From assembly GCF_014905095.1 (NCBI RefSeq), contig NZ_CP041165.1, forward strand, positions 372,001-436,000: a stretch of DNA of 64,000 nucleotides, written 5' to 3'. A program made the translations under genes and the position numbers. The DNA comes from Sulfurimonas marina. Lineage in GTDB: Bacteria; Campylobacterota; Campylobacteria; Campylobacterales; Sulfurimonadaceae. The first letter of the stretch is position 1. Each line of letters opens with the position of its first letter. Below the pieces are notes generated by a model. The model ran no database searches and was not told the origin of the DNA. It worked only from the letters and a program-made list of their open reading frames with translations. This document shows, piece after piece, positions 1 to 64,000 of the stretch.

Positions 1-1288
1 CATCTTGGGAAAGCGCTAAGATACTTGATGTAAGATCATCATATCGTTTAAGTTGTATTTTTGGGTATTTCTCTTTGATAAGATCTTCTATCGCCCAGCC
101 TTCAACTACACCGACCCTTTTATAGTTTAGATCTTTTAATGAATAAACATTTGTTGTATGTTGATTTGTAATAAAGTAGTTTTTAAAGTGGTAAATCGGA
201 TCGGAGAATAAACCAAACTGTTCCCTTTGAGGTGTCTTATAAATAGATTGGACAATATCTATCTCTTTGTTTTTAAAGTTTTGGATAATTTGCTTCCATG
301 TTAAACCGTTGATAAACTCTAGTTTCAGTCCGCTTTTTTTTGCCATCAGGTGTAAGAGATCTATGGAATATCCTGTCGGTTTACCTGCCGATTGAAAATC
401 AAAAGGTACCCAGTCTTTTTCATTTGAGACGATTAGTGGAGGGGAGTTTTTTATATACTCCTGCTCCTCTTGTGTAAAATTGACCGGTTCTGATTTTTGA
501 AAATTGTTTTTACTGTTTTGTTCGAGAGCATTGGAAGATGCTAGGATATTCCCATTACTGTTAAAAAGAAATATTTCAGAATTTTTTTCAAATTTTTGCA
601 GATGAAGAAAATTATTGAGTTTTTTCATTGTCATATCTATAGCAAGTACACTCCCTTTTTTCTTCAACTCAACTGCATATGTAGTTCCCGTATTTTTTAG
701 GTTTGTAAATAGATAGGGCTCTGTCATAATTGGTTTATTTGTATTGACCGCACTTTTATACCAAGGGCGAGAGAGTGGATTGTATTTTTTTATTTTAGAA
801 GATTGTTTTAAGAGTTTTTTTGTTGCATCCAAGTAGTAATATTCTACTTTGTTGTTTATATGAATTAGTACTATCCATCTTGTATCTTTGGGAGCTTTAT
901 AGGTTTCAAAGAGTAAAGGGGATTCATGCATATTAATCACTTCATAAAACGTACCCTCTTTGTGTGCAAAATAGGTCGCGTATATGTTCTTATTTAGTGA
1001 CATTATTTGTATACATGTATCTAAAGCAGGATGATTATAATCAAATGTGATCTTCTTATAAAGTTTAGTGTTTGCAGTGTTTGTTTTTAAAATATCTTCA
1101 ATATCTCGGTTATTAGATGTGATCTCTTCAGAGATGTTAGTGCTTATGAGTTTAAATGTTTTGTGTGTAGATTCAATAGCCATACTATTGTTAAAATAGT
1201 ATTGTGATGTTAGTAAAGAGAGAGCGACAATAGCGACAATTATTAAAAATATTCCTAGAATATTTGTTCGGATACTTCGTCTAAACAT
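1..1288 (-). CDS. Cache + SBP_bac_3 sensor protein, C-terminus beyond window
   Basis: This gene is cut by the window edge, so about 429 N-terminal codons are visible and the output domain is missing. An N-terminal membrane anchor (about residues 10-28) is followed by a periplasmic Cache-type region containing the motif NPLSRPWYKSA near residue 170. From about residue 255 comes a bacterial periplasmic solute-binding family 3 domain (YSIDLLHLMAKKSGLKLEFI). The ATG at 1286-1288 has an AAAGGA ribosome site 6 nt upstream. Proteins with this layout are usually sensor histidine kinases or diguanylate cyclases that detect small ligands. Which of these it is cannot be told here. I inferred the frame by reading the complement; no stop interrupts it. 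Confidence 0.8.
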   Translation of the reverse strand, partial: MFRRSIRTNILGIFLIIVAIVALSLLTSQYYFNNSMAIESTHKTFKLISTNISEEITSNNRDIEDILKTNTANTKLYKKITFDYNHPALDTCIQIMSLNKNIYATYFAHKEGTFYEVINMHESPLLFETYKAPKDTRWIVLIHINNKVEYYYLDATKKLLKQSSKIKKYNPLSRPWYKSAVNTNKPIMTEPYLFTNLKNTGTTYAVELKKKGSVLAIDMTMKKLNNFLHLQKFEKNSEIFLFNSNGNILASSNALEQNSKNNFQKSEPVNFTQEEQEYIKNSPPLIVSNEKDWVPFDFQSAGKPTGYSIDLLHLMAKKSGLKLEFINGLTWKQIIQNFKNKEIDIVQSIYKTPQREQFGLFSDPIYHFKNYFITNQHTTNVYSLKDLNYKRVGVVEGWAIEDLIKEKYPKIQLKRYDDLTSSILALSQD

Positions 1289-1382
1289 AGCACTATCCTT
1301 TAAATAGTGTCTATGATAGTCTATTTAGTATAAATAGTTAATTAAAAAAATTATTTAATAACAAGTCTGTTTTTTGAACCTT

Positions 1383-1760
1383 TTAGTTATACAATGCGGT
1401 TAATTTATTAAATATATTTTTATAAAATCTCTCTTCATCAGGAAGTTTTAGCTGAGTGTCCCTTTGTTGTTCTCCCCACATAGGATTTGGATAGTAGTTA
1501 TCATCTTCAAATCTAGCCATAACATGGATATGTACACGTGGAAGCATATTTGCAAACGATGCAACGTTTACTTTTGTAGGTCTGTAGTATGAAAGCATCT
1601 CTTTTTCAACTACGTTAACGATATCAAAAAGTTGATGTCTTAACTCATCACTTAAATCACTTATCTCTTTATATGGTTCTTTTGTAAAAACTTTTACCCA
1701 AGGGATTTGGGATTCTTCTTTTTCTATATAAAAATCTTGATTTTCGAAAATAATATACAT
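1383..1760 (-). CDS. HIT family nucleotide hydrolase-like protein
   Basis: A 125-aa single-domain histidine-triad protein, probably a cytoplasmic hydrolase of dinucleoside polyphosphates or nucleotide conjugates. The motif PRVHIHVMARF gives His77 and His79, the second being the expected nucleophile. The third triad position is Met, as hydrophobic residues often are in the Ap4A-hydrolase-like branch. The tail motif NPMWG is typical of that branch. I prefer the ATG at 1758-1760; an in-frame GTG lies two codons upstream and neither has a strong ribosome site. It lies downstream of and on the opposite side from no obvious partner: the neighbouring helicase and sensor genes are on the same strand but separately spaced. 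The substrate is not predictable. Confidence 0.8.
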   Translation of the reverse strand: MYIIFENQDFYIEKEESQIPWVKVFTKEPYKEISDLSDELRHQLFDIVNVVEKEMLSYYRPTKVNVASFANMLPRVHIHVMARFEDDNYYPNPMWGEQQRDTQLKLPDEERFYKNIFNKLTALYN

Positions 1761-1805
1761 AAGCACGTCACTTTTTTGTATATTTTATCATAAAAAGGGG
1801 GAAAA

Positions 1806-1827
1806 CTAAATCCAAAGATGGATTTAG
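1806..1827 (-). terminator. Probable Rho-independent terminator of the DEAD-box gene
   Basis: An 8-bp perfect inverted repeat (CTAAATCC / GGATTTAG, 6-nt loop) lies 12 bases after the helicase stop. On the minus strand it is followed by TTTT and then a C run, so the U tract is short. Confidence 0.5.
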
Positions 1828-1838
1828 TGTAGTTTTGG

Positions 1839-3356
1839 TTAGTGTCTGTTCGACGATCTTCTTCTAGAATCTCCACCGCGAGAACTACGAGAACCACCAT
1901 CGCGAGAACCGCCAGAACGTCCTCTTGAGTTTCTATGTCCAGCGCGTCTGTTTCCACCGCGGCCTCTTGAATTTCTATCTCCGCCTCTTTTACTAGCACG
2001 ATCTAAAATAGCTTGAAGTTTATCAGCAGGGATACCGATGTTACTTGGCCCTTTGATATCTTGTTTATTAAGAATCATAGAGATCAGCTTGTACATAATC
2101 GTCTCTTCATCAATATCCTCTTTTAATTTATCAAGGATAAGGTGTGCTTCATCATAGATCTTTTGATCTTCGATGCTTTTTACGATATTGTCAATATTTG
2201 TTTGACGAAGATCGTTTTTGCTTGGTACAAAAGCGTGCTCCATTGAAGTTCCAACGATTTTTTTGATCTTTTGAAGCTCTTTAAACTCTAAAGGAGTTAA
2301 AAGTGTAATCGCTTTACCTTTTGTTCCTGCACGACCTGTACGACCGATTCTATGTACGTAAGACTCAGGGTCAAACGGAATATGGTAGTTAAATACGTGA
2401 GAGATGTTGTTAACATGGATACCACGTGCTGCAACGTCAGTCGCAACTAACACTTTTACAGAGTTAGATTTAAAACCTTTGATAACTGTTTCACGTTGAC
2501 GTTGTTCCATATCTCCATGTAAACCGTTTGCTAAATAACCAGCATTTGAAAGAACGTTTGAAAGTCTGTCTACTTCAGATTTCGTTCTACAGAAAACTAC
2601 CGATTTTTTAGTAGTTTCACTATCCATTAAACGGATGATAGCATCATCACGCTCATGCTCATCGATCACATAGTAAAGTTGTTCGATGTCGGCATTTGTA
2701 GTTTCCCCTTTAGTGATTGAAACAAATTCAGGGTTTTCTAAAATTTTGTGTGCCAGTGTTTTGATAGGCTGTGGCATAGTTGCCGAGAAAAGTAGTGTTT
2801 GGCGATCTGTCGGCATATATGAGAAGATCTCAGTAATGTCATCTAAAAATCCCATATCTAACATCTCATCAGCTTCATCAAGTACAACCATACTTGGAGC
2901 AAAATCAGGAAGCATATTTTTCTTTAGGATATCTAACATACGTCCAGGTGTAGCAACTACTACGTTTGCACCGCGACCGATAAGATCAAGTTGACGTTTG
3001 TATGAGCTACCGCCGTAAACTGTTACAGTTCTAACACCTAAGTTTTTACCGTATTTAAAGATTTCATCACTTACTTGAGTAGCAAGTTCACGAGTAGGAG
3101 TGATAACTAAAAGTTCAACTGAACCGTCTAGTTTCATATTGTGTAGTGCTGGAAGGCTGAATGCCGCAGTTTTACCTGTACCTGTATGTGCTTGACCAAC
3201 CATATCACGGCCAGCTAAAACTACTGGAATTGCTTGTGCTTGAATTGGAGAAGGGCTAGTAAACCCTGCAAACTTGATACTCTTTAGTATCTCTTTTTTT
3301 AAGCCTAAGTCGTCAAACGTTAGTACTTTTTCTTCTTGTTGTGCATTGTCTTGCAT
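1839..3356 (-). CDS. DEAD-box ATP-dependent RNA helicase with RGG/SR-rich tail
   Basis: A complete superfamily 2 RNA helicase of about 505 aa that unwinds structured RNA, probably in ribosome assembly or cold adaptation. Visible motifs in order are the Q motif (SPSPIQ near 35-40), Walker A AHTGTGKT near 57-64, PTRELA near 88-93, DEAD near 161-164, SAT near 192-194 and HRIGRTGR near 335. From about residue 455 the protein becomes a low-complexity tail rich in Arg, Gly and Ser, typical of RNA-binding extensions. Two adjacent ATGs exist. The second (3354-3356) sits 5 nt after AAGGA and is preferred to the first (3357-3359), which is only 2 nt away. It belongs to the DeaD/CsdA/RhlE group; the exact orthologue is uncertain. 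Confidence 0.95.
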   Translation of the reverse strand: MQDNAQQEEKVLTFDDLGLKKEILKSIKFAGFTSPSPIQAQAIPVVLAGRDMVGQAHTGTGKTAAFSLPALHNMKLDGSVELLVITPTRELATQVSDEIFKYGKNLGVRTVTVYGGSSYKRQLDLIGRGANVVVATPGRMLDILKKNMLPDFAPSMVVLDEADEMLDMGFLDDITEIFSYMPTDRQTLLFSATMPQPIKTLAHKILENPEFVSITKGETTNADIEQLYYVIDEHERDDAIIRLMDSETTKKSVVFCRTKSEVDRLSNVLSNAGYLANGLHGDMEQRQRETVIKGFKSNSVKVLVATDVAARGIHVNNISHVFNYHIPFDPESYVHRIGRTGRAGTKGKAITLLTPLEFKELQKIKKIVGTSMEHAFVPSKNDLRQTNIDNIVKSIEDQKIYDEAHLILDKLKEDIDEETIMYKLISMILNKQDIKGPSNIGIPADKLQAILDRASKRGGDRNSRGRGGNRRAGHRNSRGRSGGSRDGGSRSSRGGDSRRRSSNRH

Positions 3357-3434
3357 CATATTCCTTGTATATTAAGGAGATGATACAGACTATTTAAACT
3401 CTTTATAGCACCTTCTCCTCAAATTGTTTTGCGA

Positions 3435-3440
3435 ATTATA
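3435..3440 (-). promoter_or_regulatory. -10 element for the DEAD-box helicase gene
   Basis: A consensus TATAAT on the minus strand (GGGTATAATTCGC) lies about 80 nt before the helicase start. This implies a leader of roughly 70 nt. No -35 is required, as is usual for sigma-70 promoters in this phylum. Confidence 0.5.
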
Positions 3441-3544
3441 CCCAAATAAACCATAGAAGTTATTAAAATTATTAATTTTATAGATAGTTTAAGTTTATAT
3501 ATTGCAAATTGTAATATTTTGTTAATGAGTTAAATAAAAAAATG

Positions 3545-3550
3545 TATAAT
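3545..3550 (+). promoter_or_regulatory. -10 element for rmuC
   Basis: TATAAT lies 25 bases upstream of the rmuC ATG, in an AT-rich divergent region shared with the helicase gene. The ribosome site AAAGGG follows about 16 nt later. Confidence 0.5.
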
Positions 3551-3575
3551 TTTGGGATAAAACTAAAGGGATATA

Positions 3576-4793
3576 ATGCAAATAGATATAAATATTTTAA
3601 TAATTTTAGTGTTATTAGTGACACTTTTTGGCACACTGTTTTTACTTATAAAAGAGAAAGCATTTTCAAAAAATGAGACAGAATTAAAAAACAGTATTGA
3701 AAAAGAGTATATAGCTTTAAAAAGTAGATATGAAGCAGAGATCAAAGCTTCCAATGAAAAGTTAAAATTGCTTCAAGATGCAAAAGATGAACTCTCTTTA
3801 GAGTTTAAGAATCTGGCAAATCAGATTTTTGAGGATAAATCAAAACAATTTAGTTCATCAAATAAGGAACAGCTTGAGCTTTTACTCAAACCGTTTCGTG
3901 AACAAGTAGCAAATTTCTCAAAACAGACACAGGAGCGTTTTGAAGTTGAACTTAAAGACAGACACCTTTTAAAAGATGAACTTTACCGACTTAAAGAGAT
4001 GAATGCCCAACTGGCAAGTGAAGCGATAAATCTTACAAAGGCGCTTAAAGGGGAAAATAAAACGCAAGGGAACTGGGGCGAGATCGTTTTAGAGAAGATA
4101 CTAGAACAATCAGGTCTGCGCAAAGGTGTAGAGTATGAGCTTCAAGCGACACTCAAAAATGAAGAGAACAAAACATACAGACCAGATGTTGTTGTACATA
4201 TGCCCGGGGAGCGTGATATAGTAATTGACTCAAAAGTTTCTCTTACGGCGTATGAGCGTTTTATGAATTCTGAAGATGAGCTTGATAGAAAACAGGCACT
4301 TAAAGAGCATATAGGGAGTATCTCAAACCATGTAAAAGAGTTAAGTGCCAAAAGTTACGAAAACTTGGAGAATATAAACTCTCTTGATTTTGTTCTTTTA
4401 TTTATGCCGATCGAAGGAGCTTTTTTACTCGCACTCGAGAGTGACGGAGAATTTTTTAAACGGGCGTATGATCAAAATATTTTAGTAGTGTCTCCATCAA
4501 CTCTTTTAGTGACACTTAGAACGATTGAACATATCTGGCGTACCCAAAGACAAGAGGAACATGCTCAAAAGATAGCTAAAGAAGCAGAAGCGATGTATGA
4601 CAAACTTGTACTCTTTTTAGAAGAGATGAATAACATCGGCAATCAGATCCAAAAAACGCATGATTCTTATGAAAAAGCTATGAATCGTCTTAGTTCAGGA
4701 CGTGGAAACGTGATCAAACGTGCTCAAAATATTGTCAAATTAGGGATAAAAACAAAAAAAGAACTTCCTGTAAAAACAAATGAAGATGAATAA
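3576..4793 (+). CDS. rmuC: RmuC family DNA recombination protein
   Basis: A 405-aa RmuC homologue. In E. coli this family limits inversions at short inverted repeats and has a predicted nuclease-like fold. An N-terminal membrane anchor (about residues 5-24) leads into a long Lys/Glu-rich coiled coil (about 30-145). The conserved RmuC core follows (GNWGEIVLEKILEQSGL near 168, then RPDVVVHMPGERDIVIDSKV near 203-222). The Asp/Glu/Lys pattern VVHMPG...IDSKV fits a PD-(D/E)XK-like core. The start is supported by AAAGGG upstream. It stands alone, divergent from the helicase gene. Confidence 0.93.
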   Translation: MQIDINILIILVLLVTLFGTLFLLIKEKAFSKNETELKNSIEKEYIALKSRYEAEIKASNEKLKLLQDAKDELSLEFKNLANQIFEDKSKQFSSSNKEQLELLLKPFREQVANFSKQTQERFEVELKDRHLLKDELYRLKEMNAQLASEAINLTKALKGENKTQGNWGEIVLEKILEQSGLRKGVEYELQATLKNEENKTYRPDVVVHMPGERDIVIDSKVSLTAYERFMNSEDELDRKQALKEHIGSISNHVKELSAKSYENLENINSLDFVLLFMPIEGAFLLALESDGEFFKRAYDQNILVVSPSTLLVTLRTIEHIWRTQRQEEHAQKIAKEAEAMYDKLVLFLEEMNNIGNQIQKTHDSYEKAMNRLSSGRGNVIKRAQNIVKLGIKTKKELPVKTNEDE

Positions 4794-4852
4794 AAAAGAT
4801 TAGTTAACAATTTTATAATTTTGTAAATTAATTAGTTGATATACTTCGAATT

Positions 4853-5131
4853 ATGAAAAAAGTTAAATTGATTTTGAGCGGATTATTGTTTGCAATGTTA
4901 TTTTTTTCGATGCACGATTACATCCTTACTCAGACCGATTTGGCTGGTGGTGTAGAAAAACAAAAGACACTTACAAAAATGGAGCATAATGTTTTTCATA
5001 CCCCTATGATTTTAACCGATCTAGATACAGATTTTGAACTCGCATTTATAGAAAAAAGTATCTATCCCCTTAAAAACTTTGTAATTATCAATTTTACAAA
5101 CTCCCTCTTTAAACCACCCCAACACATATAA
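4853..5131 (+). CDS. Small putative exported protein upstream of RND efflux operon
   Basis: A 92-aa protein that I do not recognise. Residues 1-22 are Lys followed by a hydrophobic stretch, consistent with a signal peptide or single membrane anchor. The remainder is polar, with no Cys and no His-rich metal motif. There is no good ribosome site before the ATG; a TATAAT at 4814-4819 could serve as the -10. It ends 47 nt before the TolC-like gene, on the same strand, so it may be the first gene of the efflux operon. Its role is unknown. Confidence 0.55.
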   Translation: MKKVKLILSGLLFAMLFFSMHDYILTQTDLAGGVEKQKTLTKMEHNVFHTPMILTDLDTDFELAFIEKSIYPLKNFVIINFTNSLFKPPQHI

Positions 5132-5178
5132 CTAAATTCACAATAAAAAAATAATCACCACTATAAAGGAATTTAGAT

Positions 5179-6351
5179 ATGAGATTTATTCTTGTATTGC
5201 TATTGCCCTATATCATTATGGCAGATAGCATTGAGACACTCTACGAAAAGGTATCTCAGAGTAATAACTATAAAAGTAAAGTAGAAACATTAAATGTAGA
5301 ATTTCAAACTACAAAAGCAAGTGTTTTAGCAGACGGATTTAATGTTGGCGGCGGTGTTGCTTATGCCGACATCAAAGACAATTCAGATTCAGGGCTTGAG
5401 TATGAGGCCTTTATCTCAAAAGATTTGAATTTAAACGGTTCAAAAATAGATAATTTTTTACGTCAAAGCAGTCAATATAAAAACCTGCAAACAAAGAGTC
5501 TTCAGAACCGTTATAAAGTACAGATCTGGCAACTCTACGGCGATTATTGTGTCGCTATGGAAGCATTGCAGGCAAAAGCAGAACTATCATCGGTATATGA
5601 CGAGATCAAAGAGCATATGCAAAAAGGTGTAGAGTATGGAGAGTTTGAAAACTCGAAACTTATTATGTCCTCTTTGGCATTGGAGAGTTTGAATCTTGAA
5701 CTCTCAAAATTGGAAAATCTTGTTCAGATGTATGAATCGCAAATTAAAGTTTTAGTTGATTTTGACGGGCAGTTTGAGTGTAAAAACTTGGAAGTTGATA
5801 TAGACAAACTTTTTGATCCAGAACACTCAGCACTTTGGCCGATGCTGGAGTCTAATGTGCAAAAAAGCGAAGCATCTCTAAAGATGGCACATAGCAGTTT
5901 CAGTACTCTAAACGTAGAGGCAAAGTATACAGATGAACTAGATACAAACAGATATATGGTAAATCTTTCACTCCCTTTGAATATAGGTGAAAAAAACGAA
6001 GCAAAGCGTGCAATAGCTATGAGTCAAACAAGTGCCGCAAACTATAAACTAGAAGCATTTCATAATCATTACAGACATGAAAGCAATGCTTTAAAACAAA
6101 GGATAGATATTTATAAAAAGTATTTGCTCTCAAGTGAAAAAACTATTTTACAACATGCAAATCAACTTATTAAACAGAGCAATATGAGGTTTTTAGCCGG
6201 AGAAGAGAGTTTTCTGTCAATGATCAAAGCTACAGAGACAAAGCTCAGTATGATTGAAACTATTTTAAATTTAAAAATTGAAAGACACAATGCCGTTGCG
6301 CAATATATGTACGACTATTCTATCGATCCACAAGGGGTAAAAAAATGGTAA
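5179..6351 (+). CDS. TolC-family outer membrane efflux protein
   Basis: A 390-aa protein with an N-terminal signal peptide (MRFILVLLLPYIIMADS) and long amphipathic helices with paired repeats, characteristic of outer membrane efflux channels. It is shorter than E. coli TolC (about 470 mature residues) but similar to CzcC/CusC-like members of this phylum. AAAGGAA precedes the ATG by 7 nt. The gene overlaps the adaptor gene by 7 nt, so the trio forms one tripartite exporter: this outer channel, a periplasmic adaptor and an inner membrane RND pump. The family assignment rests on helix pattern and context more than on a diagnostic motif. Confidence 0.8.
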   Translation: MRFILVLLLPYIIMADSIETLYEKVSQSNNYKSKVETLNVEFQTTKASVLADGFNVGGGVAYADIKDNSDSGLEYEAFISKDLNLNGSKIDNFLRQSSQYKNLQTKSLQNRYKVQIWQLYGDYCVAMEALQAKAELSSVYDEIKEHMQKGVEYGEFENSKLIMSSLALESLNLELSKLENLVQMYESQIKVLVDFDGQFECKNLEVDIDKLFDPEHSALWPMLESNVQKSEASLKMAHSSFSTLNVEAKYTDELDTNRYMVNLSLPLNIGEKNEAKRAIAMSQTSAANYKLEAFHNHYRHESNALKQRIDIYKKYLLSSEKTILQHANQLIKQSNMRFLAGEESFLSMIKATETKLSMIETILNLKIERHNAVAQYMYDYSIDPQGVKKW

Positions 6352-7403
6352 AAATAATAATATTAAGTTTTATAACAATCGCATCATTATTTGCAAATGA
6401 TTTAGTAGTAGTGGGTGAAAACCCAATGGTAAAGTTAACAAAAGTAAAGCAGACAAAAAGCGTATATCTTGGAAGTTATTTAGCTCAAGGTCACCTGCCT
6501 GCTAATGCCTCTTTTAGAATAGATGCTCCTCTTGAGGGTATCGTAGAGAAACTATATGCAAATATATATGACAAAGTAAAAAAGGGGACTGTACTTGCCG
6601 TTATCAAAAGTCCAAAAATTCTTGAACTTGAAGCTGAATATATCAATCTTCTGATCGAAGAAGAATACAATCAAAATGAGCTAAAAAGATTGAAACCTCT
6701 TTATGAAGCGGCTGTAGTGGCAAAAAAACAGTATCTTATGGCACAAAATATTTCTAAAAAATATCAAACACAGTTAAAGTTTTATAGAAATCTCCTTTTA
6801 GAATGGGGATTGTGTGAGAATCAAATAAATACGGTAACAAAGACAAAAAAAGCAATTACAGAGATTAAAATATATGCTCCAATATCTGGAAAAGTGGCTG
6901 ATCTCAATATTAACCCGAAAATGTATCTGCAACGGGGTGAACATATGATGAGTGTTGTTGATGCTACAAAAACACACCTTGAGATTTCACTTCCTATAAA
7001 TTTAGCGAAAGAGTTGAAAGTTGGTGCTAAACTTTACATAGAGGAACAAGCAGTCGAAGTTGAATCTATTGCTGCAAAGATTGATCCGAAAACACAAACA
7101 ATAGCTGTACACCTTTTAAGTAAGAAAGAGATGTTTGTTTTACCGCAAGAGAAGAAAAATATTAAACTGTTTTGGCCGAGAGAGGCTTATGAAATTCCTG
7201 CATCATCTATTGTAGACTTTAATGAACATACATCGGTATTTGTAAAGGTAAAAAACGGCTATAAACTGGTTCAGGTTACAGTACTCAGCAGAGATATCTC
7301 TAATGTGTATGTTATCGCTAAAGAGTTAGATAACAACTCCCAGCTTGCAGCAAGCGGTGCCATAGCACTCAAAGGTGCGCTGGAGGCACAGGGTAATGAT
7401 TGA
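6345..7403 (+). CDS. RND efflux periplasmic adaptor (membrane fusion protein)
   Basis: A 352-aa adaptor with a signal peptide (residues 1-18). The barrel-sandwich (lipoyl-like) halves are seen around RIDAPLEGIVEKL...VKKGTVLAVI (near 58-88) and IYAPISGKVADL (near 177-188). They flank an alpha-helical hairpin (about 95-165). It should bridge the outer channel and the RND pump. It lacks a His/Met-rich metal-binding N-terminus such as that of CusB. It overlaps the TolC-like gene by 7 nt and the pump gene by 8 nt, which indicates translational coupling. Confidence 0.88.
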   Translation: MVKIIILSFITIASLFANDLVVVGENPMVKLTKVKQTKSVYLGSYLAQGHLPANASFRIDAPLEGIVEKLYANIYDKVKKGTVLAVIKSPKILELEAEYINLLIEEEYNQNELKRLKPLYEAAVVAKKQYLMAQNISKKYQTQLKFYRNLLLEWGLCENQINTVTKTKKAITEIKIYAPISGKVADLNINPKMYLQRGEHMMSVVDATKTHLEISLPINLAKELKVGAKLYIEEQAVEVESIAAKIDPKTQTIAVHLLSKKEMFVLPQEKKNIKLFWPREAYEIPASSIVDFNEHTSVFVKVKNGYKLVQVTVLSRDISNVYVIAKELDNNSQLAASGAIALKGALEAQGND

Positions 7404-10400
7404 TAAACTTATAAGTATTGCACTCTCACAAAGAGTTCTTGCACTTATTATCGCTTTGGCCATTGCAATCGGCGGTGTTTTTTCTTATTCAAAACTCACG
7501 ATTGATGCTTTTCCCGATGTATCTACAACACAGGTAAAGATCATTATAAAGTCACCGGGAATGACACCAAAAGAGGTGGAGCAGCAGATTACGATCCCTA
7601 TTGAGCTTGAGATGCAGGGGATCCCGCATCAAAAAATAGTGCGATCTATATCTAAATATGCTTTAGCAGATATTACGATCGATTTTGAAGAGGGTACTAA
7701 TCTGTACTGGGCAAGAGATAGGGTTTATCAGAGATTTAACAACATTAAAAACTCTCTTCCCTCAACTATGACGGGAGGGATCGCACCTGTTACTACACCG
7801 CTTGGCGAGATTTTAATGTTTACGATCGAATCTCAAAGTTTGTCGTTAATGGAAAAACGTACTCTACTTGACTGGGTTATACGCCCAAGTTTGAGAAACA
7901 TAGAGGGTGTTGCAGATGTAAATGCCCTAGGGGGTGAGGTACAGACTTTCCGTATTAAACCAAATTTTACTTCAATGGCATCATTGGGACTTACTTTAGA
8001 AGATATAGAAAACAAGATCGAAAAAAACAATGCAAATTTCGGTGCGGGGAGAATTGAACGTGGTGATGAAGCACTACTTGTAAGACTTCCGGGAAGTATG
8101 AAAAACAGCAGAGACCTTTCAAACCTGGTAGTAAGAGTTGATGAGAACGGTGCTATTGTGCGTTTAAAAGATGTAGCAGAAGTTCTGACAGATAAACTAA
8201 CACGTTACGGATATGTTACAAAAAATGGTGAGGGTGAAGCGGTTGAAGGACTTGTTCTCGGACTCAAAGGTGCAGATGCTTCGCGTGTTACTTCACAAGT
8301 AAAAGAGCGTCTTGACGAGTTAGAGAAAAATCTGCCTGAGGGGACACACATAAATGTGTTTTACGATAGAAAAGATCTGATCTCTAAAGCGGTAAGCATG
8401 GTACAAAAATCACTTACTGAAGCGGTAATACTTGTACTTATTATCCTCTTTTTATTTTTAGGTAGTTTTGTTTCGGCACTCACTGTTGCACTGATTTTAC
8501 CTCTGTCAATACTTAGTGCTTTTATCTTTATGTACTATTTTGGGATAAGTGTGAACCTGATGAGTCTCGGAGGTATTGCAATCGCGATAGGGATGATTGT
8601 AGATTCCGGTGTTGTTTTAGTTGAGAACGTGATCGCAAGATTGGCAGAAAACAAGGGAGCAAGCCGCCTACACACAATTTATAATGCCGCAAAAGAGGTG
8701 AGTACTCCGATCATCTCAGGTGTACTTATCATTATTATCGTATTTACACCGCTATTGATGCTGCAGGGTTTAGGGGGAAAACTGTTTGCTCCGGTAGCTT
8801 TGAGTATTGTATTTACACTTGCTGCGGCAATCTTTTTGGCACTTTTTGTGATCCCGACAATTGCCTCGTTTTTAATTAGAAAGGTTGAGCATACCGAAAC
8901 ATTTTTAGTACGTCATCTGATCGCATGGTATGAGCCGTTACTCAAAAAAGCTTTTAGAGTGGAAAAAACTATCTATGGATTACTCGCTCTTTTACTTGTA
9001 GGGACATTTTTCGCTTTTTCCAACATAGGAAAAACTTTTATGCCTACAATGGATGAGGGAAATATAGTGATTGGGATTGAAGCACCACCTTCGATCAACA
9101 TCCCGGCAGGTATCTCGCTAAATACGCAGATCCAGCAAAAACTGCTCAAAGAGGTTCCTGAGATTAAAGCTATTATTGCCAGAACAGGTTCTGATGAGAT
9201 AGGACTTGATCCGATGGGTCTTAATGATAGTGATACATTCTTGGTTTTTAAGCCAAAAGAGCAGTGGAGAGAGCAAGATACTGAGTGGCTTAAAGAGCAG
9301 ATGAGAAAAGCTCTTGAAGAGATTCAAGGGATTGAGTATGGATTTACACAGCCTATTGAGATGCGTACATCAGAGATGCTCACAGGTGCACGCGGTGATG
9401 TTGTAATTAAAATATTTGGTGAAGATATAGATAAACTCAACGAACTTGGAACTAAGATTAAAGAGATCACTGAAAATACGCAAGGCTCAGAAGATGTTTA
9501 TATGCGTCAAAATGAAGGAGCAGCTTATCAGGAACTTCGTTTTAATGATGAGAAATTAAGAAACTACGGACTTGATAAAAGTGATGTAGCACACTTACTT
9601 AAAGCTGCAGTAAGCGGTGTAGAGGTTGGCACAATCTATCAGGGGATGAAACAGTTCTCAATCATCATAAAGGGTGAATATAAAACAAAAAATCTTGATG
9701 AGGTCTATCTTGTAGGTGCACAGGGGGAGGCTATATCACTTCTTGAAGTTGTAGATATTGTAAGAAGCAGCGGTCCTGTTGAAATAAAACATGAAAAAGC
9801 AAGACGTTTTGTTTCAATCCAGACAAATGTAAACGGAACGGATTTAGTAACTTTTGTAGATAATCTTAAAGCAAATATTGCAAAAGAACTACAGTTGCCT
9901 GCGGGATATTCTCTTACTTTTGGTGGAGAGTTTAAAAATCAGCAAGCAACAATGGAGCGTCTTAGTTTAGTTGTTCCGATCGCACTTGTACTTATCTTTA
10001 TGATACTTTATATGACATTTAAATCAATTGTACAGAGTGTTATTATCTTTACAACAATTCCACTTGCGATGATGGGTGGGATCTTTGGTCTTTATTTGAC
10101 AAACTCTTATCTCTCGGTTCCTGCATCTGTCGGATTTATCGCACTGCTTGGGATTGCAGTTCTTAACGGCGTCGTGATGATCAGTTACTTTAACGAATTG
10201 GCACAAACTATGAAGATAGAAGAGGTTGTTATTCAAGGGGCTAAAAGAAGATTGCGTCCGGTACTTATGACGGCAACTATTGCAGCCTTGTCTCTAGTAC
10301 CTATGTTGTATGCAACGGGGCCGGGTTCGGAAATTCAAAAACCGCTGGCTATTGTTGTGATCTTTGGATTGATCTCTTCAACTGTGTTAACATTAGTGCT

Positions 10401-10458
10401 TTTACCGATGCTGTATAAAAGATTTATTAAAGAGAATAATGATATAAATCTATCATGA
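7396..10458 (+). CDS. CusA/CzcA-type heavy-metal RND efflux pump
   Basis: An inner membrane proton-driven exporter of about 1020 aa with the two-fold RND layout: TM1 near residues 10-30, large periplasmic loops, and two TM blocks (about 335-530 and 860-1010). The charged TM4 segment reads AIAIGMIVDSGVVLVENV. This resembles CusA-like pumps and lacks the DFG aspartate of CzcA-type pumps, so the ion is uncertain. I chose the ATG at 7396, which lies inside ATGATTGA and 9 nt after GGAGG. An upstream in-frame GTG at 7375 would add seven unlikely residues. It ends in a 4-nt overlap with the next small gene. Confidence 0.93.
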   Translation: MIDKLISIALSQRVLALIIALAIAIGGVFSYSKLTIDAFPDVSTTQVKIIIKSPGMTPKEVEQQITIPIELEMQGIPHQKIVRSISKYALADITIDFEEGTNLYWARDRVYQRFNNIKNSLPSTMTGGIAPVTTPLGEILMFTIESQSLSLMEKRTLLDWVIRPSLRNIEGVADVNALGGEVQTFRIKPNFTSMASLGLTLEDIENKIEKNNANFGAGRIERGDEALLVRLPGSMKNSRDLSNLVVRVDENGAIVRLKDVAEVLTDKLTRYGYVTKNGEGEAVEGLVLGLKGADASRVTSQVKERLDELEKNLPEGTHINVFYDRKDLISKAVSMVQKSLTEAVILVLIILFLFLGSFVSALTVALILPLSILSAFIFMYYFGISVNLMSLGGIAIAIGMIVDSGVVLVENVIARLAENKGASRLHTIYNAAKEVSTPIISGVLIIIIVFTPLLMLQGLGGKLFAPVALSIVFTLAAAIFLALFVIPTIASFLIRKVEHTETFLVRHLIAWYEPLLKKAFRVEKTIYGLLALLLVGTFFAFSNIGKTFMPTMDEGNIVIGIEAPPSINIPAGISLNTQIQQKLLKEVPEIKAIIARTGSDEIGLDPMGLNDSDTFLVFKPKEQWREQDTEWLKEQMRKALEEIQGIEYGFTQPIEMRTSEMLTGARGDVVIKIFGEDIDKLNELGTKIKEITENTQGSEDVYMRQNEGAAYQELRFNDEKLRNYGLDKSDVAHLLKAAVSGVEVGTIYQGMKQFSIIIKGEYKTKNLDEVYLVGAQGEAISLLEVVDIVRSSGPVEIKHEKARRFVSIQTNVNGTDLVTFVDNLKANIAKELQLPAGYSLTFGGEFKNQQATMERLSLVVPIALVLIFMILYMTFKSIVQSVIIFTTIPLAMMGGIFGLYLTNSYLSVPASVGFIALLGIAVLNGVVMISYFNELAQTMKIEEVVIQGAKRRLRPVLMTATIAALSLVPMLYATGPGSEIQKPLAIVVIFGLISSTVLTLVLLPMLYKRFIKENNDINLS

Positions 10459-10652
10459 AGATAGAAACAAAATACAGCTACGAAAAAACATGGTCACTAA
10501 CCTCAGAGGCAGATCTCTTAAAGATCATTGCCGAAGAGGTTGGTGATGCGGATCCGGAAGGGACACTTGTGTATATCAAAGAGGTTATCAAAACCGGTAA
10601 AGAGATCACAGTAGGTTCTTGTAAGTTCAGAGTAAAAAAAGAGGAAAAATAA
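10455..10652 (+). CDS. Small conserved-type hypothetical protein in efflux operon
   Basis: A 65-aa hydrophilic protein with no signal peptide, one Cys (near residue 58, GSCKFRVKK) and no recognised domain. It overlaps the RND pump stop by ATGA and its own stop overlaps the DoxX ATG by TAATG. It is therefore almost certainly translated and coupled to both. Its function is unknown; a cytoplasmic metal- or redox-related accessory is conceivable from context only. Confidence 0.75.
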   Translation: MKIETKYSYEKTWSLTSEADLLKIIAEEVGDADPEGTLVYIKEVIKTGKEITVGSCKFRVKKEEK

Positions 10653-11038
10653 TGTTACAAAATCCAGATATAGCAAAACTATTACTGAGACTGAGTCTTG
10701 GTATCTTAATCCTCTTTCACGGAATTCATAAAATGATTCATGGACTTGGAGGGGTAAAAGCGATGATCGCATCAACACCATTTCCTACATTTTTTGCATA
10801 CGGTGTTTTTGTAGGGGAGCTTATCGCCCCTATATTTATTATTTTAGGTTTATATGCAAGAATCGCTGCAGGCGTATTGGCATTTAATATGTTTATTGCT
10901 ATCTATCTAGCATACGGTTTTTCTCTTAGTCTTTCAAAGCATGGGGGACTGAGCTGGGAATTAGCTCTTGTTTATTTTATTATGAGTATTTTAGTGATAC
11001 TTTTAGGAAGCGGGAAATACGCTGTAAACTCTAAATAA
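10652..11038 (+). CDS. DoxX family membrane protein
   Basis: A 128-aa protein with four predicted membrane helices (about 8-28, 45-68, 70-92 and 103-124), matching the small DoxX/DoxD-like family. Members are linked to thiosulfate or sulfur oxidation or to redox stress, but most are uncharacterised. The N-terminal LLRLSLGILILFHGIHKMIHG is typical of the family. It is the last gene of the efflux operon and is joined to the 65-aa protein by TAATG. Its last codons lie inside a long palindrome shared with the convergent pssA-like gene. Confidence 0.85.
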   Translation: MLQNPDIAKLLLRLSLGILILFHGIHKMIHGLGGVKAMIASTPFPTFFAYGVFVGELIAPIFIILGLYARIAAGVLAFNMFIAIYLAYGFSLSLSKHGGLSWELALVYFIMSILVILLGSGKYAVNSK

Positions 11039-11053
11039 ATTTAGTGTTTACAG
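11022..11053. terminator. Bidirectional terminator-like palindrome across two stop codons
   Basis: A 32-bp inverted repeat with arms CTGTAAAC-T-CTAAAT and ATTTAG-T-GTTTACAG around a 2-nt centre has one T/T mismatch per arm. It contains the stop codons of both convergent genes, doxX-like and pssA-like. Confidence 0.65.
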
Positions 11054-11605
11054 GTGTTTTACTTTTATAGTTGAGTTTAGGCTCCAACCGATAAGGATCA
11101 TAAATCCAAGTACGCCGTAAGCCGGTAAGAATTCATACGTATTTGCAAGATATACTAACCATAAAAGTATAGCACCAAGTGGTGTCGGTACCCCTACAAA
11201 ATGTTTTTCAACTGAACCCGCATCTGAATTTATATTGAATTGAATCAATCTTCTAAGTCCTGAAATAACGTAATAGATACTGATTACACCCGCTACAATT
11301 AGAAAAGCTCCGTCAAAACTTGTCGCATATGTTGCCTGAAAGATTAAAAATACGGGAACAAGTACGAAACTTAAAAAGTCCGCAAAACTGTCAAGCTGAA
11401 TACCAAACTCATTAGAGAGATTAAATTTTCTTGCGATTTTCCCATCAAAAATATCAAATGCTCCACCGATCCAAGCAAGGATAATAGCAAGAAAGAAATT
11501 GTTCTGCGTAATAAAATAAGTTGCGAGTAAACCGGCAGTTATATTTACAAATGTAAACATATTAGCAAGATTAAAATGTGATGATGGTGTAAATAGAAAT
11601 TTCAT
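11048..11605 (-). CDS. pssA: CDP-alcohol phosphatidyltransferase, PssA-like
   Basis: A 185-aa integral membrane enzyme of the CDP-alcohol phosphatidyltransferase family. The full signature DG-x2-AR-x8-G-x3-D-x3-D is present (DGKIARKF...FGIQLDSFAD near residues 53-77). The following segment SGLRRLIQFNI resembles the GLxRLARFN region of phosphatidylserine synthase, so I infer CDP-diacylglycerol-serine O-phosphatidyltransferase. At 185 aa it is short for bacterial type II PssA (usually about 230 or more), and another CDP-alcohol substrate is possible. It is divergent from the iron locus and convergent with the doxX-like gene. Confidence 0.75.
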   Translation of the reverse strand: MKFLFTPSSHFNLANMFTFVNITAGLLATYFITQNNFFLAIILAWIGGAFDIFDGKIARKFNLSNEFGIQLDSFADFLSFVLVPVFLIFQATYATSFDGAFLIVAGVISIYYVISGLRRLIQFNINSDAGSVEKHFVGVPTPLGAILLWLVYLANTYEFLPAYGVLGFMILIGWSLNSTIKVKHL

Positions 11606-11634
11606 TATTAAAATAAGCCTTGTAATTTTTTGAA

Positions 11635-11640
11635 ATTATA
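11635..11640 (-). promoter_or_regulatory. -10 element for the pssA-like gene
   Basis: TATAAT on the minus strand lies 30 nt before the ATG, in the divergent region shared with the Fur-box promoter. Confidence 0.45.
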
Positions 11641-11674
11641 GCAGAAGAATGAAATATTAGTTATGTATTGAAAT

Positions 11675-11689
11675 TGATAAGTATTATCA
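11675..11689 (+). promoter_or_regulatory. Fur box 1
   Basis: TGATAAG-T-ATTATCA matches the 7-1-7 Fur consensus TGATAAT-N-ATTATCA at 13 of 14 positions. It lies 67 bases before the porin start codon of the ferrous iron locus. Confidence 0.75.
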
Positions 11690-11715
11690 GTATTAAGATA
11701 TCACTAAGTAAACTT

Positions 11716-11730
11716 TGATTATCATTCTCA
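11716..11730 (+). promoter_or_regulatory. Fur box 2
   Basis: TGATTAT-C-ATTCTCA matches the 7-1-7 Fur consensus at 12 of 14 positions. It is 41 bp downstream of box 1 (close to four helical turns) and 26 bases before the porin ATG, where it would cover a promoter. Confidence 0.65.
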
Positions 11731-11755
11731 ATATGTTATTTTTTAAGGTATAATT

Positions 11756-13021
11756 ATGAAGCGTTTATTACTATTAATAAGTCTATTGTTTTTGACAACC
11801 GTATTATTTTCAGAAGAAAATGAACTATTACAAAGAAAACACTCTGTAAGAGAAGTTGCTTTTGAAATTGGAAAATTGGAAGAGAAAGAGATATCTGTTG
11901 TTGATAACTTTAAAAACATGTTTCAAGATGGGGAAGTGAGCGGACAGGTAAGAGTTGTTTATGCAGGCTACCATAATAAAAACAGTGATCCGGATCTTTA
12001 TGCTACAGCAATCGGCGGAGTATTAAAATATGAATTAGCAGCGTATAATGGTTTTCACGGGGGTGTTGCTTTTTATACATCAAAAGATATCCCTGCACTT
12101 AGCGGTAATGGGGAGAATAGAAACCTTGAACTTTCTTCATCTGAGGGTGAAGATCAAGATATGAATGAAGCATATATTAATTATAAATATAACTATTTCA
12201 ATCTAAGGTTTGGTCGTCAGGTGCTTGACACTCCTTTAGCTGATAGTGATGATATTAGAATGATTCAAAATACATTTGAAGCATATGTAGCTTCATATAT
12301 CAAACACGGTTGGGAGCTGCAGGCTGGACATATTGAATCGTGGCACGGAATAGACCTTGAAAACGGTCTTGATGACGGCTAGGTAAAACTTGGTGATAAC
12401 GGTATTAACTTTGCCGGTGCAAGATACTTCGATATGTGGGAGTTTCAATCTTGGTATTACAATATGACAGGTATGATGGATGCATATTATGTGGATTTTG
12501 GAGTGCAATACCCTTTTAATGATGATTTTACACTACATCTAATGGCACAGTATCTGAATGAACAAGAGTTGAGCAATAGTGGATACGAAGCGAGTATTTA
12601 CGGTGGTTTATGTGAGTTCGTTTTTGGTGATCTAGGGATTAACTTTGCATATAACCATTCTGATAAAAAAACAGATAAAGAGAGTTTCTCCGGAGCAGGC
12701 GGAGGGACATTGTTTACGAATATGGACATGATGATCATGGATAATATTACAAAAGACAGAGAAGTTGATGCAATCGTTTCAGGTTTGGTGTATAATCACG
12801 GTAGCATATCACTTTTATATGCTTACGGTGATTTCTCAGGTAAAGCTGACAGCTTAGGTGAGAAAGCACATATTGTTGAGCAAAACTTTAATGTAGACTA
12901 CAACATCAATGATGAGTTTTTAGTAGCATTTATCTATGTTATGAGTGAAGATAAACAAAGTGTTTTGAAAACAGAATATGATTACGATAGAACACAGTTA
13001 ATGATAAATTATAATTTTTAA
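11756..13021 (+). pseudogene. Opr-type porin with in-frame amber stop, head of iron locus
   Basis: One reading frame encodes an outer membrane porin of about 421 codons, interrupted by TAG at 12380-12382. The part before the stop (208 aa) has a signal peptide and OprD-like features such as YNYFNLRFGRQVLDTPLADSD. After the stop the same frame continues as VKLGDNGINFAGARYFD and runs to a C-terminal Phe (NYNF), the usual barrel signal. OprD-like porins commonly have Trp here, so a single G-to-A change (TGG to TAG) is the simplest origin. It could be a real loss, amber suppression or a sequence error. It is preceded by two Fur boxes and AAGG, and followed 10 nt later by feoA. A porin for Fe2+ entry is inferred from context. 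Confidence 0.8.
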
Positions 13022-13031
13022 AAGAGGCTAT

Positions 13032-13256
13032 ATGAGATTGATTGAATCTAAACGGGGGCAAAAGTTAGAGGTTGTAAAACTTCATGCAAATGAAGAACTA
13101 AAACACAGACTGATATCTTTTGGAATAATGAAACATACCCTTATAGAGTTTATAGGTGAGGCACCTAGAAAAAAAACTATAGAGATTAAAGTGGGAAATA
13201 TGCAAGTGGCACTCCGAGCCCAAGAAGCAGAAATGATAGAGGTAAAAGAGATATGA
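13032..13256 (+). CDS. feoA: FeoA ferrous iron transport accessory protein
   Basis: A 74-aa cytoplasmic SH3-like protein that supports FeoB. The pattern ELKHRLISFGIMKHTLIEF followed by VALRAQEAEMIEV is typical of FeoA. A ribosome site AAAGAGG lies ahead of the ATG. It overlaps feoB by 4 nt (ATGA) and sits 10 nt after the porin gene, so porin, feoA and feoB form one Fur-controlled unit. Confidence 0.93.
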   Translation: MRLIESKRGQKLEVVKLHANEELKHRLISFGIMKHTLIEFIGEAPRKKTIEIKVGNMQVALRAQEAEMIEVKEI

Positions 13257-15397
13257 ATGAAGAGACATTAGCCTGTCCCGTTACTGCAAAACATATAAAA
13301 GTAGCACTTGTAGGGCAACCAAATGTAGGTAAAAGTATGCTTATCAATTCGGTAAGTAATGCCCACCTGCATGTTGGAAACTTTTCAGGTGTGACGGTAG
13401 ATAAAACGGAAGTACTGTTTGACTATAAAGGGTATAACTTTACTGTAGTTGATCTTCCGGGTACGTATGCATTTACAGATTATACGATCGAAGAGCGTGT
13501 AACACACGATTATCTTTGTGCTGAAGAGTATGACATTATTATTAATGTAGTAGATTCAACAAATCTATTGAAAAATTTACAACTCACATCTGAACTTCTT
13601 ACAATGAGTAAAAAAGTGGTGATAGCACTTAATATGAGTGATGAAGCTGAAAAAGAAGGGATCTCAGTAGATGCCGAGTATATGACGGAACTGATGGGGA
13701 TCCCTTGTGTAAAGGTTTCAGCAGCTACAAAACTGGGTATCGATCAGCTGATCGACACTGTTGTAAAAGAGTTTGAAGCTGAAAAGGTTGATCCAAAACT
13801 TGTTTTTTCAGTGAGTGTAGAAGATGAGATCAGTAATCTTGTAAGTTATTTTAAAAAGCATAAATATCAAGCGGTAAATTCACATAGAAATATTGCGATC
13901 AATCTTCTGAAAAACAATAAAAAAACTTACGAAAAACTGCATGATAATCCTATTTGGACAGAATTACAGCCGGTTTTGATCGAAGCTTCAAGACATATTG
14001 AGATCCATCATGATACGGATGATGTAAAAGAAGCTTTTGCCGAAGAGTATGCATCATTTAACAGAGGTATAGTTGCCGAGGTAGTAAAACAGGATAAAAG
14101 AGAAGAGAAAAAAACACTTACAGAGAAGATAGATTCGGTACTTATTCACCCTGTTGTGGGTATTCCGATATTTTTATTTTTTATGTGGGGATTGTTTCAG
14201 CTCACTTTTGAGATAGGTGCAATTCCTATGGATTATATCGATGCATTTTTCGGATGGTTCGGAGATGTGATCGGAGCTACTATTACAAATGAGAGTATAC
14301 GCTCTCTTGTGGTGGATGGGATCATTGCCGGTGTAGGGGCAGTTGTTCTTTTTATTCCTAATATTGTTATCTTATTTATTGGTATAGCACTGTTAGAGAG
14401 TACGGGATATATGTCTAGGGTAGCTTTTTTGCTTGATGGATTTTTCCATAAATTTGGGCTTCATGGGCAAAGTTTTATCCCGCTTGTAACAGGTTTTGGA
14501 TGCTCTATTCCTGCATATATGAGTGCAAGAGTTTTAAAAAATGACCGTGACAGACTTTTAACGCTTTTTATTATCGGGTTTATGTCTTGTGGTGCAAGAC
14601 TCCCTGTATATGTACTCTTCGCTGGAGCTTTTTTTCCTGAGGATATGGCGGGAAATGTTTTATTTGCTATCTATATCAGTGGTGCAATCATAGGACTGAT
14701 TGCGGCAAAAATTTTAAAACTCACTGCATTCAAAGGTGTGGACGAACCATTTGTTATGGAGATGCCGAAGTATAGATTGCCGAGTGTGAAGCTTATCTGG
14801 CATACAGTACTTACAAAAACAATGATGTACCTGAAAAAAGCGGGTACTTTTATCGCGGGTGCATCGATGTTGATTTGGTTTTTATCAACCTATCCACACA
14901 ATAGTACGCTTGAAGCTGAGTACGAGGTTAAAATTCAAAAGGCACAAAGTGAACAGGAGATTATTCAGCTTGAGAATAAACTGGCAATGGAGCATTTGGA
15001 ACAGAGTTATCTCGGCACTATTGGAAAGTTTACAGAACCTATTTTTGCACCGCTTGGATTTGACTGGAAAATGAATATAGCATTGCAGACTGGTCTTGCT
15101 GCTAAAGAGGTTGTGGTTTCAACTCTTGGAGTTCTTTACTCTTTAGGGGATGATGTAGATGCAGAGAGCCAAACTTTGGTAAATCAGATAAGTAAAAATA
15201 TTCCTTTTGCATCAGCCGTATCGTTTATAGTTGTTGTTATGATCTATTTACCGTGTCTGGCAGCTTCTATCGTTTTTACACGTGAAGCGGGTAGTATCAA
15301 ATACTTTTTCTACCTTTTTGCATTTACTTCGGTAGCTGCATATGTGATGGCGTTTATCGCATACAGAGTAACATTGGCTCTGACAGGTGTTAGCTAA
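13253..15397 (+). CDS. feoB: FeoB ferrous iron transporter
   Basis: A complete 714-aa Fe2+ transporter of the inner membrane. The N-terminal GTPase has G1 GQPNVGKS (residues 21-28), G3 DLPG (67-70) and G4 NMSD (127-130), followed by a helical GDI-like region (about 185-290). The membrane part starts near 305 and carries the two Gate domains, with GFGCSIPAYMSARVL near 415 and NIALQTGLAAKEVVVSTLGVLYS near 610. The length is normal for the family. It is translationally coupled to feoA. A 50-nt gap with its own -10 separates it from the two-component genes. Confidence 0.97.
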   Translation: MNEETLACPVTAKHIKVALVGQPNVGKSMLINSVSNAHLHVGNFSGVTVDKTEVLFDYKGYNFTVVDLPGTYAFTDYTIEERVTHDYLCAEEYDIIINVVDSTNLLKNLQLTSELLTMSKKVVIALNMSDEAEKEGISVDAEYMTELMGIPCVKVSAATKLGIDQLIDTVVKEFEAEKVDPKLVFSVSVEDEISNLVSYFKKHKYQAVNSHRNIAINLLKNNKKTYEKLHDNPIWTELQPVLIEASRHIEIHHDTDDVKEAFAEEYASFNRGIVAEVVKQDKREEKKTLTEKIDSVLIHPVVGIPIFLFFMWGLFQLTFEIGAIPMDYIDAFFGWFGDVIGATITNESIRSLVVDGIIAGVGAVVLFIPNIVILFIGIALLESTGYMSRVAFLLDGFFHKFGLHGQSFIPLVTGFGCSIPAYMSARVLKNDRDRLLTLFIIGFMSCGARLPVYVLFAGAFFPEDMAGNVLFAIYISGAIIGLIAAKILKLTAFKGVDEPFVMEMPKYRLPSVKLIWHTVLTKTMMYLKKAGTFIAGASMLIWFLSTYPHNSTLEAEYEVKIQKAQSEQEIIQLENKLAMEHLEQSYLGTIGKFTEPIFAPLGFDWKMNIALQTGLAAKEVVVSTLGVLYSLGDDVDAESQTLVNQISKNIPFASAVSFIVVVMIYLPCLAASIVFTREAGSIKYFFYLFAFTSVAAYVMAFIAYRVTLALTGVS

Positions 15398-15415
15398 TTG
15401 TTATTTTCATAAAGT

Positions 15416-15421
15416 TATAAT
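15416..15421 (+). promoter_or_regulatory. -10 element for the response regulator gene
   Basis: TATAAT lies 27 bases before the regulator ATG, just after the feoB stop. This suggests that the two-component genes can be expressed independently of Fur. Confidence 0.45.
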
Positions 15422-15447
15422 TGAGAAAAATTAAAAAGGTTTAGAGA

Positions 15448-16116
15448 ATGGCACAACATAAAATATTGATGATAGAAGATGATCTTGAACTTGCCGAGAT
15501 CCTAACAGAATATCTTGAGCAGTTTGATTTTGCGATCACTGTAGAAGATGATCCGTTTAAAGCTGTTAGTATTTTAAAATTAGAGCCTTTTGACCTTGTT
15601 ATTTTAGATTTGACACTTCCGGGGATGGATGGTCTTGAAGTGTGTGAAGCAATTCGTGAACGTCAAGATATCCCTATAATTATCTCTTCGGCTAGAAGTG
15701 ACGTAACAGATAAAGTAAAAGCACTGGAACTCGGAGCTGACGATTATATGCCAAAACCTTACGACCCTCGTGAACTTGAAGCGAGAATCCAGTCTGTTCT
15801 ACGCCGTTATGCTGCAAAAACAGAGGCAAAAGCGGAAAATAAAAGTGATTTCAAATGTGATAAAGAAACAATGACAATCACATATAAAGGTCGCAATATC
15901 GATCTTACAAATGCCGAATTTGGGATTTTGGCTTATATGATCCAAAAACACGGTCTTGTAGTGTCTCGCGAAGATCTGATTCATAACGTAAATGCGATCA
16001 ATGAAGACAGTTCCAACAAGTCAATTGACGTAATGGTTGGACGTATTAGAAGCAAACTAGGGGATAAATCTCTTATCGAATCGGTTCGTGGCGTAGGATA
16101 TAAACTGCTTAAATGA
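15448..16116 (+). CDS. OmpR-family response regulator, ArsR-like
   Basis: A 222-aa two-component regulator. The receiver domain (residues 1-120) has the acidic pair EDD near 9-11, the phosphoacceptor in VILDLTLPGMDG (Asp near 54) and Lys in MPKPYDP near 104. A winged-helix DNA-binding domain follows (about 130-222), with SVRGVGYKL at the end. It overlaps the sensor kinase gene and is probably its partner. It resembles the Helicobacter/Campylobacter ArsR acid-response regulator. Its position after feoB suggests, but does not prove, a role in iron or envelope responses. Confidence 0.92.
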   Translation: MAQHKILMIEDDLELAEILTEYLEQFDFAITVEDDPFKAVSILKLEPFDLVILDLTLPGMDGLEVCEAIRERQDIPIIISSARSDVTDKVKALELGADDYMPKPYDPRELEARIQSVLRRYAAKTEAKAENKSDFKCDKETMTITYKGRNIDLTNAEFGILAYMIQKHGLVVSREDLIHNVNAINEDSSNKSIDVMVGRIRSKLGDKSLIESVRGVGYKLLK

Positions 16117-17393
16117 TGAAACGAAACGCAGTCCTTATCACGATACTTTTTGCATTGAGTGTTTCACTCATAAGTGTCAGTGCAATTTTTTGGGAGTTTT
16201 ATAAGCTCAACAAACAACAATATATAGATCATATTTTTACGAAATACTCTGTTATTGCACAAATCTACCGTGAGCATATGCAAAGAAGTTCTTCGGAGAT
16301 TATGCTTGAAGCCAACCTTGCAGTATATGATCTCTTCATCATTAAAGATAAAAAAGAGAAAAAAGATATTTTAGAAAAATCGAAACTCCTTAAAAAAGAG
16401 GGGTTTAAAAGTTTTGGTACTTCTTTAATGCTCAACAAAAACGGACTTTTTACTAAAAATACCGTGACAAACCTTGAAGCTTCAATGTTAAAACATCAAA
16501 AGCAGATCTATTTTTATATAGAAAGCCCCGATTCTGAAGTGTTGATCAAGGATGAAAGACTGCACCCATATAGTTATCTGAATATTCTATATTTTTATAG
16601 TATGGTTTTTATTATTATCTCACTCTCGTTTGTCCTAGTTATGCAAAAACTGCGTCCCCTTATCAGACTTAGAAAAAAGATAGCACTTTACGGAAACGGT
16701 GATATGGAGATCTCTTTTAAAACGAAAAATATTGATGAGATAGGCTCTGTTGCAAATGAGCTTGAAAATACAAGAGAGAAGATCAATACAATTTTAGAAT
16801 CACGTACACTTTTTTTACGAAACCTGATGCATGAGTTAAAGACACCGATTGCAAAAGGGACCATTGTTACACAAATGCTCTCGGAGCAAAAACAGCGTGA
16901 TCGTTTCACTTCAATTTTTAAACGTTTAGAGACTTTGGTTGAAGAGTTTGCATTGATCGAAGAGGTGACAAGTCTGGGTGATACTACCGAGTTTAAAGAG
17001 TACCGTTTAGTAGATATCATTGACGGTGCGATCGACATGGCAATGGTTGATAGAGAAAAAGTGGGAGTGATGATAAGTACTGACGTCAAAGTAGATGTAA
17101 ATTATCGCCTTTATACAACCGCTATAAAAAATATGATTGACAATGCGATGAAGTATTCTGATGATGCATATATTAAAATTCTTATCAATGAAAAAGGTGA
17201 ACTTTGTTTTGAAAGTAGAGGGGAGTGTTTAAAGCATCCTCTACAATATTATATAGAACCTTTTACAAAAGAAAACCCGTCAAAAAATAGTTTTGGACTC
17301 GGACTTTACCTGGTAGATTCTATCTTAAAAGCACATGGAGAAATTTTAGCTCACGAGTATGAAAACGGGGTAAATCGTTTTATATTTGCGTAA
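16113..17393 (+). CDS. Sensor histidine kinase, ArsS-like
   Basis: A 426-aa membrane kinase. TM1 (about 7-28) and TM2 (about 155-177) enclose a periplasmic sensor region of about 125 aa. A HAMP-like linker is followed by the dimerisation and phosphoacceptor motif MHELKTPIAKG near 244-254, and then the ATPase domain with NMIDNAMKYSDD near 338 and GLGLYLVDSILKAHG near 395. The MHELKTPIAKG form is that of the ArsS acid-sensing kinases of this phylum. It overlaps the regulator stop by ATGA. The signal is unknown; pH, as in H. pylori ArsS, is a family-based guess. Confidence 0.9.
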   Translation: MMKRNAVLITILFALSVSLISVSAIFWEFYKLNKQQYIDHIFTKYSVIAQIYREHMQRSSSEIMLEANLAVYDLFIIKDKKEKKDILEKSKLLKKEGFKSFGTSLMLNKNGLFTKNTVTNLEASMLKHQKQIYFYIESPDSEVLIKDERLHPYSYLNILYFYSMVFIIISLSFVLVMQKLRPLIRLRKKIALYGNGDMEISFKTKNIDEIGSVANELENTREKINTILESRTLFLRNLMHELKTPIAKGTIVTQMLSEQKQRDRFTSIFKRLETLVEEFALIEEVTSLGDTTEFKEYRLVDIIDGAIDMAMVDREKVGVMISTDVKVDVNYRLYTTAIKNMIDNAMKYSDDAYIKILINEKGELCFESRGECLKHPLQYYIEPFTKENPSKNSFGLGLYLVDSILKAHGEILAHEYENGVNRFIFA

Positions 17394-17416
17394 GTTTAAA
17401 TATGTAAACTGTTGTA

Positions 17417-18868
17417 ATGAATAAATTTCTCCACATTGGTGTGTATCTTTTTTTTGCATCCTCTTTTTTCCTTTTTGGGTGGTTTAGCCACGCAACTTAC
17501 GAACCCGGAAAACGTATAGAAAAAAAATCTATTTTAGATACTATAAAAGAGAGAAAAACATTAAATGTTGTCCTTTTAAATGCTCCATCAACTTACTATA
17601 TCGGACCTGACGGTCCTAGCGGATTTGAATATGAACTATTAGATGCATATGCAAAAAGCTTAGGAGTTGAACTTAATATCACTGCTGCACATACGGTTAA
17701 AGAGGCACTGGAATATGTAGGCAAAGAGGGGATAGATTTAGTTTCGGCTTCACTTACAAAAACACCCCATAGAGAAGAGCTATATAATTTTGGACCATCC
17801 TATTTTGAAGTACAAGAGCAGGTTATATGTCATCGTGGGATGCTCGGGAGTTCCAAGTTTCCAAGAGATGTAGAAGATCTGGAAGGTTTAGAGATTGTTG
17901 TCGGGGAAAATACAAGTTACTATGAAACGGTAAATTCTCTTATAGATGACGGCTTTGATATAAATGTCAGTGTTACATCAGAATACTCTACAGAAGAGCT
18001 TTTAGAGATGGTTTCAAACCATCAGATAGATTGTACATTGGCCGATTCTAACATCTACTCAATCAATTTAAAATATTTTCCAGATATAGCGATGGCTTTT
18101 GCGATCAGTGGACGGGAACAGCTTGCATGGATCTTGCCGCCTAACTCTACAAAGTTAGAGACAAACATGTACACCTGGCTCAATAGTTTTGTTCAAACAG
18201 GAAAAATGACACGTTTAAAAGATCATTACTACTCTTATGTACTTTTCTTTGACTATTACAATACAAAGATGTTTTATAAAAGAGTTGATTCAAGACTGCC
18301 AAGATATGAGTCTTATTTTAAAAATTCAGCGACGCGCTTTGGAATTCCTTGGACACTTTTAGCTGCGGTATCATATCAGGAATCACACTGGAATCCTAAA
18401 GCAAAAAGTTTTACGGGTGTTAGAGGGATGATGATGTTAACGCGTCATACTGCGAGACTTCTAGGTGTTAAAAACAGACTAGATCCAAGGCAAAGTATTG
18501 TCGGTGGTACAAGACATCTAAAACAGATGATTAAAAATGTTCCTGAAGGTGTAGAAGGTGAGGATAGATTGAAATTTGCACTTGCTGCATACAATGTGGG
18601 TGGCGGGCATATTCAAGATGCAATGTCGTTAGCAAAAAAACTTGGACTCAACCAATACGTATGGAGTGATCTGAAGATTGTTTTACCGCTTTTATCACAG
18701 AAAAAATACTATAAAACACTCAAATTCGGTTATGCTAGAGGGAGTGAACCTGTAAAATATGTTGAGGCTATTTATAATTATAAATCTATTTTAGATAAGT
18801 TGGTTGATGAAAAAGAGAAGGCAGAGGAGGAAAAAAAGCTAGATGAGAATACTACTCACCAGCTTTAG
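17417..18868 (+). CDS. mltF: MltF-like membrane-bound lytic murein transglycosylase
   Basis: A 483-aa envelope enzyme with two domains: a family 3 solute-binding-like regulatory domain (about 48-285) and a C-terminal SLT transglycosylase domain (about 300-450). The catalytic Glu is Glu322 in [13 protein letters not shown], followed by GVRGMMMLT and [10 protein letters not shown], all typical of MltF. The N-terminus has a membrane anchor or signal (about residues 5-24). It cleaves peptidoglycan to 1,6-anhydro products. It begins 23 nt after the kinase gene, probably in the same operon, and its 3' end overlaps rsfS by 17 nt on the opposite strand. Confidence 0.92.
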
Positions 18869-19175
18869 AAAGTTCTGCTAAAAAAGTTTCCATATCGTAT
18901 TTAACACGATACTCAGGAGTCATGATATGGATGAGGATATCTCCAAGATCTATAACAACCCAGTCTCCGCTCTCATCAACATTGTTGAAGTGTTCTTCCG
19001 GTTTTAACTCTTTTTTCAGGTGGTCTAAAAGAGCGATTGTATGTTTTTGTCCAAGTGATGAAGCGATGATCGCATAGTCAACAATATAGTCTTTACCTTG
19101 CAGGTCAAACACCTCAATAGCTTCAGCTTTATTTTTATCTAGTACAGAAGTTATTTTTTCTATTCTATCTAACAT
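18852..19175 (-). CDS. rsfS: Ribosomal silencing factor RsfS
   Basis: A 107-aa RsfS/Iojap protein that binds uL14 on the large ribosomal subunit and blocks subunit joining in starvation. The core [20 protein letters not shown] and the segment [20 protein letters not shown] are diagnostic. It overlaps nadD by 11 nt on the same strand, the usual nadD-rsfS pairing. The 3' end runs 17 nt into the oppositely oriented mltF. Confidence 0.95.
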
Positions 19176-19707
19176 TATGTTCCTTGTAATAATTTTCTAT
19201 TTTTTTTGCAATTTTTGGAGGAAGATAGTTTATATCTATATTCTCTCGTAATTCAGTAGATGATACAGAGACATCCACTTCTACTTTTATATAGCTGTCA
19301 GGAATTGTAATATTCTCTCTTGTAACAACTATAAACTTTACTAAGTTTTTTAGCTCATCATACTTATACCATTTCTCTAAAGATGCTAAGTTGTCAGCAC
19401 CTATTACAAGATAGATAACATCATAATATTTTTTGAGATGTTGTACTGTTTGTATAGTAGGAACTTTTGCAGCCTGATCGACTTCAAAAGAGCTCACCTC
19501 TACACTTGGATCATTTTGAAATATATCTTCTAGCCACTTTAACCGTAAAGCTGCATCTGCTACAAACTTTGATTTAAATGGATTGAGGTATGTTGGCATA
19601 ATTATGATCTTATTAATAAAATCTAATTTTTTTAATGCCTCTACAATTTTTAGATGACCTAAATGTGGAGGATCAAATGAGCCGCCAAAAAGTGCTATAT
19701 TTTTCAT
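19165..19707 (-). CDS. nadD: Nicotinate-nucleotide adenylyltransferase
   Basis: A 180-aa NadD that adenylates nicotinate mononucleotide in NAD synthesis. The nucleotidyltransferase motif GGSFDPPHLGH is at residues 8-18 and the distal SSTELR near 149-154, matching the ISSTxIR motif. The length is normal. It is divergent from gapA with a 63-nt gap, and its minus-strand TATAAT at 19717-19722 leaves almost no leader. Confidence 0.95.
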   Translation of the reverse strand: MKNIALFGGSFDPPHLGHLKIVEALKKLDFINKIIIMPTYLNPFKSKFVADAALRLKWLEDIFQNDPSVEVSSFEVDQAAKVPTIQTVQHLKKYYDVIYLVIGADNLASLEKWYKYDELKNLVKFIVVTRENITIPDSYIKVEVDVSVSSTELRENIDINYLPPKIAKKIENYYKEHNVR

Positions 19708-19716
19708 TTAATCAGA

Positions 19717-19722
19717 ATTATA
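19717..19722 (-). promoter_or_regulatory. -10 element for nadD-rsfS
   Basis: TATAAT on the minus strand lies 10 nt from the nadD ATG, so the transcript would be nearly leaderless. Confidence 0.4.
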
Positions 19723-19734
19723 ACTAAATTTGGA

Positions 19735-19740
19735 TAAAAT
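19735..19740 (+). promoter_or_regulatory. -10-like element for gapA
   Basis: TAAAAT (one mismatch to TATAAT) lies 31 bases before the gapA ATG. The ribosome site AGGAT follows. Confidence 0.35.
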
Positions 19741-19770
19741 AACCGAATTTAATTTTTTATAGGATATAAA

Positions 19771-20772
19771 ATGGCACTTAAAATAGCAATTAATGGATTT
19801 GGTAGAATCGGTCGTTGTGTTGCTAGAATAGCAGCAAAAAGAGATGACGTAGAGATTGTTGCTATCAATGATATGGCAAGTATGGATATGATGTTGTATC
19901 TTCTTAAAAACGATTCTGTTCACGGTACATTTAACAGTGAAATTGAGCAAATTGATGAAGAAAACATTAGTATTGATGGACAAAAAATTAGAGTTTTTTC
20001 TGATAGAGATCCTAAAAATCTAAAATTTGCGGACTGTGGTGCAGATATGGTTTTAGAGTGTACAGGTGTATTTTTAACTCAAGAGAGTGCACAAGTTCAT
20101 ATTGACAACGGTGTAGAAAAAGTACTTTTCTCTGCTCCTGCAAAAGATAAAAACACTCCAACATTCGTAATGGGTGTAAATGAAGATAAATATGACGGTC
20201 AAAAAATCGTTTCAAATGCTTCTTGTACAACAAACTGTTTAGGTCCTGTTGCAAAAGTTTTAGATGATGCTTTTGGAATTGAAAAAGGTCTTATGACAAC
20301 TATCCACTCATATACAAATGACCAAAACATCCTAGATGTAAAACATTCTAAAGATAAGCGTCGTGCTCGTGCAGGTGCTATCAACATGATCCCGACAACA
20401 ACTGGTGCTGCTAAAGCAATCAGCCTTGTTCTTCCACAACTTGAAGGGAAACTTCATGGTCAGTCTGTTCGTGTACCGACACCTGATGTTTCTATGGTTG
20501 ACTTAAACGTAGTTGTAAGAAAAGAGACTACAAAAGAGGAAGTAAATGCAGCATTTAATGCAGCAGCTGCTAGTTCTCATCAGGGACTTATCTTAGTAGA
20601 TAAAGAGATGAGAGTATCTCAAGACTTCGTAGGGTGTGAATACAGCTCAATCGTTGCAGAAGATCTTACTCAGGTTATCGGCGGTAACATGGTAAAAGTT
20701 ATGGCTTGGTACGATAATGAGTGGGGTTACTCTATGAGACTTATCGATATGGCTATCCATATTAGTAAATAA
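19771..20772 (+). CDS. gapA: Glyceraldehyde-3-phosphate dehydrogenase, type I
   Basis: A 333-aa cytoplasmic dehydrogenase interconverting glyceraldehyde 3-phosphate and 1,3-bisphosphoglycerate. The Rossmann motif INGFGRIGR is at residues 7-15 and the catalytic Cys152 in SCTTNCLGP; WYDNEWGYS is near the C-terminus. It is the first gene of a glycolysis/gluconeogenesis cluster (gapA, pgk, tpiA) followed by fabI, the same order as in Campylobacter jejuni. Confidence 0.97.
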   Translation: MALKIAINGFGRIGRCVARIAAKRDDVEIVAINDMASMDMMLYLLKNDSVHGTFNSEIEQIDEENISIDGQKIRVFSDRDPKNLKFADCGADMVLECTGVFLTQESAQVHIDNGVEKVLFSAPAKDKNTPTFVMGVNEDKYDGQKIVSNASCTTNCLGPVAKVLDDAFGIEKGLMTTIHSYTNDQNILDVKHSKDKRRARAGAINMIPTTTGAAKAISLVLPQLEGKLHGQSVRVPTPDVSMVDLNVVVRKETTKEEVNAAFNAAAASSHQGLILVDKEMRVSQDFVGCEYSSIVAEDLTQVIGGNMVKVMAWYDNEWGYSMRLIDMAIHISK

Positions 20773-20778
20773 TTAAAT

Positions 20779-20800
20779 TAAAGGAGTTTGCTCTCCTTTA
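20779..20800 (+). terminator. Hairpin between gapA and pgk (attenuator or processing site)
   Basis: An 8-bp perfect stem TAAAGGAG / CTCCTTTA with a 6-nt loop starts 7 bases after the gapA stop. It is followed by CU-rich sequence but no long U run, so it may weaken rather than stop transcription. A GGCC-ACTT-GGCC repeat and a CTCCT-TGC-AGGA repeat follow before pgk. Confidence 0.45.
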
Positions 20801-20874
20801 AGTCTCTCTTAGGCCACTTGGCCACTAAAATTTGCCTCCTTGCAGGAAGCAGAAATATTTATGTAAGGCAGTAG

Positions 20875-22068
20875 ATGGAATTATTACATTTAAAAGATTT
20901 AGATTTAAAAGATAAAAAAGTTTTTATCAGATGTGACTTTAATGTTCCAATGGATGAGTTTGGAAATATTACGGATGACAGACGTATCCGTTCAGCAGTT
21001 GCTACTATCAATCATTGTTTAGATGAAGACTGTGCAGTTATTCTTGCTTCTCACCTTGGACGTCCAAAAGGTGAAGTGGTTGAAAAATACTCTTTAGCAC
21101 CTGTTGCTCGCAGATTACAACAATTATTAAAGCGTGCTGTTGCACTGGCTCCGAGTGTAGTGGGTGAAGATGCTATGAAAATGGCCGAAGAGTTACCTCG
21201 TCATGAAGTTATGCTTTTAGAGAACCTTCGTTTTGAAAAAGGTGAAACTGAAAACGATGAAGAGTTGTCTAAGAAACTTGCATCTATGGCAGAGTTTTAC
21301 ATTAATGATGCATTTGGTGTATCTCACCGTGCACACGCTTCAGTTCACGGAATTACGAAATATTTTGACGATGCACATAAAGCAGCCGGTTTCTTACTTG
21401 AAAAAGAGATTAACTTTTTTGCGAATCTGATCGACAATCCTATTCGTCCATTTGCTGCAATTGTTGGCGGTTCAAAAGTTTCAGGAAAACTCGAAGCACT
21501 TGTTAATTTACTTCCAAAAGTTGATAAAGTTTTTATCGGTGGCGGTATGGCTTTTACATTCCTAAAACAATTAGGATATGACATTGGTGCATCACTTGTT
21601 GAAGATGATCTTCTTGAAGAGGCACAAAAGATTATGGACAAAGCAAAAGAGTTAGGTGTGAAATTTTATCTTCCTGTAGATATTATAGCTGCAGAGAAAT
21701 TCTCGGCAGATGCTGTAAGTAAAATAGTAACTGCTCAGGAGATTCCTACTGAATGGATGGGACTAGATATTGGACCTGCGACTGTAAGACTTTACCGTGA
21801 AGGTCTTAATGATGTTCAAACAATACTTTGGAATGGTCCAATGGGTGTTTATGAGATGGAAAAATTTGCAAGAGGTAGTTCGAAAATAGCACACTTTGTT
21901 GCAGATAGCTATGCAACTACTGTAGTTGGCGGTGGTGATACGGCTGATCTTGTACAACGTATAAATGTAGGAAACGAGATCACATTTATATCTACAGGTG
22001 GCGGAGCTTCACTTGAACTTTTAGAAGGTAAAGTTTTACCGGGTGTTGAAGCACTAGTAAAAGGATAA
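20875..22068 (+). CDS. pgk: Phosphoglycerate kinase
   Basis: A 397-aa enzyme transferring phosphate between 1,3-bisphosphoglycerate and ADP. The N-terminal [10 protein letters not shown] (near 19-28), SHLGRPKG (near 59-66) and the C-terminal [15 protein letters not shown] (near 371-385) are diagnostic. The length matches the family. It lies 102 nt after gapA, with a structured spacer, and 11 nt before tpiA. Confidence 0.97.
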
Positions 22069-22079
22069 TTGGAAGAAGT

Positions 22080-22790
22080 ATGATAGTAGCAGCTAATTTA
22101 AAAACAAACCTGACAAGAAAACAAACAAAAGAGTATATAGAAACACTTGATGATTTTGTAAAAACAAATCATATAAACCAAGAGAGTTTTGTTTTCCCTG
22201 CTACATCCTCTTTAGATAGTTATGATACAGATGTAACTATCGGTGCTCAAAATGCTTATCCTGTACAAAATGGAGCATTTACCGGTGAGATAGGTGTTGA
22301 ACATTTAGATGAGTTCGGTTTGAAAACTATTTTGATCGGACACAGTGAACGTCGCCATATTTTAGGTGAAACTCAAGATGTAATATTGCAAAAGTTTAAT
22401 TACTTCAAAGAGCTTGGATATACGATAGTATATTGTGTAGGTGAACCACTGGAAAAAAGAGAAGCAGGTGTTGCTGAAATGATGGATTATATTAATGCTC
22501 AATATAGAGGTATCGATACATCATATGAAAGACTGATTATTGCATACGAACCTGTTTGGGCGATCGGTACGGGGCTTACTCCTACAAATGAAGATATTAT
22601 AGCAATTCATCGAGAGTTGAAGAAAAAATCACCTGCCCCGCTTTTATATGGTGGAAGTGTAAAAGTAAATAATGCAAAAGAGATTATGGCACTTCAAAAT
22701 GTTGATGGTGTATTGGTTGGTAGTGCAGCATTAAAAGTTGAAGACTTTTGTCAAATGGTTACGTTTGCACAAGAACTAGAAAACAAGTAA
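22080..22790 (+). CDS. tpiA: Triosephosphate isomerase
   Basis: A 236-aa TIM-barrel enzyme interconverting DHAP and glyceraldehyde 3-phosphate. It shows the catalytic Lys region (ANLKTN), His in IGHSERR near 87-93, and Glu with the flexible loop in AYEPVWAIGTG near 155-165. The length is shorter than the usual 250 aa but normal for this phylum. It is in the gapA-pgk-tpiA-fabI cluster. Confidence 0.96.
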   Translation: MIVAANLKTNLTRKQTKEYIETLDDFVKTNHINQESFVFPATSSLDSYDTDVTIGAQNAYPVQNGAFTGEIGVEHLDEFGLKTILIGHSERRHILGETQDVILQKFNYFKELGYTIVYCVGEPLEKREAGVAEMMDYINAQYRGIDTSYERLIIAYEPVWAIGTGLTPTNEDIIAIHRELKKKSPAPLLYGGSVKVNNAKEIMALQNVDGVLVGSAALKVEDFCQMVTFAQELENK

Positions 22791-23638
<848 letters not shown>

Positions 23639-23649
<11 letters not shown>

Positions 23650-24061
23650 TAACAGGTAAAGTTTCCATCTGCTTTTGATGGGAACTGTTTTCATCACTAG
23701 GCTTAGCCTTTTGATATGCTCCAATCTTATCTACATACTCTTGTAGTGTAAATCCCTTTGTTTTACTTTCAGTATATTTTACCTCTTCTTTAGTAGTGTT
23801 ACTCTCCTTTACAGTCACTACCTCTTTTGTCATATACTTTTTTTGAATTTCCGGATCTTTCTCTACTGCTGGAGACCAATCATCCTTAAGCCAATTATCT
23901 AAAGAGTTCTGCATAAAACCGGCTTTTTTGTTGCTTGTTGTTGGACTGACACTATTTAATTCATCATTCTGAGTCGGGGAAACAGCACTGTTTGAACTAC
24001 ATCCAGTTAAACTCAAAAATGTGATAAATGTAAATAATGTGATATGTGTTTTTTGTTTCAT
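23639..24061 (-). CDS. Putative lipoprotein of unknown function
   Basis: A 140-aa protein with a lipoprotein signal: a hydrophobic stretch followed by lipobox LTGC (Cys near residue 21). The mature part is hydrophilic, rich in Ser, Thr, Glu and Lys, with no recognised domain. It is probably anchored to a membrane facing the periplasm. It is convergent with fabI and divergent from the porin gene. The function is unknown. Confidence 0.75.
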
Positions 24062-24129
24062 AACGTCATTTTAACTAAAGATGCGTAAATAATAAACAGT
24101 TTTAATGATAAATTAAGAATAGGGTGTGC

Positions 24130-24135
24130 TATACT
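24130..24135 (+). promoter_or_regulatory. Extended -10 element for the porin gene
   Basis: TATACT preceded by TGC (extended -10 form) lies 35 bases before the preferred porin ATG, and AAGGAGA follows as ribosome site. This is consistent with strong expression. Confidence 0.5.
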
Positions 24136-24169
24136 GCATATGAAATTTGTAAAGAAACAAGGAGAATAT

Positions 24170-25462
24170 ATGAAATTTACAAAATTAAGTTTAGTAGCTG
24201 CATTACTTGCTGGTTCAGCTGCATTCGCTGTTGACAACGTAAAAGTTAGTGGAGATGCTAATCTTTATTATAGTACTTCAGATGCTAAAGCTGGGTATGC
24301 TGATCCAACAATGGCTAATAAAGATGATTTATTTGGCAAGGATAACTCTGCTGCTGATGCATCAATTAACTTAAATATTACTGCAGATTTAATAAAAAAT
24401 GATATGGTTACTTTAAGTGCAGGTGCTGGGTATACTGTTCTAACAACTTTAGGTTTAGAGAATGTGTTTGTATCAAATGTATGGGGTTCTGCTCACACTG
24501 CTACAGATAACGGTACATCTAATTATGCTGGTGGTCATAAAGTTGAAAATGCTTCTTGGATGAATGAAGCATGGGTTGCTGCTACTGCAGGTAAAACTAC
24601 TATTAAACTTGGTCGTATGGAACTTGATACTCCAATAGCATTTACTGAAAAATGGTCAATTGAAAAAAATACTTTTGAAGCTGCTGTTGTAATGAACCAG
24701 GATATTCCAGATACTACTTTAGTAGGTGCATATGTTGGTAATACAAACGGTGGTGGCATTAGCAGTAATGTAAATGATCTTGGTTTAGCAGTGGCACCAG
24801 TTGTGAATGCTAATGGTGAATTCAATACATTAGGTAAAAGCGGTGCATATGCAGTTGCTGCAATTAATAACTCTTTTAAACCATTAACTGCACAAGCTTG
24901 GTATTATGATGTAGTAAATGTTGCAAAAGCATATTGGTTACAAGCTGATTTAAAATGCCAAAAAGTTCCTGGTTTATTAGCTGGTGCTCAGTATACATCA
25001 GTAAAAGTTGGTGATGGTGATTCAAGTGGTACATACGCTTTAATGGCTGGTTATGAGATGAAAGATATGGCTACTTTTAAAGTTGCTTATTCTCAAACAT
25101 CTGATAAAGGTGATTTACATGGACAAAATATTGGTACTGGTACTGGTACTCATGCAAACTCTCAGTCTAAACTTTATACTGAAGCGTTCTGGGGTGGTAA
25201 CTTTGGTCAAGTTACAACAGCAGATACTACTGCATATAAAGCAAGTGTAGATGCTACATTAGCAGGTACTGATTTAACTGCTCAATATACATATGCAGAC
25301 CATGATAAACTAGTTAGTTCACAAGACTTAACTGAGGTAGCAGTAGCTGCTAGCAGAACTTATGGTCCTTTAGATCTTAAATTAGCATATATCTACACTG
25401 ATTTAGGAAAAAATATTGATGCTTCAAACAGAGTTAACGCTTACATCACTGTAAACTTCTAA
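24170..25462 (+). CDS. Major Opr-family outer membrane porin
   Basis: A porin of about 430 aa with a signal peptide (MKFTKLSLVAALLAGSAAFA) and a C-terminal Phe (YITVNF), as expected for a 16- to 18-strand barrel. The segment TTIKLGRMELDTPIAFTEKW resembles the OprD-like porins of Sulfurimonas-type bacteria. The ATG at 24170 is preferred because AAGGAGA lies 5 nt upstream and the signal peptide starts there; an upstream in-frame ATG at 24140 lacks both. A (GGTACT)3 repeat at 25133-25150 encodes GTGTGT, probably in a surface loop. A terminator hairpin follows. Confidence 0.88.
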   Translation: MKFTKLSLVAALLAGSAAFAVDNVKVSGDANLYYSTSDAKAGYADPTMANKDDLFGKDNSAADASINLNITADLIKNDMVTLSAGAGYTVLTTLGLENVFVSNVWGSAHTATDNGTSNYAGGHKVENASWMNEAWVAATAGKTTIKLGRMELDTPIAFTEKWSIEKNTFEAAVVMNQDIPDTTLVGAYVGNTNGGGISSNVNDLGLAVAPVVNANGEFNTLGKSGAYAVAAINNSFKPLTAQAWYYDVVNVAKAYWLQADLKCQKVPGLLAGAQYTSVKVGDGDSSGTYALMAGYEMKDMATFKVAYSQTSDKGDLHGQNIGTGTGTHANSQSKLYTEAFWGGNFGQVTTADTTAYKASVDATLAGTDLTAQYTYADHDKLVSSQDLTEVAVAASRTYGPLDLKLAYIYTDLGKNIDASNRVNAYITVNF

Positions 25463-25479
25463 GAAATAACTTTCTTAAA

Positions 25480-25502
25480 TTCAACTCCTTTTTGGAGTTG
25501 AA
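25480..25502 (+). terminator. Terminator hairpin of the porin gene
   Basis: A 9-bp perfect stem TTCAACTCC / GGAGTTGAA with a T5 loop lies 18 bases after the porin stop. The downstream sequence is pyrimidine-rich (ACTTCTTCTC). Confidence 0.6.
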
Positions 25503-25561
25503 ACTTCTTCTCTATTTACTTAAAAATAATTTACTGCTTTACTAAAATTTTAAATTTATAA

Positions 25562-25607
25562 GATGATAACTTAATTTTTATTGGATGATAATTGAATTGT
25601 TATATTG
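25562..25607. repeat. Imperfect tandem repeat of 22-24 bp
   Basis: Two adjacent copies begin with GATGATAA and end with ATTG; the second copy has a 2-base insertion. They lie between two genes and cause no obvious coding change. Confidence 0.5.
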
Positions 25608-25639
25608 GAAGATAAAAAAAGAGGAAATGAGATAGGAAA

Positions 25640-26230
25640 TTAATCCATATCCCATTTAATGATAGCACTTACATAAAACGTTTGTAGTCTATCGAATTGA
25701 TACGTGTAAGTTGAACGTTCTATATCATCCGGAAATGTCATAAATCTATATCCAAGTTCCACATCAACAAGTTCAGTAGCATGATAGTTAAAACCTAAAT
25801 CACCACCAACATATTTTAAGTTATCATAAGCTGTATCATATGTCGCTGTACTGCTAACTCTAAGGTTAGCTATACCACCATTGATACCAACAAAGAAGTT
25901 AACAGGTTCTGAAAAGTTAAACATATATTGTGCTTCAGCGCCATAAGTGTTTAATCTGCTTAATTTATCTGTATCATAGTGTCTTGCACTAATGAAAATT
26001 CTGTAATTTTCACTTTGCGCACCCACTTTAATACCGATAGTCCCCATTCCGCCGTTCTCTTTACCTAAATTAGAGATACCGACTCCAGAATCGTACACAT
26101 TGACACCTAAGTCACTGTAGCCACCCTCAATAGCAAATAATGATTTTGCATTCTTGAAAGTGTCGTCAGCCAATAAAGGCATAGCCGCGATAGAAGTAGC
26201 TAAAGCTAATTTCGTTAAACTATTTTTCAT
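25640..26230 (-). CDS. Putative outer membrane beta-barrel protein
   Basis: A 196-aa protein with a signal peptide (residues 1-21, cleavage near LLADD). Alternating strand-like segments such as YRIFISARHYDT, NFFVGINGGIANL and VDVELGYRFMTF fit a small eight-stranded OmpA- or opacity-type barrel. It lacks the usual C-terminal aromatic residue (ends KWDMD). It is monocistronic with a clear promoter and an AGGGA ribosome site. The function is unknown. Confidence 0.75.
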   Translation of the reverse strand: MKNSLTKLALATSIAAMPLLADDTFKNAKSLFAIEGGYSDLGVNVYDSGVGISNLGKENGGMGTIGIKVGAQSENYRIFISARHYDTDKLSRLNTYGAEAQYMFNFSEPVNFFVGINGGIANLRVSSTATYDTAYDNLKYVGGDLGFNYHATELVDVELGYRFMTFPDDIERSTYTYQFDRLQTFYVSAIIKWDMD

Positions 26231-26255
26231 ATTTTTCCCTTTCGCATAATAGATG

Positions 26256-26261
26256 ATTATA
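26256..26261 (-). promoter_or_regulatory. -10 element for the beta-barrel gene
   Basis: TATAAT on the minus strand (GATGTATAATCAT) lies 26 nt before the ATG at 26230. Confidence 0.5.
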
Positions 26262-26289
26262 CATCATACTTTTTTATGGTATCTTTAAA

Positions 26290-27336
26290 CTATGATACTT
26301 TTATGCATTTGGCACAAAAATAAGCACTGGAGAAAGCCCATTGAAAATTATAACCACCAAGTTCCCCAGTAACATCGACAACTTCACCTATAAAGTAAAG
26401 CCCTTTTACCTTTTTTGACTCTAAAGTTTTAAAATCTAACTCATTTGCAAGAACACCGCCTCGAGAAACTTCCGCTTTTGTAAAACCATAGTTGCCTGCA
26501 GGAGAAAATTTGTAGTTTGTAAGGGATTTGTCTTTCATTATATTACTCAAGCGTTTTGGAAGATTTTCTTTTTTCTCCTCAGGGAGAAAATTAACGCTAA
26601 TGTCGCCTTTATTCCAATACAAAGAAGCCGATAAGACGGCTGGGCCGCTGAGTCCTTTATGGGTAAAAAGAAGTTCCTCTTTGAGAAGTTTGTCTCCAAC
26701 CTTTATATTTACATAGGTACTCAGACCACTTAACTCTTTCATCCATGCCTCTTTTGGTTGCACAGTAAGTCCGACTAGGGCAGGGGTGAACTCTTTTACT
26801 TCAAGCTTAAAACTTTTAGCAATCTCCAGACCGATATCGCTTGCACCGAGGTTTGCAAAACTTTTCCCACCCGTGGCTACAACTACATTTTTGGCTTTTA
26901 TATGCTGTTTATCTGTTTTGAGTACAAAAAGATCATCCTCTTTTGTTAGAGATATAATTTTATGATTGAGATAAAAGTGGTGTTGCTCATTTAGTTGTAA
27001 TAACAGGTTGATGATATCTTGTGCAGAATGTTTACAAAAATAGTAACGCTCTTTACGTACTTCAAGGTCAATATGATTACGATCTAGAAAACGAAGCAGT
27101 TTCTCTTTATTGAATTTTTTAAAAACCTGTTTGATCAGCTCTTTGTCACCGTCAAAATTGCTTGGTTTGACACTAACATTTGTAATGTTACATTTCCCAC
27201 CACCGGAAATTTTGAGCTTTTTTGCAGCTTTGTCATTTCCTTCAACAATGGCAACGGAGAGATTTTTAGAAAGGTTGGCTCCACACATAAGTCCCGAAGC
27301 GCCAGCCCCTAAAATAAGTACATCGTAGTTTTTCAT
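26290..27336 (-). CDS. BaiN/HI0933-like NAD(P)/FAD-dependent oxidoreductase
   Basis: A flavoprotein of about 348 aa. The N-terminal FAD motif (VLILGAGASGLMCG, residues 5-18) and the family motif KLKISGGGKCNITN (near 40-53) are diagnostic of the HI0933/YhiN group. ATGGKSFANLGASDIG is in the middle and GEVVDVTGELGGYNFQWAFSS near the end. The reaction is unknown for most members. The frame stays open upstream to 27546, but that part is antisense to rimO, so I place the start at the ATG 27334-27336, where the FAD fold begins. It is divergent from rimO with a 64-nt gap. Confidence 0.88.
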   Translation of the reverse strand: MKNYDVLILGAGASGLMCGANLSKNLSVAIVEGNDKAAKKLKISGGGKCNITNVSVKPSNFDGDKELIKQVFKKFNKEKLLRFLDRNHIDLEVRKERYYFCKHSAQDIINLLLQLNEQHHFYLNHKIISLTKEDDLFVLKTDKQHIKAKNVVVATGGKSFANLGASDIGLEIAKSFKLEVKEFTPALVGLTVQPKEAWMKELSGLSTYVNIKVGDKLLKEELLFTHKGLSGPAVLSASLYWNKGDISVNFLPEEKKENLPKRLSNIMKDKSLTNYKFSPAGNYGFTKAEVSRGGVLANELDFKTLESKKVKGLYFIGEVVDVTGELGGYNFQWAFSSAYFCAKCIKVS

Positions 27337-27370
27337 AAATGCAATTATAACTGATGAACCCAAAATAAGA

Positions 27371-27376
27371 TATAAT
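27371..27376 (+). promoter_or_regulatory. -10 element for rimO
   Basis: TATAAT lies 25 bases before the rimO ATG, in the divergent spacer with the flavoprotein gene. Confidence 0.5.
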
Positions 27377-27400
27377 TTCAAAAACAATAAAAGTAGGGTA

Positions 27401-28729
27401 ATGGCAAACAAACTACATATAGTCTCACTAGGATGTACAAAAAATCTTGTAGATACTGAAGTTATGATGGGACGACTCAAAAATTTTGAATTAACAGACA
27501 ACAATGAAGATGCAGATGTGATCATTGTAAACACATGTGGATTCATCGATGCTGCAAAAGAAGAGTCTATAAATACGGTTCTCTCTTTAGATGAAGCGAG
27601 AAAAGATGATTCTGTTTTAGTTATGGCTGGATGTTTAAGTGAAAGATATCAAGAGGAGCTTCAAGAACAGATTCCTGAAGTTGATATTTTTACAGGTGTT
27701 GGTGACTACGATAAGATTGATGAGCTTTTAGCAGAGAAAAAAAGCAGATTTAGTGATGAAGTATATCTTATTGACGGAGCTGAAAGAGTAGTTACAGGTT
27801 CATCATATCATGCATATGTGAAGTTGAGTGAAGGGTGTAACCAACAGTGTTCATTTTGTGCTATTCCAAGTTTCAAAGGAAAATTAAACTCTCGCGAGCT
27901 TGATTCGATCGCAAAAGAGGTAGAATCTTTAGTCGCACAAGGGTACTGGGATTTTTCATTTGTGTCTCAAGATTCAAGTTCATACTTAAGGGATAAAAAT
28001 GTAAAAGATGGACTTTCACTTCTGATTGAGAGAATTGAGCTGATCGAAGGTGTAAAGTCTGCAAGAATCCTTTATCTATACCCATCAACTACATCGCTTA
28101 ATTTACTCAAACGTATTGAGAAAAGTGAAGTATTCCATAACTATTTCGATATGCCGATCCAACATATAAACGATGATATGTTACGTATTATGAAGCGTGG
28201 GTTCGGCAAAGAGAAAACTTTAGAGTTATTAAACTATATGAGAAATATGCCAAACTCTTTTGTAAGAACAAGTTTTATCGTGGGGCATCCTGGGGAGACA
28301 CAGGAGATGTTTGATGAGATGTGTGAATTTGCCAAAAGTTTTGGCTTCGATCGTGTGAATGTTTTTGCATACTCTGATGAAGAGACAACATCTGCTTATG
28401 ATATGGCAGATAAGATCGATGATGAGACTATTGCAAAACGTGCCGAGATTTTGGGTGAAATTGTTAAAGAAGTTACACTTGAATCACTTGAGGCTGAAAT
28501 CGGTAAAGAGGTTGATATCGTTATTGACGGCGAGAGTGACGAACATGAGTATCTTTTAAGTGCCAGAGAACTACTTTGGGACAGAGATATTGACGGTGAG
28601 ATCTTTGTTAATGACAGAACAGATGAGGATGCCGAGATTGTTTTCGGGAAACCTTATAAAGCTAAAATTACTGGAATTGCCGGTGATATTCTAATGGCAA
28701 CAGTGGACAATGCTCCTTCAAACAACTAA
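27401..28729 (+). CDS. rimO: Ribosomal protein S12 methylthiotransferase RimO
   Basis: A 442-aa radical SAM enzyme that adds a methylthio group to an Asp of ribosomal protein uS12. The N-terminal UPF0004 domain supplies cluster cysteines Cys12, Cys46 and Cys78. The radical SAM triad is Cys146, Cys150 and Cys153 in GCNQQCSFCAIPSFKG. A TRAM-like C-terminus follows. The sequence SFKGKLNSR after the triad marks RimO rather than MiaB, and a separate MiaB lies at 34 kb. It overlaps tilS by 20 nt. Confidence 0.94.
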   Translation: MANKLHIVSLGCTKNLVDTEVMMGRLKNFELTDNNEDADVIIVNTCGFIDAAKEESINTVLSLDEARKDDSVLVMAGCLSERYQEELQEQIPEVDIFTGVGDYDKIDELLAEKKSRFSDEVYLIDGAERVVTGSSYHAYVKLSEGCNQQCSFCAIPSFKGKLNSRELDSIAKEVESLVAQGYWDFSFVSQDSSSYLRDKNVKDGLSLLIERIELIEGVKSARILYLYPSTTSLNLLKRIEKSEVFHNYFDMPIQHINDDMLRIMKRGFGKEKTLELLNYMRNMPNSFVRTSFIVGHPGETQEMFDEMCEFAKSFGFDRVNVFAYSDEETTSAYDMADKIDDETIAKRAEILGEIVKEVTLESLEAEIGKEVDIVIDGESDEHEYLLSARELLWDRDIDGEIFVNDRTDEDAEIVFGKPYKAKITGIAGDILMATVDNAPSNN

Positions 28730-29699
28730 AGAGCTTTTACAAGACTCTAAAAACCTTCTGGCATTTTCTGCCGGAGGGGATTCTACCGCACTCCTATTTC
28801 TCCTTTTAGAAAATAATATTAAATTTGATATCGCTATTGTTGATTACGGTGTACGTAAGCAGAGTAAAGATGAACTCATTTATGCAAAAGTATTGGCAGA
28901 GAAGTATGGATTTACTTGTCATGAAAAAACAGCTTCAAAAATTACGAAAAACTTTGAAGCTGAAGCTCGATCACTGCGATACGGTTTTTTTGAAGAGCTG
29001 ATTGAAGAATATGAATATGAATACCTTTTAACTGCACACCATTTGGGTGATAGACTGGAGTGGTTTTTAATGCAGTTATGTAAAGGTGCAGGGTGTGTTG
29101 AACTCTCAGGGATGAAAAGAGTTGAGAATAGAGAGAACTATAATCTTGTACGGCCATTACTTCATCTAGATAAGCAGGAATTACTTGAATATCTCAATTC
29201 TAAAGAGATTAAATATTTTGAAGATGAAACAAACAGTGATGAGCGTTTTCAGAGAAACTATTTTCGTCATAATTTCTCTGAGCCGCTTCTGCAAAAATAT
29301 AAAAGCGGGATAGAAAAAAGTTTTAGCTATATAGATCAGGATATAGACTCTCTGATAGAAGAGATTGAACTGAAAGTGGTAAATCAGCTGGCGTATTTTG
29401 AATCGAAAGATAGAAGAACAAACCTTGTACATATAGACAAATATTTAAAATCTTGCGGAGAGTTGATAACGGCAAATGAAAAACAAGAGCTTTTAAAAAA
29501 TGAGAGTGTAGTGATAGGGCGAAAATATATCGTCACACAAGATAGTGAAAATGTATTTATAGCACCTTATATTCAAGCAGTAGGCTTGGATAAAGAGCTA
29601 AAAGAGAAGTTCCGTTTACTGAGAGTACCTGTGAAGCTTCGAGGCTATTTAGCTTCAGATTTTGAGGCAGTAGAGTTTGTATCGTTATTGTTAGAGTAA
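28710..29699 (+). CDS. tilS: tRNA(Ile)-lysidine synthetase TilS
   Basis: A 329-aa PP-loop ATPase that converts C34 of tRNA-Ile(CAU) to lysidine. The PP-loop reads SAGGDSTAL (residues 20-28), a variant of SGGxDS with Ala in the second position. LTAHHLGDRLEWFLMQLCKGAG near 109-130 is the family signature. It is short, with a reduced C-terminal region, as in other members of this phylum. It overlaps rimO by 20 nt and overlaps the convergent PilO-like gene by 55 bp. Confidence 0.92.
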   Translation: MLLQTTKELLQDSKNLLAFSAGGDSTALLFLLLENNIKFDIAIVDYGVRKQSKDELIYAKVLAEKYGFTCHEKTASKITKNFEAEARSLRYGFFEELIEEYEYEYLLTAHHLGDRLEWFLMQLCKGAGCVELSGMKRVENRENYNLVRPLLHLDKQELLEYLNSKEIKYFEDETNSDERFQRNYFRHNFSEPLLQKYKSGIEKSFSYIDQDIDSLIEEIELKVVNQLAYFESKDRRTNLVHIDKYLKSCGELITANEKQELLKNESVVIGRKYIVTQDSENVFIAPYIQAVGLDKELKEKFRLLRVPVKLRGYLASDFEAVEFVSLLLE

Positions 29700-30202
29700 A
29701 CTCTCATAGTAAAAGAGGAGTTAATCATCTCCCCCTCTCTTTTAAAAACTATAGGAAAGTTCACAGCTATGATCCAATCCCCTTTGTTAACTGCATCTAA
29801 AAAGTCATAGAAGTTAGTCGGTGAGCTTATTTTTGAAGTAGTATTTACTTCATATACTGCAAAACCTTCCTCGTTTTGTGTTCGATCAACTTTAGAGATT
29901 TTCAAATCAGAAAAATAAGTCTTGTGTTGCTTTTCAAATCTTTGAGGATTAAAAGGTTTATCAAAGGCCTGGATAATGTGTCTATTTTTGCTTTGGAGAT
30001 CTTTTAGTACATCGAGTGTTTCATCGTAAAACTCTTGGTATTTATTATACTCTCTTAGCTCTGTTTTAAAATCCAGTCTTTCAATTCTATACTCTTTCCC
30101 TTTTGGAATAAGCAGTGTAAATGAAAAAACAATTACAAATATAAGTAATACTATCGAAATTAATGAGAGGTAAAGATAGTGACGAGGGATATTAATTCTC
30201 AT
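29645..30202 (-). CDS. PilO-like pilus/secretion assembly protein
   Basis: A 185-aa bitopic protein: a short cytoplasmic N-terminus, one TM helix (about 12-33), a coiled coil (about 38-75) and a periplasmic ferredoxin-like domain (SSPTNFYDFLDAVNKGDWIIAVNFPIVF near 127-154). This is the layout of PilO/GspM inner membrane platform proteins. It is the third of a PilM/PilN/PilO-like trio, overlapping the PilN-like gene by 11 nt. The assignment is from architecture and order, as the sequence itself is divergent. The last 55 bases overlap tilS on the other strand. Confidence 0.6.
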   Translation of the reverse strand: MRINIPRHYLYLSLISIVLLIFVIVFSFTLLIPKGKEYRIERLDFKTELREYNKYQEFYDETLDVLKDLQSKNRHIIQAFDKPFNPQRFEKQHKTYFSDLKISKVDRTQNEEGFAVYEVNTTSKISSPTNFYDFLDAVNKGDWIIAVNFPIVFKREGEMINSSFTMRVYSNNNDTNSTASKSEAK

Positions 30203-30722
30203 TTTCTAACTCCTGATCCATCTCATCGATGTAGTTGGTAGATACAAATCTTAACCAACCGTTTCCTGCCGGATAAAAACTGCTGTATGTTTTGTGAAAA
30301 ATGGAGCGTAAAGGTGCTTGTAACATAAAGTTGTATACATCTTTATTTGGTGTAATACCGTAAAGGACTAGTCCATTTTCGAGCAGTTTTGCCTCTGAAA
30401 GTGTTATACGTTCGGGAACAAGATCAAAAAGGTTTGTTATAGAGTCTTTTAAAACACTGTTTTTCGTAAAAATTCTTTCAGAGAGATCTTTTTGTTTTTT
30501 AATATATGTTATCTGATTTTTCATATTTTCTATATCTTTTTGCAACTCTAATCGTGCTTCAATAGTTTCAGCTTTCTCTTTTTGGAAGCTATAGTCTTTA
30601 TATACCAGAAAAATGAAAGTAGAAAAGATCATAATAAGTGTCATTGAAAAAAAGGTTACCAAGAGTTTAAGTTCTTGGGTAAAAGGAGTTTTCGTTCTTG
30701 GTTTTATATAACTGTATTTCAT
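30192..30722 (-). CDS. PilN-like pilus/secretion assembly protein
   Basis: A 176-aa protein with a cytoplasmic N-terminus of about 20 residues, one TM (about 22-43), a coiled coil (about 47-85) and a small periplasmic domain beginning LFDLVPERITLSEAKLLENGLVLYG. This is the pattern of PilN/GspL C-terminal proteins. It shares ATGA-type overlaps with the PilM-like gene before and the PilO-like gene after. It is probably part of an assembly platform for a type IV pilus-like or DNA-uptake machine encoded elsewhere. Confidence 0.6.
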   Translation of the reverse strand: MKYSYIKPRTKTPFTQELKLLVTFFSMTLIMIFSTFIFLVYKDYSFQKEKAETIEARLELQKDIENMKNQITYIKKQKDLSERIFTKNSVLKDSITNLFDLVPERITLSEAKLLENGLVLYGITPNKDVYNFMLQAPLRSIFHKTYSSFYPAGNGWLRFVSTNYIDEMDQELENEN

Positions 30723-31750
30723 AAACCAAGCTCCTCTTTTGCAAGTTCACAGATCTCTGCTCCTAAATCGACAGTTCTGATGTATGTATTTAAAAACATC
30801 TCCTCTTCAAGATAACGTTTAAGATCATTGCTTACGTGTGTATTGTCTGCAATGTAGATGTTTTCTATAAATTTACTCTCATATCGCGTATCTTTATAAA
30901 AGTGGTTAAATGCATTTTGTATTAAAGAGAATCTTTGATAATCTTCATTAAAATGGGAATCATCACTTTCAGGTGTTTCTGTTGTGTTTTCTCGAACTTC
31001 ATTTTCATAAAGTTCCTCTTCTAAGTCTTTGCCTTCAGAAAACTCGTCAATATCTTCTAAAGAGTCAAGATCTTCAATATCGGAAAAATCTTCAAGCTCA
31101 TCATCAACATCCATATCATCAAGAACTATCCCCTCATCATCCAGTTCAAGCTCAAAATCTTTTTCATCTTCTAGATCATCTAAAGCCATGTTCTCAGATT
31201 CCAGATCGACCTCCATATCAAGATGTTCTGCAAACAGAAGTTCTGAATTTTCAAAAACAGCAAGAGATAAAGAACTGTCTTCTATGAGTACAAACATTGC
31301 AAGGTTTTTATCGATTTTATCTTTAAAAAACTTTGTTAAAACCACAAACGGTGAAAATATAAAGTCTATTCCTATATCTTCATATTTTTTTTCAAGTTCA
31401 TAAAGATCTGTTTTAGAAGTGTATGTTGTCCAGCTTTTATTGATACATCTGTATTCGGTAGTTGAGAGATCTTGATACTGCGAAAGTTTGTTTTTATCGC
31501 AGCTTGGTAGTGCACCTTGTTCATGAGATGTGTCTAAAAATGAGATGTAATAATAGGGAGATTCGCTTATATGACTTGTGATATATTCATATATCTCTTC
31601 TGTGAGTTTAGTAGATTGAAAAACATGTTCATAGTGAGAGACCTCATTTGTTTTTGAGTGTACCTCCACATGAATAGTCGTACTAGATCTTTCAACAATA
31701 ATGTTAATAAAAACTTTTAAGTACAAAGACTCCAGTATTTTACTTAGCAC
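30719..31750 (-). CDS. PilM-like protein with acidic low-complexity insertion
   Basis: A 343-aa cytoplasmic protein, divergent but located where PilM (an actin-like ATPase that binds the PilN N-terminus) would be. Residues about 178-262 are an almost purely acidic stretch of Asp and Glu, apparently inserted between two halves of the fold. The half before it ends with FVLIEDSSLSLAVFENSELLFAEH, a beta-rich segment like those of ASKHA-fold proteins. No intact ATP-binding motifs can be pointed to. It begins one base into the xerH stop. The call is context-based. Confidence 0.5.
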   Translation of the reverse strand: MLSKILESLYLKVFINIIVERSSTTIHVEVHSKTNEVSHYEHVFQSTKLTEEIYEYITSHISESPYYYISFLDTSHEQGALPSCDKNKLSQYQDLSTTEYRCINKSWTTYTSKTDLYELEKKYEDIGIDFIFSPFVVLTKFFKDKIDKNLAMFVLIEDSSLSLAVFENSELLFAEHLDMEVDLESENMALDDLEDEKDFELELDDEGIVLDDMDVDDELEDFSDIEDLDSLEDIDEFSEGKDLEEELYENEVRENTTETPESDDSHFNEDYQRFSLIQNAFNHFYKDTRYESKFIENIYIADNTHVSNDLKRYLEEEMFLNTYIRTVDLGAEICELAKEELGL

Positions 31751-32631
31751 TAAGAACTAACCCCACATAACGGATGTGCTTTGTCATAGTTTTGTTTTTT
31801 CAAGGCACTACCTAATTTCGTATAGATTTGCGTTGTTGCCATCGAAGAATGTCCTAAAAGTTCACTTACATCAACAATAGGAGCTCCACCGTTTAAAAGA
31901 GATGTTGCATACGAGTGGCGCAGTTGATGAGGTGTTACTTTTAATGAAATTCTAGCAAAAACTTTATTTATGATATATCTTAGACTATTTTCGCTTAATT
32001 TTTCGCCATTTTTCTCAAAAAGAAATTTTTTTGGCGAAAAATCTCGTAAATATTCCTCTAGGATTTTTTTTGTTGACTCTATTATAGGGATATCTCTTTG
32101 TTTGTTTCCCTTCCCGATAACCCGTATCCACTGATCAGATATATCTTCTAGTTTCAGGTTTGCTAGTTCAGATATACGAAGCCCCATAGTATAAAGAATA
32201 GTTATAATGGTTTTTTCATGCAGATCGGCTTGTTGCAGAGCTTCAATAATATGTTTATGTGCAATCGGTTTAGGGAGTGTTTTAGCAACTTTTACACTCT
32301 CATCAGCTTTGAGAGTTACTTTGATTTGCAGCTCACCGAGATACTCGCTAAAGCTTCTAATGGCACTCAATTTTTTACTGATTGTTTTAGATTGTAGGGA
32401 GGAGATATGGATGCGATAGGGCATAAGGTTAAAGAGAAGATGATCTTTTTCCTCAACAACCTCTATAATACCAAGGGCTTCATCCAAAGCCTCTTTATAG
32501 GTTTTTATAGTTAGGTCTGAGTAGCCCTTGTAGTTTTTTAGATGTTCTAAAAACTTTTCTTTATACTCATCTATCGACTTTTTCAAGGATTTTCTCGAAC
32601 TGTTTATGATATTTTGCTGCTTGGCTGACAA
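31750..32631 (-). CDS. xerH: XerH-type tyrosine recombinase
   Basis: A 293-aa site-specific recombinase, probably the single-recombinase XerH that resolves chromosome dimers at difH in this phylum. All catalytic residues are visible: Arg152 (MGLRISELANL), Lys near 174, His235 and Arg238 (HQLRHSYATSLLNGG), His261 (LLGHSS) and Tyr270 (TTQIYTK). The first possible start is TTG at 32629-32631, overlapping the previous gene by 65 nt; a second TTG at 32584-32586 is also possible. It lies in an operon between the TPR-like gene and the PilM-like gene. No dif site was identified. Confidence 0.88.
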   Translation of the reverse strand: MSAKQQNIINSSRKSLKKSIDEYKEKFLEHLKNYKGYSDLTIKTYKEALDEALGIIEVVEEKDHLLFNLMPYRIHISSLQSKTISKKLSAIRSFSEYLGELQIKVTLKADESVKVAKTLPKPIAHKHIIEALQQADLHEKTIITILYTMGLRISELANLKLEDISDQWIRVIGKGNKQRDIPIIESTKKILEEYLRDFSPKKFLFEKNGEKLSENSLRYIINKVFARISLKVTPHQLRHSYATSLLNGGAPIVDVSELLGHSSMATTQIYTKLGSALKKQNYDKAHPLCGVSS

Positions 32632-33022
32632 GCTCTTTATTTGTTATGACGCTAGGAGCAAGTTTTATATAACTCTCAACCATAATTTCACTCATAAGCT
32701 TTATTCTAGCTCTTTGTGCATCATCAATAGTATCTTGAGAAATCATCTCGTTAATCTCTCTGAGGTATTGTTTTGCTTCTTTGATGTATTTTTCATACTT
32801 CATAGAAGTTTTTGATTGTGCCATTATAGTTGAAGCCATTCTGTTGTAGACATCTTCTGAAAAAGCTTCACTTGCAAGTGTATATGCTTTGTTGTAATCA
32901 CCCATTTCGTAGTGGTATTTTGCTTCAAGAGATTTTTCGTAAGAGGGATTTGTTAAAAAGAAAAGTATCATAAAAGAGACTATAAAAACGGCTATAAAAA
33001 TAAAGAGATTTTTAATGTTCAT
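32567..33022 (-). CDS. Membrane-anchored hypothetical protein with TPR-like helices
   Basis: A 151-aa protein with one N-terminal TM (about 5-23). The remainder is helical, beginning YHYEMGDYNKAYTLASEAF, which looks like a tetratricopeptide-type helix pair. No catalytic motif is seen. It overlaps the acyltransferase gene by 11 nt and xerH by up to 65 nt, so it is co-translated within the miaB operon. The function is unknown. Confidence 0.7.
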   Translation of the reverse strand: MNIKNLFIFIAVFIVSFMILFFLTNPSYEKSLEAKYHYEMGDYNKAYTLASEAFSEDVYNRMASTIMAQSKTSMKYEKYIKEAKQYLREINEMISQDTIDDAQRARIKLMSEIMVESYIKLAPSVITNKELVSQAAKYHKQFEKILEKVDR

Positions 33023-33635
33023 GTTTAAGTAAACCTTCTTTTATTAGAGCTCTTGCAGCTTCAAGTTCCATCCCACTTATATCTATCTCTTGTGTGGAGT
33101 AGTAATGTATTGTACCAAAAGGTTTTGGAACTGTAAAGCGGTCCCAAGAATTAAACTGCCAGTACTTTGTAGGTTTGATCTCTACAAGCACTATTTTCGC
33201 TTTTGCTTTTTGTGCCATAACTATTATACCATCTGCTACTTCATGGCGAGGCCCCTTAGGACCGTCAGGTGTTATACCTATGTCATACCCCTCTTTTAAA
33301 GTTTTAATCGCTTGTATCAGTACTTTTGCAGGAGATTTATCGCTCGAACCTGCAAGCGTACCTAGCCCAAAGTATGAGATCGTTTTAGAGATCAGTTTTC
33401 CATCAAAGTGGGGTGAGATTAAAACTTTAGCATGAGGTTTTTTTCTATAATGGCTGTAAAGATATGGAAGCATTAAAAGCTCTCCGTGCCAACATGCAAA
33501 TATAATAGGGTCCCCAGAAATTGATTCGGGAGAGTGGTATATTTTTTTATTTGTTCGGTATAAAAAACGGATCAGAAGCGATCCTAGAAGCGGAATAAAT
33601 ACAAGCGCTAAAAAGCGAGATAGTTTTTTACTCAA
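33012..33635 (-). CDS. DUF374 lysophospholipid acyltransferase family protein
   Basis: A 207-aa membrane-associated acyltransferase-like protein of the DUF374 group. An N-terminal hydrophobic segment (about 8-26) is followed by [13 protein letters not shown] near 46-58, which supplies the expected His, and by [14 protein letters not shown] near 115-128, the DUF374 signature. It probably acylates a lipid in envelope biogenesis. It overlaps miaB by 8 nt. A homologous gene follows miaB in Helicobacter, as I recall. Confidence 0.85.
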
Positions 33636-34932
33636 CTATCTCCCCCGTACAGATTGTACGTCCAATCTGTGTAATTTTAACGTTTTTAAATTTTCCTAAA
33701 AGCTCTTCTGAACCTTTTACCTTAACAACAAGGTTAGCATTTGTTCGACCTGAAACATAGTTGTCACGGTTAAGGTCTTCAAAGTAAACCTCATACGTTT
33801 TACCTAGATGTTTCTGCATATTTTTATCTATTATCTCTGTTTGCATTGATTGAAGATGAGAAAGTCTAGCAGAACCTATCTCTTCATCAACTACATTTGT
33901 AAAGTGTTCCGCTTCGGTGTGTGGACGAGCTGAATATTTAAAGCTGAAGATCTGATCAAACTCCACCTGTTTCATAACATCTAATGTATCTTCAAAATCC
34001 TCTTCACTCTCACCAGGGAAAGCAACGATGATATCTGTGGAGATACTCACATCAGGACACTCTTTGCGCAGTTTTTCAACTCTGTTTAAAAACCACTCTT
34101 TCGTGTATCCGCGTTTCATATCTTTTAGTACTTTTGTTGAACCTGATTGAAGCGGCATATGCATAGATTTACAGATCTTAGGGTTTGAAGCAAACTCTTC
34201 GATAAACTCATCATCCATATGAAATGGGTGCGGTGAAGTAAAACGGATACGCTCTAAGCCTTCTATTTTTGAAAGTCGGCGTAAAAGTTTCGTAAAGTTT
34301 ACTTTTTCATGTTCAGAGTCTGAAAATCTTCTACCGTAGTTGTTAACATTTTGTCCAAGTAAGAAGATCTCTTTTGCACCTGTATCAACAGCTTTTTGTG
34401 CCTCTTGGATAATTAGCTCATCGGGGATGGAGATCTCTTCACCGCGAGTTTTTGGAACGATACAAAATGTACATTTTTTGTCACATCCGATCGAGATGTT
34501 TATGTAAGCTTTATACGGAGATGTACGAAAATCGTCAAAAGCAAATTCACTCTCATCGTAGTTGATGTCGATCTCAACTGCTTTATCCTTGTGAAGCACT
34601 TCAGAGATTTTAGAAACGTTTCTAGCACCCAGAACAAAACTTACATAAGGAGCACGTTTAATGATCTCATCACCGAGGTGTGAAGCTGTACAGCCGCAAA
34701 CACCTATTTTTGCTCCCTCTTTTTTCTTTTTGTTAAAAGCACCCAGTTCCGAGAAAAGTTTTTGTACAGGCTTTTCACGTACTGAACATGTATTTATTAA
34801 AATTAGGTCAGCCTCTTTAAGATCTGTCGTTGTATCATACCCTTCACGCTCTTTAAGCTGCGCTATCATATGCTCTGAATCACGAGTATTCATCGCACAA
34901 CCTAATGTTTCAATAAATAACTTTTTACTCAT
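33628..34932 (-). CDS. miaB: tRNA-2-methylthio-N6-dimethylallyladenosine synthase MiaB
   Basis: A 434-aa radical SAM methylthiotransferase acting on i6A37 of tRNA. Cluster cysteines of the N-terminal domain are Cys12, Cys49 and a CGC near 79-81. The radical SAM triad is Cys150, Cys154 and Cys157 ([18 protein letters not shown]). A TRAM domain closes the protein. KTRGEE after the triad is MiaB-specific. It follows the HP0268-like gene at a 15-nt spacing and leads a run of overlapping genes to the PilO-like protein. Confidence 0.95.
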
Positions 34933-34947
34933 ATATTTTCTCTCTGT

Positions 34948-35193
34948 TTACGCCATTATATGTACTTGGTACATGTAATCGTTATCGCTTAATGCGTATT
35001 TTACTTCATTCATGTAGAAGCTTTTTCCTTCAGCTTCAAAGTGATCTTGTAATGCTAAAAGATCTTTGTGTGAGTTTTCTCTGTCAAAATAAAGAATTAC
35101 ACTTTTCTCTTTTTCAACTAAAGATTCGATTTTTGCTAAGTCAATTTTCTTAGGTTTAGCGTCTAGCTCCATTCTTACAAGCTTTAAATCCAT
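34948..35193 (-). CDS. HP0268-family small protein
   Basis: An 81-aa protein matching the H. pylori HP0268 family in length and pattern (SVILYFDRENSHKDLLALQDHF...YMYQVHIMA). HP0268 has been reported as a small nuclease with nicking and ribonuclease activity, and it also sits beside a miaB gene. The activity here is inferred from family only. It is the first gene of the operon; a minus-strand TATAAT lies at 35228-35233. Confidence 0.82.
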   Translation of the reverse strand: MDLKLVRMELDAKPKKIDLAKIESLVEKEKSVILYFDRENSHKDLLALQDHFEAEGKSFYMNEVKYALSDNDYMYQVHIMA

Positions 35194-35227
35194 AACTTTT
35201 CCTTATATAGTCTTTTATAGTTCGTGA

Positions 35228-35233
35228 ATTATA
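35228..35233 (-). promoter_or_regulatory. -10 element for the HP0268-miaB operon
   Basis: TATAAT on the minus strand (AAGTATAATTCAC) lies 35 nt before the HP0268-like ATG. Confidence 0.5.
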
Positions 35234-35283
35234 CTTAATTTGTAATAAAAGTCCGATTAAAGATGTTTTTATAACAACTTCGG

Positions 35284-35289
35284 TACAAT
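35284..35289 (+). promoter_or_regulatory. -10 element for nusA
   Basis: TACAAT lies 78 bases before the nusA start, giving a leader of about 70 nt. The leader contains an 8-bp inverted repeat, AAGAAATC (35305-35312) with GATTTCTT (35338-35345). Confidence 0.45.
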
Positions 35290-35366
35290 TTCACACTATC
35301 AAATAAGAAATCCCCCAATTATTACTTATCATTGTCAGATTTCTTACAAAAACAAAGGATATTACT

Positions 35367-36506
35367 GTGGAAAAAATATTAGATATCGCAGAAGCTATTG
35401 CAAATGAAAAAGGTTTGCAACCGGAAAAAGTTTTAGAAGCGTTAAAAACAGCTTTTGTACAAACTGCAAAGAGAGTAATCAATCCAAATTTTGCTTTTGA
35501 AGCACAAGTAGATGAGATCAATAAAAAAATAAAAATTATTCAAACAATTACAGTCGTAGCAGACGATGATGAAAAATTACAAGATGAAGAGACTGCACCT
35601 GCATACATGGCAATCAGTGATGCAAGAAGTTACGATGATCAAGTAGAACTTGGAGACCAACTTCAAGAGGAACACGATCTGGAAGATTACGGCAGAACTG
35701 CTGCTTCACAACTTCACCGTGAAATTGAATACCATATCCAAAGAATGGTAGAGGATGAAGTATTTAGTAAATACAAATCAAAAGTGGGAACTATTGTAAA
35801 CGGTCGTGTGACACGTGTGGATTCAAACAACGCAACATATATCGAAGTAGATGAGATCCGTGCCGTACTTCCTATGAAAAGCCGTATTAAAGGTGAAGTA
35901 TTTAAAGTTGGTGATGTACTAAAAGCTGTAGTTCGTCGTGTAAATATGGATAAAGAAAACGGTATCCAAATTGAACTTTCACGTACATCTCCAAAATTCC
36001 TAGAAGCACTTTTAGAGCTTGAAGTACCTGAGATTGAAGATGGTAGTGTTGTTATTGAAAAATCTGCTCGTATCCCTGGGGAGAGAGCAAAAATTGCTAT
36101 CTACTCTACACATCCGCAAGTTGATGCAGTTGGTGCTACTGTTGGTGTAAAAGGGGTACGTATCAACTCTGTAAGTGAAGAGCTTATCGGTGAAAATATC
36201 GACTGTATCGAGTATACGAATATTCCTGAGCTTTTTATCTCTCGTGCAATGAGCCCTGCTATTATCTCTCATGTTGAAATTCAACAAGATGAAGAGGGAA
36301 AAAATGTAAAAGCTGTTGTAACTCTTCCAAGTGATCAAAAATCTAAAGCGATTGGAAAAAGCGGTATAAACATCCGTCTTGCTTCTATGTTATGTGGTAT
36401 GGATATTGAACTTGTTGAAAACGACTCTATGACTCCGGAAAACGCTGCTGTTGAACAAGAGGAAGAAAAAGATGGTGTAGATGCACTAGAGGCTTTATTT
36501 AACTAA
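35367..36506 (+). CDS. nusA: Transcription termination/antitermination factor NusA
   Basis: A 379-aa RNA polymerase-binding factor. In order it has an N-terminal domain (1-125), an S1 domain (about 132-197, starting VGTIVNGRVTRVDSNNATYIE), KH1 (about 200-275, with RIPGERAKIAIYS) and KH2 (about 280-350, ending KSKAIGKSGINIRLASML). The C-terminal acidic repeats of E. coli NusA are absent, as is usual outside gammaproteobacteria. The start codon is GTG at 35367, 7 nt after AAAGGA. The 3' end overlaps the convergent permease gene by 4 nt inside a palindrome. Confidence 0.96.
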   Translation: MEKILDIAEAIANEKGLQPEKVLEALKTAFVQTAKRVINPNFAFEAQVDEINKKIKIIQTITVVADDDEKLQDEETAPAYMAISDARSYDDQVELGDQLQEEHDLEDYGRTAASQLHREIEYHIQRMVEDEVFSKYKSKVGTIVNGRVTRVDSNNATYIEVDEIRAVLPMKSRIKGEVFKVGDVLKAVVRRVNMDKENGIQIELSRTSPKFLEALLELEVPEIEDGSVVIEKSARIPGERAKIAIYSTHPQVDAVGATVGVKGVRINSVSEELIGENIDCIEYTNIPELFISRAMSPAIISHVEIQQDEEGKNVKAVVTLPSDQKSKAIGKSGINIRLASMLCGMDIELVENDSMTPENAAVEQEEEKDGVDALEALFN

Positions 36507-36517
36507 GCCTTGTGCAT
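36481..36517. terminator. Terminator-like palindrome at the nusA/permease junction
   Basis: Two nested arms (ATGCAC with GTGCAT, and AGGCTT with AAGCCT) surround the overlapping stop codons of the convergent genes. The internal loop is asymmetric (3 nt against 1 nt). Confidence 0.5.
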
Positions 36518-37465
36518 ATATGGATTTAATTTTAAAAGGATTAAATCCGCTATCACGTTTCCAAGAAGCGTTAAAAAAGCACTTATCATAAGGATCCCCA
36601 TAATAGTCGGGTAATCACGTGAAAGTGCACTTATATAAAAGAACTGTCCCATCCCGTCTATTCCAAAGATTGATTCTAAAATAACACTCCCACCTATTAA
36701 AGCAGGTAATGAAAGACCGAGTAGTGTCACGATCGGCGGTAAAAGATTCGGCAAAATATAGTAACGTAAAAGTTGTTTTGTAGAGAGTCCGCGTGAGCGT
36801 GCAAAATAGTAATAATCACTTTTAAGTATCTCTAGTGTCAGTGAGCGGATGTAGATGATCATACTTCCCAGTCCCCCGAATATCATAATGGAAATTGGCA
36901 GTACCAAATGCCAGAGCATATCAAGATAATAGCTTAAACCTTCACCTTCAATATCTACAGAGTGCAGACCTGCGATCGGAAAGAGTTTGAAGTTCACCGA
37001 AAAAATTATGATCAGAAGCAGGGCCAAATAAAAAGAGGGCATAGAAAATGATAAAAGTGAAAGTTGTCTAATAGCTAGATCAGATTTTTTCTCATAGTTT
37101 AGAGCTGCCTTTATACCGAGATATAAAGAGAGAATAAATACAAATACGAGTGAAGTTATGTTAATTGTAAGTGTGATCGGAAGTCGCTTTAGGATTTCAG
37201 AAGCTACATCCCCACCGCTTACAAAAGAGATGCCGAAATTTAGTTGCACCATATTACTTACCCAGTCGGTATATTGAGTAAGCAGAGGCTTGTCTAAACC
37301 GTAAACTGCTTTGAGTTTCTCTATTGCTTCGGGTGTCATATTAGGGTTTAGTTCACCGGCACCAAAAAAGCTGTTAGGTGCCGCATGGATTGCTAAAAAT
37401 GAGATAATTGAGATCAGCAGTAACATCCCAAATATATAAGAGATTTTTTTTATAAACACATTCAT
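36503..37465 (-). CDS. ABC transporter permease, DppB/OppB family
   Basis: A 320-aa inner membrane permease with six predicted TM helices. The N-terminal TM (about 9-29) is followed by a periplasmic segment (NPNMTPEAIEKLKAVYGLDKP near 40-60) that is typical of DppB/OppB/NikB. The EAA-like loop reads YYFARSRGLSTKQLL near 225-239, which contacts an ATPase. No ATPase, second permease or binding protein is adjacent, so the substrate is unknown. It follows queA by 18 nt and is probably the last gene of the tatBC-queA operon. Confidence 0.9.
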   Translation of the reverse strand: MNVFIKKISYIFGMLLLISIISFLAIHAAPNSFFGAGELNPNMTPEAIEKLKAVYGLDKPLLTQYTDWVSNMVQLNFGISFVSGGDVASEILKRLPITLTINITSLVFVFILSLYLGIKAALNYEKKSDLAIRQLSLLSFSMPSFYLALLLIIIFSVNFKLFPIAGLHSVDIEGEGLSYYLDMLWHLVLPISIMIFGGLGSMIIYIRSLTLEILKSDYYYFARSRGLSTKQLLRYYILPNLLPPIVTLLGLSLPALIGGSVILESIFGIDGMGQFFYISALSRDYPTIMGILMISAFLTLLGNVIADLILLKLNPYMHKA

Positions 37466-37483
37466 GAGAAAGATTATACCATC

Positions 37484-38512
37484 TTAGATGATAAGCATCG
37501 CATCACCGTAAGAATAAAAACGGTACTTATTTTTAATAGCTTCCTCATATAGTTCTAAAGTTTTTTCAAGTCCTACAAAAGAAGCTACCAACATAATAAG
37601 TGTTGATTTTGGCAAGTGAAAGTTAGTAAGGAGATGATTCACTCGAAGCGGTTTATTGTTTGGATGTAAGAAAAGATTCGCTTCACCGCTTGTTTGCTCT
37701 TTATGTCTTGCATAAAACTCTACGGTTCTTGTTGATGTTGTTCCTACACTAAGAATTGGCTGATCGGAATCTAAAATCTCTTTCGCCTGTTCAGAGATCT
37801 CATAAAACTCAGAGTGCATAGGGTGCTCAGTGATTACATCCGCTTCAACAGGTTTAAATGTTCCGCTTCCTACATGTAAAGTAACATAAGCGTGCTTATG
37901 GTTTTTACATACTCTCTCATGTTGTTCGGGAGTAAAATGAAGCGAGGCAGTTGGAGCTGCTACGGCACCTTCAGCTTTGGCAAACACTGTTTGGTACTCT
38001 GTAGCGTCTTCTTCATTATCCTCTCTCTGGATATATGGAGGCAGAGGGATATGACCTATTTTATCGATGATTGGTAAAAGATCTTCAAAACGGAGAAGTT
38101 GCTCATTATGAAAGAAGTTTACTATACGTGTACCGTCATCTTTAAGCTCTTTAATAACCGCTTTGAGATTTTCCTCAAAGAGTATCTCTTGAGCTTCTTT
38201 TACACGCCCGCGGATATATACATGAACATCGTTTGCATTTAATGCACGGTTTATAAGCAGTTCAATTTTTCCACCGCTTGGCTTATGACCGTAAAGTCTT
38301 GCTTTTATAACTTTCGTATCGTTAAATATAAGGGCACAATCTTTGGGAATAAATTTTTCAAGATCGTAAAAGTGTGCATGGGTAATAGTATCGGATTTGC
38401 GATCATATACCAAAAGTTTTGCATGATCTCTAGGACTTGCAGGGTGAGTAGCGATGAGCTCATCTGGGAGATGAAAATCATAGCTAGAAGTAAGAAGTGC
38501 CTTATCTTGCAC
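37484..38512 (-). CDS. queA: S-adenosylmethionine:tRNA ribosyltransferase-isomerase QueA
   Basis: An enzyme of about 342 aa that transfers the ribosyl moiety of SAM to preQ1 in tRNA, giving epoxyqueuosine. SSYDFHLPDELIATHPASPRDHAKLL at the N-terminus (split here by position), APTASLHFT in the middle and LLTNFHLPKSTLIMLVASF near the end are family signatures. The open frame extends upstream as a Lys/Arg-rich stretch that is only the shadow of the tatC acidic tail. I therefore choose GTG at 38510-38512, 6 nt after GAGGAAG, which gives the standard QueA length and an 11-nt overlap with tatC. Confidence 0.93.
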   Translation of the reverse strand: MQDKALLTSSYDFHLPDELIATHPASPRDHAKLLVYDRKSDTITHAHFYDLEKFIPKDCALIFNDTKVIKARLYGHKPSGGKIELLINRALNANDVHVYIRGRVKEAQEILFEENLKAVIKELKDDGTRIVNFFHNEQLLRFEDLLPIIDKIGHIPLPPYIQREDNEEDATEYQTVFAKAEGAVAAPTASLHFTPEQHERVCKNHKHAYVTLHVGSGTFKPVEADVITEHPMHSEFYEISEQAKEILDSDQPILSVGTTSTRTVEFYARHKEQTSGEANLFLHPNNKPLRVNHLLTNFHLPKSTLIMLVASFVGLEKTLELYEEAIKNKYRFYSYGDAMLII

Positions 38513-39296
38513 TTTCTTCCTCTTTTTCATCTTCCTCATCATCCTCTTCTTCTTCAAGAGGCGGAGCAGGGTTTACCATCTTAACTATAAGGATAGAAAA
38601 ACCATAAAGAATTATAAGCGGACCTGCCATAAGCAGCTGAGTTAAAACATCCGGCGGTGTTAAAAGTGCTGCTACGATAAAGATAATAACGATTGCATAT
38701 TTGAAAAATGCTGCCATCTGTCTATCATCAACTAAGCCTAAAAGAGCTAAGAAATATGCAAAAACAGGGAGCTCAAACGCAAGACCGAAACCAAACATGA
38801 TCTTTGTAAAGAACCCTACATAATCTTCAATATTAATAAGCGGTGTAAATTTAAAAGAACCAAATGTGATCAAGAAATCAAAACCAAAAGGGGTAACGAT
38901 GTAGTAGGCAAATAAAACGCCTACCAAGAACATAAATGTTCCACCCACTATAAATGGTATGAGCATCTTCTTTTCATGTGAATATAAGCCCGGTGCTATA
39001 AACATCCAGATTTGAGAAAGAATAACAGGTAATGCTCCTAAAATAGCTGCAAAAAACGAAACTTTTAACGCTACAAAGAATGCACCACCCACTTGACTCG
39101 TTGTCACCATACCGTCAGCTGCATGCACAGATTTTTTACCAACTTCGATCAAGGCATCATTCAGTGGTGATACCATCCAATCAAGGATCGGTTCGTGGAA
39201 GTAAAACATTACAAAAAACAATACGATCAGGCTTCCGACTGAAATACCTAATCTTTTTCTAAGCTCAACTAAATGGGGTCTAATCTCTTCAAACAT
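38502..39296 (-). CDS. tatC: Sec-independent translocase TatC with acidic tail
   Basis: A 264-aa six-TM subunit that recognises twin-arginine signal peptides together with TatB. The N-terminus EEIRPHLVELRKRL is the conserved TatC start. GLAFELPVFAYFLALLGLV near 167-185 carries the conserved Glu. The cytoplasmic C-terminal tail (about 243-264) is nearly all Glu and Asp. It overlaps tatB by 8 nt and queA by 11 nt. The tatB-tatC-queA order is also found in Helicobacter and Campylobacter. Confidence 0.96.
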   Translation of the reverse strand: MFEEIRPHLVELRKRLGISVGSLIVLFFVMFYFHEPILDWMVSPLNDALIEVGKKSVHAADGMVTTSQVGGAFFVALKVSFFAAILGALPVILSQIWMFIAPGLYSHEKKMLIPFIVGGTFMFLVGVLFAYYIVTPFGFDFLITFGSFKFTPLINIEDYVGFFTKIMFGFGLAFELPVFAYFLALLGLVDDRQMAAFFKYAIVIIFIVAALLTPPDVLTQLLMAGPLIILYGFSILIVKMVNPAPPLEEEEDDEEDEKEEESAR

Positions 39297-39669
39297 CTAT
39301 ATTTTCTTCTTCAGTTTTCTTTTTTTTCTTTTTCTTAAAAGTCACTTCTTCAGGTTCACTAGAAGCCTTTTTTGTTTCAGGTTGCGGCTCGTCATCCATA
39401 AGATTATCTATGTGAGAATTGATATTCGCAGCATTTGAAACATTGTGTGATGCACGTTCTAACTCTTGTTTGTACGCAAGGGCTTCTTGTTTAATATCTG
39501 CAACATGCATCTCTTCCTCTATAGTACTTTTCATAGTACCTAACGTGTTTTTCATACTTCTGAAAAATTTTGCGATCTCTACCATAGTGCTAGGGAGCTT
39601 GTCCGGCCCTAAAAATAAAACAGCAATAATGGCGATGATAAGTATCTCTGTAAAACCCATACCAAACAT
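39289..39669 (-). CDS. tatB: Sec-independent translocase TatB
   Basis: A 126-aa single-span protein of the Tat translocase. GMGFTEILIIAIIAVLFLGPDKLP (shown only as the N-terminal helix with the Gly-Pro hinge near 21-22) is followed by an amphipathic helix and a long variable tail, which favours TatB over TatA. The tail contains seven consecutive Lys (about residues 112-118) near the end. It starts the tatB-tatC-queA-permease operon, with a TATAAT at 39689-39694. Confidence 0.92.
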   Translation of the reverse strand: MFGMGFTEILIIAIIAVLFLGPDKLPSTMVEIAKFFRSMKNTLGTMKSTIEEEMHVADIKQEALAYKQELERASHNVSNAANINSHIDNLMDDEPQPETKKASSEPEEVTFKKKKKKKTEEENIDV

Positions 39670-39688
39670 AATATAAGTGCCTTTAAAA

Positions 39689-39694
39689 ATTATA
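39689..39694 (-). promoter_or_regulatory. -10 element for the tatBC-queA operon
   Basis: TATAAT on the minus strand lies 20 nt before the tatB ATG. Confidence 0.45.
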
Positions 39695-39801
39695 GTTGAC
39701 GTGATTTTATCTAAAGAATGGTTAAAAATTCTTCAAGAATAAAAAATTCAATTGAAATAAAGCATAAATATATAAAATTCGGAAAAAATTAGGAGAAGTA
39801 T

Positions 39802-40005
39802 ATGAGTCGTGTAATTATTGAAAAAGAGTGTGGTTGTTTTAAAAGAAGTGATTATCAAAACAATGTAGAGTATGCAACAAAAGAGGAAGCTTTAACACAA
39901 GCTTTAGAGATCGCAAAAGATATGAATGAAGTATTTTGTAAAAAACATGTTTTCCAAGCTGTAGAAAACGGTGATGATATCGTTATCAAAGTAGATATGA
40001 ACTAA
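39802..40005 (+). CDS. Small CxC protein of unknown function
   Basis: A 67-aa soluble protein with CGCF at residues 10-13 and a further Cys near 47 (EVFCKKHVF). It has no signal peptide. AGGAGAAG before the ATG is a strong ribosome site. The cysteine and histidine pattern could bind a metal or be redox-active, but no known domain is recognised. Its last four bases overlap the convergent hemW gene. Confidence 0.72.
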   Translation: MSRVIIEKECGCFKRSDYQNNVEYATKEEALTQALEIAKDMNEVFCKKHVFQAVENGDDIVIKVDMN

Positions 40006-41057
40006 GAAGTCAGATAAAGAGCTATCTCGTCACTTAAGAGATACTCTTTATTAAAATATTTTCCCTCTTGAAAAATTAATTTTCCCTCTTGGACTAACAG
40101 GTCTGCTTTTTGAATCTCTTGCTTATCTAAAGTATTTTTATCAATTCCCACAATCGATCGAAGTCCCAAAAAGATTTTCTCTATTTTAATATCCTCATCA
40201 CTTAACTCTTCGGTATTGATATCAATCGGGTTTTGAATATATTTTTCTATATCTGGCTGAGGGTAATAGCGTTTGTTTGCTATTCTGCCGACTGCACCGG
40301 CACCAACACCCATATACTCCTCATACTCCCAGTATCCAATGTTGTGTACAGACCTGTATGTTCCGAAATTACTGATCTCATACTGAGAAAAGCCCCGTTT
40401 TTCGATCTCTTCAAAAAGCCATTGTGTAATCTCAAGCTGCTCTTTTGACATTTGTGGCTTACTCTCAAAAGCAGTTCCCTCTTCAATAGTTAAGGCATAA
40501 GCACTTAAATGGTTGATCGGAAGTGAAAAAGCAAGGTTCAGATCGTTTTGAAGCAGCTCTTTTGTATCACCAAGTGTTGCATAGATAAGATCAAGTGATA
40601 TATTTTCAAAACCCGTTTTTTTTGCATTTTTTACAGCTTCAATCGCTTGATTCGGATTGTGGGCACGGTTAAGCAGTTTGAGTTTTTTCTCATCAAAACT
40701 CTGTACCCCAAAACTGATACGATTAACTCCCAGTGCCCGCATCCCCTCAAGCCAATGCTTAGTTGCACTGTTAGGATTTGCCTCGGAAGTGATCTCAACA
40801 TCTTTTTTTAAGTAGGGTGATATAAGTTCAAAAATCTCTTTATAAAGTTCTGGTGAGACGGTTGAAGGTGTTCCCCCACCTATAAAAACAGACTTGATAC
40901 TCTCTTTTTTAGGCTTGCATCTTTTTAGTTCAAACTCCAGCTGTTTTTTTAGGGCTTTCATATACTCTTGTTTGAGATGAAACTTGTCTACATAAGAGTT
41001 AAAAGCACAGTAAGAACATTTGGAATCGCAAAAGGGGATATGAAAATAAAGTAGCAT
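40002..41057 (-). CDS. hemW: HemW-like radical SAM protein (heme chaperone family)
   Basis: A 351-aa radical SAM protein with Cys10, Cys14 and Cys17 in FHIPFCDSKCSYC. The HemW branch is supported by FIGGGTPSTVSPE near 69-81, RISFGVQSFDEKKLKLLNRAHN near 132-153 and HNIGYWEYEEYMGVGAGAVG near 230-250. The extra Cys of true coproporphyrinogen dehydrogenase HemN after the triad is replaced (CAFN), so heme transfer is more likely than decarboxylation. It starts 8 nt after AGAGGAA. Confidence 0.9.
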   Translation of the reverse strand: MLLYFHIPFCDSKCSYCAFNSYVDKFHLKQEYMKALKKQLEFELKRCKPKKESIKSVFIGGGTPSTVSPELYKEIFELISPYLKKDVEITSEANPNSATKHWLEGMRALGVNRISFGVQSFDEKKLKLLNRAHNPNQAIEAVKNAKKTGFENISLDLIYATLGDTKELLQNDLNLAFSLPINHLSAYALTIEEGTAFESKPQMSKEQLEITQWLFEEIEKRGFSQYEISNFGTYRSVHNIGYWEYEEYMGVGAGAVGRIANKRYYPQPDIEKYIQNPIDINTEELSDEDIKIEKIFLGLRSIVGIDKNTLDKQEIQKADLLVQEGKLIFQEGKYFNKEYLLSDEIALYLTS

Positions 41058-41093
41058 TGGATTCCTCTGAAGATATAAAGTTTTATAATGTGT

Positions 41094-41099
41094 ATTATA
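41094..41099 (-). promoter_or_regulatory. -10 element for hemW
   Basis: TATAAT on the minus strand lies 37 nt before the hemW ATG, in the divergent spacer with the hemerythrin gene. Confidence 0.45.
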
Positions 41100-41150
41100 T
41101 TAAGATTTACTTTAAGAAATTTGTTATTACACCTAAGATATGATAGTTAA

Positions 41151-43761
41151 ATGGATAAAAATATAGATATATTTGAAATATTTCCGTGGGATGCTAATTT
41201 TGAAACGGGAATAGAAAAAGTTGATGAGCAACATAAAAAACTTGTAGAGATTTTAAACCGTCTAGCTGCACACCTAGCCAGCCTCTCCAATATAGATGAA
41301 CTAAATGATATTTTTGATGAACTGGCAAATTATGCAGATTATCACTTTAAAACGGAAGAGGGTGTTTGGAGCCAATACTTTGAAAATGACGAGTGGTTCA
41401 GTGAACATGAAAAAACACACGGCTCTTTTATGGATGAAGTGGTCGCGATTAAAGAGAATAAAGAGAATAAAGAGTTTGATGAGGTGATCTATGAGATTGT
41501 CCTTTTCTTAGCACAATGGCTGGCTTACCATATTCTCGATACCGATAAGAGGATGGCAAAAGTTGTTTTAGAGATTGAAGCAGGACACTCTTTAGAGGAA
41601 GCAAAGAAGCAATCTAACGAGTTTATGAACGGCTCTATTAAAACACTCATCGATACAGTTCTTAAAATGTACAGTGATATCTCGACACGTACACTTGATT
41701 TGATGCGTGAAAAAGCACTGAGAATAAGAGCGGAAAAAGCACTGAAAAAGAGTGAAGAGAAGTGGAAGTTTATACTTGATAACAGCGATGAGAGTATTTG
41801 GGATTGCGATCTTAAAAAAGATCAGGCTTGTATCTCCAAAGAGGACTCGGTAGTTGATAAAGTTATTACAAACTCTTTAGAGAAGTTTGATAATTTTTCA
41901 CAAATTCATCCTGATGATATAGAAAGGGTGAGAAAGGACTTTTTAGCTCACTTAAAAGGTGAAACGGAGTTTTATTATAATAAGCATCGGGTCTTGCGAA
42001 AAGATGGAAGCTGGAACTGGATTTTAAGTCGTGGAAAAGTACTCAAGCGCAGTGAAGACGGGATGGCCGAGAGAATTATCGGTATCCATAGCGATATAAC
42101 TGAAAGGGAACTCTCATCAATTATCTATCAATACAGTTCTCAGGCGATGTTTATTTGTGATCAGGATAATAAAATAATTAGTATAAATCCTGCATTTACG
42201 GAGATTACACAATATACTCTTAAAGATGTCATTGGAAAAGATCCAAATATTTTAGCTTCAGGGGAGCTTGATGAAGAGTTTTATCAAAGAATGTGGTCCG
42301 ATCTCTTTAAGCACGATAGTTGGTCGGGTGAGGTTATTAACAGACGAAAAGATGGGGAACTCTACATTCAAGAGTTAAACATCAATGTAGTAAAAAATCC
42401 TCAGGGAAAAATAGACCATTATGTGGGGCTTTTTTCAGATATTAGTGAAAAGAAAAAATCTGAAGATATTATTATTAAACAAGCTAATTTTGATCCCTTG
42501 ACTGATCTGGCAAACCGTAAAATGTTCGAAAAACGTTTAGAAGAAGCGATCAGTCTCTCAAAAAAGAAATCAACTCCCTTTTGCAGTACTTTTTATTGAC
42601 CTAGATCATTTTAAAGATATTAACGATACTTTAGGTCATGTGGTAGGGGACTCTATTTTAATTCAAGTCGCAAATAGAATTAAAAAAGAGATAAGAGATA
42701 CAGATGTACTTTCAAGGTTTGGCGGTGATGAATTTACACTTTTACTTCCCAATGTTAAAAATACAACGGTAATCGATCGAATAGCACAGAATATTATAGA
42801 TGCGGTAAAAAAACCGTTTGAGATTCAAGAAAGAACACTTTATATATCTGCAAGCATCGGTATTACACTTTATCCTGATGATGGAAGAGACAAGTTAAGT
42901 TTGCTTCGAAATGCCGATCAGGCCATGTATCAGGCAAAGCATAGTGGAAGAAGTCAATTTCATTATTTTACAAGCTATATGCAAGAGTTGGCACAGAAAC
43001 GTCATGTAATGCTTAGTGATATGCATAAGGCGATTAAAGAGGGGCAATTTGAAGTTTATTATCAGCCGATTGTTGATACAAGAAGCGGTAAAGTTGTAAA
43101 AGCAGAAGCGTTAGCAAGGTGGAAGCATCCTAAAAACGGTGTAATCAGCCCTGCAGAGTTTATTCCGTTGGCAGAAGAGAGCGGGCTTATACTGGAGGTT
43201 GGAAGCTGGATATATAAAACAGCAGTTTCACAGGTTGCCAAGTGGAGAGAAGAGTATGACCCAGAGTTTAAAGTAAGTATCAATAAATCACCGATACAGT
43301 TTAAAGTCTCCCAAACGCTAGATGAGTGGATGTCACATATTGATGAGTCGGGCATAGACGGTACAAGTATTATTCTTGAGATCACCGAAGGTATATTGAT
43401 GGAAGAGGATGAACTTGTAAAGCAGAAGCTAATGACTTTTAGAGAAAAAGGGATCGAGGTTGCGATCGATGATTTTGGAACAGGATATTCCGCTTTATCA
43501 TATTTGAAAAAGTTTGATATAGATTATCTAAAAATAGATAAATCTTTTGTAGATAACGTAGCAACATCACAACAAGACAAAGTACTCTCAGAAGCGATGA
43601 TCGCGATGGCTCATAAACTTGATATTCAAGTGATTGCAGAGGGTGTTGAAGATGCAGAGCAAAAAGAGATATTAACAAATATGGGATGTGATTTTATTCA
43701 AGGGTACATATACTCTAAACCACTTCCTGCAAAAGAGTTCGAAAGAGTATTTTTAGCATAA
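41151..43761 (+). pseudogene. Hemerythrin-PAS-PAS-GGDEF-EAL protein with a frameshift
   Basis: A signalling protein of about 869 aa if repaired. It has a bacteriohemerythrin domain (residues 10-140; iron ligands His28, His65, Glu69, His86 or His90, His127, Asp132), two PAS domains (about 200-320 and 325-445), GGDEF (about 450-610) and EAL (about 620-870). The frame breaks at the T4 run 42579-42582: removing one T restores CCC TTT GCA GTA CTT, that is PFAVLFIDLDHF, the expected GGDEF start. Downstream, FGGDEF and EALARW with DDFGTGYSAL look intact. As written, the N-terminal product ends after 482 aa without an output domain. An O2-responsive c-di-GMP enzyme is inferred for the ancestor. Confidence 0.85.
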
Positions 43762-43788
43762 ATTATATTATTTTAATTAGAAATTTTG

Positions 43789-43794
43789 TATAAT
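43789..43794 (+). promoter_or_regulatory. -10 element for the rppH-lysC-hobA-holB-folP operon
   Basis: TATAAT lies 29 bases before the rppH ATG and is followed by the ribosome site GGGGTG. Confidence 0.5.
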
Positions 43795-43822
43795 CCCGAT
43801 AATTATTAAATGGGGTGCTTAT

Positions 43823-44293
43823 ATGAAAATAGAAGAAAATTACCGTCCGAATGTGGCTATGATTATTGTGTCACATGAGTATCCGAAGAAAAAAAATATT
43901 TTTATAGCACAAAGAAATGACCTTGGAGATATCTGGCAGTTTCCTCAAGGGGGAATTGACGAAGGTGAAGAGGTGCTTGATGCACTTTTTCGTGAGATGG
44001 AGGAGGAGATAGGTACTGCAGCAGCTGAAATAGTTGCAGAGTATCCTGAGTGGATTTCATACGATTTCCCTGCAAAAATCGCTAAAAGCATGAAGCCTTA
44101 CAAAGGGCAGACTCAGAGATATTTTTTAGTGAAACTTGATAAAGATGCAAAGATCGATCTTGATACTCATCACCCTGAATTTTCTTCATATAAGTTTGTC
44201 GATATTGATGAGGTGTTAGATATAACTGCACATTTCAAAAAACCTGTTTATGAAAGCGTAATAAATTATTTTAAAGATGAAGGACTACTTTAA
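43823..44293 (+). CDS. rppH: RNA pyrophosphohydrolase RppH (Nudix)
   Basis: A 156-aa Nudix hydrolase that removes pyrophosphate from mRNA 5' ends and may also cleave Ap4A. The Nudix box G-x5-E-x7-REUxEExGU is complete at residues 43-65 (GGIDEGEEVLDALFRE is its first part). WQFPQGGIDEGE is typical of RppH. It opens the operon rppH-lysC-hobA-holB-folP and shares a stop/start overlap with lysC. Confidence 0.93.
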   Translation: MKIEENYRPNVAMIIVSHEYPKKKNIFIAQRNDLGDIWQFPQGGIDEGEEVLDALFREMEEEIGTAAAEIVAEYPEWISYDFPAKIAKSMKPYKGQTQRYFLVKLDKDAKIDLDTHHPEFSSYKFVDIDEVLDITAHFKKPVYESVINYFKDEGLL

Positions 44294-45504
44294 TGTTAAT
44301 TGTTCAAAAATTTGGTGGTACTAGTGTTGGAGATTTGGAGCGTATTCAAAACGTTGCAAATCGCGTTGCAAAAACAAAAGATGCTGGCAATGATGTTGTA
44401 GTTGTTGTTTCTGCAATGAGTGGAGAGACAAATAAACTTGTAGGATATGCTGAGCATTTTTCAGAGACTCCTGCTCGTGCAGAGATGGATATGCTTTTAA
44501 GCTCTGGTGAAAGAGTAACTGCATCATTACTTTCTATTGCGCTTCAAGAGATGGGTTACAAAGCAACTGCTATGAGTGGTAGAAAAGCAGGAATCGTAAC
44601 TGATAACAGCCATACAAAAGCGCGTATCGAAGATATCGATCCAATATCGATGCAAGATGCCGTTAAAGAGGGAAAAATTGTAGTTGTTGCCGGTTTCCAA
44701 GGTGTAAACGAACATGGTGATGTTACAACTCTCGGTCGTGGTGGAAGTGACTTAAGTGCCGTAGCAATTGCAGGTGCATTAAAAGCTGACCTTTGTGAAA
44801 TATATACAGATGTTACTGGTATTTTTACAACGGATCCAAGAATTACATCTAAAGCACATAAGCTGGAAAAAATCTCTTATGACGAGATGCTTGAACTAGC
44901 TTCTCTTGGGGCAAAAGTTCTTCAAAACCGTTCAGTAGAGATGGCAAAAAAATTAAATGTAAATTTAGTAACAAGATCAAGTTTCTCAGATGAAGAGGGA
45001 ACATTAATTACAAAAGAGGAAAACATTATGGAAAAACCATTAGTAAGTGGTATTGCATTAGATAAAAATCAAGCTCGTATTTCACTTTTAGGTGTAAAAG
45101 ACAGACCAGGCATTGCAAGTGAAATTTTCAATAAGTTAGCAAAAGCTGATGTAAACGTAGATATGATCGTACAAAATAAAGCGGCATCTGATACAACAAG
45201 TATCGATTTTACAGTAGCTGTTGGTGATTTACATGATGCAAAAGCAGTTGTAGATGAATTTGTACAAAATGGTGAAATTGCAGATGATACTTATAACGAA
45301 GATATTTGTAAAGTTTCTGTAGTAGGTGTTGGAATGAAGTCTCATGCCGGTGTAGCTGCAAAAGCTTTTACTACAATGGCTGATAACAACATCAATATCA
45401 ATATGATTTCAACTTCAGAGATTAAAGTATCTATGGTTATCGATGAAAAATATGCAGAGTTAGCTGTAAGAAGCTTACACGATGCATACGAGTTAGAGAA
45501 GTAG
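44293..45504 (+). CDS. lysC: Aspartate kinase
   Basis: A 403-aa enzyme phosphorylating Asp, the first step to Lys, Met, Thr and diaminopimelate. The kinase domain begins VQKFGGTSVGDLERI (residues 4-18) and carries GRGGSDLSAVAIAG near 149-162. Two ACT domains follow (about 265-400) for feedback control. An internal ATG near residue 246 may start a separate beta subunit, as in other type II aspartokinases. It lies between rppH (stop/start overlap) and hobA (11-nt gap). Confidence 0.95.
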   Translation: MLIVQKFGGTSVGDLERIQNVANRVAKTKDAGNDVVVVVSAMSGETNKLVGYAEHFSETPARAEMDMLLSSGERVTASLLSIALQEMGYKATAMSGRKAGIVTDNSHTKARIEDIDPISMQDAVKEGKIVVVAGFQGVNEHGDVTTLGRGGSDLSAVAIAGALKADLCEIYTDVTGIFTTDPRITSKAHKLEKISYDEMLELASLGAKVLQNRSVEMAKKLNVNLVTRSSFSDEEGTLITKEENIMEKPLVSGIALDKNQARISLLGVKDRPGIASEIFNKLAKADVNVDMIVQNKAASDTTSIDFTVAVGDLHDAKAVVDEFVQNGEIADDTYNEDICKVSVVGVGMKSHAGVAAKAFTTMADNNININMISTSEIKVSMVIDEKYAELAVRSLHDAYELEK

Positions 45505-45514
45505 TAAGTTAATT

Positions 45515-46063
45515 ATGCTGGATTTTGCACAGTGGAGTCTTGATGCTATTCGTGAAGAGGGCGGGGCTCTAAGCTGGCTTGAAGAGCATAGATTTGAGTG
45601 GTCTAAAACAACTGCGTTTGCACTCGAACAAATTTTAAACGGTAAGACTGTTATTTTAATTACCGATCAAAAAAGAAAATGGTTGGAGCGCTACATTATA
45701 GATGCTATAAACAGCATTGATATAGATAGACCTCTAATACCAATCGTAACTATAGACTCTCTGTATACTCACTACAACAATATTAACGGGGGAGAGATGA
45801 TCGACATGGTAGATGATCTCATCTCTCTTTCATACAAAAATGATCACTTCTTTTGGTATATCGGAAAAGGTGATGATAAAAGAAGTGATATAGCAAAAAG
45901 AAAAGACAACAGTTACTTCTGGACTTTTGATGAAGATTTTAATAATGCATTTACGTTAAAGTCTTACGATCCACTTTTAGATATAAAACTTTTACAGCTT
46001 TATAGACTGTTTGATGCATCTTTAAATGCCACAATGTTTGGAGAGGTTGATGCAGCAAGTTAA
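45515..46063 (+). CDS. hobA: DnaA-interacting initiation factor HobA
   Basis: A 182-aa protein placed and sized like HobA, the DnaA-binding tetramer that promotes orisome assembly in Helicobacter and related bacteria (a structural analogue of DiaA). The N-terminal segment LDAIREEGGALSWLEEHRFEW and the position between lysC and holB match the H. pylori HP1229-HP1232 order. The sequence is clade-restricted, so identification rests on synteny, length and the overall fold-like pattern. It overlaps holB by about 14 nt. Confidence 0.85.
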   Translation: MLDFAQWSLDAIREEGGALSWLEEHRFEWSKTTAFALEQILNGKTVILITDQKRKWLERYIIDAINSIDIDRPLIPIVTIDSLYTHYNNINGGEMIDMVDDLISLSYKNDHFFWYIGKGDDKRSDIAKRKDNSYFWTFDEDFNNAFTLKSYDPLLDIKLLQLYRLFDASLNATMFGEVDAAS

Positions 46064-46670
46064 CGAGTCTCTAAAGGGTCATATTATCATCTCAAAAGAG
46101 CTTGAGAATGAGATTGAACAATTAGAGAAACGTTTAAGCGGCCACCGTGTTGTTAAGTTTATAGAAGAAACTTTTAAAATAGAACATGCAAAAGAGGTGA
46201 TGGCTGCAGCGTATGTGAGTGAATCATCGACAAAATATATTATTTTAGCTGCGATTGATTTTACCGATGTTGCTCAAAATTCACTTCTAAAACTTTTAGA
46301 AGAACCCCCGACAAATATAGAATTTGTTATCATAACGACTACAAAATCAACACTGCTTCCTACAATTCGATCAAGACTGCCAATCTTAAAAGTAGATACT
46401 ACTCACGATATAAAAGATCTTGAAATAAGTTTGGCCAGACTCGATTATGAACAGATATTTTCTTTTTTAAAAGCAAATTCGAGAATCTCAAAAAATGAAG
46501 CAAAAGAGTTGATTGAGTCACTTTTTTATAAAGCCGTAGTTGTTGAAAAACTTATACTCTCTCAAAAACAACTTGAAACTTTCGATAAAGCATACAGGTT
46601 GGTAGAATTAAATTCACGCCCACAAAGTGTTTTTGCTATGCTTTTAATGGGATTTACTCAGGAGCGCTAA
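46050..46670 (+). CDS. holB: DNA polymerase III delta-prime-like subunit
   Basis: A protein of about 206 aa related to the clamp loader delta-prime subunit. IILAAIDFTDVAQNSLLKLLEEPPTNIEFVIITT and IRSRLPIL are the sensor and SRC-like segments (both near 70-115). The ATPase P-loop region is missing, as in the short Campylobacterota forms. I chose the ATG at 46050, right after GGAGAGG; an upstream in-frame ATG at 46026 lies deeper in hobA. It is coupled to folP by TAATG. Confidence 0.82.
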   Translation: MQQVNESLKGHIIISKELENEIEQLEKRLSGHRVVKFIEETFKIEHAKEVMAAAYVSESSTKYIILAAIDFTDVAQNSLLKLLEEPPTNIEFVIITTTKSTLLPTIRSRLPILKVDTTHDIKDLEISLARLDYEQIFSFLKANSRISKNEAKELIESLFYKAVVVEKLILSQKQLETFDKAYRLVELNSRPQSVFAMLLMGFTQER

Positions 46671-47812
46671 TGGAGATTAAAAAACTCTCAAATGAGATCG
46701 ATGTTAAAAAGTATCTTGTTGACTTAGGTGTAGATAGCGGCGGTATTAAAATACTCTCTTCAAAAGCAAAAACAGAGATTTTTTACATAAAAGATTTAGC
46801 AGTCGGCGGGGCAAATATTTTAAAGCAGGATGCCCTCTCAATAGGTGCAGATCTTGCAGTTCCGCGAGGGACAGTAATTGCAAAAACACCCCATGTTGAT
46901 TGTATATTAATAGCTACAACAAAGCAGATTGAAACACTTGCAAAAAAAGAGCTGGCACAACCTTTCGGACTTAAAGAGTTAGCCCTTCAACTACAAAACT
47001 ATTTAAAAACAAGGCAAGCTCATGATGTTGAGATTATGGGTATTGTAAATGCAAACGATGACAGCTTTTTTAGCGGTTCAAGATTTTTTGGAGAAGCTGC
47101 GGTAAAGAGAATAGAAAAACTGATCGAAGACGGGGCTGACATTATAGATATCGGAGGTGTTTCATCACGCCCCAATGCTCCGGAAGTGAGCCCTGAAGAG
47201 GAGCTGCAAAGAGTACAGCCTATTCTTGATGCTATAGGTAAAAACAAGCTCTATGAAAAAGCAAAGTTTAGTATAGATTCTTATACACCTAGCGTTGTTC
47301 AATATTCATTAGATAACGGTTTTAAAATTGTAAATGATATTACAGGTTTTGAAAACGACGTACTATGTAAACTGAGTGCCGAGTACGATGCAAGTGCGGT
47401 AGTGATGCATATGCAGGGGACTCCTCAAACAATGCAAGCAAATCCTCAGTATAGTGATGTTATTCTTGATGTATATAAGTACTTAGAGAAGCAAACACAA
47501 AAACTGGAAGATTTCGGAGTGAAAGATATTATTCTAGATGTTGGAATAGGATTTGGGAAAAGCTTAGATGACAATCTTCAACTGTTAAAGCATTTAGAAC
47601 ACTTTAGTTTACTCGGAAAAGAGTTACTTATTGGTGCTTCAAGAAAATCTATGATCGATAAAATAACACCATCAGCTATCGAAGATAGAATTGCCGGTAC
47701 GCTTGTACTTCATTTAGAAGCTATAAGAAACGGGGCTTCTATTATACGTGCGCATGATGTTTATGAACATAAACAGGCTCTAGAGGTATTTAAAAAAATA
47801 CAAAAGGTGTAA
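46670..47812 (+). CDS. folP: Dihydropteroate synthase with N-terminal extension
   Basis: A 380-aa folate enzyme joining p-aminobenzoate to the pterin pyrophosphate. The TIM-barrel starts near residue 120 (EIMGIVNANDDSFFSG, where most homologues have Thr-Pro-Asp-Ser-Phe). DIIDIGGVSSRPNAPEVS near 158-175 binds pterin, and IVNDITGF and VMHMQGTPQTMQ follow. About 110 N-terminal residues precede the barrel, a feature of this phylum. It is the fifth gene of the rppH operon. Confidence 0.93.
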   Translation: MEIKKLSNEIDVKKYLVDLGVDSGGIKILSSKAKTEIFYIKDLAVGGANILKQDALSIGADLAVPRGTVIAKTPHVDCILIATTKQIETLAKKELAQPFGLKELALQLQNYLKTRQAHDVEIMGIVNANDDSFFSGSRFFGEAAVKRIEKLIEDGADIIDIGGVSSRPNAPEVSPEEELQRVQPILDAIGKNKLYEKAKFSIDSYTPSVVQYSLDNGFKIVNDITGFENDVLCKLSAEYDASAVVMHMQGTPQTMQANPQYSDVILDVYKYLEKQTQKLEDFGVKDIILDVGIGFGKSLDDNLQLLKHLEHFSLLGKELLIGASRKSMIDKITPSAIEDRIAGTLVLHLEAIRNGASIIRAHDVYEHKQALEVFKKIQKV

Positions 47813-47814
47813 AT

Positions 47815-49137
47815 ATGAAATTTCCAAGTGCAGGTGATATAGCAAGTACACAAGTAGTTTCAATTAACATTAACGAACCGATTAGTAAAGCTATAGATAT
47901 GATGATCGTGAGCGATCATCGTGATATCATTGTACAGGATTATGATCTTTTCTATGTCCTGACTGCCATAGAGGTTTTAAAATTACGCGAATCAAGTATA
48001 AAACTAATAGACCCTATCTCACATCTAACTTTAAAGAGAACTCCAGCTGTAAAAAAAGATACAAATGTTCTTAACCTTTTAAGATTTTTAGATGAATTAA
48101 CTGAATATATTTGTGTAATTAATGAAGACAGAACTATCTATGGGTTAATAACGCATACAGATATCACTAGCAATATAGATCCTGAAATTATAATGGATAA
48201 CTATACTATAGAAGATTTTTTACGTCTTACTCGACGTGTGCGCTGGATCAATAAAGAGATGAGTACTAGTGATGTATTATCTCACATGTACACAGGGGAA
48301 AATGACAGCGTTATAATTGTAGAGGAACAAAAGCCTATAGGGATACTTACAACAAAAGATGTAGTACAGTTAATTAAACATAATGCTGATCTTGACCTGC
48401 CTATCAAAGCTTATATGAACTCACCAGTTGAGAGTATACATAAAAGAACAAGTATAAGAGAAGCACTGGAGTTTGTCAAAGCAAAACATTATAAACGTTT
48501 AATTGTTGTTGATGACGAGGGGAGATTGTCAGGAATTATCACACAAAAAGAGTTGATTCTTTTAACATACAACAGATGGGCGTTGGTGATGAAAGAGCAT
48601 CAAGAGGAGTTGCAGGAGATCAACTCTATTTTAAAAGCTCAGAATCAAGAGTATGAGCTATTAGCCTCAATCGACCCACTTACAAAATTATATAACAGAT
48701 ATAAGTTCAAACAACTTTTTAACTCATCTTTAGAAACGATGCTTCAAAGAGCAGGGGTGATGTCTTTAGTCCTTTTAGATATAGATTTTTTTAAAAAGGT
48801 AAATGATCAGTATGGACACAATGTCGGAGATGATGTTTTACAAAAAATTTCAGAACTCTTGAAAAATGAAACGAGAGAAGTTGACATTGTATGTCGATGG
48901 GGTGGGGAGGAGTTTACTATCCTTTTTCCTACGGTTGACCTAGAACAAGCATGTACTATTGCTGAAAAAATAAGAGGGAAAATAGAACAACTTGAAATAG
49001 ATAAGGTTGGTCATGTTACTGCCAGTTTCGGTGTAGCAGAAGTATCTGGGAAGGTGTTTTTAGAAGATGTAGTAGCAAAAGCCGATGATGCACTTTATAA
49101 AGCGAAATCTTCGGGTAGAAATAAAGTTATGTGGTAA
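47815..49137 (+). CDS. CBS-domain diguanylate cyclase
   Basis: A 440-aa protein with two pairs of CBS domains (about 1-125 and 130-250), a short coiled linker (about 255-280) and a GGDEF domain (about 285-440). The catalytic motif is RWGGEEF, which is compatible with activity. There is no obvious RxxD inhibitory site at the usual distance. It probably makes c-di-GMP under control of adenine nucleotides or other CBS ligands. It begins 2 nt after folP, so it may be read through from that operon. Confidence 0.9.
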   Translation: MKFPSAGDIASTQVVSININEPISKAIDMMIVSDHRDIIVQDYDLFYVLTAIEVLKLRESSIKLIDPISHLTLKRTPAVKKDTNVLNLLRFLDELTEYICVINEDRTIYGLITHTDITSNIDPEIIMDNYTIEDFLRLTRRVRWINKEMSTSDVLSHMYTGENDSVIIVEEQKPIGILTTKDVVQLIKHNADLDLPIKAYMNSPVESIHKRTSIREALEFVKAKHYKRLIVVDDEGRLSGIITQKELILLTYNRWALVMKEHQEELQEINSILKAQNQEYELLASIDPLTKLYNRYKFKQLFNSSLETMLQRAGVMSLVLLDIDFFKKVNDQYGHNVGDDVLQKISELLKNETREVDIVCRWGGEEFTILFPTVDLEQACTIAEKIRGKIEQLEIDKVGHVTASFGVAEVSGKVFLEDVVAKADDALYKAKSSGRNKVMW

Positions 49138-49174
49138 AGGGTATGCTATTAAAGCATAATCCCTTTAATAGCAT
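49135..49174. terminator. Bidirectional terminator with two alternative hairpins
   Basis: At the junction of two convergent genes, TAAAGGG-TATGCT pairs with AGCATA-AT-CCCTTTA (49135-49167). Alternatively, ATGCTATTAAAG (49143-49154) pairs perfectly with CTTTAATAGCAT (49163-49174). Both stop codons lie inside. Confidence 0.6.
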
Positions 49175-50792
49175 AAAATAGTACACCTGCAATGATTGCA
49201 GCTGCTGGTACCGTAATGATCCAAGCTGCGATTATTTTCTTCACAGTGTCACGTTTTACATACTGTACTTTTTCAATTTTCTTAATATGTTTTTTCGTAG
49301 ATTTTAAGAGCTCTTCCTCTTTTGCTATGAGTTTGTAAAGCTCTACAATTCTCTCATAGTCAGCTTTAGATTTGTCATCTTTTTTCTCTAGTGTTGCTAA
49401 CTCTGCTTTATAAGCATTCATTGTAGCTTTTTCATCTTCGATAATCTGTAAGTCATCTTCAACACTATGTGTCTCTTTTGAAGTTATGTGAAGATACTCT
49501 CTTAAGAAACCAACACCGAATACACCACCGATCGCAATATGAGTAGAACTTACAGGCAGACCAAGTTGAGAAGCGATGATAACCGTAATAGCAGCTGCCA
49601 TTGCAATTGAGAAAGCTCTTATTTGGTTAAGCTCAGTAATCTCTGCACCAACTGTTTTAATAAGCTTTGGACCGTATAACATAAGACCAAGAGCAATACC
49701 GATAGCACCTACAGCCATAACCCATAGAGGGATAGATGCTTTTGTAGATACACCGCCGTGAATTACGGCATCACTAATAGCAGCTAAAGGCCCAACAGCA
49801 TTTGCAACATCATTTGCACCGTGAGCAAAACTTAGAAGTGCAGCTGAAAAAATCAACGGAATAGTAAAGAGAGTATTTACCCCGTCATTTGAATCATCAA
49901 ATACTTTGTTTTTAATTTTATTTGCAATGTAGAAATAAACAATTATTGCTGTAATAGCACCTAAAATTAGTGCTGTTGTAAAAGTTGGCTTTTGTGTCAC
50001 TTCCATTGATACGAAAGGGATGTTATTAAGAAATTCTACTACAGACGGCCATACTTTTTTAAGCCCTTTGAGTGTTAAATAAGTTACGAATGCCCACGCC
50101 ATAATAGCTACATAGATTGGCACATATTTTTTTGCGGCATCAATCTTGTTCTTTTTAAAGACGATCGCTTTTTTTATAGAGAATAGGAATGCAGCAGCAA
50201 TAACCCCACCTAAAACAGGTGAAATTACCCATGAAGCTGCAATTTTCCCCATAGTTGACCATGATACAATACTAAAACCAGCTGCCGCGATACCTGCACC
50301 CATTACACCACCCACAATTGAGTGTGTAGTTGATACAGGAGCTCTGAGTGCAGTAGCTAAGTTCAGCCAAAGTGCAGCAGCTAAAAGTGCAGCCATCATA
50401 GCCCAGATAAAAGGATCTGCATTGCCTCCAAAAGCAGAGATGTCAATGATCCCTTTTTTAATTGTCTTTACAACATCTCCACCGGCAATAAGTGCACCGC
50501 TGGCTTCAAAAACAGCAGCAATTATAATTGCCATTGTCATAGTCATAGCACGTGAACCAACAGCAGGCCCTACGTTGTTTGCTACATCGTTAGCACCGAT
50601 ATTCATCGCCATATATGCACCGATAAGAGCTGCAATAGCCAGGAACATATTATTTGGAACGCCGCCGTTTGAAACAAAACTAAAAGTTAAAACTGCAACG
50701 GCAAAAAAGAGTGCAACCCCTAATCTTGTAAAGTCCATTCCACTTTTTTTGAGTGCTTTTTTCTCCAGCTTATTGAGTGTTTCTATATCCAT
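49149..50792 (-). CDS. pit: PiT-family inorganic phosphate transporter
   Basis: A 547-aa transporter with duplicated PiT signatures: GAYMAMNIGANDVANNVGPAVG near 58-79 and LLSFAHGANDVANAVGPLAAI near 320-340, plus APVSTTHSIVGGVMGAGIA and PVSSTHIAIGGVFGVGFLRE. About ten TM helices are expected. A charged helical insertion (about 440-520), rich in Glu and Lys, precedes the last TM and likely forms a cytoplasmic coiled coil. It probably imports metal-phosphate by ion symport. It lies 9 nt after the cyclophilin gene. Confidence 0.92.
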   Translation of the reverse strand: MDIETLNKLEKKALKKSGMDFTRLGVALFFAVAVLTFSFVSNGGVPNNMFLAIAALIGAYMAMNIGANDVANNVGPAVGSRAMTMTMAIIIAAVFEASGALIAGGDVVKTIKKGIIDISAFGGNADPFIWAMMAALLAAALWLNLATALRAPVSTTHSIVGGVMGAGIAAAGFSIVSWSTMGKIAASWVISPVLGGVIAAAFLFSIKKAIVFKKNKIDAAKKYVPIYVAIMAWAFVTYLTLKGLKKVWPSVVEFLNNIPFVSMEVTQKPTFTTALILGAITAIIVYFYIANKIKNKVFDDSNDGVNTLFTIPLIFSAALLSFAHGANDVANAVGPLAAISDAVIHGGVSTKASIPLWVMAVGAIGIALGLMLYGPKLIKTVGAEITELNQIRAFSIAMAAAITVIIASQLGLPVSSTHIAIGGVFGVGFLREYLHITSKETHSVEDDLQIIEDEKATMNAYKAELATLEKKDDKSKADYERIVELYKLIAKEEELLKSTKKHIKKIEKVQYVKRDTVKKIIAAWIITVPAAAIIAGVLFYAIKGIML

Positions 50793-50801
50793 CTAATCTC
50801 T

Positions 50802-51344
50802 CTATTTTAAGTATGCTTTTTTAATGATTTGAGGTTGATTTGGTCTATCTCCCCCATATCTTCCGTTTGTTGCAACATTGCTCATTTTTAGAACTACGTT
50901 CATTGAAGCTTCGTCTGCAACTTTTCCAAAAATTGTATAACCGCCATTTAGCCAAGGTGTAGGTGCTACAGTGATAAAAAACTGGCTTCCGTTTGTGTTT
51001 GGTCCGGCATTTGCCATAGCTAATATACCCGGTTTGTCAAAAATAACGTTTGCTTTATACTCATTTTTAAACTCTTTGTCCCAGATAGATTCTCCTCCGC
51101 GACCTGTTCCTGTCGGATCACCACCTTGGATCATAAAGTTCTTAATGATTCTGTGAAATGTTAAGTTGTTGTAGTAACCGTTTTTTACGTGAGTAGTAAA
51201 ATTTTCTACAGCTAAAGGAGCTGCATCGGGATAGAGTTCAAGTTCTATATTCCCTTGATTGGTCTCTAAAACAACATGTGGATTTTGGGCACTTAATATA
51301 GTTGCCGATAAAACTAAAAACAGTGTGATAATCAGGTTTTTCAT
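50802..51344 (-). CDS. Periplasmic cyclophilin-type peptidyl-prolyl isomerase
   Basis: A 180-aa cyclophilin with a signal peptide (residues 1-19, [20 protein letters not shown] region). The core NLTFHRIIKNFMIQGGDPTGTGRGGESI (two halves near 57-84) gives the catalytic Arg. MANAGPNTNGSQFFIT follows near 109-124. The export signal places folding activity in the periplasm. Its ATG overlaps the msrB stop by one base (TAATG). Confidence 0.93.
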   Translation of the reverse strand: MKNLIITLFLVLSATILSAQNPHVVLETNQGNIELELYPDAAPLAVENFTTHVKNGYYNNLTFHRIIKNFMIQGGDPTGTGRGGESIWDKEFKNEYKANVIFDKPGILAMANAGPNTNGSQFFITVAPTPWLNGGYTIFGKVADEASMNVVLKMSNVATNGRYGGDRPNQPQIIKKAYLK

Positions 51345-51733
51345 TATTCGTTCTCGTCAAGTGTTAAGCATACAGAATTGATGCAGTATCTCATCCCTGT
51401 CGGTTCAGGACCATCAGGAAAAACATGTCCTAAATGAGCGTCACATGATGCACATCTTACCTCTATACGAATCATTCCATGACTCATATCTTTATATTCA
51501 GTTACCGCATCTTCAATCGGTTCAAAATAGCTCGGCCAACCGGTTCCCGAATCAAATTTTGTAGAAGATTCAAAAAGCGGGGCATCACAACATACACATT
51601 TGTATACACCCTCATCTTTACAGTCGTAATATTTACCGGAAAAAGGTGCTTCTGTTCCATGCTCTCTACATACATAGAACGCTTCAGGAGTTAGTTGTTT
51701 TTTCCATTCATCTTTACTCTTGACTACTTTCAT
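51344..51733 (-). CDS. msrB: Peptide-methionine (R)-S-oxide reductase MsrB
   Basis: A 129-aa single-domain MsrB that repairs methionine-R-sulfoxide. Two zinc CxxC pairs are visible, CVCC near 46-49 and CASC near 94-97. The catalytic Cys is in GMRYCINS near 116, and [11 protein letters not shown] lies in the middle. No signal peptide is seen, so it is cytoplasmic, unlike many exported MsrAB proteins. It overlaps the cyclophilin gene by one base and the helicase-like gene upstream by 20 nt. Confidence 0.94.
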
Positions 51734-53219
51734 ACTTTTCCTTTAACAGCTCTATGATTGAACAAGAATCATCATAGAGAATATAAGCACTATTCGTGGC
51801 TAAATTAAAAGCATATTCTATCTGTTTTTCATTATATTCACATAAATCTAGCAATATAATATGTTTAGTAGAAAGTTCAAACATATCGTTGTAAGTTGCG
51901 AGTCTTAACTCTTCAAGATTTTGTTCTAAAAGTGTTTTTCCACCTTCAATATCTAAAGCATTATGTTCTATAAAGTATTCTAGATCTTCTTTGAGTTTTT
52001 GTTGATTTTGGGAATTGGAAACTATAAGAATATCGTTTGGTGAATTTTCTTGAAGAAGCTTTTGTACCAATTGCATTGTTTTAGCTAAAGGATATGTTTG
52101 TAAAAAATGATATTCTTTCGTTTGTTCCTCATCACTTGGCAATGCAAACTGAGTAGCTAGTTGCTCATCGCTAAGGTTTACAAACAGTGCTGTTTTACCT
52201 TTTTGAATATTTTTAAGATAATTGATAAATTGTTCGTTTAAAAGATTTGCATTATCACATATAATTAAGTCTGCAATTTGAAAGCTTTTTTTGAGTAGTG
52301 TAGTATCTACTTCAGATAACTCATTGATCATAGGTTTTTTTAATTTATGCAAGTGTTTATTTAGAAGCTCAAGCGGTGTAAGGAGCTCAATTGCATTCAT
52401 ATCAAACTCAATAATACCGTGTTCTATAATATCGAGCAGTTTTTTATAGGCAATATCACGTGCTAACGTTGTAGCTTTTATAATAATCACTTTTTGATGC
52501 TTCTTTTTAAACACTTCCATGATCGCTTTTAGAAGCAAGAGAGATGTCTGTCCACTTTGAAAGTTGACTGAGAGGTTGGAGAAATTATTTAACGGCGTAT
52601 TTAAAAACTCTATCTCTTGATCACTGCACAGAGTAAACGAACCATCCTCTTCAAGTTTACTATATTGTGTTAAAAGTGTTTCAAGTCCATCTCTGCTACG
52701 TTCCCCTAACGGAACTTTTTCTTCACTTTCAAGTTTTTTGAAAATATCGGATGTTTGGGAGTCACTAAATATGATCTTTTCTTTAGGAAGTAGTGTTTTA
52801 AATGAATCATCTAAATGCTCATACTCATCAGCACTTAAATTTTCCATTAGTAGGTAATTGTATATTTTTGGTCCGTCTGTATGGTTAATCTCATTAAACT
52901 TTCTCTTTATAAGCTCTTGTGTTTTGTCAAAAGCGAGTGTGTTACTTGCATGTTCTTGATTCTGAGCTTTTTCAATAACGGAGTTTTTAAGATCGTCAAA
53001 TGACCATTTTTTTATTTCAAAAAGATAGAGTCCACGTGTCTCATCAAAAAGCATAAGCTCTATATTGTAACTTTGTTTATGGAGATAAATATCGACGTTA
53101 GAAAATACTTTTAAATCACTGTTTTTTGCAAGAGATTTGATACGTTTGACTAAGATTGTATCGGGAACGACTAAGTCTGATTTGTTTTTTTGAAATAATG
53201 AGAAGAGATTAAAGTTCAT
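51714..53219 (-). CDS. Degenerate NERD plus SF1 helicase-like protein
   Basis: A 501-aa protein with no clear named family. The N-terminus resembles a NERD nuclease-related domain ([10 protein letters not shown] near 63-72, keeping Glu-x-Lys but lacking the usual preceding Asp). The rest has the spacing of a UvrD-like helicase, but the Walker A position reads FQSGQTS near 220-226 instead of GxGKT and the Walker B position reads [10 protein letters not shown] near 318-327 instead of DE. ATP hydrolysis is therefore unlikely. It starts 39 nt after the HU gene and overlaps msrB by 20 nt. A structural or nucleic-acid-binding role is possible. Confidence 0.7.
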
Positions 53220-53258
53220 AAATTTAGTATATATCGCCGTGAAGGCGATATAAAGAGA

Positions 53259-53543
53259 TTATTTACCAGCTGCAACGCGGTCTTTAAGACCTTTACCAGC
53301 TTTAAATTTAGGAACCATTTTATCTTGAGTAGTATAAGTTTTATCAGTACCTGGAACTGTACCGCTTTTACCTTTTTGTAGTGCAGCAGCAAAACTACCA
53401 AAACCTACTAGAGAAACATCCTCTTTTTTTACTAAAGCTTCAGTTACAGCTTCAGTGAAAGCTTTAATAGCTGCTTCTGCTTCTACTTTAGTTTTGTAGT
53501 TACCACATTCTTGTACTAATTCAACGAATTGTGCCTTATTCAT
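53259..53543 (-). CDS. hup: HU-type nucleoid DNA-binding protein
   Basis: A 94-aa HU-family protein that bends and packs DNA. MNKAQFVELVQE at the N-terminus, VSLVGFGSFAA near 43-53 and the DNA-arm to C-terminal helix with VPKFKAGKGLKDRV near 77-90 match the family. The beta arm is slightly variant (TVPGTDKTYTTQDKMV) and lacks the usual RNP tip, although the Pro-Gly is present. AAGGG lies 7 nt before the ATG. A hairpin with AGGAGG in one arm sits upstream (53583-53605). Confidence 0.94.
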   Translation of the reverse strand: MNKAQFVELVQECGNYKTKVEAEAAIKAFTEAVTEALVKKEDVSLVGFGSFAAALQKGKSGTVPGTDKTYTTQDKMVPKFKAGKGLKDRVAAGK

Positions 53544-53701
53544 AAATTTACCCTTGATTTAAAATTTTTCCGAATCTCTGCCTATCCTCCTAATAAAGGG
53601 GGATACACAAAATAATTCAGCTAAAAGTACTTTATAGTTTATTTCCTTAAATTTTTCTTCTTTTTTTGTTTTTTTAGAAAAAAAGATGCAATTTTTACCC
53701 T

Positions 53702-53735
53702 AAATAGCTCTTTTTGAGTGAAATTAGAGCTATTT
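53702..53735 (-). terminator. Inverted repeat at the end of the HTH/67-aa operon
   Basis: A 10-bp perfect stem AAATAGCTCT / AGAGCTATTT with a 14-nt loop contains the stop codon of the 67-aa gene. No strong U tract follows on the minus strand, so the terminator call is tentative. Confidence 0.4.
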
Positions 53736-53933
53736 ATTGCGTTTACTTATACTCTTAAAATATAGAGAATACGCGCTGTTTTTCATCTTATGGGTGCTTA
53801 GTTTGATATAAGTAAATACTCTTTTCTTAATTTTTTGTATTAATGTAAAAAATTGTTCAGAACGATTTTTAGAGTGAATTGACAAAAAAACATCTTCCAA
53901 AGCTTCTCTCTCTTTTTTAGTTAACGCTCCCAT
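53730..53933 (-). CDS. Small basic hypothetical protein in HTH operon
   Basis: A 67-aa basic, helical protein with no signal peptide or recognised domain. KIKKRVFTYIKLSTHKMKN in the second half is strongly cationic and could bind nucleic acid. Its ATG overlaps the stop of the upstream HTH gene by TAATG, so the two are co-translated. The function is unknown. Confidence 0.7.
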   Translation of the reverse strand: MGALTKKEREALEDVFLSIHSKNRSEQFFTLIQKIKKRVFTYIKLSTHKMKNSAYSLYFKSISKRNK

Positions 53934-54175
53934 TAAGCATCCTTTAGTTTATTGATTTTTCTTACAGCGCGAATAATCTCATCATCATCCAACATACCTA
54001 ACATCTTGATCACGGTTGCGGCAGCTTGCGGTTTTGCACGACCAAGTTTCCAATCTTGGTATGTGCGCATAGATATTCCTAAAGAGTTGGCCATATCTTT
54101 AAGAGATATCTTACGTCCATTGTTTTGTGATTCTACCGAGTTGTGAAGTATATTGAACAAGTCATCGATTTGCAT
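53933..54175 (-). CDS. XRE-like helix-turn-helix regulator
   Basis: An 80-aa protein with one HTH (ISLKDMANSLGISMRTYQDWKLGRAKP near 23-49), where GISMRTYQDWKLG is the recognition helix region. It is small and has no ligand domain. It is followed, with a TAATG overlap, by the 67-aa basic protein, a layout seen in some regulatory or toxin-antitoxin pairs. An extremely AT-rich region with two 13-bp direct repeats lies upstream and may be its own operator. The target is unknown. Confidence 0.78.
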   Translation of the reverse strand: MQIDDLFNILHNSVESQNNGRKISLKDMANSLGISMRTYQDWKLGRAKPQAAATVIKMLGMLDDDEIIRAVRKINKLKDA

Positions 54176-54196
54176 AGGGAAGATTATACGGATTAA

Positions 54197-54240
54197 ATAC
54201 TTAAATATACATTTAATTTATATAAATATACTTAAATATA
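54197..54240. repeat. Two 13-bp direct repeats in AT-rich spacer
   Basis: ATACTTAAATATA occurs at 54197-54209 and exactly again at 54228-54240, a 31-bp period (about three helical turns). It is 22-65 nt upstream of the HTH gene. The surrounding 54182-54310 is nearly all A and T. This is a possible operator or curved-promoter region. Confidence 0.55.
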
Positions 54241-54343
54241 TATATTATATACAATTAATAATATTAAATATAATATAAATGTATATAAAAAATATTTATT
54301 TTGAATAATATGCACGGAAAACTGTATATTAAATATGAAAAAA

Positions 54344-54376
54344 AAGCCTTCAAAGCATTTGATGCTTTGAAGGCTT
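54344..54376 (-). terminator. Strong Rho-independent terminator
   Basis: A 15-bp perfect stem (AAGCCTTCAAAGCAT / ATGCTTTGAAGGCTT) with a 3-nt loop ends, on the minus strand, in a run of eight T. It lies just after the stop of the coiled-coil gene at 54391. Confidence 0.9.
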
Positions 54377-54390
54377 AGAGATTTAAAAGA

Positions 54391-55083
54391 TTAGTTTAGA
54401 AGATCTGAATAGTCGTATTTTGAGAAATCTAGGTAGATTTTTCCGTTTTGTTTAATGATTCTTATATCGCTTCCGTAAGCACTTAAAAATCGTTTTTTAA
54501 TAATTTTTCTTTGTTGCGGCTCAATATCAAGGTTTTTAAGATACTCTTTGAGCTCTACAATTTTTGTCTCTTTCTTTTTATCAATTGGTTTGATAGTTTC
54601 GATCTCGTGAATAGTCTCATTTTCTCTTTCAATAGTTAGTTTAGTGTTGATAAGCTCTAGTATATTTTTGAGTTGCTCATCTTTTTTACTGTATACTTGT
54701 TCTATTTTACTCATCTCATCACGTAGCATCTGCTCTTTATCATCGATCAATTTATCAATTTTAGCTTCAAGATAGGCTATCTTGTCTTTAAGTTGCTGGT
54801 TCTCTTTTTGATATAAAGAGATAACCATAGATACCGTTGTCTTTGCTTTTGCAGGTGTAGGTGCATTATTGATTTGAGCTTGTTTTTTTTGCTGTACCTG
54901 CTGCTCTTTTTTCTCTTGATGAATCGCTTCACGCTTTTGAGGTTCAAGTGAACTTCTTGTAACTATAATATATGTAACACCGTTTTCTATGATGTAGTTG
55001 AGCTTTTTTGCTCTGAGTTTTGAGTTGATCATCTCTTTAGACATTTTGAAATGTTTTGCGTATTCATCTAAGGTAAGTCTCAT
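54391..55083 (-). CDS. Putative HTH and coiled-coil DNA-binding protein
   Basis: A 230-aa protein. Residues 1-45 (LTLDEYAKHFKMSKEMINSKLRAK...YIIENGVTYIIV) look like an excisionase/MerR-type winged HTH. A Gln/Lys-rich linker (about 50-80) and a long coiled coil (about 90-155) follow, then a conserved-looking basic C-terminal region (about 180-230) with QQRKIIKKRFLSAYGSDIRI. It starts 16 nt after the cyclase-like gene and is the last gene before a strong terminator. It may be a nucleoid- or plasmid-partition-like protein. The function is unknown. Confidence 0.65.
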   Translation of the reverse strand: MRLTLDEYAKHFKMSKEMINSKLRAKKLNYIIENGVTYIIVTRSSLEPQKREAIHQEKKEQQVQQKKQAQINNAPTPAKAKTTVSMVISLYQKENQQLKDKIAYLEAKIDKLIDDKEQMLRDEMSKIEQVYSKKDEQLKNILELINTKLTIERENETIHEIETIKPIDKKKETKIVELKEYLKNLDIEPQQRKIIKKRFLSAYGSDIRIIKQNGKIYLDFSKYDYSDLLN

Positions 55084-55099
55084 AATATCCCTTATGTAG

Positions 55100-55732
55100 T
55101 TATAAAAAATCGATTTTTGGTGGAGTAATTATACCCGATTTTCTGAGCCAAACTAAGTAGCCTTTTTTCTCATTTTGGTGTTTATCGTGAAAAGTATATG
55201 CTTTTGAGCGTTTAAATTCTCTCTCAATCAATATCTTTTCAAAATCTCGGTGATAGCGTAAAAATTTTTTCAGTTCATTATATGCTGTGTCTGAAATCAT
55301 GACTGTTGAAATTGTAAAGTTTTTAAACTCAATGAAACGTGAACAGTCATTAAGCCCGTCACCGATATAGTTTTCATTACCTAATATATCTGTAAAACGG
55401 CTGACACCACCAGTATGTACAGCTATCTTTATACCTTGAAAATATGGGTATTTTTTAGAGATTTGTTCTGAGAAATGGTTAAAACTAAGACCCAAAAAAG
55501 TTCCGTAACCCTTTAGCTTTGGATCGAGGATGCAGTAAAATCCGTCTCCTGTTGATACAAAACTCATTATAAGTGTTGAAAGGGGCATTTTAGAACTTAC
55601 CAACATTTTTTCAATTACACGTCTATAGCTTTTGGTTAAAAAGGTAATGATCTCCAACTGTTGCTTTGAAGTGAGCGTGGAAAAGTTTATGATGTCTACT
55701 AAAATGATATCGGTGATTATCTCTTGTTTCAT
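55100..55732 (-). CDS. Class III nucleotidyl cyclase-like protein
   Basis: A 210-aa soluble protein with a single adenylate/guanylate cyclase-like catalytic domain. Both metal aspartates appear present: Asp13 in ILVDIINFS and Asp63 in STGDGFYCIL. IKIAVHTGGV (101-110) and NYIGDGLNDCSRF (121-133) match the later motifs, giving the transition-state Asn128 and Arg132. By eye, the positions that choose the base are Val59 and Asn119 instead of the Lys and Asp of adenylate cyclases, so substrate and activity are uncertain. No sensor domain is fused. It is paired with the coiled-coil HTH gene 16 nt downstream and divergent from fba. Confidence 0.7.
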   Translation of the reverse strand: MKQEIITDIILVDIINFSTLTSKQQLEIITFLTKSYRRVIEKMLVSSKMPLSTLIMSFVSTGDGFYCILDPKLKGYGTFLGLSFNHFSEQISKKYPYFQGIKIAVHTGGVSRFTDILGNENYIGDGLNDCSRFIEFKNFTISTVMISDTAYNELKKFLRYHRDFEKILIEREFKRSKAYTFHDKHQNEKKGYLVWLRKSGIITPPKIDFL

Positions 55733-55775
55733 GAATGAAATAGTAACATAAAGTTGTTTTAAATGAACTGTATTA

Positions 55776-55781
55776 TATAAT
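55776..55781 (+). promoter_or_regulatory. -10 element for fba
   Basis: TATAAT lies 30 bases before the fba ATG; the ribosome site is GGGGAT. Confidence 0.5.
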
Positions 55782-55810
55782 TTCGAAATTAAATTTTTTG
55801 GGGATATTGT

Positions 55811-56893
55811 ATGAGTACTGGTATATTAGATATTGTAAAACCTGGTGTGTTATTTGGTGATGATGTTACAAAAGTTTATGAGCATGCAAAAAAGACTGGA
55901 TTTGCTATCCCGGCTGTAAACGTTGTAAATACTGATTCGATCAATGGTGTTTTAGAAGCTGCAAAAAAAGCAAACTCTCCTGTGATTATTCAGTTTAGTA
56001 ACGGTGGCGGTTCTTACTTTGCAGGAAAAGGTTTAAGTAATGAAAATGAACAAGCTGCAATCGCAGGAACTATAGCGGGTGCTATGTATGTTCACATGAT
56101 GGCTGAGACTTACGGTGTAGCTGTTATTCTTCATACTGACCATGCTGCAAGAAAACTGCTTCCATGGATCGATGCTCTTTTAAGTACAGGTGAGGTACAT
56201 TACCAAGCATACGGTAAACCGCTTTTCTCTTCACATATGTTAGATCTTTCAGAAGAGCCTTTAGAGGAAAACATTGCTACATGTAAAACTTACCTAGAGC
56301 GTATGAGCAAAATCGGTATGCATATCGAGATCGAGCTTGGTGTTACAGGTGGAGAAGAGGACGGTGTTGATAATACAAATATTGACAATGCTCTTCTTTA
56401 TACACAACCAGAGGAAGTTGCATATGCATATGAAGAGTTAGGAAAAATCTCTCCAAACTTTACAATTGCAGCATCATTTGGAAATGTTCACGGTGTATAC
56501 AAACCGGGGAATGTTGTTTTAACTCCAAAAATCTTAGACAATTCTCAAAAATATATAGCAGAAAAATTCAGTACATCATCTGACAAACCGGTTAACTTTG
56601 TATTCCACGGTGGTTCAGGTTCTCTTCCAGAAGAGATCTCTGAGGCTATCTCATACGGTGTTATTAAAATGAATATCGATACAGATACACAATGGGCTAC
56701 TTGGAATGGTGTTAGAGAATATGTTGCTAAAAACCATGATTACTTACAAGGTCAGATCGGAAACCCAGAGGGTGAAGATAAACCAAATAAAAAATACTAT
56801 GATCCAAGAAAATGGTTACGTGCAGGTCAAGAGAGTTTAGTTGAACGTGTAATTGAAGCGTTCAAAGACCTTAACGCTATGGATAGAAACTAA
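55811..56893 (+). CDS. fba: Fructose-bisphosphate aldolase, class II
   Basis: A 360-aa zinc-dependent aldolase cleaving fructose 1,6-bisphosphate. The zinc ligand His segment VILHTDHAARK near 104-114, ELGVTGGEEDGVDN near 176-189 and VFHGGSGS near 263-270 are diagnostic of class IIA aldolases. It complements gapA, pgk and tpiA of the 20-kb cluster in glycolysis or gluconeogenesis. Its stop overlaps the convergent small membrane protein gene by 4 nt. Confidence 0.96.
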   Translation: MSTGILDIVKPGVLFGDDVTKVYEHAKKTGFAIPAVNVVNTDSINGVLEAAKKANSPVIIQFSNGGGSYFAGKGLSNENEQAAIAGTIAGAMYVHMMAETYGVAVILHTDHAARKLLPWIDALLSTGEVHYQAYGKPLFSSHMLDLSEEPLEENIATCKTYLERMSKIGMHIEIELGVTGGEEDGVDNTNIDNALLYTQPEEVAYAYEELGKISPNFTIAASFGNVHGVYKPGNVVLTPKILDNSQKYIAEKFSTSSDKPVNFVFHGGSGSLPEEISEAISYGVIKMNIDTDTQWATWNGVREYVAKNHDYLQGQIGNPEGEDKPNKKYYDPRKWLRAGQESLVERVIEAFKDLNAMDRN

Positions 56894-56904
56894 GAGTTTA
56901 GTTT
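56887..56904 (+). terminator. Short terminator of fba
   Basis: A 7-bp stem AAACTAA / TTAGTTT with loop GAGT spans the fba stop and is followed by TTT. Confidence 0.45.
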
Positions 56905-57237
56905 TTTGTAAATATCTTCGATACTTTGTGTATCGGGATGTTTCGCATAATAGTATTGTAAAAGGTGATGCAATTTATTTGGATTGAATCGCCAAAAATG
57001 TTCCCTGTCAAAACTTTCATCATTTTTTACTTTTTCATACAATTCATTTAACGTCAGACTTGGTTTACTATTTTGTATAACCTTGAGTACTATTTTTAAC
57101 AACTCTGCTTTTGCTTCGGGAGTATTGTCATCATCGCTTAGTTGTTCATTGGGTAGAAAAGCGTAAATTTTCCAAAAACTAATTAGAAAAAGTCCTATGA
57201 AAAATATCAGCATAAATGTTGAAGTATTTAAGTCCAT
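56890..57237 (-). CDS. Small membrane-anchored hypothetical protein
   Basis: A 115-aa protein with one N-terminal TM (about 7-27) and a cytoplasmic or periplasmic helical domain. The domain includes [34 protein letters not shown] (about 55-90), which could be a winged-helix-like fold, but no known family is recognised. It is divergent from cmoA with a 40-nt gap and convergent with fba with a 4-nt overlap. The function is unknown. Confidence 0.72.
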
Positions 57238-57277
57238 TTGTGGATTATATCATAACAATTTGGCTAAAATTAGCTTT

Positions 57278-57985
57278 ATGAATGACAAAGTATTTACAAA
57301 ACCTATAAAAAAACAGTTTGAATTTGACGAAGAGGTCGCTGCTGTTTTTGACGATATGTTGGAACGCAGTGTACCCTTTTATAAAGAGAGTCAAAAAATT
57401 ACAAAGTTTTTTGTACTCAAAAACTTAAGTGAAAACGGTATAGTGTATGATCTTGGATGTTCAACTGCAAGTCTATTGTTGAATATAAACAGAGACCTAG
57501 AGTGTAAAGCTAACCTTATAGGACTTGATAATTCTGAAGCGATGCTTGCACGTGCAAAAAGAAAGATAGAAGCATTCGGTGCAGATGTACAAGTTGAACT
57601 TGGAGATATATTAGAGTATGAGTACAAAGAAGCAGATGCTTTTATTAGTAACTATACATTGCAGTTTATCCGACCGCTTGTAAGAGAGAAGCTTATTAAA
57701 AAGATAGCCGATTCACTAAAAAAAGAGGGTGTATTTATTTTCAGTGAAAAGGTGATCTCTCACCATCCAAAGCTCAATAAAGATCTGATCGAGTGTTATT
57801 ATGACTTTAAAAAAGAGCAGGGCTACAGCGAGTACGAGATTATGCAAAAGCGTGAAGCTTTAGAAAATGTGCTTGTTCCTTACAGCGAAGAGGAAAATAT
57901 AAAGATGGCTTTAGAGAATGGATTTTCTCATTGTGAAGTGGTGTTTCGCTGGGCAAACTTTGCAACTTTCATCGCTATAAAGTAA
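57278..57985 (+). CDS. cmoA: Carboxy-S-adenosyl-L-methionine synthase CmoA
   Basis: A 235-aa enzyme making carboxy-SAM from SAM and prephenate for wobble uridine modification of tRNA. The N-terminus [24 protein letters not shown] and the motif [15 protein letters not shown] near 53-67 are CmoA-specific, and [15 protein letters not shown] follows. The open frame reaches upstream to 57197, but that part is antisense to the divergent gene, so I start at the ATG 57278. No cmoB is seen here. Confidence 0.93.
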
Positions 57986-57992
57986 TACTTTA
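57978..57992. terminator. Small palindrome at the cmoA/lipoprotein junction
   Basis: TAAAGT-AAT-ACTTTA includes the stop codons of both convergent genes. The arms are only 6 bp, so the terminator strength is doubtful. Confidence 0.4.
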
Positions 57993-58211
57993 CCAGACAT
58001 TTCCTTTTGGAGGTGTCTCTTTTTTCTTAATAACATTTTTCATCTGCTCATAAGTTACAATATCATCTTCCCCGCACTCTTTATGGTAATACCCCTGCAG
58101 ATCATAATACTCTTTACAATCACTGTAATATTTCATTGAAATTCCGTGCTTGTTTACACAGCCGGAAAATGAGAGTAGTAATAAAATAAAAGTTAAACTG
58201 ATTTTTTTCAT
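57990..58211 (-). CDS. Small putative lipoprotein
   Basis: A 73-aa protein with a lipoprotein signal and lipobox SFSGC (Cys near residue 18). Two further Cys (near 32 and 46) in DCKEYYDLQGYYHKECGED could form a disulfide in the periplasm. No domain is recognised. It is convergent with cmoA and downstream of nth on the same strand. Confidence 0.75.
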   Translation of the reverse strand: MKKISLTFILLLLSFSGCVNKHGISMKYYSDCKEYYDLQGYYHKECGEDDIVTYEQMKNVIKKKETPPKGNVW

Positions 58212-58237
58212 ACAACTACTTAAGCAAAGAGTATTCC

Positions 58238-58879
58238 CTATACTTTAAAAGTTTCCTTTGTTTTACAAAATTCCGTTAAAAAACACTCTTCACATTTTGG
58301 ATTTTTTGCACGACAGATGTATCTACCAAAAAGTACCATCCCCTGATGCAGTGCATGGAGATCGTTTTTAAATTTTTTTACAAGTGTCGCTTCTGTTGCG
58401 ATCGGGGTTTTGTCATCGCTTAGACCAAGTCTGTGTGAAACACGAAAAACGTGCGTATCGACTGCCATCAAGTTCGCACCTGTATATTCGATCATAACAA
58501 CATTAGCAGTTTTTTGTCCAACACCTGCAAGAGTCTGCAACTCCTTTTCATTCATTGGAATCTCACCGTCATACACTTCAACAACTCTTTTTGCCATTTC
58601 TATAATGTTCTTGGCTTTATTGTTAAAAAATGAACAAGTGTTAATAAGAGCTTTTACATCTTCAATGTCTGCCTGTGCAAGCTCTTTTGGAGATGGATAT
58701 TTCTCAAAAAGTGCAGGTGTGATTACGTTCACTCTTTTATCTGTACATTGAGCTGAGAGGGCTACTGCTACAACCAGTTCATATGCATTTTTATATTCTA
58801 ATTCTGTTACCGCATCGCTGTATCTCTCTACAAAACGTTTGTGGATCTCAGCTATCTCTTTTTTCGTTGCTTTTTTCAT
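58238..58879 (-). CDS. nth: Endonuclease III
   Basis: A 213-aa base-excision repair DNA glycosylase/AP lyase for oxidised pyrimidines. The helix-hairpin-helix LAGVGQKTANVVMIE near 113-127 supplies the catalytic Lys, and VDTHVFRVSHRLGL contains the catalytic Asp. The iron-sulfur cluster motif C-x6-C-x2-C-x5-C is intact near 190-206 (CRAKNPKCEECFLTEFC). It is divergent from the hybrid kinase gene. Confidence 0.96.
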   Translation of the reverse strand: MKKATKKEIAEIHKRFVERYSDAVTELEYKNAYELVVAVALSAQCTDKRVNVITPALFEKYPSPKELAQADIEDVKALINTCSFFNNKAKNIIEMAKRVVEVYDGEIPMNEKELQTLAGVGQKTANVVMIEYTGANLMAVDTHVFRVSHRLGLSDDKTPIATEATLVKKFKNDLHALHQGMVLFGRYICRAKNPKCEECFLTEFCKTKETFKV

Positions 58880-58921
58880 GGGCTAATTTTAGCAAACTTG
58901 TATTAAGATTAATTTATATGG

Positions 58922-58927
58922 TATAAT
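58922..58927 (+). promoter_or_regulatory. -10 element for the hybrid kinase gene
   Basis: TATAAT (GGTATAATCGATGG) lies 43 bases before the kinase ATG. Confidence 0.5.
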
Positions 58928-58969
58928 CGATGGATTATGTTAAATTTTAATTTTATCAAAGGGTAGCTC

Positions 58970-60940
58970 ATGGGTTTCTTCTCTATTTTTTCATCAAATA
59001 AAACTGCAAATGAACCAAAAGATATTGTACGAACACAAGAAACATTTCATAGTGGACTTGAGGCTAGTTTAGGTCGTGAATTTTTTCTTGAAGTTGCAGA
59101 TGAAAATGAAGATATGTTACTTTACTTTCTCCAGGGAACAGGCTGGATAGGGGCTAATGAGACATTTTTAAAGAAAATGAACTATCATGATATATCAGAC
59201 TTTAATAGAGAAAATGAAAGTATCAGAGATATCTTTTTAAATGAGAGTGAAGAGATTTTTACAGAGTCAGATAAGTCTTGGCTAGATTATATAAGAAAGT
59301 ATAAAAAAGATGGTTACCGTGTCAGTATACTTGATAAAAACAGTTCTGATGTGATAATGATCGATGCAAAAGCCTATCAGTCAAAACTCAATAGCAGAAT
59401 GTATGTACTTCATCTAAAAGATGTGACAGATATCTACAAAGCTGAACAAAAAACAAAAGAGATTGAAAAACTTAAAACAAAATTTTTAGCAAATATTGGA
59501 CATGAGTTTAGAACTCCTATGAATGGGATTTTAGGTTTTGTAGATCTTCTCGAACACACTCATCTTGATTCACAACAAAGTGAATATATCAATATGATCC
59601 ATCGCTCTTCAAAAAGTTTAATGACAAATATTGAAACACTTTTAGACCTTGCACAACTACAAAGCGGTAGATTAGAACTTTCAAATGAACCTTTTAACCT
59701 TTTACCGTTAGTTGAAATGCTGTCATACAGTTTTTGTAAACAAGGAAAAGAGAAAGGGATCAAGGTGATGAGCTTTGTTGATCCTAAAATTCCAGAAGAA
59801 CTTAACAGTGATTCTAAAAAAATTATGCAGATTCTCAATGCACTTGCTTCAAATGCGATCAAGTTTACACCGCGTGGCGGAAAGGTGATCATTGAAGTGA
59901 AATTGCTTAAACGTCAACAAAACGGTGACTGTAGCATAGGTTTTAGTGTAAAAGATACAGGTCAAGGGATATCTGAAGAGCAAATTGCACTTATTAATGA
60001 ACCTTTTACTCCAGGAAATCAGGCAGATGAGAGACTCGGTGTTGGGCTAAGTTTATCATCTGGACTTGTGAAGCTTCTTGGTTCAGACCTTCGTATTACA
60101 AGTGACAGTAGCGGTACATATGTAAACTTTGTTCTCAACTTTAAAAACTCTAGCGGACAAAACTACAAAATGATGCCGAAGAAAAAAGTAAAAGTTTTAC
60201 TGCTTGACCAGTCTAAAATAGAAGAAGCAAACTTTTTAACTATCTATCTTCGTGCTTTTGCTTTAGATGTTGTAAAATCAAATCAACTCGATGAACATGT
60301 ATATGAAGATGTAGATGCACTCTATATTGTTGCAAACCAAAATGATTCTTCATGGATCTTGGAACTTGGAACATACTTTAAAAAAATACCTGTTTCAATA
60401 CTGCTTGATGAAAATGAAAAACTGCAAACAAAACTTACACATATTGTAGATGATGTGATCAATAAACCGCTTCTTCCAAGTTATATGGCAAAACATCTGT
60501 ATGCTATGAATAATATTGAGATGCATATAGAGGAAAAAGAAGAATTTTCTATAAAAGATGAAAATATAACAGCTCTTGTAGTTGAAGATAATATGATCAA
60601 TCAAAGACTGATAAAACTGTTATTACAAGGGTACAATATTGATGTAGAGACTGCTGCAAATGGTTTGGAAGCTGTACAGCAGTACAAAAAGCATAATTTT
60701 GATATTGTCTTTATGGATATAGATATGCCGCAAATGAACGGTATTGTAGCAACAAAAGAGATAAAAGCTGTGATGTCTTTAGGTGCGAAAAAAACACCTA
60801 TAGTCGCATTGACAGCATTATCAATGGATGGTGATAGAGAGATGATCCTTAGTGAAGGACTGGATGATTATCTCTCTAAACCGTTAACTCGTGATAAATT
60901 AGAGCTTATTTTAGAAAAACATTTAAAAGTACATGTATAG
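58970..60940 (+). CDS. Soluble hybrid histidine kinase (PAS-HisKA-HATPase-REC)
   Basis: A 656-aa cytoplasmic kinase with no TM segment. A PAS-like region (about 25-155) leads to the phosphoacceptor motif FLANIGHEFRTPMNG near 174-188 and an ATPase domain (about 285-395). A divergent receiver-like segment (about 403-495) comes before a canonical receiver domain (about 530-650). In that receiver ALVVEDNMINQ, FMDIDMPQMNG (phosphoacceptor Asp) and LSKPLTRDKL are intact. The middle receiver lacks the phosphoacceptor and is probably inactive. The signal and output partner are not evident. AAGGG precedes the ATG. Confidence 0.92.
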   Translation: MGFFSIFSSNKTANEPKDIVRTQETFHSGLEASLGREFFLEVADENEDMLLYFLQGTGWIGANETFLKKMNYHDISDFNRENESIRDIFLNESEEIFTESDKSWLDYIRKYKKDGYRVSILDKNSSDVIMIDAKAYQSKLNSRMYVLHLKDVTDIYKAEQKTKEIEKLKTKFLANIGHEFRTPMNGILGFVDLLEHTHLDSQQSEYINMIHRSSKSLMTNIETLLDLAQLQSGRLELSNEPFNLLPLVEMLSYSFCKQGKEKGIKVMSFVDPKIPEELNSDSKKIMQILNALASNAIKFTPRGGKVIIEVKLLKRQQNGDCSIGFSVKDTGQGISEEQIALINEPFTPGNQADERLGVGLSLSSGLVKLLGSDLRITSDSSGTYVNFVLNFKNSSGQNYKMMPKKKVKVLLLDQSKIEEANFLTIYLRAFALDVVKSNQLDEHVYEDVDALYIVANQNDSSWILELGTYFKKIPVSILLDENEKLQTKLTHIVDDVINKPLLPSYMAKHLYAMNNIEMHIEEKEEFSIKDENITALVVEDNMINQRLIKLLLQGYNIDVETAANGLEAVQQYKKHNFDIVFMDIDMPQMNGIVATKEIKAVMSLGAKKTPIVALTALSMDGDREMILSEGLDDYLSKPLTRDKLELILEKHLKVHV

Positions 60941-61008
60941 GTTCGTTTAATATTCGTTATCCAATTCTCATTACACTTTCTATATACAAAATGTTATAAG
61001 GATATATA

Positions 61009-61839
61009 ATGAACAAAGCAAAAAAATTACTTTCTGTTGTTCTTCTTGCTGGAACAATTGCTTCAGCACAAACGTTAGTTACAGTAAACGGTAAAGCGAT
61101 TACGCAAGAGGATGTTGATAGTGAGCTAATGAGAGCTACTCAGGGAAGATTCAATCAAGTCCCACCTGAAAAGCAAGCAGCTTTTAGACAACAAGTACTA
61201 CAGCAACTTATAGGAAAAGAACTGATTTTTGAAGATGCTAAGAAAAACGGTATCTTAAACTCTAAAGAGTATAAAACAGAATATAAAAAACTTGAAGAGC
61301 GTATGAAAGAAGAACTGGCTATTCAAGTATGGCAAAAGAAACTTTTAGATGAGATCAAAATTTCAGATAAAGAATTAAAAACTTACTATAAACAAAATAA
61401 AGAAGAATTTAACGAACCAAAAAGTGTACATGCTCGTCATATCCTTGTAGCTACAGAAGATGAAGCAAAGAACATCATCAGCGGTTTAAAATCTTTAAGC
61501 GGTGAAAAACTAAAAAATAAATTTATGGCAGAAGCAAAAGCAAAATCAACAGGACCTAGTGGGCCAAAAGGTGGAGATTTAGGTTACTTTACAGAGGGTC
61601 AAATGGTACCTGCTTTTAATGATAAAGTATTTTCGATGAAAAAAGGTACGGTAACAAAAGAACCTGTAAAAACTCAGTTTGGTTACCACGTAATCTATTT
61701 AGAGGATAAAAAATCTGCAATGACAAGAAAATTTGATGAAGTAAAAGCCTTTATCGATCAACGTCTAAAAATGGAAAAATTCAAAGAGACTATGAAGAAA
61801 AAAATGGACTCTTTACAAAAAAAAGCAGTTATCAAGTAA
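61009..61839 (+). CDS. PEB4-like periplasmic foldase (parvulin-type PPIase)
   Basis: A 276-aa exported chaperone with a signal peptide (residues 1-20, ending ASAQ). A SurA_N-like helical region (about 28-125) precedes a parvulin domain (about 135-235) with VHARHILVATEDEAKNI, GPSGPKGGDLGYFTEGQMVPAF and TQFGYHVIYLEDKK. This is the layout of C. jejuni PEB4/Cbf2 and H. pylori HP0175. It assists folding of outer membrane proteins. AAGGA precedes the ATG. The next gene starts 3 nt after its stop. Confidence 0.92.
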   Translation: MNKAKKLLSVVLLAGTIASAQTLVTVNGKAITQEDVDSELMRATQGRFNQVPPEKQAAFRQQVLQQLIGKELIFEDAKKNGILNSKEYKTEYKKLEERMKEELAIQVWQKKLLDEIKISDKELKTYYKQNKEEFNEPKSVHARHILVATEDEAKNIISGLKSLSGEKLKNKFMAEAKAKSTGPSGPKGGDLGYFTEGQMVPAFNDKVFSMKKGTVTKEPVKTQFGYHVIYLEDKKSAMTRKFDEVKAFIDQRLKMEKFKETMKKKMDSLQKKAVIK

Positions 61840-61842
61840 ATA

Positions 61843-62718
61843 ATGAAACACTCTTCTATCTCTAAAATCTCTTTAGAGGGAAGAGAGTTTTTGGTCAAGC
61901 GTGACGATCTGATTGATCGACATCTTGCCGGTAACAAATACAGAAAACTCTATACACTTCTTCAAACTCCAAAAGAAAAATATACTAAAATAATCTCTTA
62001 CGGCGGTACACAATCTAACGCTATGCTTGCACTTGCTGCTTTGTGTCAACAAAAATCTTGGGAGTTTATCTACTATACTAAACCTTTAAGTGGTGTACAA
62101 AAAGAAAATGAAGTAGGCAACTATTATGAAGCGCTAACTCTTGGGATGAAACATATCGAGATAGAACAGGAGTTGTATAAAGATTTTATAGCCTCTTTGA
62201 GAATTAATATGGATGATAAAACCTCCATTGTTGATCAAGGAGGGGCTGACCAAGCGGCACAAAAAGGGTTGGAAGTTTTAGCACAGGAAGTAAGAGCGCA
62301 AAAAGAGATTCTTGAAAAAAATAATATTACAAGTTTGGCAACTCCTTCAGGAACCGGGACAACAGCACTTTTTTTAGCTCTTTCGCTTCCTGAGTACACA
62401 ATATATACAACCCCCAGCATAGGTGATAAAGAGTACTTGCAAACACAAATGCTCTCTCTTGTTAAAGAACTTCCAAAGAACTTGATAATCTTAGAGCCAA
62501 AAAGAAAGTATCACTTTGCAAAACTTTATAAAGAGTTTTACGAACTCTATAACAAGTTAAAAGACTCAGGTATTGAGTTTGATCTGCTTTATGCACCTCA
62601 AATGTGGCAGACATTGCTTGAGCAAACTACAGAATCTATCTTATATATCCACAGTGGAGGTGTGACTGGTAATGCTTCGATGCTCGCACGGTATGCAAAA
62701 AAGTTCAATGCTACATAA
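61843..62718 (+). CDS. PLP-dependent D-cysteine desulfhydrase/ACC deaminase family
   Basis: A 291-aa fold type II PLP enzyme. The N-terminus reads REFLVKRDDLIDRHLAGNKYRKL, where the Lys of NKYRKL binds PLP. SYGGTQSNAMLALAALC near 47-63 and TPSGTGTTALFLALS near 166-180 bind the cofactor phosphate region. Members deaminate ACC or degrade D-cysteine to sulfide; which one cannot be told. It follows the PEB4-like gene with a 3-nt gap and precedes the clpB leader. Confidence 0.85.
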   Translation: MKHSSISKISLEGREFLVKRDDLIDRHLAGNKYRKLYTLLQTPKEKYTKIISYGGTQSNAMLALAALCQQKSWEFIYYTKPLSGVQKENEVGNYYEALTLGMKHIEIEQELYKDFIASLRINMDDKTSIVDQGGADQAAQKGLEVLAQEVRAQKEILEKNNITSLATPSGTGTTALFLALSLPEYTIYTTPSIGDKEYLQTQMLSLVKELPKNLIILEPKRKYHFAKLYKEFYELYNKLKDSGIEFDLLYAPQMWQTLLEQTTESILYIHSGGVTGNASMLARYAKKFNAT

Positions 62719-62782
62719 GTTGCATTGCAGTTTCTAAAAATGTTGTACACTTGTATCCGTAATAAGATTTAATAAAAGGATA

Positions 62783-62847
62783 AACAGAGTAAATCTTTAT
62801 CTGTTCCGGCTAAACATTTTCTATGTTTGCTCATCACAGAGGTTTAC
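62783..62847 (+). promoter_or_regulatory. Structured leader of clpB with two exclusive pairings
   Basis: TCTGTT (62800-62805) can pair with upstream AACAGA (62783-62788). Its first five bases can instead pair with downstream ACAGA (62836-62840), inside an outer helix GTAAATC / GGTTTAC (62789-62795 with 62841-62847, one G-U) and around an inner hairpin AAACA / TGTTT. It ends 19 nt before the clpB ATG. It does not match a riboswitch I know. Confidence 0.45.
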
Positions 62848-62866
62848 ACTGCGAGAGGATTTATAA

Positions 62867-64000
62867 ATGAGTAATAATATTTTTGAGAAACTAACACATA
62901 ATATGACACAAGCAATTGAAAGTGCAGTATCTTTAGCACTTCACAATAATAATCAAGAAGTAGCACCTGAACATTTTTTATGGGCACTTTTAACGAATCA
63001 TGATTCTGTACTTAATCAAATGTTTAATAAGATGGGAATCGATAAGGTTGCTATGGAGTTAGATATTAAATCGATGGCAGAAAAACTTCCGAAATCTTCA
63101 TCTGTATCTAAAGAGAATATCAGACTTTCACAAAATTTTGTACGCACGTTAGAGAATGGTGTGGGTTTAATGACAAAAAATGGGGATAGCTATCTTGCGG
63201 TTGATACATATATCTTAGCAAACTTAAAAACTGAACCTTATGCTACGCTCTTCAAAAAGTATCTAGATGTTATGGCTCTTGAAAAAGAGTTAGAAGCTTC
63301 TCGCGGAGGTGCGAAGATCGACTCTCAAAGTGCAGATGAGAATTTAGAGTCTTTATCTAAATATGGAGTAGATTTAACAAAAGAAGCAGCAGAGGGAAAA
63401 CTCTCACCTGTAATCGGACGTGATGAAGAGATCACACGTATGATGCAGATCTTAATTCGTAAGACAAAAAACAATCCTATGCTTTTGGGTGAACCGGGTG
63501 TTGGTAAAACAGCATTAGTTGAAGGATTAGCGCAAAGAATTTATCATAATGAAGTGCCGACATCTCTGCAAAACAAACGTGTAATTGCGCTTGATATGAG
63601 TTCACTTGTAGCGGGTGCAAAATATCGCGGTGAGTTTGAAGACAGATTAAAAGCGGTAATTGATGAAGTAAAGAGTTCTGGAAACATCATCCTGTTTATT
63701 GATGAGATCCACACTATTGTCGGTGCAGGTGCATCTGAAGGTAGTATGGATGCGGCAAACATTTTAAAACCTGCCCTTGCTCGCGGTGAACTGCATACTA
63801 TTGGAGCAACAACGTTAAAAGAGTATAGAAAGTACTTTGAAAAAGATGCTGCACTGCAACGCCGTTTCTTACCGATTAATCTGGATGAGCCGACAGTAAA
63901 TCAATCACTTCAAATTCTTCGTGGAATTAAAGAGCGTCTTGAAGCACACCATAACGTCAATATTACTGACTCTGCATTAGTAGCGGCAGCACGTCTTAGT
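62867..64000 (+). CDS. clpB: ATP-dependent chaperone ClpB, C-terminus beyond window
   Basis: The first 378 codons of ClpB are present; the rest is beyond the window. An N-terminal Clp_N domain (1-150, starting [18 protein letters not shown]) is followed by the first AAA+ module with Walker [11 protein letters not shown] near 204-213, [12 protein letters not shown] near 247-258 and Walker [16 protein letters not shown] near 274-288. ClpB works with DnaK to dissolve protein aggregates. The ATG at 62867 is 8 nt after GAGAGGA. No HrcA CIRCE or HspR site was recognised upstream. Confidence 0.94.

Follow-up and report, generated by a model that had tools for sequence, protein, structure and literature searches.

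We describe here a pair of adjacent genes from Sulfurimonas marina, one encoding a small protein (CYC) that belongs to a real subfamily of nucleotidyl cyclases, unnamed in the libraries that we searched, and the other encoding a predicted coiled-coil protein with a winged-helix-turn-helix-like (winged-HTH-like) start (PART). The pair is real and old, and the CYC subfamily within it occurs almost only in one bacterial family, which by record titles is the Sulfurimonadaceae. We regard it as nearly certain, on a structural model, that CYC has the class III cyclase fold and, on its sequence, as probable that it is catalytically competent. A functional tie between CYC and PART seems to us evenly balanced, and the reading that we prefer, in which CYC is a catalytically active stand-alone cyclase and places an additional, nucleotide-dependent control on PART, is put forward tentatively, at somewhat below an even chance.

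Organization of the locus

The pair lies in what we call the window, the whole stretch of 64,000 nucleotides that was analyzed, which comes from a genome assembled as one contig of 2.26 Mb. The features at the site are these:

55811..56893, plus strand: class II fructose-bisphosphate aldolase gene, divergent from the pair (PF01116, E 3e-84)
55100..55732, minus strand: CYC, a 210-aa stand-alone class III nucleotidyl cyclase-like protein (from its ORF, fold, residues and selection)
55084..55099, minus strand: 16-nt gap between CYC and PART, which are on the same strand
54391..55083, minus strand: PART, 230 aa, with a winged-HTH-like start, a long helix (residues 84-154) and a small C-terminal domain (about residues 173-230)
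54344..54376, minus strand: intrinsic terminator directly behind PART, with a 15-bp stem, a 3-nt loop and a U-run
53933..54175, minus strand: 80-aa HTH-like protein of cluster c5 (HTH_19, E 2.5e-4, below the cut-off)

The coordinates of the two genes and the gap between them were given correctly in the original prediction, as the open reading frames show, and CYC and PART probably form an operon and would be co-transcribed. The strong terminator said to close the pair also stands, with a hairpin that folds at -21.8 kcal/mol (z -6.5) and is equalled by none of 200 shuffles. The terminator scan as such returned one site and the shuffles 0.7 (sd 1.0), so the site count alone carries little weight, and a promoter scan returned 12 sites against 9.6 (sd 3.2) in shuffles, which is no excess. 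Values of dN/dS are 0.02-0.16 for CYC (four close pairs) and 0.06-0.11 for PART (one close pair); these low values, and the presence of the pair in 79 of 80 related loci, indicate that both are real genes, and the CYC values mean strong purifying selection where the gene is kept.

The gene for the cluster c5 protein commonly comes next at the CYC-PART site across related loci. At 51714-53219 the window also encodes a protein of 501 aa that diverges fast and matches NERD weakly (E 0.006); its mean p-distance of 0.68 is at the top of the nine families compared at the site.

Fold and active site of CYC

The class III cyclase-like domain that had been assigned to CYC is borne out by structure prediction, which finds a cyclase fold. 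The AlphaFold2 model, built with 57 aligned sequences, has a pLDDT of 91.4 and a pTM of 0.88. A Foldseek search of PDB structures with this model gives 142 matches at E <=0.001, and class III cyclases head them (best E 3.3e-8). The best 50 matches in the VIA-align structural alignment (Z 15.2-18.4 over 155-189 residues, rmsd 2.2-3.1) are all class III cyclases, guanylyl, adenylyl and uridylate, and the Anabaena uridylate cyclase (8jsz) is found among the structural matches with a Z of 15.3.

Sequence comparison places CYC at a distance from the described families. No Pfam, NCBIfam, PADLOC or PHROGs model claims it in a sequence search (best E 0.07), and the profile search for the guanylate_cyc domain (PF00211) that had been suggested as a check leaves the CYC of the window unclaimed, with one of 25 family members scanned being listed, at E 0.11. 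Against PDB sequences, neither the CYC protein by itself nor a profile did better than E 0.29. There is, nonetheless, a sequence bridge in a 384-aa protein from another Campylobacterota family (L251:7566-8720), which alone among CYC relatives passes the PF00211 cut-off (E 6e-5) and which matches CYC proteins with a best E of 5e-10. When the CYC profile is compared with that of 20 ordinary class III domains, the E is 1.6e-4 but the probability only 51.

Residue conservation was assessed in 105 sequences, which give 85 distinct aligned rows. The active-site positions in the window are as follows:

55694-55696, minus strand: metal Asp D13
55544-55546, minus strand: metal Asp D63
55370-55372, minus strand: base position N121
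55349-55351, minus strand: transition-state N128
55337-55339, minus strand: transition-state R132

The original prediction was right that both metal Asp residues are present and that the base residues are atypical. Among distinct homologues the metal Asp residues are invariant wherever they are covered (D13 in 83 of 83, D63 in 84 of 84), and so are both transition-state residues (N128 and R132, each in 85 of 85), which align with the catalytic Asn and Arg of ordinary class III domains in the profile comparison. The same comparison misplaced the TGDG hairpin, and D63 is therefore assigned as the second metal Asp from its TGDG motif and from the strand-turn-strand that is predicted there.

The base positions depart from the usual pattern. 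Position 59, four residues before D63 and a Lys in adenylyl cyclases, is Ile in 60 homologues and Val in 24, position 121, seven before the catalytic Asn, is Asn in all 85, and T61 is invariant; the CYC of the window has V59, T61 and N121. The two corresponding base positions in 20 ordinary class III domains, taken from this genome and related ones, hold Lys in every case and Thr in nearly every case. The CYC pair of I/V59 and N121 differs both from Lys with Asp or Thr and from Glu with Cys, the last being the base-selecting pair of guanylyl cyclases, although such pairs mark known adenylyl and guanylyl cyclase specificity and not membership of the superfamily. The ATP-specifying pair of Ma1120, in the part of PMC4215837 drawn on here, is K101 and D157. 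For PycC proteins, the sections cited of PMC11224242 report the base residues Y50/D94/R97, F60/K104/F109 and F100/R142/Q144, and the CYC counterparts L11, V59, T61, G64 and Y66, which we matched ourselves by distance from the metal Asp, fit none of the three sets. Because the base positions fit no specificity set compared, the activity of CYC cannot be read from them. Asn is able to read uracil in other proteins, according to PMC11224242, and we speculate by analogy that N121 might do so in CYC.

Distribution and descent of CYC and PART

CYC matches were found in 29 of 99 related genomes. Within the genus it is present in 24 of 60 genomes, intact or contig-split (one is split over two contigs), and two further genomes, G003 and G010, hold wrecks with stops; it also occurs in other families, in G063 and G079, and a weak partial match in G097 (E 6e-4) was disregarded. 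A phylum sample gave matches in 26 of 347 genomes, 21 of them from the family at E <1e-100, with G063 and the distant G128 in addition and three weak matches (E about 4e-4) that were disregarded. In public genomes we collected 80 CYC loci (of 87), with record titles that are mostly Sulfurimonas and Sulfuricurvum; the remaining titles are broader (Campylobacterales, Helicobacteraceae), with one 'Arcobacter' and one Campylobacteraceae. A sequence search found no copy in plasmids or phages, and a search of IMG/VR returned 44 stretches of which none was confirmed. Among the matches listed by a literature search we found nothing on a class III nucleotidyl cyclase in Sulfurimonas or related genera, which does not prove absence.

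A PART frame follows CYC in 79 of the 80 loci, the exception being L140, and gene order around the pair is alike in most of them (locus L068 is cut by a contig end). The left neighbor is the class II aldolase gene in most Sulfurimonas-titled loci, as in the window, and pyruvate kinase in Sulfuricurvum-titled loci and some others. The two genes usually lie within 30 nt of each other or overlap; in a mostly Sulfuricurvum-titled group they are about 55-140 nt apart, and the spacing is larger in L132 and L141, both of which have a broken CYC frame. These last two loci come from one assembly (Faavne_M6_B10), and their broken frames reflect either decay or assembly error. One CYC homologue (L026:1138-2136, also L161:14493-15491) is 332 aa long, with a long C-terminal extension that is coiled-coil-like by eye; it has no Pfam match and adjoins a UDP-GlcNAc 2-epimerase gene (PF02350).

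PART is the more widespread of the two genes, being found in 56 of the 60 genus genomes, with weaker matches in three more that are its paralogue. In 32 genus genomes PART has no intact CYC beside it (in one of these, G057, PART is at a contig end, but a search of the whole genome also found no CYC). Since CYC is found in 24 of the 60, PART does not need CYC, and presence and absence reject PART as an exclusive CYC partner. Thus the pairing that the original prediction proposed is conserved well outside this genome but is not exclusive. On a PART tree the presence of CYC needs 11 changes, and the two wrecks are sisters next to the CYC-bearing G029; this tree was built by a quick method, leaves 21 of its 57 inner forks open and contains some long branches. 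In both wrecks (L172 in G010 and L173 in G003) a CYC remnant with several stops lies between the aldolase gene and an intact PART. The simplest reading is frequent loss of CYC from an ancestral pair, and a few of the absences may be gaps because some genomes are incomplete. Only one PART column (188, E versus K) separates genomes with and without CYC at a threshold of 70%. The Pearson correlation between CYC distances and PART distances is 0.84, the second highest of eight CYC pairings; the seven other neighbors give 0.61-0.88, with the NERD-like neighbor above it at 0.88 and a methyltransferase close to it at 0.82. A special co-evolution of CYC with PART is therefore unsupported, the value being within the range for other neighbors.

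The N-terminal HTH and the coiled coil that had been proposed for the neighbor of CYC have counterparts in the PART model (pLDDT 84, pTM 0.33), in a weakly matched winged-HTH-like start and a 71-residue helix, followed by the C-terminal domain. The best Foldseek E is 0.13 and the HTH matches are weak (Z 4-5), those of the start (residues 1 to about 44-49) being to phage Xis (Z 5.2) and BldC (Z 4.7). The C-terminal domain is barely covered by the structural search, with five weak matches (Z 3.2-3.4), to F-112 and to four cohesin SMC1A/RAD21-C entries. In residues 173-230 the elements are predicted to follow an order like that of the N-terminus of PART itself, as a second winged-HTH end might show, but comparing the profiles of both ends lent this no support (probability 0.2). 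PART probably binds DNA as a dimer.

The paralogue, PART2 (G000:C1:40979-41611), is encoded in this genome 9 nt behind yajQ (PF04461, E 8e-53). The yajQ gene adjoins PART2 in 10 of 11 family loci and is 960 nt away in the remaining one (the arrangement was noted at L162:3970-5115, corresponding to G000:C1 about 40469-41614, and across L181-L191). The adjacency was rejected as a phylum-wide rule, being seen in none of 19 other-family loci with flanks of up to 1.5 kb. It is suggestive that in the Sulfurimonadaceae both paralogues appear to be encoded behind a nucleotide-type protein. The portions of PMC4199771 referred to here describe a Xanthomonas YajQ that binds c-di-GMP and contacts an HTH regulator, and other YajQ proteins that prefer ATP or GTP.

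Function of the pair and comparison with known systems

In the mechanism that we tentatively favor, CYC would work as a soluble class III cyclase in a head-to-tail homodimer, which agrees with the presence of all four catalytic residues in a single CYC chain. D13 and D63 would bind two metals, N128 and R132 would stabilize the transition state, and the pocket formed by I/V59, T61 and N121 would pick the nucleotide. PART, with its coiled coil and its winged-HTH-like end, would act as a dimer on DNA, and CYC would add nucleotide-dependent control to it, by way of the CYC product or by touching PART directly; PART would also function where CYC is missing. For the original suggestion that the partner could sense a nucleotide signal or regulate the cyclase, which we keep as a conjecture, the one further hint is the position of PART2 behind yajQ.

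The alternative that survives best, which we think possible though doubtful, is that CYC is active but that its product acts on general CRP-like receptors or elsewhere, the adjacency to PART being inherited gene order. Potential receptors are common, with cNMP_binding domains in 60 of 61 genomes and five matches in this one, and PART occurring without CYC, the largely syntenic neighborhood and a CYC-PART co-divergence inside the range of other neighbors all agree with it. However, the pairing persists while the left neighbor varies by group between aldolase and pyruvate kinase, and cNMP_binding matches number 66 in 17 genomes with CYC and 82 in 21 without, in a count that covered 38 of the 60 genus genomes. 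Both come to 3.9 per genome, so no receptor number tracks CYC.

It is unlikely, in our view, that CYC is a catalytically silent, NTP-binding pseudo-cyclase that touches PART in the manner of YajQ and its HTH partner in Xanthomonas. The base positions that fit no substrate set compared and the location of PART2 behind yajQ are what such a protein might lead one to expect, but pseudo-enzymes usually lose some catalytic residues, and all four in CYC are invariant wherever covered.

We find it very unlikely that CYC belongs to motility and tunes flagellar assembly. A FapA-like gene directly follows PART in many genomes, either without CYC or in addition to it: it is behind PART in 13 of 17 CYC-less loci examined (a cluster of 29 includes a number of CYC loci with it near PART), and a strong orthologue is present in 34 of the 60 genus genomes. 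There is none at the site in the window, however, and the two genes do not co-occur beyond expectation; 12 genomes have both, 11 CYC only, 22 the FapA-like gene only and 8 neither (n=53), which leans to avoidance (Fisher p 0.15), and an association of CYC with the FapA-like gene was accordingly set aside. FliM, present in 89 of 99 genomes, cannot discriminate such a role. The CYC homologue at L140, a Campylobacteraceae-titled locus that lacks PART, closely precedes a flagellin-like gene, flaG, fliD and fliS (L140:5935-12189). A link of CYC to motility is conceivable. A representative FapA-like gene behind PART is at L066:7331-8998 (FapA_N E 2.5e-4, below the cut-off, one protein scanned).

A role of the pair in phage defense as a Pycsar-like system, in which PART would be the effector, is highly improbable, and by the features tested CYC is not a Pycsar member. 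CYC resembles PycC, as described in the cited sections of PMC11224242, in being a stand-alone class III domain with both Asp residues, the Anabaena uridylate cyclase is among its structural matches, and in another family a distant homologue is encoded directly behind a ThsB-like TIR gene. However, the N-terminal helix that those sections give as a PycC hallmark is missing before strand 1 of the CYC model, which opens with a strand at residues 5-14, and the PycC clades have aromatic and charged or Gln residues where CYC has L11 and T61. No PADLOC family matches CYC up to E 10. No TIR, cNMP-binding or transmembrane effector gene adjoins it in the window, the neighbors being PART and ordinary cellular genes, and the site is largely syntenic with a descent like that of its neighbors, no plasmid, phage or IMG/VR copy having been found. 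Together, that TIR gene (PF08937, E 1.3e-15) and the gene for the distant homologue, the 384-aa protein whose class III domain is distantly CYC-like (L251:6970-8720 for both), make what may be a defense cassette.

If CYC is active, as we prefer to think, it would represent an unannotated class III cyclase subfamily, passed on vertically at a stable place in the chromosome of widespread sulfur-oxidizing bacteria. The literature cited here links the cyclic pyrimidine nucleotides of bacteria mainly to phage defense, and a cyclase that has a non-purine pocket and a housekeeping role would, if true, widen their roles beyond it. We give only a slim chance to the full form of this idea, in which CYC and PART would be a two-protein non-defense signal circuit, with a vertically inherited cyclase making a nucleotide other than cAMP or cGMP (N121 would suit uracil), PART as its DNA-binding receptor lacking a CRP-type domain, and PART2 with yajQ as a second circuit of like design. 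Related species with an intact, wrecked or missing CYC beside the same PART gene provide a natural contrast.

Compared with known systems, CYC shares with class III nucleotidyl cyclases (PF00211) the predicted fold, the two metal Asp residues and the transition-state Asn and Arg, and differs from them in its base positions (I/V and N) and its poor profile match. The DUF2652 cyclase-like proteins, in the part of PMC4886424 cited, are like CYC small, single-domain, class III-like and outside the main profile; no DUF2652 match is reported among the Pfam families listed for CYC. BusR, which the cited portions of PMC8517857 present as a c-di-AMP-sensing repressor with a coiled-coil ruler, is like PART in layout only, with a DNA-binding end, a coiled coil and a C-terminal domain. 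Its coiled coil (7oz3) aligns with that of PART (Z 5.2) and is the only part that aligns, and BusR is there assigned to the GntR family with an RCK_C sensor, a domain not seen in PART, whose C-terminal domain the search barely covered. YajQ (PF04461) is no cyclase, CYC has no match to that family, and the partner of YajQ in the sections used of PMC4199771, XC_2801, is a LysR regulator; yet YajQ with this HTH partner provides an example of a nucleotide-binding protein that acts with a DNA-binding protein, as is proposed here for CYC and PART.
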